Source: a virus
Virus record (IMG/VR): IMGVR_UViG_3300030385_001096
Location: 1-22,463 of that record
DNA: 22,463 bases
Direction: 5' to 3' (one strand)
Under the pieces are notes generated by a model. That model saw nothing but the letters and a program-made list of their open reading frames with translations. It was not told the DNA's origin and did no database searches. Shown piece after piece: positions 1 to 22,463 of this stretch (positions are counted from its first letter, which is position 1; the number at the start of each line of letters is the position of its first letter). Position numbers and translations under genes: made by a program.

Positions 1-849
1 GGTGGTGGCGGTGGACCTCCACAGCAACCTCCGGGCGGACCTCCACAGCAACCTCCGGGCGGACCTCCACAACTTCCACCGGGCGTTCCAATATCCTTTG
101 GCGGTGAGCCGAAACCTCCGGGCGGTGGTGGTGTAGATCATCACGGAAATTCCCCTGGATCAACTTACAGGCATCAGCATCCAGCGGGGCCATCTCGTTT
201 GGAAGAACTGCAACAGGCCCAGACACCTCCGGGTGGTGGCGGTGGTGCAGGGATGCAGCCCGGTGGAATGCAGCCCATTGGCGGCGGACCTGTTGGTGGT
301 GGACTGCCATCCCGTGAACAGTTTAAGGCTTACAATCCCCCGGAAGGCGGGCAGATGTACGACGAGGCGCTGGCTAAGCGGCGGGGTGACACCACGGCAG
401 ATACCTCTCCTGTCCCAGTCCCTGCGCCCGCTCCGGTCCCGACAACTCCGGTAGGAACCGGGGACATGCCATTGCCATCTATGCCGAGCGTTCCGGACAC
501 TCCGATGCAACCTTCCGTACAACCCCCGGCTGCACCTCCTGTGCAAACTCCGGTTAATGCTCCCGGTATGTTGCCAGGGTTTATGGGTCCACAGCAGCCT
601 CCCCCGATGGGCGGAATGCCTCCAATGGGTGGTGGGCCTCCGATGGGTGGAATGCCTACTCCGGGCGGCGGTATGCCTAGTGGGCCAAAGCCTCCTCCGG
701 GTTTTCCCGCTAAGCCTTCACAGGCTCCGGCACAGCGGAAGACTCCGGGTGCAAGGCCGCCTATTCAGAGGGGGACGAGACGCCCTCCTCCGGGCGCAAG
801 GCCGCCTATTCAGAGGGGCCGTAGTCGCCGTTCTCCGGGTGCGAGGTGA
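1..849 (+). CDS. Pro/Gly/Met-rich disordered protein, 5' end outside window
   Basis: The reading frame is open from base 1, so this is the 3' part (282 codons plus stop) of a longer gene. A TTG at 199 could be proposed as a start, but the same frame runs uninterrupted upstream with the same composition, so the gene most likely begins left of the window. The product is low complexity: three G-P-P-Q-Q/L-P-P-G units at the very start, a middle section rich in P, V and T, then P-M-G-G repeats around bases 600-670. It ends in a very basic tail with G-A-R-P-P-I-Q-R-G present twice. No globular domain, membrane segment or catalytic motif is visible. It stops four bases before the zinc-ribbon gene and shares its style with several virion-type genes further on, so a structural or virion-associated role is inferred. 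Function unknown. Confidence 0.65.
   Translation, partial: GGGGGPPQQPPGGPPQQPPGGPPQLPPGVPISFGGEPKPPGGGGVDHHGNSPGSTYRHQHPAGPSRLEELQQAQTPPGGGGGAGMQPGGMQPIGGGPVGGGLPSREQFKAYNPPEGGQMYDEALAKRRGDTTADTSPVPVPAPAPVPTTPVGTGDMPLPSMPSVPDTPMQPSVQPPAAPPVQTPVNAPGMLPGFMGPQQPPPMGGMPPMGGGPPMGGMPTPGGGMPSGPKPPPGFPAKPSQAPAQRKTPGARPPIQRGTRRPPPGARPPIQRGRSRRSPGAR
13..84 (+). repeat. 24-bp tandem repeat, three units
   Basis: Three head-to-tail units of 24 bases at 13-36, 37-60 and 61-84. The first two are identical and the third is diverged. Each encodes G-P-P-Q-Q-P-P-G (Q-L in the third unit). The repeat may continue left of the window. It lies in frame within the coding region and is not a CRISPR array, having no spacers. 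Confidence 0.8.
743..818 (+). repeat. 31-bp direct repeat encoding P-G-A-R-P-P-I-Q-R-G
   Basis: The copies lie at 743-773 and 788-818, differ at a single position (750 versus 795), and are separated by 14 bases. Both are in frame and give the basic tail of the disordered protein. A third partial echo (P-G-A-R) closes the gene at 838-846. Near identity at DNA level suggests recent duplication. Confidence 0.75.
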
Positions 850-850
850 T
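843..850 (+). promoter_or_regulatory. Strong Shine-Dalgarno overlapping a stop codon
   Basis: GAGGTGAT matches the anti-Shine-Dalgarno tail well and contains the TGA stop of the upstream gene (847-849). The ATG of the next gene follows at 853. This fixes the start of the zinc-ribbon gene and suggests translational coupling. Confidence 0.7.
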
Positions 851-852
851 AA

Positions 853-1404
853 ATGGAAACCAGAGGATGTAGCCAATGCTGCGGTGATTTCCCGCTGACC
901 GATGAGTATTTCCATCGGGATGTCAGTAAGGCGGACGGTTTCAAGACCGTCTGCAAGATGTGCCGCTTGGATGAGAAGAAGCGGAAAGAAAATGATGTGA
1001 TTGATGATCGCATCCAAAAGCTGGAAGAACGGGGAATCAAGCTGCTTGATACGCTCGTCACGGGGGGAAGTAATATTCCCCACATGGCCGAGACATATCA
1101 GCGGATTATGGAGGTGTTTGGCGGGCCGATGGGCTTCGCACAGCACTTCCTCGCCAACTATCTCAGCACTAAGCCGGGTAGTGCGGCGAGAGGGAAGCAG
1201 ATTAACACGATTATCAGCCTTGGCGTTAAGGTGAGCGAATCCGGTGCTGCTGAAAAGAGCCTAGACGGAATTACTGACGAGGAACTGGAAAGCGAAATCA
1301 ACGCTACCGCTAAGGCTTTGCTTATGTTCAACCCTATTGATGGATCAAAGAATGTTGGAATGGAGGATTCTAGGGTAAATGGCGGAGAAACAATGGCCTC
1401 TTGA
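853..1404 (+). CDS. Zinc-ribbon protein, putative terminase small subunit
   Basis: A 183-residue protein. The N-terminus has C6-x2-C9 and C34-x2-C37 with an intervening L-T-x-E-Y-F segment and a D-G-F-K-T-V-C-K-M-C end, the layout of a small four-cysteine zinc ribbon found in phage DNA-binding proteins. The rest is mostly helical, charged and has no enzyme motif. The ATG at 853 has a strong Shine-Dalgarno. The 3' end overlaps the large terminase start by 26 bases. Size and position directly before the large terminase fit a small terminase subunit, which would recognise phage DNA and load the motor. Classical small terminases use a helix-turn-helix, so a zinc ribbon would be unusual. The assignment rests on position rather than homology. 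The alternative is an unrelated zinc-binding accessory protein. Confidence 0.5.
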   Translation: METRGCSQCCGDFPLTDEYFHRDVSKADGFKTVCKMCRLDEKKRKENDVIDDRIQKLEERGIKLLDTLVTGGSNIPHMAETYQRIMEVFGGPMGFAQHFLANYLSTKPGSAARGKQINTIISLGVKVSESGAAEKSLDGITDEELESEINATAKALLMFNPIDGSKNVGMEDSRVNGGETMAS

Positions 1405-3118
1405 GGCGGCTGAGGTTCCTGATTCTTACAGGCCCGAAGTAACCGAGCAGCAGAAGCGTGAGATGCGTTTGCTTTATGCAGAACGCTCTCGCCGTCGCAT
1501 CGAATCGCTCCGACTCTACGAGCCTCTGCCATTTCAGGAGGATTTTCACGCCAGTAATGCCAAGGAAGTCCTCATACAGGCTGGAAACCAGGTGGGCAAG
1601 TCGCTCTGTGCGTTTGTTGAAGACGCAAGGGCGGCCACAGGCCAAGACCCTTATAACAAGTACCCCAAGGAGAACGGGGTGATGGTGTGTTTGGGCATGG
1701 ACGAGGGCCATATCGGCAGGGTGATTCACAAGTACCTGTTCCGGGCCGGTGCATTTAAGATTATCAGGGACGAGGAGACGGGGTTCTTCCGGGCGTGGAA
1801 GCCGTGGGTTGAAAGCGACTGGGCAAGTAAAGACAAGGCCAAGCCAGCCCCGCCATTGATCCCGCCTCGATATGTGAAGCGGTTTGCATGGAAGAAGCGG
1901 GCGCAGCATGTATTTGAGGTTTGCGAATTGCATAATGGGTGGACGATTTACGCGATGGGCAGCAAGGGTGAACCGGCAGCCGGTTTTCAGGCCGACATAG
2001 TGCATGTTGACGAAGACCTTGAGCGACCCGAATGGTACGACGAAATGATTGCCCGCCTTTCCATGCGGGAGGGAAAGCTAAGGTGGTCAGCACTTCCTCA
2101 CGCCAAGAACGATGCCCTAGTGAACCTCTGCGAGCGAGCGGAGGACGAGGAGAAGCTGGAGAACGCCTCGACGGTCGTTATCCGGGCAACGATCTTCGAC
2201 AACCCGTTCATGCCGAAGCAGGTTAAAGAGGAGAACATCAAACGGTGGCGAAAACGGGGCGAAGACGAATACCGCAAGCGTGCCCTTGGGGAGATGGTCA
2301 CAGATAGCGTCCTCATGTACCCCACCTTCTCAAAGGATCTCCACCGGGCTATCAGACGCGAAGAACCACGCACAGAGGTTCAGAAAATACTCACAGAAGC
2401 CAAAGGAGAGCCACCGAAAGACTGGTGCAGGTATATGGTGGTAGATCCAGGGCACAGTGTTTGTGCAGCAACATTCTGGGCTACTCCACCCCCTGCTTTG
2501 GGGGATCATGTAGTGTGCTATGATGAGCTTTACTTACAACAGTGTACGGCTGAGATTTTCGCAGAAGCAGTGATGCGAAAAACACAGGATCATATATTCC
2601 AGTCGTTTATAATTGATGCACACGGGGGCCGGATCAGGGAAATAGCGAGCGGTGTTTTACCGAGAATTCAGTACACACGGGAACTGGAAAAAAGGGGTGT
2701 GAGGAGCGTGGAGACAGGCAGCGGGTTTTATCCTGGCAGTGACGACATCACTGGCCGGGAGATGAAGCTCAGAGATTTGCTCCACGTAGGGGCTAGTGGT
2801 ACGACCAAGATGTTGGTTGTCATGGAAACGTGCCCGAATCTTGTACGGGAGTTTTTCCGTTTCAAGAAGAAGGTAATGAATGGATTTGTCACAGACGAGG
2901 GGATGAGGCGGGGAAATTGCCACGCAATTGAAACGTGCGAATATGCGGCGGCTCATGGAATGAATTATATCCAGCCTCCCTACAATGTGGTCAGGGATAC
3001 GATTGTGACAAGGATCATCAAGGAACGGAATCAGAGATCGAAGCAGCGTCGTATGAATTCTAGTCTTAGGGGTGGTGGTCACCGCTCCTATATTAACCTT
3101 GGACCCACTGGAGAATGA
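1379..3118 (+). CDS. terL: Terminase large subunit (ATPase-nuclease)
   Basis: This 579-residue protein is the packaging motor that pumps DNA into the prohead through the portal and cuts the concatemer. The N-terminal ATPase half carries Walker A G69-N-Q-V-G-K-S75, Walker B D-I-V-H-V-D211-E212, with E212 the likely catalytic glutamate, and a coupling segment around S-A-L-P-H (237-241). The C-terminal nuclease half has M-V-V-D356-P-G and I-I-D413-A-H-G, the usual first two acidic positions of the RNase H-like fold. Near the C-terminus, H515-A-I-E518-T-C-E521-Y-A sits where many terminases have an Asp-based motif. The length is normal for the family. The start at 1379 overlaps the previous gene by 26 bases, with GGAGG at 1362-1366 and AGGG closer to the ATG. 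Identification is firm; the exact subfamily is not. Confidence 0.93.
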   Translation: MAEKQWPLEAAEVPDSYRPEVTEQQKREMRLLYAERSRRRIESLRLYEPLPFQEDFHASNAKEVLIQAGNQVGKSLCAFVEDARAATGQDPYNKYPKENGVMVCLGMDEGHIGRVIHKYLFRAGAFKIIRDEETGFFRAWKPWVESDWASKDKAKPAPPLIPPRYVKRFAWKKRAQHVFEVCELHNGWTIYAMGSKGEPAAGFQADIVHVDEDLERPEWYDEMIARLSMREGKLRWSALPHAKNDALVNLCERAEDEEKLENASTVVIRATIFDNPFMPKQVKEENIKRWRKRGEDEYRKRALGEMVTDSVLMYPTFSKDLHRAIRREEPRTEVQKILTEAKGEPPKDWCRYMVVDPGHSVCAATFWATPPPALGDHVVCYDELYLQQCTAEIFAEAVMRKTQDHIFQSFIIDAHGGRIREIASGVLPRIQYTRELEKRGVRSVETGSGFYPGSDDITGREMKLRDLLHVGASGTTKMLVVMETCPNLVREFFRFKKKVMNGFVTDEGMRRGNCHAIETCEYAAAHGMNYIQPPYNVVRDTIVTRIIKERNQRSKQRRMNSSLRGGGHRSYINLGPTGE

Positions 3119-3121
3119 GAG

Positions 3122-3622
3122 ATGGATGATCCTACGAATGAAGAACTTCATAACTTTGTTATGCCGGAGGTTGTCGTCGGCACGCCGGTCACCTACTACC
3201 CCACGGGTATGCTTGAGGGTTCGGATGTGCGGGTTGGCTTTATCATTCGCATATCGCGTTCTGGAAGGAACGTGGTGGTGCGAACGGCAGACGGCGGGCA
3301 CTTTGAATCTGTTCGCCATATAGATGATCCCAAGCTCAAGCTCAATGTGGATCACCGTGAGGCAGGCGCATGGGACTTCACGGAGTTTCACAAGGCGGAG
3401 CTTGTTGAGAGACAGGGGATTGAGATTAGGCTTGACCGGCTAGAGGGCCAGTTCGCCCCCCGCCCTCCTGCCCCGGAAACGATTGAGGAGCCGTACTCCA
3501 GCCTGCGATCAAGGGCAATCGAACTGGGGATTGAGTTCAAAGGTAATCCCAAGCGACAATGGCTTGAGATCAAGGTTGCTGAATACGAGAACCAACCGCA
3601 GGAGCAAGAGGTAAATGCCTAA
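3122..3622 (+). CDS. Small phage protein, SH3-like plus HeH/LEM-like domains
   Basis: This 166-residue protein sits between terminase and portal. Residues about 18-72 look like a small beta-barrel: V-V-G-T-P-V-T-Y-Y, then V-G-F-I-I-R-I and R-N-V-V-V-R-T-A-D-G-G, ending in a conserved-looking V-R-H. A Pro-rich linker (112-124) leads to a C-terminal helix-extended loop-helix pattern, S-S-L-R-S-R-A-I-E-L-G-I-E-F-K-G through L-E-I-K-V-A-E-Y (127-155), resembling HeH/LEM-type nucleic-acid-binding modules. GGAG lies at 3110-3113, and the 3' end overlaps the portal start by eight bases. A role in packaging or head assembly is inferred from position only. The domain calls are by eye. Confidence 0.55.
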   Translation: MDDPTNEELHNFVMPEVVVGTPVTYYPTGMLEGSDVRVGFIIRISRSGRNVVVRTADGGHFESVRHIDDPKLKLNVDHREAGAWDFTEFHKAELVERQGIEIRLDRLEGQFAPRPPAPETIEEPYSSLRSRAIELGIEFKGNPKRQWLEIKVAEYENQPQEQEVNA

Positions 3623-5792
3623 ATGGGATAAATCTTCTCACCCTACTGCTCCTATTGTGGATTTGTGGTTAGAGAAGATAAAAGACGCCAAGAAGCACAA
3701 GCATGACCGCTTTGGCAAGTATGCCGATGAGTGCATGAAGTTCTTCGATGGCCCGCATGATTGGATGTGGAAGGGTGAATACGCCAAAGCTCCCGGCGGC
3801 TTCCTTGACAAGGAATCCCAGGGGGCTGCGCCCACCTTTCGCATGACGGTGAATCGCGTGTTTGAGGCCGTGGCGTTATTTGGGCCGGTCTTATATCACC
3901 GCAATCCAACCTTGCAGGTGACTCCCCGTTTTGGGCCGGAAGTTTCACCGGAGGCTTTGGGGATTAACCCGGACGATCCCCAGCAGCAGCAGCACTATAC
4001 GCACTTCCAGACCCAGCAGAAGTTTATCTCTGAGATCAAGCGAACTCACGCTTCGATCAAGGAGCATTACCTGAACTGGTTGCAGCAAGAGGCTGACAAG
4101 AAAACTCAGTGTCGTCGTGCGATCAACGAGGCGATTATCAAGGGGATGGGCCTTCTCTGGACAGAGATGTACCAGCCCAAGGGTTCTGAGATCCGGCATC
4201 CCAAGAGTCATTACCTTTCTGTTGATGATCTTGTTATAGATCCCGATGCTCAGTATTGGGAAGACATCCAGTGGATTGCCCGCCGGGTCGTTCATCCGAC
4301 ATGGCTTGTAGACAAGAAGTTCAACCTGAAAGGGGAGCTTACTGGGAACATGGAGTCGCTGGGTACTCAGGGGATGTACAAGTCGAAGGGCGGAAAAACG
4401 TCCAGTGAGAAGCGGGACAGCAAGACCTTCGATCTTCTGGAATACTGGGAGGTGTACACCAAGTGCGGCTTTGGTGACCGTCTTCGTTCTGCCGAGAAGA
4501 AGTCGAAGTACAACTGGGGCCAGTTTGGTGATTTCAACTACCTGGCTATCAGTCGCGACGTGCCTTTCCCATTGAATCTCCCCTCAGAGGACTTGAAGAA
4601 CAAGAGCTTTGAGGAAGTGTTCATGCAGGTTCAGTGGCCGATTCCTTTCTGGACAGACGGGGGCTGGCCTTTCAGCAAGCTCACCTTCCACGATAAGCCG
4701 AAGGAAATCTGGCCTATCTCATTGATTAAGCCTGCCATTGGCGAGTTACGTTTTGTCAACTGGTGCATGAGTTTCCTGGCTGACAAGGTTGCGGCGTCCA
4801 GCACGACTTACATAGCGATAGCCAAGGCAGCGGGGGCAGAGATTCAGGATCAGATTAAGTCCGGTCTTGGCCCCTACACTCACATCGAGATATCTGAGTT
4901 GTTTGGTCGTAGCGTGCAGGATGTTGTTTCGTTCTTGGATGCCCCGCAGTTCAACTCTGACATCTGGACAATGGTGAGTCAGGTACTCGATCTGATTGAC
5001 AAGCGGACGGGTCTGACGGAGTTGATTTACGGTTTATCTGGCCCAACGCAGATTCGCAGTGCAGCGGAGGCTGAAATTCGCAACCAGAACGTGTCTATCA
5101 GGCCGGATGATATGTCCAGTCAGGTAGAGGACTGGCTGAGTACGTGTGCGATGAAAGAGATGGAGGCTGCTGAGTGGTCTTTATCTGCTGACGACGTGAG
5201 GCCGATATTGGGGGCATCTGCGGCGTACATCTGGACAAAGCAGATTAAGTCTCAGCGTTTCGAGAAGACGGTACGGGACTACGACTATCGTGTGGAAGCC
5301 GGAACGGCTCGCAAGCCGAACAAGGTCAACCGGGTACGTCAGCTTAACGAGTTCGCACAGATTGCTATGCCCCAGTTGCAGCAGTTTGCGGCACAGGGGA
5401 ATCCAGGGCCATACAACGCTCTGATTGATGATTGGGCCAAGGCGAACGACCTTGATCCTGCCCGCTACATGGTTGCTGAGGAGCCGGGTCCGGGGCCGGA
5501 GGAACAGCAGCAGCAGCAACAGCAGCAACAGCAGCAACAGCAGCAGGCTCAGGAGCAGCAAATGCAGCAGCAACAGCAGGCTCAGGAGCAGCAGATGCAG
5601 GCTCAGGCCCAGGCGGAGCAGCAGAAGCAGCAGGTTGAGATGCAGCTTAAGCAGATGGAGTTGCAGGGCAAGCAGTTGGACATGCAGGGCAAGCAGCTAG
5701 ACGTTCAACTCAAGCAGGATAGCCTGGAGATTGAGAAGGAGAAGCAGCAGCTTGAACTTGAGATCATGCGAGAGAAGAAGGCGGTGGAATGA
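3615..5792 (+). CDS. Portal protein, P22-like, with polyglutamine C-terminus
   Basis: A 725-residue protein, forming the dodecameric ring at one head vertex through which DNA enters and leaves. The body shows portal-like features: T-F-R-M-T-V-N-R-V-F-E (74-84), an R-R-A-I-N-E-A-I-I-K-G-M-G helix near 167-179, and V-D-D-L-V-I-D-P-D-A (203-212) followed by a W-rich I-Q-W-I-A-R-R strand, as in P22-type and related podoviral portals. The length equals that known for the P22 portal. From about residue 628 the chain becomes extremely Gln-rich, with 14 consecutive Gln at 631-644 and then Q/E/K/M-rich heptad-like sequence to the end, consistent with a long alpha-helical barrel. The ATG at 3615 follows GAGGT at 3608-3612. 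The gene is followed by a four-base ATGA overlap. Confidence 0.85.
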   Translation: MPKWDKSSHPTAPIVDLWLEKIKDAKKHKHDRFGKYADECMKFFDGPHDWMWKGEYAKAPGGFLDKESQGAAPTFRMTVNRVFEAVALFGPVLYHRNPTLQVTPRFGPEVSPEALGINPDDPQQQQHYTHFQTQQKFISEIKRTHASIKEHYLNWLQQEADKKTQCRRAINEAIIKGMGLLWTEMYQPKGSEIRHPKSHYLSVDDLVIDPDAQYWEDIQWIARRVVHPTWLVDKKFNLKGELTGNMESLGTQGMYKSKGGKTSSEKRDSKTFDLLEYWEVYTKCGFGDRLRSAEKKSKYNWGQFGDFNYLAISRDVPFPLNLPSEDLKNKSFEEVFMQVQWPIPFWTDGGWPFSKLTFHDKPKEIWPISLIKPAIGELRFVNWCMSFLADKVAASSTTYIAIAKAAGAEIQDQIKSGLGPYTHIEISELFGRSVQDVVSFLDAPQFNSDIWTMVSQVLDLIDKRTGLTELIYGLSGPTQIRSAAEAEIRNQNVSIRPDDMSSQVEDWLSTCAMKEMEAAEWSLSADDVRPILGASAAYIWTKQIKSQRFEKTVRDYDYRVEAGTARKPNKVNRVRQLNEFAQIAMPQLQQFAAQGNPGPYNALIDDWAKANDLDPARYMVAEEPGPGPEEQQQQQQQQQQQQQQAQEQQMQQQQQAQEQQMQAQAQAEQQKQQVEMQLKQMELQGKQLDMQGKQLDVQLKQDSLEIEKEKQQLELEIMREKKAVE
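5505..5546 (+). repeat. CAG/CAA tract encoding 14 glutamines
   Basis: Fourteen consecutive Gln codons, mostly CAG with interspersed CAA, in the portal C-terminus. Imperfect Gln-rich repeats (A-Q-E-Q-Q-M-Q units) continue to about 5640. The CAA interruptions break up the pure CAG run. The tract is in frame and flanked by normal coding sequence. Confidence 0.9.
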
Positions 5793-6073
5793 TGCAGGAT
5801 CATAACGAGATTTTGAAAAAGGTGCTTGGTGCCGTGGAGGGCATGGACTTTGGGCACATGGAGAAACACCACAGCGGTGGCCAGCGTGCGCCGGGTAGGG
5901 AGTTGATTCTCCGGGCCAACCTTGCCAGCAAGGTAGATGTACATAGCGAGAGAATGCGTCGTCCGGGTGACGAACAGTTTCTGGCAGAGAAGAAGAAGGC
6001 TCCCTTGGTCATGGCACTCGGTACGATTTCGACGCCACAGGGAACGATGAAGTTCCGCAAAAGGATTCAGTAG
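5789..6073 (+). CDS. Small protein of unknown function after portal
   Basis: A 94-residue basic protein. Its start overlaps the portal stop by four bases (ATGA), a standard coupling arrangement. A second ATG follows immediately at 5792 and could also serve. The sequence has a short N-terminal helix (I-L-K-K-V-L-G-A-V), a His-containing stretch (H-M-E-K-H-H), an S-x-R-M-R-R-P-G-D-E-Q-F segment, and a hydrophobic strand pair near the end (A-P-L-V-M-A-L-G-T-I). No known domain is recognised. It lies where scaffold or capsid genes normally sit but is far too short for a capsid protein. Confidence 0.75.
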   Translation: MMQDHNEILKKVLGAVEGMDFGHMEKHHSGGQRAPGRELILRANLASKVDVHSERMRRPGDEQFLAEKKKAPLVMALGTISTPQGTMKFRKRIQ

Positions 6074-6083
6074 GAGAAGAATA

Positions 6084-6635
6084 ATGCCAGATCCACACTT
6101 GAAAAGATACCGGGCAGAGTGCGATCGGCTGGGCTGCGCCGAGTTCTTTGATCAACTGGTTGAGGATGGGAATAATCCCGGTTTTGCGGCGATGCTGGCC
6201 CAGAGGCGGCCACCTGGCACGAAGGGGACGGACAGGAATTTCCTTGAGGGCAGCCATGACTGGGCGGATTCAATGGGAAGCACCAATCGAAAACATATTT
6301 TTGGTGAGGCAAAAAAAGCTGGCATATCCACACAGGGCAAGGTGTATAAGGGTGGCCTTGGCAAGCCGAATGATCCTATGGCGTGGGTGGGTAGTTCGGG
6401 TGATGTGCTTGCGGTGTGCAAGGAGAAGGGATTTTCCTGTGAGGGTGCGGTTAATTACAAGGCACCGGAGCGTCGGATCAAGAAGAAGCGACTTGCAGAT
6501 GACATAACGCATGGGTTTATGCAAAAGGAACTGGCAAGTGATCCTTCCCTCAGAGAAAGGGTAAAGAAAAACCCTAAGAAATTAGTGGAGTTGAAGGAGA
6601 AGGTCATAGAGAAGCATGGCAGCAAGAAGCGGTGA
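6084..6635 (+). CDS. Basic protein of unknown function
   Basis: A 183-residue Lys-rich protein. ATG at 6084 is preceded by GGAG at 6073-6076. The N-terminal part has Y-R-A-E-C-D-R-L-G-C-A-E-F-F. The middle contains Gly-rich loops, including K-G-G-L-G-K-P-N-D and G-S-S-G-D-V. There are four Cys in total (two N-terminal, two near 112-119). The C-terminal 50 residues are a highly basic helix rich in K, R and E ending G-S-K-K-R. The Cys pattern is not a tidy zinc site. A nucleic-acid or virion contact is plausible from charge but unproven. Its stop overlaps the next small gene by four bases (GTGA). Confidence 0.7.
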   Translation: MPDPHLKRYRAECDRLGCAEFFDQLVEDGNNPGFAAMLAQRRPPGTKGTDRNFLEGSHDWADSMGSTNRKHIFGEAKKAGISTQGKVYKGGLGKPNDPMAWVGSSGDVLAVCKEKGFSCEGAVNYKAPERRIKKKRLADDITHGFMQKELASDPSLRERVKKNPKKLVELKEKVIEKHGSKKR

Positions 6636-6727
6636 AGCGATATAATGGCAAAAAAGTGCGTGCAGTTAGCAAGGCGGGCCAGCGGGCCTGTTTAGTTATG
6701 GCATTCCAGCGATTGAGAAAGAGGTAG
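6632..6727 (+). CDS. Very small basic protein (31 residues), GTG start
   Basis: This frame fills the 94-base gap between its neighbours. GTG at 6632 overlaps the upstream TGA by four bases, and the TAG ends two bases before the next ATG at 6730. The product contains K-R-Y-N-G-K-K-V-R-A-V-S-K-A-G-Q-R-A-C-L and ends R-L-R-K-R: 11 of 31 residues are Lys or Arg and none is acidic. Its last codons also carry the GAGGT that serves as ribosome-binding site of the next gene. Against it, the Shine-Dalgarno for the GTG is weak and such a short frame could arise by chance. If real, it may be a DNA- or RNA-contacting virion or assembly peptide. Confidence 0.5.
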   Translation: MKRYNGKKVRAVSKAGQRACLVMAFQRLRKR

Positions 6728-6729
6728 TC

Positions 6730-6918
6730 ATGTACGGTCAGGGCAATCCCTTGCAGTCATCCTTACTGGGCGGCCAGCGGAACATGGCTGGTGATCCTGC
6801 CAGCAACCTTTCCGAGGAGGAAAAGAGGTTCTTTGAGGAACTGATTCGCAAGGAGTTAGAGAAGCAGCAGGGCGGCGGTCCTTCCATGCCTGGTTCTTTT
6901 TCACCTTACGGGGGATAG
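6730..6918 (+). CDS. Small protein with M-Y-G-Q-G start motif
   Basis: A 62-residue protein. ATG at 6730 has GAGGT five bases upstream at 6721-6725. Layout: a flexible N-terminus (M-Y-G-Q-G-N-P-L-Q-S-S-L-L-G-G-Q), one amphipathic helix (L-S-E-E-E-K-R-F-F-E-E-L-I-R-K-E-L-E-K-Q), and a Gly/Pro/Ser tail. The start resembles an internal segment of the 1325-residue protein (M-Y-G-Q-G-T-A-L-P-S-Q, residues 160-170), and S-L-L-G-G-Q-R-N-M-A resembles its C-terminal S-L-L-G-Q-A-G-R-G-M-A. This suggests a shared short interaction motif among virion proteins. Function unknown. Confidence 0.65.
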   Translation: MYGQGNPLQSSLLGGQRNMAGDPASNLSEEEKRFFEELIRKELEKQQGGGPSMPGSFSPYGG

Positions 6919-6923
6919 TTAGC

Positions 6924-7187
6924 GTGGAATTCCCAGATCGGCTAGGTCACAGTGAGTTTGTTAATTCTCTGTTGAACGACAAGATTTACAAGGAGGGGGC
7001 TTTCAGTGAGATAGCCCGCAGCATGGGCCTGACGAACGAGGACGCAACGAAACAGATACAGAGGAACCCACTTCATTTTTCGCCACGGGAGCGTCGTAGT
7101 TCGATGCTTGCAGAGGGTCACATACGTCGCCTTCAGCGTGAGGCGAGGCCAAAAGAGGCAATCATAGGAAAGACAAGGAGATTGTAA
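6924..7187 (+). CDS. Small helical protein, GTG start
   Basis: An 87-residue basic helical protein. The start is GTG at 6924 with a G-rich GGGGA at 6911-6915 as ribosome-binding site; no ATG exists near the beginning of the frame. Residues about 25-45 (F-S-E-I-A-R-S-M-G-L-T-N-E-D-A-T-K-Q-I) are faintly helix-turn-helix-like, and the C-terminus is Arg-rich. It ends in TAATG, overlapping the next start by one base. No family is recognised. A DNA-binding role is only a weak possibility. Confidence 0.65.
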   Translation: MEFPDRLGHSEFVNSLLNDKIYKEGAFSEIARSMGLTNEDATKQIQRNPLHFSPRERRSSMLAEGHIRRLQREARPKEAIIGKTRRL

Positions 7188-7189
7188 TG
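7175..7189 (+). promoter_or_regulatory. Shine-Dalgarno plus TAATG stop-start overlap
   Basis: AAGGAG at 7175-7180 is spaced six bases from the ATG at 7187, and the upstream TAA (7185-7187) shares one base with it. This fixes the start of the Met/Pro/Gly-rich gene and implies coupled translation. Confidence 0.7.
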
Positions 7190-7816
7190 CCTGTTCAGGT
7201 ACTAGACGCACAGGGCAATGTGGTTCATACGCTTAATGCCCAGGAGAACCCACAGGCTCTCCAGCAGGCCCAGATGATGGCTGCCGCTATAGGCGGGTCT
7301 ATCAACGAGTCGCCCTATGAGGGTGGTGGTGGCCCAGGCATGATGCCGCCGGGCATGATGCCTCCGGGTGGCCTTCCTGGTGGCCCTCCGGGCATGGGTG
7401 GTCCTCCTCCGGGCATGATGCCTCCGGGCATGGGTGGACCCCCTCCAGGTGGTGGTCAGCTTAATGGTGGTAGCCCCACGATTCCGGGTGGCCCAGGGGA
7501 AAATTCTGGTCCTGCTGTACCGCCGGAACTTATGGCGCAGCAGGGCGGAGGCCCGCCGCAGCAGCCGAATCACCTTGAGGTTATTCGCATGATGATGGAG
7601 GAGGAAGCCAGGGGTCTGGTGCAGGGTGACCAGGCGCCGCGCCCTCTGGAAAATCAGTTGGCAGCAATGCCCCCGATAGCTCCGCCCAAGCTGGCTCCAC
7701 CCCAAATTCCGGGGATGCAGGGTCAGCAGCCGGGAATGCCAGGGATGCCGCCAGGGATGCCGCCGGGGATGCCAGGGATACCGGGAATGAGACCACAAGG
7801 CCCGATGATAGGTTAA
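7187..7816 (+). CDS. Met/Pro/Gly-rich disordered protein
   Basis: A 209-residue protein. The first 37 residues look foldable: V-Q-V-L-D-A-Q-G-N-V-V-H-T-L, then a Gln/Ala/Met helix. The rest is low complexity: repeated P-G-M-M-P-P-G and G-G-P-P-P-G units at residues 49-90, a short charged helix (E-V-I-R-M-M-M-E-E-E-A-R-G-L-V, 131-145), and P-G-M-P-G-M-P-P-G-M repeats at 176-201. No catalytic or membrane feature is seen. The composition parallels the partial gene at the left edge and part of the 1325-residue protein. It directly precedes the adaptor-like gene. Role unknown; a flexible virion or assembly protein is inferred. Confidence 0.7.
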   Translation: MPVQVLDAQGNVVHTLNAQENPQALQQAQMMAAAIGGSINESPYEGGGGPGMMPPGMMPPGGLPGGPPGMGGPPPGMMPPGMGGPPPGGGQLNGGSPTIPGGPGENSGPAVPPELMAQQGGGPPQQPNHLEVIRMMMEEEARGLVQGDQAPRPLENQLAAMPPIAPPKLAPPQIPGMQGQQPGMPGMPPGMPPGMPGIPGMRPQGPMIG

Positions 7817-7822
7817 AAACGC

Positions 7823-9004
7823 ATGGCCGTTGACGATGGTGTACTAACGTACAGCGATATGCTGGACTACGTGACCGCCCTGACTGATGGTGGGGCGAGG
7901 ACGAAAGACCTGCGCCTGTTCAAAGAGGCAATCCTTGGTGCATACAAGGATGTTGCTATGGCGGCTGAGTGGGACTACCACATGGACGAGGGCCGCATTG
8001 ATCTTGATGCTAATCAAAGCTCCAGCACGATTACTTACGACCACACGGGTGGTGCTAGTGAGCGGCTGGTGACTATTGCTGCCGGGACGTGGCCCACATG
8101 GGCCAAGTATGGCCGCATTCGGATTGATGATGTTGTGTATTCCATCGAGGACAGAAAGAGTAGCACAACAATTACGCTTGATGAGGACTCAAACCCCGGT
8201 GCTATCGACGTGGCTGCTGGGACGAGCTATGAGATTTACCGCAGGGCTTATCCTCTCCCGTCTGATATGTGGCGTCTTTATGACGTTGCTGTGGAGAAAA
8301 GTTACTGGGTTCCTCATTACATTACTCCCACAGAATGGTTGAAGCGTGAGCGGTTTTCAACTAGTTCAGGTCAGACCTGGGCGTGGACGATTATGAAAGA
8401 TCCAGACAGTATTGGACGTTGGGCGCTTTGGGTAGACCCCAGCCCCGATACTGCCGAGCCTCTGGGCTTTATTTATCGCAGGCGCCCTCGTACCCTGCGT
8501 TGGGCCGGTACAGAGACAGAGGCTCGTACTTACACGGCAACTGGTTCTGCTGATGCCAGCACAATAACAACCAGTACGGCCTTGCCTGCGAGCATGGTGG
8601 GTTCTGTCATTCGCTTGGCAGATAGCACTGCGACTCATCCAACGGGTCTTGCCGGAACGTATCCATTCTTAGAGCAGCATAGAATTACGGCTCTTTCGAC
8701 TACCACCGTAACTATCGACGGAACATTATCGACGGCTTACTCTGGGGATAAGATGGTGGTATCTGATCCTATCGACATGAACGACACGATGGTTGAGGCT
8801 TTGAAGGCCCAGCTAGAGTATCGCTTGAGTCGTTTCTCTAATGATTTGAGGGACATGGCATCTGCAAAGCAAATTGCAGACGTAGAGCTTAGAAGGGCAT
8901 TGGAAGCTGAGGCTCGCCACATGAGTTACCGAACTAGCGGGTCTTTTTCGCGTTACCACTACCTTTTCCGGCATCTTGGCAACACGATTACAACAGACAC
9001 CTAG
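7823..9004 (+). CDS. Head-tail adaptor / tail tubular A-like structural protein
   Basis: A 393-residue protein likely to connect portal and tail. The N-terminal helix-rich part (L-F-K-E-A-I-L-G-A-Y-K-D-V-A-M-A-A-E-W-D-Y, 32-52) and the Y-P-L-P-S-D-M-W-R (143-151) segment are the kind of pattern seen in podoviral neck/adaptor proteins. Two beta-rich Thr/Ser modules follow the helices: about 58-140 (S-S-S-T-I-T-Y-D to S-Y-E-I-Y-R) and about 236-316 (Y-T-A-T-G-S-A-D to K-M-V-V-S-D). The C-terminus is again helical (V-E-A-L-K-A-Q-L-E-Y-R-L-S-R-F) and ends in a Tyr/His-rich tail. ATG at 7823 has only a weak AGG upstream. Position between the portal block and the tail hub supports the call, but family assignment is by pattern, not alignment. 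Confidence 0.6.
   Translation: MAVDDGVLTYSDMLDYVTALTDGGARTKDLRLFKEAILGAYKDVAMAAEWDYHMDEGRIDLDANQSSSTITYDHTGGASERLVTIAAGTWPTWAKYGRIRIDDVVYSIEDRKSSTTITLDEDSNPGAIDVAAGTSYEIYRRAYPLPSDMWRLYDVAVEKSYWVPHYITPTEWLKRERFSTSSGQTWAWTIMKDPDSIGRWALWVDPSPDTAEPLGFIYRRRPRTLRWAGTETEARTYTATGSADASTITTSTALPASMVGSVIRLADSTATHPTGLAGTYPFLEQHRITALSTTTVTIDGTLSTAYSGDKMVVSDPIDMNDTMVEALKAQLEYRLSRFSNDLRDMASAKQIADVELRRALEAEARHMSYRTSGSFSRYHYLFRHLGNTITTDT
8528..8770 (+). other. Beta module inserted in adaptor-like protein
   Basis: Encodes residues about 236-316 of the adaptor-like protein. The pattern is G-S-A-D-A-S-T-I-T-T, V-G-S-V-I-R-L, then I-T-A-L-S-T-T-T-V-T-I-D-G-T-L and Y-S-G-D-K-M-V-V. It shares its strand order (value, V-G-S/R, interface, repeated T-x-L-T-V) with modules in the next gene. 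Confidence 0.45.
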
Positions 9005-9013
9005 TTAGATAAC

Positions 9014-11512
9014 ATGCCCAAAATAAGTGATTTCATTGGTCAGATTTCTGATGCTGACGCTGGTGATTTACCGCCGGGCGCAGCTATAAGCCAGAAGAAT
9101 GTCAGTACCACCTCTGCGGGGAAGCTAAGGGTCCGTGGCGGTATGCAGCCTGCCACTTTTACGTCTACTACCACGATCTCTGCAAGCAGTTACCACACAT
9201 TTCAGCGCATGTGCTTCTGTAAGACCCGTCAGGGGGACTTGATTGGTGTTAACGGTATAGAGCGGGGCTTTCGCTGGGATGGCGCAACGACGAACGTGGA
9301 GGCTCTGGGGATAACTGCCCCTGCTTTGGCTCCGGCGATTGCCAGTGCGTTTATTGATACCAGCGACAAGGGCCGGGACATTTCCGGCATTGTGACCAAC
9401 AGCGGGAAGTACAAAATAACCAGCACTGGCTCTCACGGCCTGTCTAACGGTGACGTAGTACGACTTGGCAACGTGGTTGGTACAGGGTCTATGGCAAATG
9501 ACCTCAATGGTCAGAGTTTTACTATTGAGAGTGCGTCAGGCAGTGTATTTACCCTAAGTGATACGGTTTTTGATGGTGTTTATACATCGGGTGGAACATG
9601 GAGCCAGGACGGGTTTGGGGCGACGGCTGGGGATTATGTTTTCGGCTATCGTTACATTGACGACACAACAACGGCTGTTCCTAGCAGTTTAACCGGACTT
9701 ACAAAGATAACGGCCTTGGAGAACGATGACTTTACCTGGTCATCTTTATCTACAACGACAGAAGCACGGGGTCAGTACAAACTTGAGCTATTTCGCAGCA
9801 CGGCGGGTGTGACGAATGTTCTGTTCAAGGTGGCGACGATTGCTTATGGGTCTATTGGGAGTGGTTTCACCGACGAGGTGGACGATGTAACTTTGAACTT
9901 GAGTAGTGCTTCGGATGTCCTGCTTGTTTTGTCGAATCCGCCGGTAGATAACAGCATTGTAGCCCGCCGGTTTGAAGTTCCGCCGAATGACAGGCCGGTG
10001 GTTGTCCAGTTTCAGGACAGGTACTTCTATTTGGGGACGGTAAAGTACAACCGGGGAACGGTTGCGGCCAGTGGCACGGCTATTACGGGTAACGGCACTG
10101 ACTGGGTTTCCACGATGGTGGGGCGATATATTGAGATTGCCGGTCAGACAGCACCCCGGAAGATTACGGTTTTCAATTCGGCCACGTCCCTGACTGTGGA
10201 CGCATCGACTTCGGCATCTTCTGGTACGTCATATACGATTGTGCCGGAGCAGAGTAACCGCCGCCAGGTGGATTTCAGTGAGCCGGACGAGCCAGAGAGC
10301 GTTCCGGCGGTAAATGTCTTCACTGTGCAGGAGTCTGCCAATGACGACGACGACATCATTGGTGCGATGCCTCTTGGATCGTCCCTTTTCCTCTTTGGAA
10401 AGCGGAACAAGTACGCATTTTCCTACTCGGTGCTACCCACGGTAGACGGGAGCGTGCGGTACGTGGAGGATCGGGGCGTATTTAACCATTTTTGCTGGGA
10501 TGTGTACGAAAATGCGGCGTACATGATGGATGACTCTGGGCCTTACATTTTCTCTGGTGGTGGATCGCAGGAAATCGGTGCCCAGATACAGGATTTATGG
10601 CGAAAAGACGGTGACGGCGACAAGCTAGATTTCACCAAGACGGACCAGTTTCATGTCAAAGTGGACAGGGCCAAAAACAGGGCTTATTTCTTTGTTTCCT
10701 TCATAGGAGACAGCGGCAGTTACCCCACACGGGCTTTGGTCTATAACATCAGGCGCAAGACGTGGGATAACTACGAGTTTCCCCAGATGATTGGCTCTGC
10801 CGCCACGATTCAGATTAGCGGAGAAACCCGCACCGTCTTTGGGGCTGAAGATTCCAACATTTACATTGCTGACAAGGGCAATACGGACGTTGTGACAGCC
10901 GAGGTCACGGGTACGGCAACAGGATCGGGCAGTACAACGCTTACGGACTCCGGGGCGAGCTTTGCGGCGGCTGTTATTGGTTCCAGCGTGTACATTTACG
11001 AGGGAACGGGCAAGGGTCAGCGCCGCACGATCACAGCGAGGACGAGTACGCAGCTTACGGTCGCCGCATGGACGACAAACCCGGACACGACCAGTAAGTA
11101 TGTGGTTGGTGCCATTGAGTGGAACTGGAAATCGAAGGCATTTGGTTTTCCAGAGGATGATATTCGCAATAAGCGGGAAGTGTCGATTGATTTCAAGCCT
11201 ACGACTGGCGACCAGCGTATTGATGTACGGTTTTACTACAATCACAGTTCAACGCCGCTGGCGAATGCGATGTCCCAGAAACTTGGGGATGCGGTGGAGA
11301 TTCAGGAGACAAACAAGGAAGATGCGGTTGTATTTATGAAGCTGGCCCGGAGTGCGCTGGAAGATTCAGTGGGCCGGGAGAAGTTCCGCTTTGACGGGAT
11401 GTATAGTTCGACATCCCACGGCGACCATGAGGTTTCAGTGGAATTGCGTGGCTATGCGGCTGATGATGTGCCTGAGATCAAGAGCATTACGGTCGAGGGG
11501 GTGGAGGAGTAG
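9014..11512 (+). CDS. Tail hub / gp10- or tubular B-like structural protein
   Basis: An 832-residue beta-rich protein with a body resembling the short-tail nozzle or hub proteins of podoviruses. The start has the N-terminal pattern A-G-D-L-P-P-G-A-A-I-S-Q-K-N-V and L-R-V-R-G-G-M (17-44), typical of proteins that thread around the tail. Propeller-like strand pairs follow (F-Q-D-R-Y-F-Y-L, S-L-F-L-F-G-K-R-N-K, A-L-V-Y-N-I-R-R-K-T-W-D-N-Y, 574-587). Three extra modules are seen: about 131-197 (an FCCH-like G-K-Y-K-I-T-S-T-G-S-H-G-L to Y-T-S-G-G-T-W), 347-410 and 627-698. ATG at 9014 lacks a clear Shine-Dalgarno and follows the upstream stop by nine bases. Overall a tail structural protein with good confidence; the exact homologue is uncertain. 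Confidence 0.65.
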   Translation: MPKISDFIGQISDADAGDLPPGAAISQKNVSTTSAGKLRVRGGMQPATFTSTTTISASSYHTFQRMCFCKTRQGDLIGVNGIERGFRWDGATTNVEALGITAPALAPAIASAFIDTSDKGRDISGIVTNSGKYKITSTGSHGLSNGDVVRLGNVVGTGSMANDLNGQSFTIESASGSVFTLSDTVFDGVYTSGGTWSQDGFGATAGDYVFGYRYIDDTTTAVPSSLTGLTKITALENDDFTWSSLSTTTEARGQYKLELFRSTAGVTNVLFKVATIAYGSIGSGFTDEVDDVTLNLSSASDVLLVLSNPPVDNSIVARRFEVPPNDRPVVVQFQDRYFYLGTVKYNRGTVAASGTAITGNGTDWVSTMVGRYIEIAGQTAPRKITVFNSATSLTVDASTSASSGTSYTIVPEQSNRRQVDFSEPDEPESVPAVNVFTVQESANDDDDIIGAMPLGSSLFLFGKRNKYAFSYSVLPTVDGSVRYVEDRGVFNHFCWDVYENAAYMMDDSGPYIFSGGGSQEIGAQIQDLWRKDGDGDKLDFTKTDQFHVKVDRAKNRAYFFVSFIGDSGSYPTRALVYNIRRKTWDNYEFPQMIGSAATIQISGETRTVFGAEDSNIYIADKGNTDVVTAEVTGTATGSGSTTLTDSGASFAAAVIGSSVYIYEGTGKGQRRTITARTSTQLTVAAWTTNPDTTSKYVVGAIEWNWKSKAFGFPEDDIRNKREVSIDFKPTTGDQRIDVRFYYNHSSTPLANAMSQKLGDAVEIQETNKEDAVVFMKLARSALEDSVGREKFRFDGMYSSTSHGDHEVSVELRGYAADDVPEIKSITVEGVEE
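9404..9604 (+). other. FCCH-like beta module in tail hub protein
   Basis: Encodes residues about 131-197. It has the recurrent tail-protein pattern K-I-T-S-T-G-S-H-G-L-S-N-G-D-V-V followed by L-N-G-Q-S-F-T-I, V-F-T-L and Y-T-S-G-G-T-W. From general knowledge this resembles small beta modules that recur as insertions in phage tail proteins. Confidence 0.5.
10052..10243 (+). other. Beta module C in tail hub protein
   Basis: Encodes residues about 347-410: G-T-V-A-A-S-G-T-A-I-T-G-N-G-T-D-W, V-G-R-Y-I-E-I-A-G, and A-T-S-L-T-V-D then S-Y-T-I-V. It resembles the module at 10892-11107 and the one in the adaptor-like gene, with the same order of strands and a matching T-x-L-T-V element. Confidence 0.5.
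10892..11107 (+). other. Beta module D in tail hub protein
   Basis: Encodes residues about 627-698: V-T-G-T-A-T-G-S-G-S-T-T-L-T-D-S-G-A-S-F, V-I-G-S-S-V-Y-I-Y-E-G-T-G-K-G-Q, S-T-Q-L-T-V, and D-T-T-S-K-Y-V-V. It has a typical recurring phage tail-module look and is inserted between propeller-like strands. Confidence 0.5.
11503..11512 (+). promoter_or_regulatory. Shine-Dalgarno inside the end of the tail hub gene
   Basis: GGAGGAG at 11503-11509 is followed by the TAG stop (11510-11512) and directly by ATG at 11513. The stop and start codons are adjacent, so translation of the collar/fibre protein is probably coupled to the hub protein. Confidence 0.7.
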
Positions 11513-12487
11513 ATGTATTCTCGTCATGCTGCCCAATTTGACCGGCTGTTAGATGCGTGTATGCCCGCAGATCAGGTGGCAATTCTAAGAGACATCTTTA
11601 CCAACCCAAAGGCTACTCTTGAGCATAATGGTGCGATAACACTCAAGGGGTCTTTGGTTGCTCCGAGTATTCAGTCTTCTCGCTGGGCGGTTGCCCAGCA
11701 CAACTGGGACTATTCGGGTGGCGGTTCTCCGAGTCAGGGTGGGGGGATGGCCTCGGTTTTGTGCAGGGAGGCAACTGATTTTCGGGGGAACGGGACAACG
11801 GATAACACCAATATCACGATCTACCTACCGGTTACTCCAGGGGACGACCCCAATGTAGTTGAGGGTGTCGTGATAGCATTCTTTGAGATGAACGACGGTA
11901 CTTTCATGGCCCCCGGCTATGGTGACGACCAGATAGGCACGGTGAGGTATGACATTAACGGAAATGCTGTCAGTCCCAAGGGCTGGGGTGTGATGGACGG
12001 GTCAGACAACTCGAAGGCGAAGGGTGGCTCTGCCTTGGACATTGCCACCAACGAGCGGTTTCTGCGACAATGGGCTTCGGTGGGTGATAATACGTCTACC
12101 GGAGGTGCGGAAACGGATAGTGTTACAGTTGGTTCCCACAGCGGCGGTTCTGTTGATTCAGCGGTAGCTATATCGAATCACGGATCTGGGACGAGTGGAG
12201 CAACGTCAGGAGACTTTCCGCAACACACACACGAGGTGGATAATACCGCAACAGTTGCAGCGGGATCTGGCACACCACAAGCCGTAGCTAGTTTGAACCA
12301 CACCGGGAATATGGTGAGTACGCCAACACCAAACGCCCACACACACACAACACCAGCACTTTCACACACGATAACCGGGAGCAGCGCATTGTCGCATGGT
12401 GCAGTTTCAGTGGATACTGTTCCGCCGTTTATCTATGTGGCGTGCTTGGAGCGACTCAACAACTCACGCACGGGCTTAGGGCTTTAG
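11513..12487 (+). CDS. Tail collar / receptor-binding fibre-like protein with HxH motifs
   Basis: A 324-residue protein likely exposed on the tail and contacting the host. Residues 1-60 form a short helical attachment region, followed by a beta part (I-T-I-Y-L-P-V-T-P-G-D-D-P). A collar-like segment follows: S-P-K-G-W-G-V-M-D-G-S-D-N (154-166) and N-E-R-F-L-R-Q-W (180-187), matching the G-W-x-x-x-D-G then R-F logic of tail collar domains. The C-terminal third is Ser/Thr/Gly/His-rich with H-T-H at 238-240 and 276-278 plus isolated His, as in fibre tips where HxH pairs bind metal in a trimer (known for T4 gp37). It ends P-P-F-I-Y-V-A-C-L-E-R-L (304-315), a common close of collar domains. Strong ribosome-binding site. 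Confidence 0.7.
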   Translation: MYSRHAAQFDRLLDACMPADQVAILRDIFTNPKATLEHNGAITLKGSLVAPSIQSSRWAVAQHNWDYSGGGSPSQGGGMASVLCREATDFRGNGTTDNTNITIYLPVTPGDDPNVVEGVVIAFFEMNDGTFMAPGYGDDQIGTVRYDINGNAVSPKGWGVMDGSDNSKAKGGSALDIATNERFLRQWASVGDNTSTGGAETDSVTVGSHSGGSVDSAVAISNHGSGTSGATSGDFPQHTHEVDNTATVAAGSGTPQAVASLNHTGNMVSTPTPNAHTHTTPALSHTITGSSALSHGAVSVDTVPPFIYVACLERLNNSRTGLGL

Positions 12488-12497
12488 GGGATTTACA

Positions 12498-14165
12498 ATG
12501 GTACACATGAAACAACCACGTCCTTCGGCCATTCAGGGAGATACGGCGGCATTATTCCAGGGAATGACCCCTGAACAGACGCAAATTGTACAGCGACTCC
12601 TGGGTGGCCAGCAGGGTGGAGATGTCATTTCACCTTTGCTTACTCCGGGGCTGGAGAATGCTGGTGGCGATTTATTTATTGATGGTGATCCTGAAAGACC
12701 TGAATTACCTGAGCCGATACAACCTCCAGAAACCGAGGTGCCAAGCGAACGTGACGGATACGGTATAGACACGGATGGCGACGGAGTGCCGGACAATGTC
12801 GACTGGGATCCCAATGATCCTGACATTACGGAGCCGCCACCTATTACGGAGCCGCCACCACCAACTCCGACTCCAGATCCAATTCCACCACTTCCAACTC
12901 CATATCCATATCCATATCCATATCCGGGTACGCCAGGTCCAACGGGTCCGACGGGTGCAACGGGTCAAACGGGTCAAACGGGTGAGCCAGGTGAGACGGG
13001 GCCAGCAGGGACAGGTGGTACTGGCAGCATATCTAATATTGCGACGGCTACTGCTACCGGCGGTGCAGGTGGTGCGGGTGGTGCAGGCGGTGCGGCTGGT
13101 GCTGGCGGTACTGGCGTCGGGGAGGGCGGTGTGCTGGCGGGAATCCAGGGTGGCATTCACTTCAACATGGGTAATCCTGCCCAGCGTGCTGTTGATGTGA
13201 CGATGGATGCCTATGACCAGTACCAGCAGGCGCTACTCGACAAGTATTATGCGGACACTCTCAGGGATCTTGGGATGGCTGCCTTGGGCGGTGGTGCTGG
13301 CGGTGGTGGCGATACCGTTGGTCCGGTTGGCCTGTTTAATCGGGTTACTCAGGGTGGTGGCCGTTACCAGCAGCCTGATCCTGTATTAGAGAAGAAGCGA
13401 CGAACTCGGCCTCCAAAACAGCCCAAGAATCCTCGTCGTGATTTTCCGATACTGCCTTCGACTATGACGTCAGCCCTTGGCGGTGAACCTACGGAAGGCT
13501 TGGATGAGCCTTTGGCGGATGTTGCTGCTGTAGAGCAGGATGGTTTTGATGCAGGCCAGTTCGTCAGTGAAGTACAGGCTGATGTAGCGGGTTTCCGACC
13601 ACCGACCCCTCCGAAGCCAGAAGATGACTGGGACAAGGGGGATACGAAAAAGTACCTAAAGGAATTGCAGGGAAGTGGCGTGGTTGCTGATCCTGGCCCT
13701 GGGGGGGCCAAGCTGACTCTTGCTAATCGAAGGGCTTTGGATTCACTTCAACAGAGGCCGCCGAAAATAGAAAAGCCTGGCCCTATTTATAATCAGGGGC
13801 CGCAGATGAGGCACGTGGGAGGCGCGCCACAGCCCCCTTGGCCGCAGTCCCCGAAAGCCGCAGCACCTTCGGCTTTAGATAGTCAGATGGCTGACATTAT
13901 GGGTGGTGCAGGTGCGCCGTTGGGTGGTCAGCTTGCCGCTCAGATTAACAAGCAGGGTCAGGAGAATGAATTCCAGAACCTTGCTACGGCAGCCAGCCGG
14001 GGGCAGGACATTGCTCAGGCTACCTACGGCCTCAAGGGTCAGGAGCGATCCCTTGCACAATCGCAGGATCAGTTCCGCCAGCAGAAGGCACAGGATGTCA
14101 TGGCTAACCTTGCGAACAGGCGAGGTCAGCGGAGGCCGAGGACGAGCGTGAGAGTGCAGGGATAA
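12498..14165 (+). CDS. Multi-module low-complexity protein with Ca-loop-like and collagen-like segments
   Basis: A 555-residue protein with these segments in order: a Gln/Gly-rich start with helix (T-P-E-Q-T-Q-I-V-Q-R-L-L); an acidic loop D91-T-D-G-D-G-V-P-D-N-V-D-W-D-P-N-D-P-D (91-109) like thrombospondin type 3 calcium loops; Pro-rich stalk with Y-P repeats (110-143); eleven Gly-x-y triplets (144-176); an Ala/Gly-rich run (187-213); a helix (A-V-D-V-T-M-D-A-Y-D-Q-Y-Q-Q-A-L-L-D-K-Y-Y); a long Pro/Lys linker; and a Gln-rich helical C-terminus ending in a basic tail. The C-terminal helix resembles that of the next protein. ATG at 12498 follows AGGGGA. It is inferred to be an extended virion or tail protein; no enzymatic motif is seen. 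Confidence 0.65.
   Translation: MVHMKQPRPSAIQGDTAALFQGMTPEQTQIVQRLLGGQQGGDVISPLLTPGLENAGGDLFIDGDPERPELPEPIQPPETEVPSERDGYGIDTDGDGVPDNVDWDPNDPDITEPPPITEPPPPTPTPDPIPPLPTPYPYPYPYPGTPGPTGPTGATGQTGQTGEPGETGPAGTGGTGSISNIATATATGGAGGAGGAGGAAGAGGTGVGEGGVLAGIQGGIHFNMGNPAQRAVDVTMDAYDQYQQALLDKYYADTLRDLGMAALGGGAGGGGDTVGPVGLFNRVTQGGGRYQQPDPVLEKKRRTRPPKQPKNPRRDFPILPSTMTSALGGEPTEGLDEPLADVAAVEQDGFDAGQFVSEVQADVAGFRPPTPPKPEDDWDKGDTKKYLKELQGSGVVADPGPGGAKLTLANRRALDSLQQRPPKIEKPGPIYNQGPQMRHVGGAPQPPWPQSPKAAAPSALDSQMADIMGGAGAPLGGQLAAQINKQGQENEFQNLATAASRGQDIAQATYGLKGQERSLAQSQDQFRQQKAQDVMANLANRRGQRRPRTSVRVQG
12901..12925 (+). repeat. Six-base CATATC repeat
   Basis: Four head-to-tail CATATC units, the last running on into the following C, encode P-Y-P-Y-P-Y-P-Y-P. 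The repeat sits just before the collagen-like segment and is probably a stiff or extended stalk. Confidence 0.75.
12927..13025 (+). repeat. Collagen-like Gly-x-y repeat, 11 triplets
   Basis: Eleven consecutive triplets starting with Gly (residues 144-176), such as G-P-T, G-A-T, G-Q-T, G-E-P and G-P-A, with one triplet having Gly in an extra position near the end. Phage tail fibres are known to carry collagen-like triple helices, which give trimers. The run is short but uninterrupted at the Gly positions. Confidence 0.75.
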
Positions 14166-14166
14166 C

Positions 14167-17100
14167 ATGACTAGCTATGCTCCGAATTACAAGCGTCCAC
14201 GTCAGCCGAAGACGGCTCGCGTTCGTGGTGGCGCTGCTGGTAGCCAGACGGCGGTGAGTAATCTCCCCACCCCGAAGCAGCCGTCTTCTTACAAGAATCC
14301 TGTTACGCCTGCATCTCCTCTTACGTCTTCGCTTTACGGGACCGGGCCTACTACGACCCCTAACTCCATTGTGCCCACAACCGGTGGGGGTCAGGCCCAG
14401 TCTTTTACAGGTGCCCTTGGTGGCAATATGACTGGCTGGAAAGCTGGCGATAAGTCCAATGTTGCCCAGAAGACGCCCGGCGGCATCCCCGGAATGGATC
14501 AGCAGCCTGGCGGAGTGCCGGGTATGAACCAGCAGCCGGGTGGAATGCCGGGTATGCCACCACAGCCTTCAATTAGCCCTTCGCCTACGACTTCCATGAT
14601 GCCCCCTCAGCCTTCAGTGCAACCGTCTCCACGGACGGATCAAATGTACGGACAAGGGACTGCTCTACCGTCACAGGTTCCACTAACACAGGTTCCATCT
14701 GTTTCTACGGCGGACTTTTATCCTGATCCACTGGCACCGGGAAATCTTCCGGTTATGCCGACGAATCCTATCCAGGCTCACATGACTCCCGATGAGTTGG
14801 AAACTGTAGGGCCACCGAGGGCAGAGTTTCCCACCTCGTATGAGCCAACAGTGAGGCAGGCAGCAGCAGCGCAGCCCTTGGGTCAGGCTCTTACTGGCCA
14901 GGAGCCAGCAGCGCAACCGGCAGCAGCGGCGGCACAGCCACTAGGGTCAGCGCTTACTGGCAAGCAACCAGCAGCCCCCTCGTATGTGTCTTCCATGCAG
15001 GCAGCACCAGCCAAGGCAGCACCAGCAAAGTTCTCGCCATATCAGGTGGCAACCCACAAGCGTTCTAAGGCAAAGAGAGCCGTTCGAGAGAGTTCAAAGA
15101 GGCTTCGCTCGTTACGGGGAATGAGTTCTCGGCGAAGGGCGGAGGAGATGTCTAAGCACAGGGCATTGCAGGCAGCATCGCGGAGCGCTGAGGCGGACTT
15201 CCAGCGTATCACCCAGCAGAGGGAACAACAGCAACCGGCTGCCGTCCAGCCTGCCGTTGAGCCTGCCGTTCAGCCTGCTGTGGAGCCTGCCGTTCAGCCT
15301 GCTGTGGAGCCTGCCGTAACCGAGCCAGTCGCCGAGAAGCCCCGATTTGCAGAGGTAGGCGAAGCTGCTATGGAGGAGGAACCTGCGAAAGCCTTTAATG
15401 TCAGTGATTGGGAAGAAGCTCCTCGCATGGCTGGGGTCCGAACTCGATACTTCGTAAACAAGAATACTGGCAAGAGTATGACCCGGCGGCAGTTTGTTGC
15501 GGCGCAGCTACCAGAGAAGGCTGTCACACCAGCAGTGAGTCCAGCCCCCGTCAAGGCGGAGGAGAAGGCCGCCCAGCAACAGCAGCAGGGATATGACCCA
15601 AAGCGTATGCGAGGCGTTTATGGGAAAAAGCCGAAGATATTGCAGAAGTTGAGGGACATTGAACGGAAGGAACCGGCTGACAAGTGGGAGAACTTTGACT
15701 GGAAAAGCAAGATAGACCCTAATAAGGAATATCTCTATGCGGGGACAGAAAAGGTTACAGGCAAGTCAATCATAATGATGCACGACTGGGGGCTGGGTAT
15801 TGACCTGTTGAAGGATGACTTGCGGCTTACCACAAACATTGATGGTTCAGTTTTATATCCTGCTGACGAGGAGTTTGAAGCGGTTCCGCAGGCAAAAGCT
15901 CCGACGCCACCGACGATAGAGGTGCAGCAGGCGTGGGAGGATCAGGGTGGCAAGGGACTTGCCCCGCAGGGTTGGCAGTCGGGTGCTGCTGTAGAGCAGC
16001 CTGTTGTTGAAGGGCAGCCTGCTACAGCGGCAGAGGGCGTTATTCGTCAGGACTCAATTGCACAGGAGGTGCCGGGCGAGGAGGCCGCTGCCCGACCTGC
16101 ATGGAGTAAGCAGGCGGAATGGGAGGCCGCAGGGCATAAGGGGGAAGCCCCGGCATATTTCGGCGGGGCAGGCAGTTGGGAACAATACGATGAGTGGCAG
16201 GCTAGTAGAGAACAGAAGCATAAGGATATCAGGTCTTCTCAGGCGGAGACGTCGCGGACTGAAACGGCAGAGCGCGAGGAGAGAGGGGCTGCTGTACGAG
16301 AGGAGAGCCCTTGGATAACGGAGGCTTTCCCCCGCGCCACACTCAAGACTGGACAAGGCACAGAATACGAGGGTGTGGACTTTAAGAATCTGGACGGCCT
16401 GTCTGTAGACCAGCTTGACTCCATCATGGGTATGGATGATGACGAGCTAGAGGATGCCCTCGGTGGCCTCAAGGGGGAGGTATTGTACAAGCGTGGCAAT
16501 AATGCCAGGCAGGCGAAGGCGTCGGCGGAGTTAGAGAAGATACGTCGGAGCGAGGCTCCCGATAAGTGGGAGAAGACGGACTGGCAAGCCACGATTCAGG
16601 ATGACCAGAAGTACATCTTCCGAGACTCATCTGGAGACACGAACGAAACCACGGGCAAGTCTGTGAAGATGATGGCTGGCATGGGCCTGAACATGGACAT
16701 GATGAACGACATCTTCCGTCTTCTCAAGAACGAGGATGGCAGCTATGTATTCCCAACCGAAGGGGCTCCCGCAGCGGAGAAGCCTCGCTTTGCAGAAGTA
16801 GGCGAGGCAGCTACCCAGCCACCAGAGGAAGCACCTGTACCAGACGCACCGGCACTAGAGGAAGCTGTACAGCCCGCAGTACAAGAGGACGCTGTACAAC
16901 CCGCAGTAGAGGAGAAGCCTGGAGAGACAGGCTGGATAGCACCGGAGAAGGGCAGGTTCGCAGAAGTAGGAGAGGCGGCAACAAAGGATTCCGACGCAGA
17001 ATTCAGGGCGCTTATTGCGTCTGGCAAAAACTTTACTGCGGAAGACTTAAAGCGTTTTGGTAAGACCTCCAGAGATGTGTTGAAAGTGGCTACGACTATA

Positions 17101-18144
17101 AATGCTCACAAAAGATGGAAGGAATGGCAGGCTTCACAGCCACCAGCACCCACACCTCCTGTCGTTCCAGACCAGCCACTGCCACCTGTTGAACCGCCCG
17201 TTCAGCCACCCGTTCAGCCACCAGTGCAGCCGCCTGTGGAACCGCCAGTACAGCCACCTGTTGAGCCACCAGTACAGCCACCAGAGGTTCCGCCAGAGGT
17301 TCCGTCGCCGGAGCTACCCGTTCAGCCTGATCAGCCACCTGTAGAACCACCAGAGGTTCCGCCAGAGGAACCCGCCGTGGAGCCAGATCCTACCGGGCTT
17401 GACAGGGAGATCACACTGCCGGATGGGAGGGTAATGGCATTAAGGGATGCACTTAATGAACTGTATGGATATTCCCAACAGCAGCCGGGTCAGCCTATTG
17501 TAGCTCCGCCCGGTGGCCCAGGATCGCCAGACGAAGGTTATCCCATCCCCGAAGCCCATTTGCCCGGCTACTATGACTCTGGCCCCGGCATTGGTCCCCC
17601 GGCACCACCCAAGCCTCCAGAGGATGAGGACGAGGATGGCTGGCCAGATCCATTGCCGGGTGGTGTTCCCCCGGAGGATGTTCTGGATGAGGAGATTGGC
17701 ACAAGGAATGTCATTGAGGTAGACCCCGGTATTTCGAGAGAGTTTATCACTCAAAGGGGAGAGAACCCCCAACTAGAAGCAAACCGCCGTATTGCAGAAT
17801 TGTTCCAGCAATCCGGACCTATGCAGAAAAGCCTACTAGGTCAGGCAGGCCGTGGCATGGCGGCAGACGTGGGCACTCGCAGCCGGTATGGACTAGCGCC
17901 GATGGCACAGGCTATGCTTGGGGCACGGCAGGCACAGACCATGATTCCGTGGCAGCGGAACCTTGAGCAGGCTCAACAGGAGCGAGCGAAAATGCAACGA
18001 GCCCATGAGATAGGCTTACAGCAGGCGCAGATGATAGGCGCGGATTACAACGAGCAGGCGCGAATTAAGTTACAAGAGCAGCAGCGACGATGGGGTTTAG
18101 TCCAAACCCTATTAAACCCCTTATTGTCCAGGCGACAAGGCTAG
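14167..18144 (+). CDS. Giant mosaic disordered protein with duplicated unknown domain
   Basis: A 1325-residue protein, mostly low complexity. Order: Pro/Gly/Met/Gln-rich N-terminus with three P-G-G-x-P-G-M repeats (104-130); A-Q-P-L-G-x-A-L-T-G twice (235-244, 256-265); a basic helix (297-350); A-V-Q/E-P repeats (359-382); first F-A-E-V-G-E-A (394-400); a Y-F-V-N-K-N-T-G-K-S patch (428-437); unknown domain copy 1 (about 487-573); Trp-rich stretches (589-603, 646-677); an acidic helix (735-767); copy 2 (about 779-867); F-A-E-V-G-E-A again (874-880, 931-937); P-V-Q/E-P repeats (1007-1038); an acidic linker; and a Gln/Arg-rich C-terminal coiled helix (1262-1308). No catalytic motif is recognised. 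Its location after the fibre gene suggests a virion, perhaps internal, protein. Confidence 0.75.
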   Translation: MTSYAPNYKRPRQPKTARVRGGAAGSQTAVSNLPTPKQPSSYKNPVTPASPLTSSLYGTGPTTTPNSIVPTTGGGQAQSFTGALGGNMTGWKAGDKSNVAQKTPGGIPGMDQQPGGVPGMNQQPGGMPGMPPQPSISPSPTTSMMPPQPSVQPSPRTDQMYGQGTALPSQVPLTQVPSVSTADFYPDPLAPGNLPVMPTNPIQAHMTPDELETVGPPRAEFPTSYEPTVRQAAAAQPLGQALTGQEPAAQPAAAAAQPLGSALTGKQPAAPSYVSSMQAAPAKAAPAKFSPYQVATHKRSKAKRAVRESSKRLRSLRGMSSRRRAEEMSKHRALQAASRSAEADFQRITQQREQQQPAAVQPAVEPAVQPAVEPAVQPAVEPAVTEPVAEKPRFAEVGEAAMEEEPAKAFNVSDWEEAPRMAGVRTRYFVNKNTGKSMTRRQFVAAQLPEKAVTPAVSPAPVKAEEKAAQQQQQGYDPKRMRGVYGKKPKILQKLRDIERKEPADKWENFDWKSKIDPNKEYLYAGTEKVTGKSIIMMHDWGLGIDLLKDDLRLTTNIDGSVLYPADEEFEAVPQAKAPTPPTIEVQQAWEDQGGKGLAPQGWQSGAAVEQPVVEGQPATAAEGVIRQDSIAQEVPGEEAAARPAWSKQAEWEAAGHKGEAPAYFGGAGSWEQYDEWQASREQKHKDIRSSQAETSRTETAEREERGAAVREESPWITEAFPRATLKTGQGTEYEGVDFKNLDGLSVDQLDSIMGMDDDELEDALGGLKGEVLYKRGNNARQAKASAELEKIRRSEAPDKWEKTDWQATIQDDQKYIFRDSSGDTNETTGKSVKMMAGMGLNMDMMNDIFRLLKNEDGSYVFPTEGAPAAEKPRFAEVGEAATQPPEEAPVPDAPALEEAVQPAVQEDAVQPAVEEKPGETGWIAPEKGRFAEVGEAATKDSDAEFRALIASGKNFTAEDLKRFGKTSRDVLKVATTINAHKRWKEWQASQPPAPTPPVVPDQPLPPVEPPVQPPVQPPVQPPVEPPVQPPVEPPVQPPEVPPEVPSPELPVQPDQPPVEPPEVPPEEPAVEPDPTGLDREITLPDGRVMALRDALNELYGYSQQQPGQPIVAPPGGPGSPDEGYPIPEAHLPGYYDSGPGIGPPAPPKPPEDEDEDGWPDPLPGGVPPEDVLDEEIGTRNVIEVDPGISREFITQRGENPQLEANRRIAELFQQSGPMQKSLLGQAGRGMAADVGTRSRYGLAPMAQAMLGARQAQTMIPWQRNLEQAQQERAKMQRAHEIGLQQAQMIGADYNEQARIKLQEQQRRWGLVQTLLNPLLSRRQG
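15241..15312 (+). repeat. A-V-Q/E-P tandem repeat, six units of 12 bp
   Basis: Six 12-base units encode alternating A-V-Q-P and A-V-E-P (residues 359-382). This is a flexible or polyproline-like linker that leads into the first F-A-E-V-G-E-A motif. Confidence 0.8.
15625..15885 (+). repeat. Unknown domain, copy 1 in 1325-residue protein
   Basis: Residues about 487-573. Shared features with copy 2, in order: a charged helix, P-A-D-K-W-E-x2-D-W, K-I-D-P-N-K-E-Y-L-Y, T-G-K-S-I-I-M-M, L-G-I-D-L-L-K-D-D-L-R-L, and N-I-D-G-S-V-L-Y-P. The domain family was not recognised. Confidence 0.75.
16501..16767 (+). repeat. Unknown domain, copy 2 in 1325-residue protein
   Basis: Residues about 779-867. It mirrors copy 1: A-P-D-K-W-E-x2-D-W, I-Q-D-D-Q-K-Y-I-F, T-G-K-S-V-K-M-M, L-N-M-D-M-M-N-D-I-F-R-L, and N-E-D-G-S-Y-V-F-P. 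The linker before T-G-K-S is a few residues longer. Protein-level similarity is clear, but the DNA has diverged, so the duplication is old. Confidence 0.75.
17185..17280 (+). repeat. P-V-Q/E-P tandem repeat, eight units of 12 bp
   Basis: Eight 12-base units encode P-V-Q-P or P-V-E-P (residues 1007-1038), followed by P-E-V-P variants to about 1064. Low-complexity linker DNA of this kind is prone to length change between relatives. Confidence 0.8.
18092..18120 (+). other. Two mutually exclusive hairpins at the end of the giant gene
   Basis: GGGGTTTA at 18092-18099 can pair perfectly over eight bases with TAAACCCC at 18113-18120. It can alternatively pair over six bases (GGGTTT 18093-18098 with AAACCC 18104-18109). 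The element lies inside the coding sequence, 24 bases before the stop and just upstream of the next ribosome-binding site. No U-tract follows, so it is not a standard terminator. A role in mRNA processing or coupling is possible, and chance is also possible. Confidence 0.35.
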
Positions 18145-18156
18145 AGGAGAAGAACA

Positions 18157-20523
18157 ATGGCAAATGATCCGCGATTTCCACCTCGTATATCGGGTCCAGA
18201 CCATAGGGCTTTGGAGTCCAAGGAGTTTTCCCAGAACAGTATACTTGATAATCTGCGGAAGCTGGGCTACATGTCCCCACGAGGTGCCTCGTCGCGTGGT
18301 GGTCCCGGTGTACCTGAATTTGCCGCCACAGATGAGTTTCCGCTGCCAAAATTCGACGATTACATGGATAAGGCGAGGGCACAGAACACGAGGGCCATGA
18401 CTCCACAGGCTCTTGCGGAATGGGAGCAGGGTATACTGGATTCTGAGGAACGCCACAGGCAGTCAGTTATAAACAGGATGCCTGTTAATCCCATAATTGG
18501 ACAACTAGCGGACCATCAGCGGGCTTCATCGCCGCTGTCCCCGGAGGAGCGTATCCGGCTTTCGGCAAATCCCGAAGGATTCCCCCCTCGCGGCAGTGGC
18601 GTTCTTCCATCATCCGATGCGGACCTTCAGCGGGCTCGCCAGCTTAAGCTGGAACACCAGCTTGAAGTGGCTCGCGGCCAATCAATGGACGCTGGCAGGA
18701 ATGCACCCCAACTGCGGGAGACTATGGAGGGTGCAGACCTTGCCTTAGCTGGACCGGATGCCAAGCAGGCTCAACTACGTTCAATGGGTGAAGATACGAT
18801 TCGCCGCATTAAAGAGCAGGAAGCTGCTGCGCGTACCCAGCGTGACGTGGACTATGAGGAAGGTATTCAGCGTGGGATGGAGCGTAGTGCGGGGTCAACG
18901 GCGGACTTCATTAAGCGGAAAGAGCTTGAGGAGGGTGGCCGTCCGGTAGGGGTAGCCCCGGCGATCAATGTTCGGACACCAGAGGGTGACTTCGAGGAGT
19001 TCACGGAGGGCGAGGCTTTGTACGACCCTCGCAAGTGGGAGCCGAAATTCTTCTTTGATTCTACTGGTCGCCCACGCAGGCACATGGTGAAGAAGCGACA
19101 AAGATCGCTTGAGTCGGCCCACAAGCCTCGGGGAAAAGAGCCTCCCATTGAGTCGAAGTCACCCCTCGCCGAGGCATGGGGCGAGGACTTGGACACTATG
19201 GACCCTCGGGACATTTCGGATATAAACCCATTTGGCGAGGACGAGGATGCCACGAGCCCCGGTGCAGGGCTGTCGATGGACGAGGTGTTTGACCAGACAC
19301 CCCTGTCTACAGGTGAGGAGGCAGCGTCAGGCGACACCCCACAGGCAGTTGCTCTACAGCCAAGCGATGACGACCAACTGGTTGCTGAGGGAAAGCCATT
19401 TTCTATGTCGCAAGAGCCAGTAGTGGGTGAGGAGCGCAATGTAGATGCAGAGATGGATGAGTGGATGGATACGGAGGCCGGTCGGGTGGCAGCCGGCGCG
19501 GGCAGATTCTTCGGCGATGCTGACCCTCGGGATAGTCGGGATGCTGATCTTGAGGACACTATAGCCGCTGATGCCATTAAGGGTGGCTTGGAGGGGGCAG
19601 GCGAGGAGGTTGCAGATGCCACGCCCTTCCGTGACCCAGCGGGTGTTGCCGAGACACGGGAGGATGTTATCCGTCGACTGGGTGGTATGCCTAGAGAGTT
19701 TGGGGATATGGGTCTTGTGGATGAGGGGCCGACTGAGGAGCAGTTGAGGCTGAGGCAGGAAACCGCAGAGAAGCGGTCAGAGCAAAAGGATGAGGCTCGG
19801 CGGTTGCGCATGATGCGGAATCCACGGTATCGGAAGCATAATATCCAGCCGGGAGAGTTCCGCTACACTCGCACTGGTGACCCGAAGGCGGATGCAGCTA
19901 TTGCGTCGGCTATGGTTCAGGCTATGAGTGCCAGGGACAAGTCAGCAGCAGATTATCGAACCAACCTAATGCGTGCGGAGGCCACTAAGCAGGGCTTTGA
20001 GGAGTCAGGCAAACAGTTGGATGTGGGGATGAAGTACAAGATGGTAGATGCTTTGATCGCGAGGCTTGCCGATCCAAACCTCGGCTATCAAGACCGAGTG
20101 TCTATTCGGCGTCGACTTAAAGTTCTTATGGCAGAGCTATCCGGCACGAAAGATCCCGCCGGAGGCGAACCTGACGACGCTGGCGTCCGGGTTCCACCGA
20201 ACGAGGCGAGGCAACAGCTAGAGCAGGAGGATTCCTCCCTTCTCACTAGGCTTGATACTTTGGTGGAAAAGACCAACTCCTTTTTTGGGTTGAAGATTGT
20301 GGGGCCGGGCGGACCGCTGAGTGGAAATTACTTGAAGGCGGTAGTAGAGGGTGAATTGCGGAGCATGGTAGATTCTGGTCTTATTAACGAAAGGAATGTG
20401 GCGGCTACTGGCAGTTTGTTAGCTTCTCGCTTTGATAGTAAGGCGACGCAAGCTATGTCGAGCCTGTCACCAGAGGATCAGACATTTTTACGCAATCTGA
20501 TGAATGGGGTTTTGCCAGAGTAG
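18157..20523 (+). CDS. Large charged protein of unknown function
   Basis: A 788-residue hydrophilic protein, largely predicted by eye as helical or disordered. The start at 18157 is well supported by GAGGAG at 18144-18149. The N-terminus is Pro/Arg-rich. Residues about 155-260 form charged helices (L-Q-R-A-R-Q-L-K-L-E-H-Q-L-E and D-T-I-R-R-I-K-E-Q-E). A short beta-looking patch includes F-F-F-D-S-T-G-R-P-R-R-H-M (298-310). An acidic disordered middle (about 330-540) is rich in D, E and G. A basic Arg/Lys helix follows, and then a more hydrophobic C-terminus (F-F-G-L-K-I-V-G-P, L-K-A-V-V-E-G-E-L-R-S-M-V, N-L-M-N-G-V-L-P-E). No known domain is recognised. It sits between two large virion-type genes, where podoviruses have internal core or ejection proteins; that role is inferred. 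Confidence 0.7.
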   Translation: MANDPRFPPRISGPDHRALESKEFSQNSILDNLRKLGYMSPRGASSRGGPGVPEFAATDEFPLPKFDDYMDKARAQNTRAMTPQALAEWEQGILDSEERHRQSVINRMPVNPIIGQLADHQRASSPLSPEERIRLSANPEGFPPRGSGVLPSSDADLQRARQLKLEHQLEVARGQSMDAGRNAPQLRETMEGADLALAGPDAKQAQLRSMGEDTIRRIKEQEAAARTQRDVDYEEGIQRGMERSAGSTADFIKRKELEEGGRPVGVAPAINVRTPEGDFEEFTEGEALYDPRKWEPKFFFDSTGRPRRHMVKKRQRSLESAHKPRGKEPPIESKSPLAEAWGEDLDTMDPRDISDINPFGEDEDATSPGAGLSMDEVFDQTPLSTGEEAASGDTPQAVALQPSDDDQLVAEGKPFSMSQEPVVGEERNVDAEMDEWMDTEAGRVAAGAGRFFGDADPRDSRDADLEDTIAADAIKGGLEGAGEEVADATPFRDPAGVAETREDVIRRLGGMPREFGDMGLVDEGPTEEQLRLRQETAEKRSEQKDEARRLRMMRNPRYRKHNIQPGEFRYTRTGDPKADAAIASAMVQAMSARDKSAADYRTNLMRAEATKQGFEESGKQLDVGMKYKMVDALIARLADPNLGYQDRVSIRRRLKVLMAELSGTKDPAGGEPDDAGVRVPPNEARQQLEQEDSSLLTRLDTLVEKTNSFFGLKIVGPGGPLSGNYLKAVVEGELRSMVDSGLINERNVAATGSLLASRFDSKATQAMSSLSPEDQTFLRNLMNGVLPE

Positions 20524-20535
20524 GAATGAAAGAAC

Positions 20536-22463
20536 ATGCCCTTTCAGATAGATCCATTCAAGCCGCTGCGCATTGATCCCCTTAAATATCTGGCGGACCC
20601 GCTAGGGGCACAGGATCCCTTCTCGGCGGTGAACAAGCAGCTTCGTGCTATTGGTCTGGACCCCATTAGCCTTGATCCGGTGAGCCGTCAGCCCAGAGTG
20701 CAGACAAAGCTGCCGAGCGAGCGTGTGGACGTTGGCACAGCCTCAGCCCACATGCCATCGGATGACCTTACCCCAGAGCAGGAGGAGGGTGCCTTAAAGA
20801 AGGCTGGCGGGGGATTGCTATCTGGCCTGGAGTGGGTTGGCCGCAAGCTGGATTCCGTTCTTGGTGCCCGAGCGGTTCGTGGTGTATTGGGTGGTAATCT
20901 ACGGGAGGCACTCAGCTTTGGCCCACTGGGTCTTGTGAGTGATGAACTGGGGCTTACTGACAAGACGGATATCGTGGGTGGCCGTGAGCTACTGGAGAAT
21001 GTTGGGATTCTGGGAGAGAATAAGCCGGGGTTTGATGCAGGAGATGTGACGGGTTTTGCGGCAGAGGTATTGCTTGATCCCTCAACTTACTTCTTCGGCA
21101 TGGGATTGGGTGCCAAGGGGGTGCAGGCTGCCACCAAGACAGGCAAAACGCTTGCGAAGGTTAACGTATTAGATGACGTATTGGATCTGGCAAAAACAAC
21201 CAAGGGTGCGCAGTCCTTGGGCCTGCCTGAGAAGATGGGTGCCCGCCAAGCAGGAATGCACCTTAGCGTCAATAAGCTGCTGGATGCGGAGGCGGCTGGT
21301 GCGTTGGATGACATACTGGGTATGCCGGGCTTGAGGCCGAAGCCATCTGTCTATGCTGGAGGGTTAGGGCAACCCACCCGTCAGTCTTCGCTGATGACTC
21401 TACTTAGTGAGACGGGAGAAGACATAGCCCGCCTGAACCTTGACGAGGCTCTCACTAGCCCCGCACACGTTGGCTTACCTAAATTCCTGGCCCGTGGTCC
21501 GTTGTCCAGTATGCTTCGCAGGCCGATGAACCTTGCGCCGGGAGGGAAGGCGGAGGCGTGGGCTCGCATCATGGACAAGACGGGTGATGCAGTACGCTGG
21601 AGTGCGCCGGGCAGGCAGTTAGCACGGGCATTCAATCCACGGCTACGCCGCACTTTAAGTGGAGAGCGGGTGCCCGCAACACGGGTAGGTCAGGAGGCGG
21701 CACTGAATGAGTTCCGTTTCATGGAGCGGACGGCCCAGCAGGTTCACCGTAACAGCTATGAGTATGGCCAGAAGTGGGTAGCATCGTCGCACTTTGATGT
21801 TCAGAAGATTATTGATGATGTGGATACGCCAGCGTATCAGGCGATCAACACAGTTGAAGACGCCGAGAAAATGATTCAGCAGAACTTCGACTACCTGAAC
21901 TCTCATCTTGAGGGTTACCAGATGCTGGACAACGGGACCATGCAGATTCCCGAGTGGCATTCAGACATCTTGGACCGCTTGGCTAAGAACTACGGTAGCC
22001 GGATCGACGATCTAGACAGGAAGATTGACGGCTACAACACGATGCTCAACGCCCTTGAGGTGGGTGGCCCCGGTGTGCGGGCCAGCAAGAAGTCTATCCA
22101 AGACGGTATAGATGTTGCTGTTAAGGCGGGGGATAAAGCTGCTGTGACGAGGATGAAATCCTCGTGGAACTCCATTGATGGCCAGCAGAAGAAGGTGGTG
22201 GAGGCTCGCAACGAGTTGATGGCTCGCAAGGCAGTCGATGCAGAGGTTCTTGCTGGGGCCAAGGCGGGGGATGCAGATGCCATCGGGGCAGCTATAGATC
22301 ACACACAGAACTGGAGCCAGAAGCAGTGGCAGATGAGGGGCGGTGTCCATAATCGCGCAACGCCCGATCTTCCCGATCACCTCAAGGAAATGGGGTCGGA
22401 CTTGGCGGGGATTGCCCAGCGTAATCGCGATGCGATGGAGTATTCCACCAGGCGTGGTGTGGA
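20536..22463 (+). CDS. Large virion/ejection-type (polyvalent-like) protein, 3' end outside window
   Basis: Open from ATG at 20536 through the right edge (642 complete codons seen, no stop). GGAAT and GAAAG lie just upstream. The N-terminus repeats a D-P motif: I-D-P-F, I-D-P-L, A-D-P-L, Q-D-P-F, L-D-P-I and L-D-P-V within residues 5-48. Next come amphipathic helices (G-L-L-S-G-L-E-W-V-G-R-K-L) and the segment G-D-V-T-G-F-A-A-E-V-L-L-D-P-S-T-Y-F (169-186). That pattern of G-F-x-x-E-V-x-x-D-P-x-T-Y I associate with giant multi-domain phage proteins that carry assorted enzymatic domains further on. The remainder is helical and Lys/Arg/Glu-rich, with a coiled-coil-like region around 480-580. Any catalytic domain would lie beyond the window. 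Likely co-packaged or ejected with the DNA, by analogy only. Confidence 0.7.
   Translation, partial: MPFQIDPFKPLRIDPLKYLADPLGAQDPFSAVNKQLRAIGLDPISLDPVSRQPRVQTKLPSERVDVGTASAHMPSDDLTPEQEEGALKKAGGGLLSGLEWVGRKLDSVLGARAVRGVLGGNLREALSFGPLGLVSDELGLTDKTDIVGGRELLENVGILGENKPGFDAGDVTGFAAEVLLDPSTYFFGMGLGAKGVQAATKTGKTLAKVNVLDDVLDLAKTTKGAQSLGLPEKMGARQAGMHLSVNKLLDAEAAGALDDILGMPGLRPKPSVYAGGLGQPTRQSSLMTLLSETGEDIARLNLDEALTSPAHVGLPKFLARGPLSSMLRRPMNLAPGGKAEAWARIMDKTGDAVRWSAPGRQLARAFNPRLRRTLSGERVPATRVGQEAALNEFRFMERTAQQVHRNSYEYGQKWVASSHFDVQKIIDDVDTPAYQAINTVEDAEKMIQQNFDYLNSHLEGYQMLDNGTMQIPEWHSDILDRLAKNYGSRIDDLDRKIDGYNTMLNALEVGGPGVRASKKSIQDGIDVAVKAGDKAAVTRMKSSWNSIDGQQKKVVEARNELMARKAVDAEVLAGAKAGDADAIGAAIDHTQNWSQKQWQMRGGVHNRATPDLPDHLKEMGSDLAGIAQRNRDAMEYSTRRGV

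Follow-up and report, generated by a model that had tools for sequence, protein, structure and literature searches.

A duplicated small domain and short repeated tags in a mosaic virion-region protein of podovirus-like uncultured phages

In podoviruses, internal virion proteins are encoded to the right of the tail-tube genes, and theirs are the genes with the greatest divergence and mosaicism (PMC10386132). Ejection proteins are mosaically modular, and the homologues of T7 gp14 and gp16 keep membrane-spanning elements (PMC8954989). The window analyzed here, meaning the whole stretch of DNA under study, is a virus record of 22,463 bases from a podovirus-like uncultured phage. Its genes run in the order TerL, P22-like portal (Pfam, above cut-off), proteins of 393, 832, 324 and 555 residues (the last termed g555), the mosaic protein P0001, a protein of 788 residues and a giant protein, encoded two genes downstream of P0001, of which the window holds the start. 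The terminase matches PHROG 2 (E 3e-17), and in a relative, G001, the MCP gene is seen upstream of TerL. The strongly conserved 393- and 832-residue products are probably encoded by tail genes, and the 324-residue product has a weak tail-protein match. With these probable tail-tube/hub genes on its left, the P0001 gene holds the place that internal virion protein genes have in podoviral virion clusters, and this gene position, together with its evolutionary style (PMC10386132, PMC8954989), makes it fit an internal virion protein. We favor, at a probability of about 0.5, a minor virion protein, most likely internal and of the ejection type, in which a constant C-terminal anchor carries a flexible arm with exchangeable modules. 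Two neighboring products have features of their own: g555 (window 12498-14165), whose gene precedes that of P0001, carries collagen-like G-x-T repeats (GPTGPTGATGQTG...), its G008 counterpart having GPSGPTGPSG repeats, and residues 137-198 of the 832-residue protein (window 9014-11512) give a sub-threshold Pfam E1_FCCH match (E 6e-5).

Table 1. Features of P0001 and its neighbor gene in the window, with dockerin-like segments of related phages
Feature	Position	Strand	Basis
P0001, mosaic protein, 1325 aa	14167..18144	+	ORF; 1539-aa orthologue; composition
FAEVGEAA tag 1, residues 394-401	15346..15369	+	PSSM, codons
Module B candidate, ~residues 410-452, DWEE..YFVNKNTGKS	15394..15522	+	weak; block insertion
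Domain A copy 1, residues 487-573	15625..15885	+	self-BLASTP, profile; AlphaFold pLDDT 87.6, pTM 0.73
Module E copy 1, residues 584-607, WEDQGGKGLAPQGW	15916..15987	+	HMM, blastp
Second tag type 'AAEGVIRQDS', residues 620-630	16024..16056	+	PSSM scan
Module E copy 2, residues 646-669, WEAAGHKGEAPAYF	16102..16173	+	HMM (seed included)
Helical element before copy 2, ~residues 748-776, 'LSVDQLDSIMGMDDDELEDAL'	16408..16494	+	upstream blastp extension; model
Domain A copy 2, residues 779-867	16501..16767	+	self-BLASTP, profile; AlphaFold pLDDT 78.2
FAEVGEAA tag 2, residues 875-882, just after copy 2	16789..16812	+	PSSM, codons
FAEVGEAA tag 3, residues 931-938	16957..16980	+	PSSM, codons
Proline-rich repeat PPVQPPVEPP in P0001	17191..17316	+	sequence, blastp, composition
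C-terminal core, residues 1175-1325 (NPQL...AGRG...GT...IPW)	17689..18141	+	conservation, profiles
Neighbor gene, 788 aa (g788), low complexity	18157..20523	+	adjoins P0001 gene
Dockerin-like segments (DINGDGYVTPADSL)	L097 15209-18664, L099 12025-16803, L100 12000-16148, L124 1395-4067, L125 1160-4198

P0001 consists of a long arm rich in Pro, Ala, Gln and Glu with embedded modules, followed by a conserved C-terminal domain, and by composition large parts of it are of low entropy. A first-pass annotation, made from the sequence alone, had proposed that the arm holds two copies of one domain, here called domain A, and the two are indeed homologous far beyond chance. In self-BLASTP with a low-complexity filter residues 482-681 pair with 776-991 (E = 5.6e-13), and the local score of the copies is 165 against a shuffled mean of 26.6 (SD 5.0, maximum 54 in 2000 shuffles; z = 27). 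The shared motifs that had been listed were located in both copies, at P0001 residues 505/799 (DKWE), 531/829 (TGKS) and 559/857 (DGS); a third TGKS, at residue 434, belongs to a different small segment, which is no domain A copy. A reading of TGKS as the Walker A motif of a P-loop NTPase was rejected, as the GxxxxGK[ST] spacing misfits in both copies, and G018, G020 and one copy from G008 have lost the K/S. The two copies share 38% of their residues, synonymous sites between them being near saturation, and copy 1 is 75% identical to the domain A copy of G012, so that the duplication predates the split from G012. Both are retained in a relative whose neighboring genes are 71-98% identical. The helical element ahead of copy 2 also precedes domain A in G012, G018 and G020, and appears in the AlphaFold model, at modest confidence, as helices 15-22 and 26-33.

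The family was described at first sight as unfamiliar, and the profile search returned no characterized family. Searches of Pfam, PHROGs, NCBIfam, PDB sequences, PDB folds, BFVD, GenBank phages and plasmids gave nothing significant for domain A; a literature search for the motifs found nothing relevant, and a scan of prokaryote genomes with P0001 and TerL gave no match. Two candidate identities were set aside: PARP (Pfam E 0.0048, two members), whose catalytic domain is far longer than 87 residues and which is absent with full proteins, and DUF6432 (E 0.02), under its cut-off. Within the collections searched, all relatives come from one podovirus-like group of uncultured IMG/VR contigs, with 13 copies in 9 contigs, the window counted. 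The iterated profile finds 11 distinct copies, three of them in G008, and a whole-contig scan adds weak matches in G023 (E 0.002) and G026 (E 4e-4). On inspection, both of these show the W, an S/L-G-K-S/T-hydrophobic-K-D-M segment and a D-x-x-G-R-x-x-F end; after inclusion they score E 4e-27 and 5e-29, values that include these sequences themselves. The terminase of the window matched 65 IMG/VR contigs, and five virion-region queries from the window found no GenBank phage. As a positive control, a helicase of the same phage group matches 1696 records, which shows that the GenBank phage search works. Domain A is a small family that the reference libraries searched do not contain; its fold is predicted with confidence, and the phage group that carries it is large, uncultured and without a recognizable isolate among GenBank phages.

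Copy 1 was modeled with AlphaFold from 11 homologues (five models, pLDDT 85-88) and copy 2 together with its upstream segment (about 82-92 over the domain part). The order of elements is the same in both models: a helix, a short helix after the invariant Trp, a beta-hairpin, two helices and a short final strand. Prediction of single copies, proposed at the outset as a check, thus indicates that copies 1 and 2 agree in fold, and the models support the view that they are the best-folded units in the middle of P0001. The first-pass annotation had gone further, taking them for the main folded units in otherwise low-complexity surroundings; this holds for mid-protein and, in part, for the surroundings, and fails for the last 150 residues, which form a conserved domain, and for the several smaller repeated modules and tags. 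Foldseek searches with the domain A models gave no match in PDB or BFVD at E <= 0.001. The small beta-hairpin plus helix, and the presence of Pro-rich sequence in the same protein, recall the GYF domain, a binder of proline-rich peptides, and the copy 2 model drew two weak GYF matches (probability 0.11 and 0.03). An identity with GYF was rejected, since GYF is absent among the matches of the better copy 1 model and has no Pfam or PDB sequence match.

The C-terminal core is conserved in G001, G008 and G012 and is the most widely kept part of P0001. In G018/G020 a profile built from these three and the window picks it out as a gene of its own (E 3e-6), which directly follows the domain A gene and lies just ahead of the giant gene. 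With iteration, its equivalents in G021-G024, G026, G029 and G030 are recruited too, and where examined these again stand just ahead of the giant gene; the iterated E-values include the recruited sequences, and the shared synteny is independent support. As a separate gene in other lineages the core has 213-328 aa. A single match of 46 residues to an RdRp chain (E 0.0012) was taken as chance. Among the giant proteins, those of L098 (14980-19836) and L103 (14740-19470) start with twin-arginine-like motifs (NRRTFLKNAG and NRRDFLKKTG), and in Pfam the L098 protein matches TAT_signal weakly and DUF7831 strongly.

The one close orthologue of P0001, on IMG/VR contig 3300032138_000016, has 1539 aa; syntenic proteins occur in G012 (1905 aa), G008 (2584 aa), G018 (1238 aa), G020 (1278 aa) and G034 (partial, 1209 aa). 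A comparison of the window with G001 shows insertion or replacement of entire modules within flanks that are 80-99% identical. Besides the P0001-type proteins, domain A is carried by a second backbone, that of the G018/G020 proteins, which has only the domain A region in common with P0001 and is otherwise homologous to proteins without domain A in G021, G022, G024, G029 and G030. The third backbone is that of the 890- and 1012-aa proteins of G026 and G023, which match neither of the others except in a dockerin-like stretch. All three sit in late virion gene clusters, the G026 gene in a same-strand run leading into head genes and TerL. The occurrence of domain A in three unrelated backbones indicates that the module has moved between virion-region genes, and from these comparisons it appears that the phages use it repeatedly as a mobile part of the virion.

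The dockerin-like stretch consists of EF-hand-like segments that resemble the type I dockerin calcium-binding repeat and occur in several related virion-region proteins, including both the G023 and the G026 domain A proteins. Three proteins give sub-threshold Pfam Dockerin_1 matches (best E 0.0015); the segment is a different module from domain A and is absent from P0001. Other small segments were noted in these phages. A Hint/intein-like segment (CLVGSTPIATPDG ... VYSHNK), seen by eye within a proline-rich protein (L100 10872-11993), may be intein-like and not a splicing intein, given the Lys after its terminal Asn. A short module, FWAGDxSxGIPGEWDHL, is common to the otherwise different small proteins L094 4809-5795 and L124 4083-4841.

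Short tags and small modules make up further parts of the arm. Counting close variants, the FAEVGEAA tag has 13 instances across the mosaic proteins of the window, G001, G008 and G034; one more lies in the product of the gene that follows in G008 (708 aa). PSSM scores of the tags are 25-35, against a best shuffled score of 15.6. Most codons of the tag vary synonymously, with xCA kept at codon 2 and GTA/GTT at codon 4; selection on the peptide is likely on this codon evidence, recent copying being an alternative. The second tag type (E-E/G-I/V-I-R) is frequent in the G012 homologue. Module E is duplicated both in the window and in G012; its HMM of three seeds scores E 2.5e-11 on copy 1, itself a seed, and the region is matched by blastp between G012 and the window at E 0.004. 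Module B is a weak candidate, with leave-one-out E-values from 0.007 to 0.63 over seven proteins, and segments like it are clean insertions between the window and the G001 orthologue; its identity with the core of domain A was rejected (hhalign probability 0.7%). In a close relative (L001 10001-14620), residues ~490-610 hold three tandem units of ~40 residues (AGIIRK-G-WVQGTPEE), which replace window residues 411-474.

Low entropy over large parts of P0001 might suggest a non-adaptive or falsely called low-complexity ORF. This can hardly be credited: the 1325 codons are open and are kept in the 1539-aa orthologue, domain A and the C-terminal core are conserved across contigs, and dN/dS is below 1 in all regions of P0001 but one short segment (1.08, 12 changes). 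Between the window and G001 the ratio is 0.13 for copy 2 and 0.55 for copy 1, on the small numbers of 3 and 18 changes. Judged by its comparison with the G012 copy (dN 0.15, dS 0.44, dN/dS about 0.34), copy 1 is under purifying selection. The main rival to an internal protein, because collagen-like and tail genes adjoin, is an external tail-associated fiber or adhesin, with the core on the tail, the Pro-rich arm pointing outward, the modules binding the host surface or partner fibers, and host range driving their turnover. The tail-protein match of the 324-aa gene upstream, the proline-rich repeats and the fast block turnover of modules in P0001 are all consistent with a fiber, as are the collagen-like repeats of g555, such repeats being more usual in fibers. 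We consider a fiber possible, if unlikely, given that no trimerization, collar, lectin or spike domain was detected in P0001 or its homologues. Its constant C-terminus and variable N-terminus are, moreover, the reverse of the arrangement in podoviral tail fibers (PMC10386132).

The tags raise two further readings. P0001 could be a head assembly or scaffold-like protein in which the FAEVGEAA repeats serve as prohead-protease sites or capsid-packaging signals during maturation: the tag is repeated, contains Glu followed by Ala, and is common to the next G008 gene product, and in T4-type and SPN3US phages prohead proteases cleave behind motifs with a terminal Glu, AXE in SPN3US (PMC7411985). This is improbable in our estimation, for 2 of the 14 tags have Asp in place of the Glu at residue six, no close tag is present in the domain A proteins of G012, G018 and G020, and no prohead protease was recognized among the head genes examined. 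Alternatively, domain A might bind the FAEVGEAA tags on disordered arms of several virion proteins and so build a multivalent internal network; if true, domain A would be a dedicated, mobile virion adaptor, and a tag-and-reader network would organize the particle interior of this phage group. A domain A copy with a tag close behind it occurs in the window, G001, G008 and G034, another tag lies in the neighboring gene product of G008, and tags were seen only in contigs with domain A. Against this, the proteins examined in G012, G018, G020, G023 and G026 have domain A and no canonical tag, and we think such a network rather unlikely.

We return to the favored reading of P0001 as a minor, most likely internal virion protein, which would be incorporated into the particle and reside in its interior. 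The constant part, a helical C-terminal domain of 150 residues, probably attaches P0001 to either the portal/tail or the giant protein, and the long flexible arm ahead of it would string together small folded modules and short tags that are exchanged by recombination. Domain A, as a small alpha-beta-beta-alpha-alpha-beta adaptor, probably binds another virion or host component, and the tags may also have a binding role. Hydropathy gave no membrane segment in P0001, its neighbors or the giant protein, which makes a gp15-like or auxiliary role likelier than a pore-forming one of the gp14 or gp16 kind; a gp15-like role needs no membrane-spanning segments. P0001 would then illustrate how a virion protein evolves module by module, its C-terminal domain staying constant while small domains and tags pass from protein to protein. 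It offers a handle on the fast divergence of podoviral internal proteins, as well as a short tag testable for binding.

Compared with known systems, P0001 resembles T7 gp14/15/16 and P22 gp7/16/20 in gene position, divergence, mosaic build and a giant partner encoded nearby. It differs from these ejection proteins in having no membrane segment and in matching none of the known ones by sequence or profile, whether in Pfam, PHROGs or the other profile searches, and the run of genes from g555 to the giant protein likewise matched no known ejection protein in Pfam or PHROGs. What further sets P0001 apart from the T7 and P22 ejection proteins is its long Pro-rich arm, with its repeated small domains and tags.
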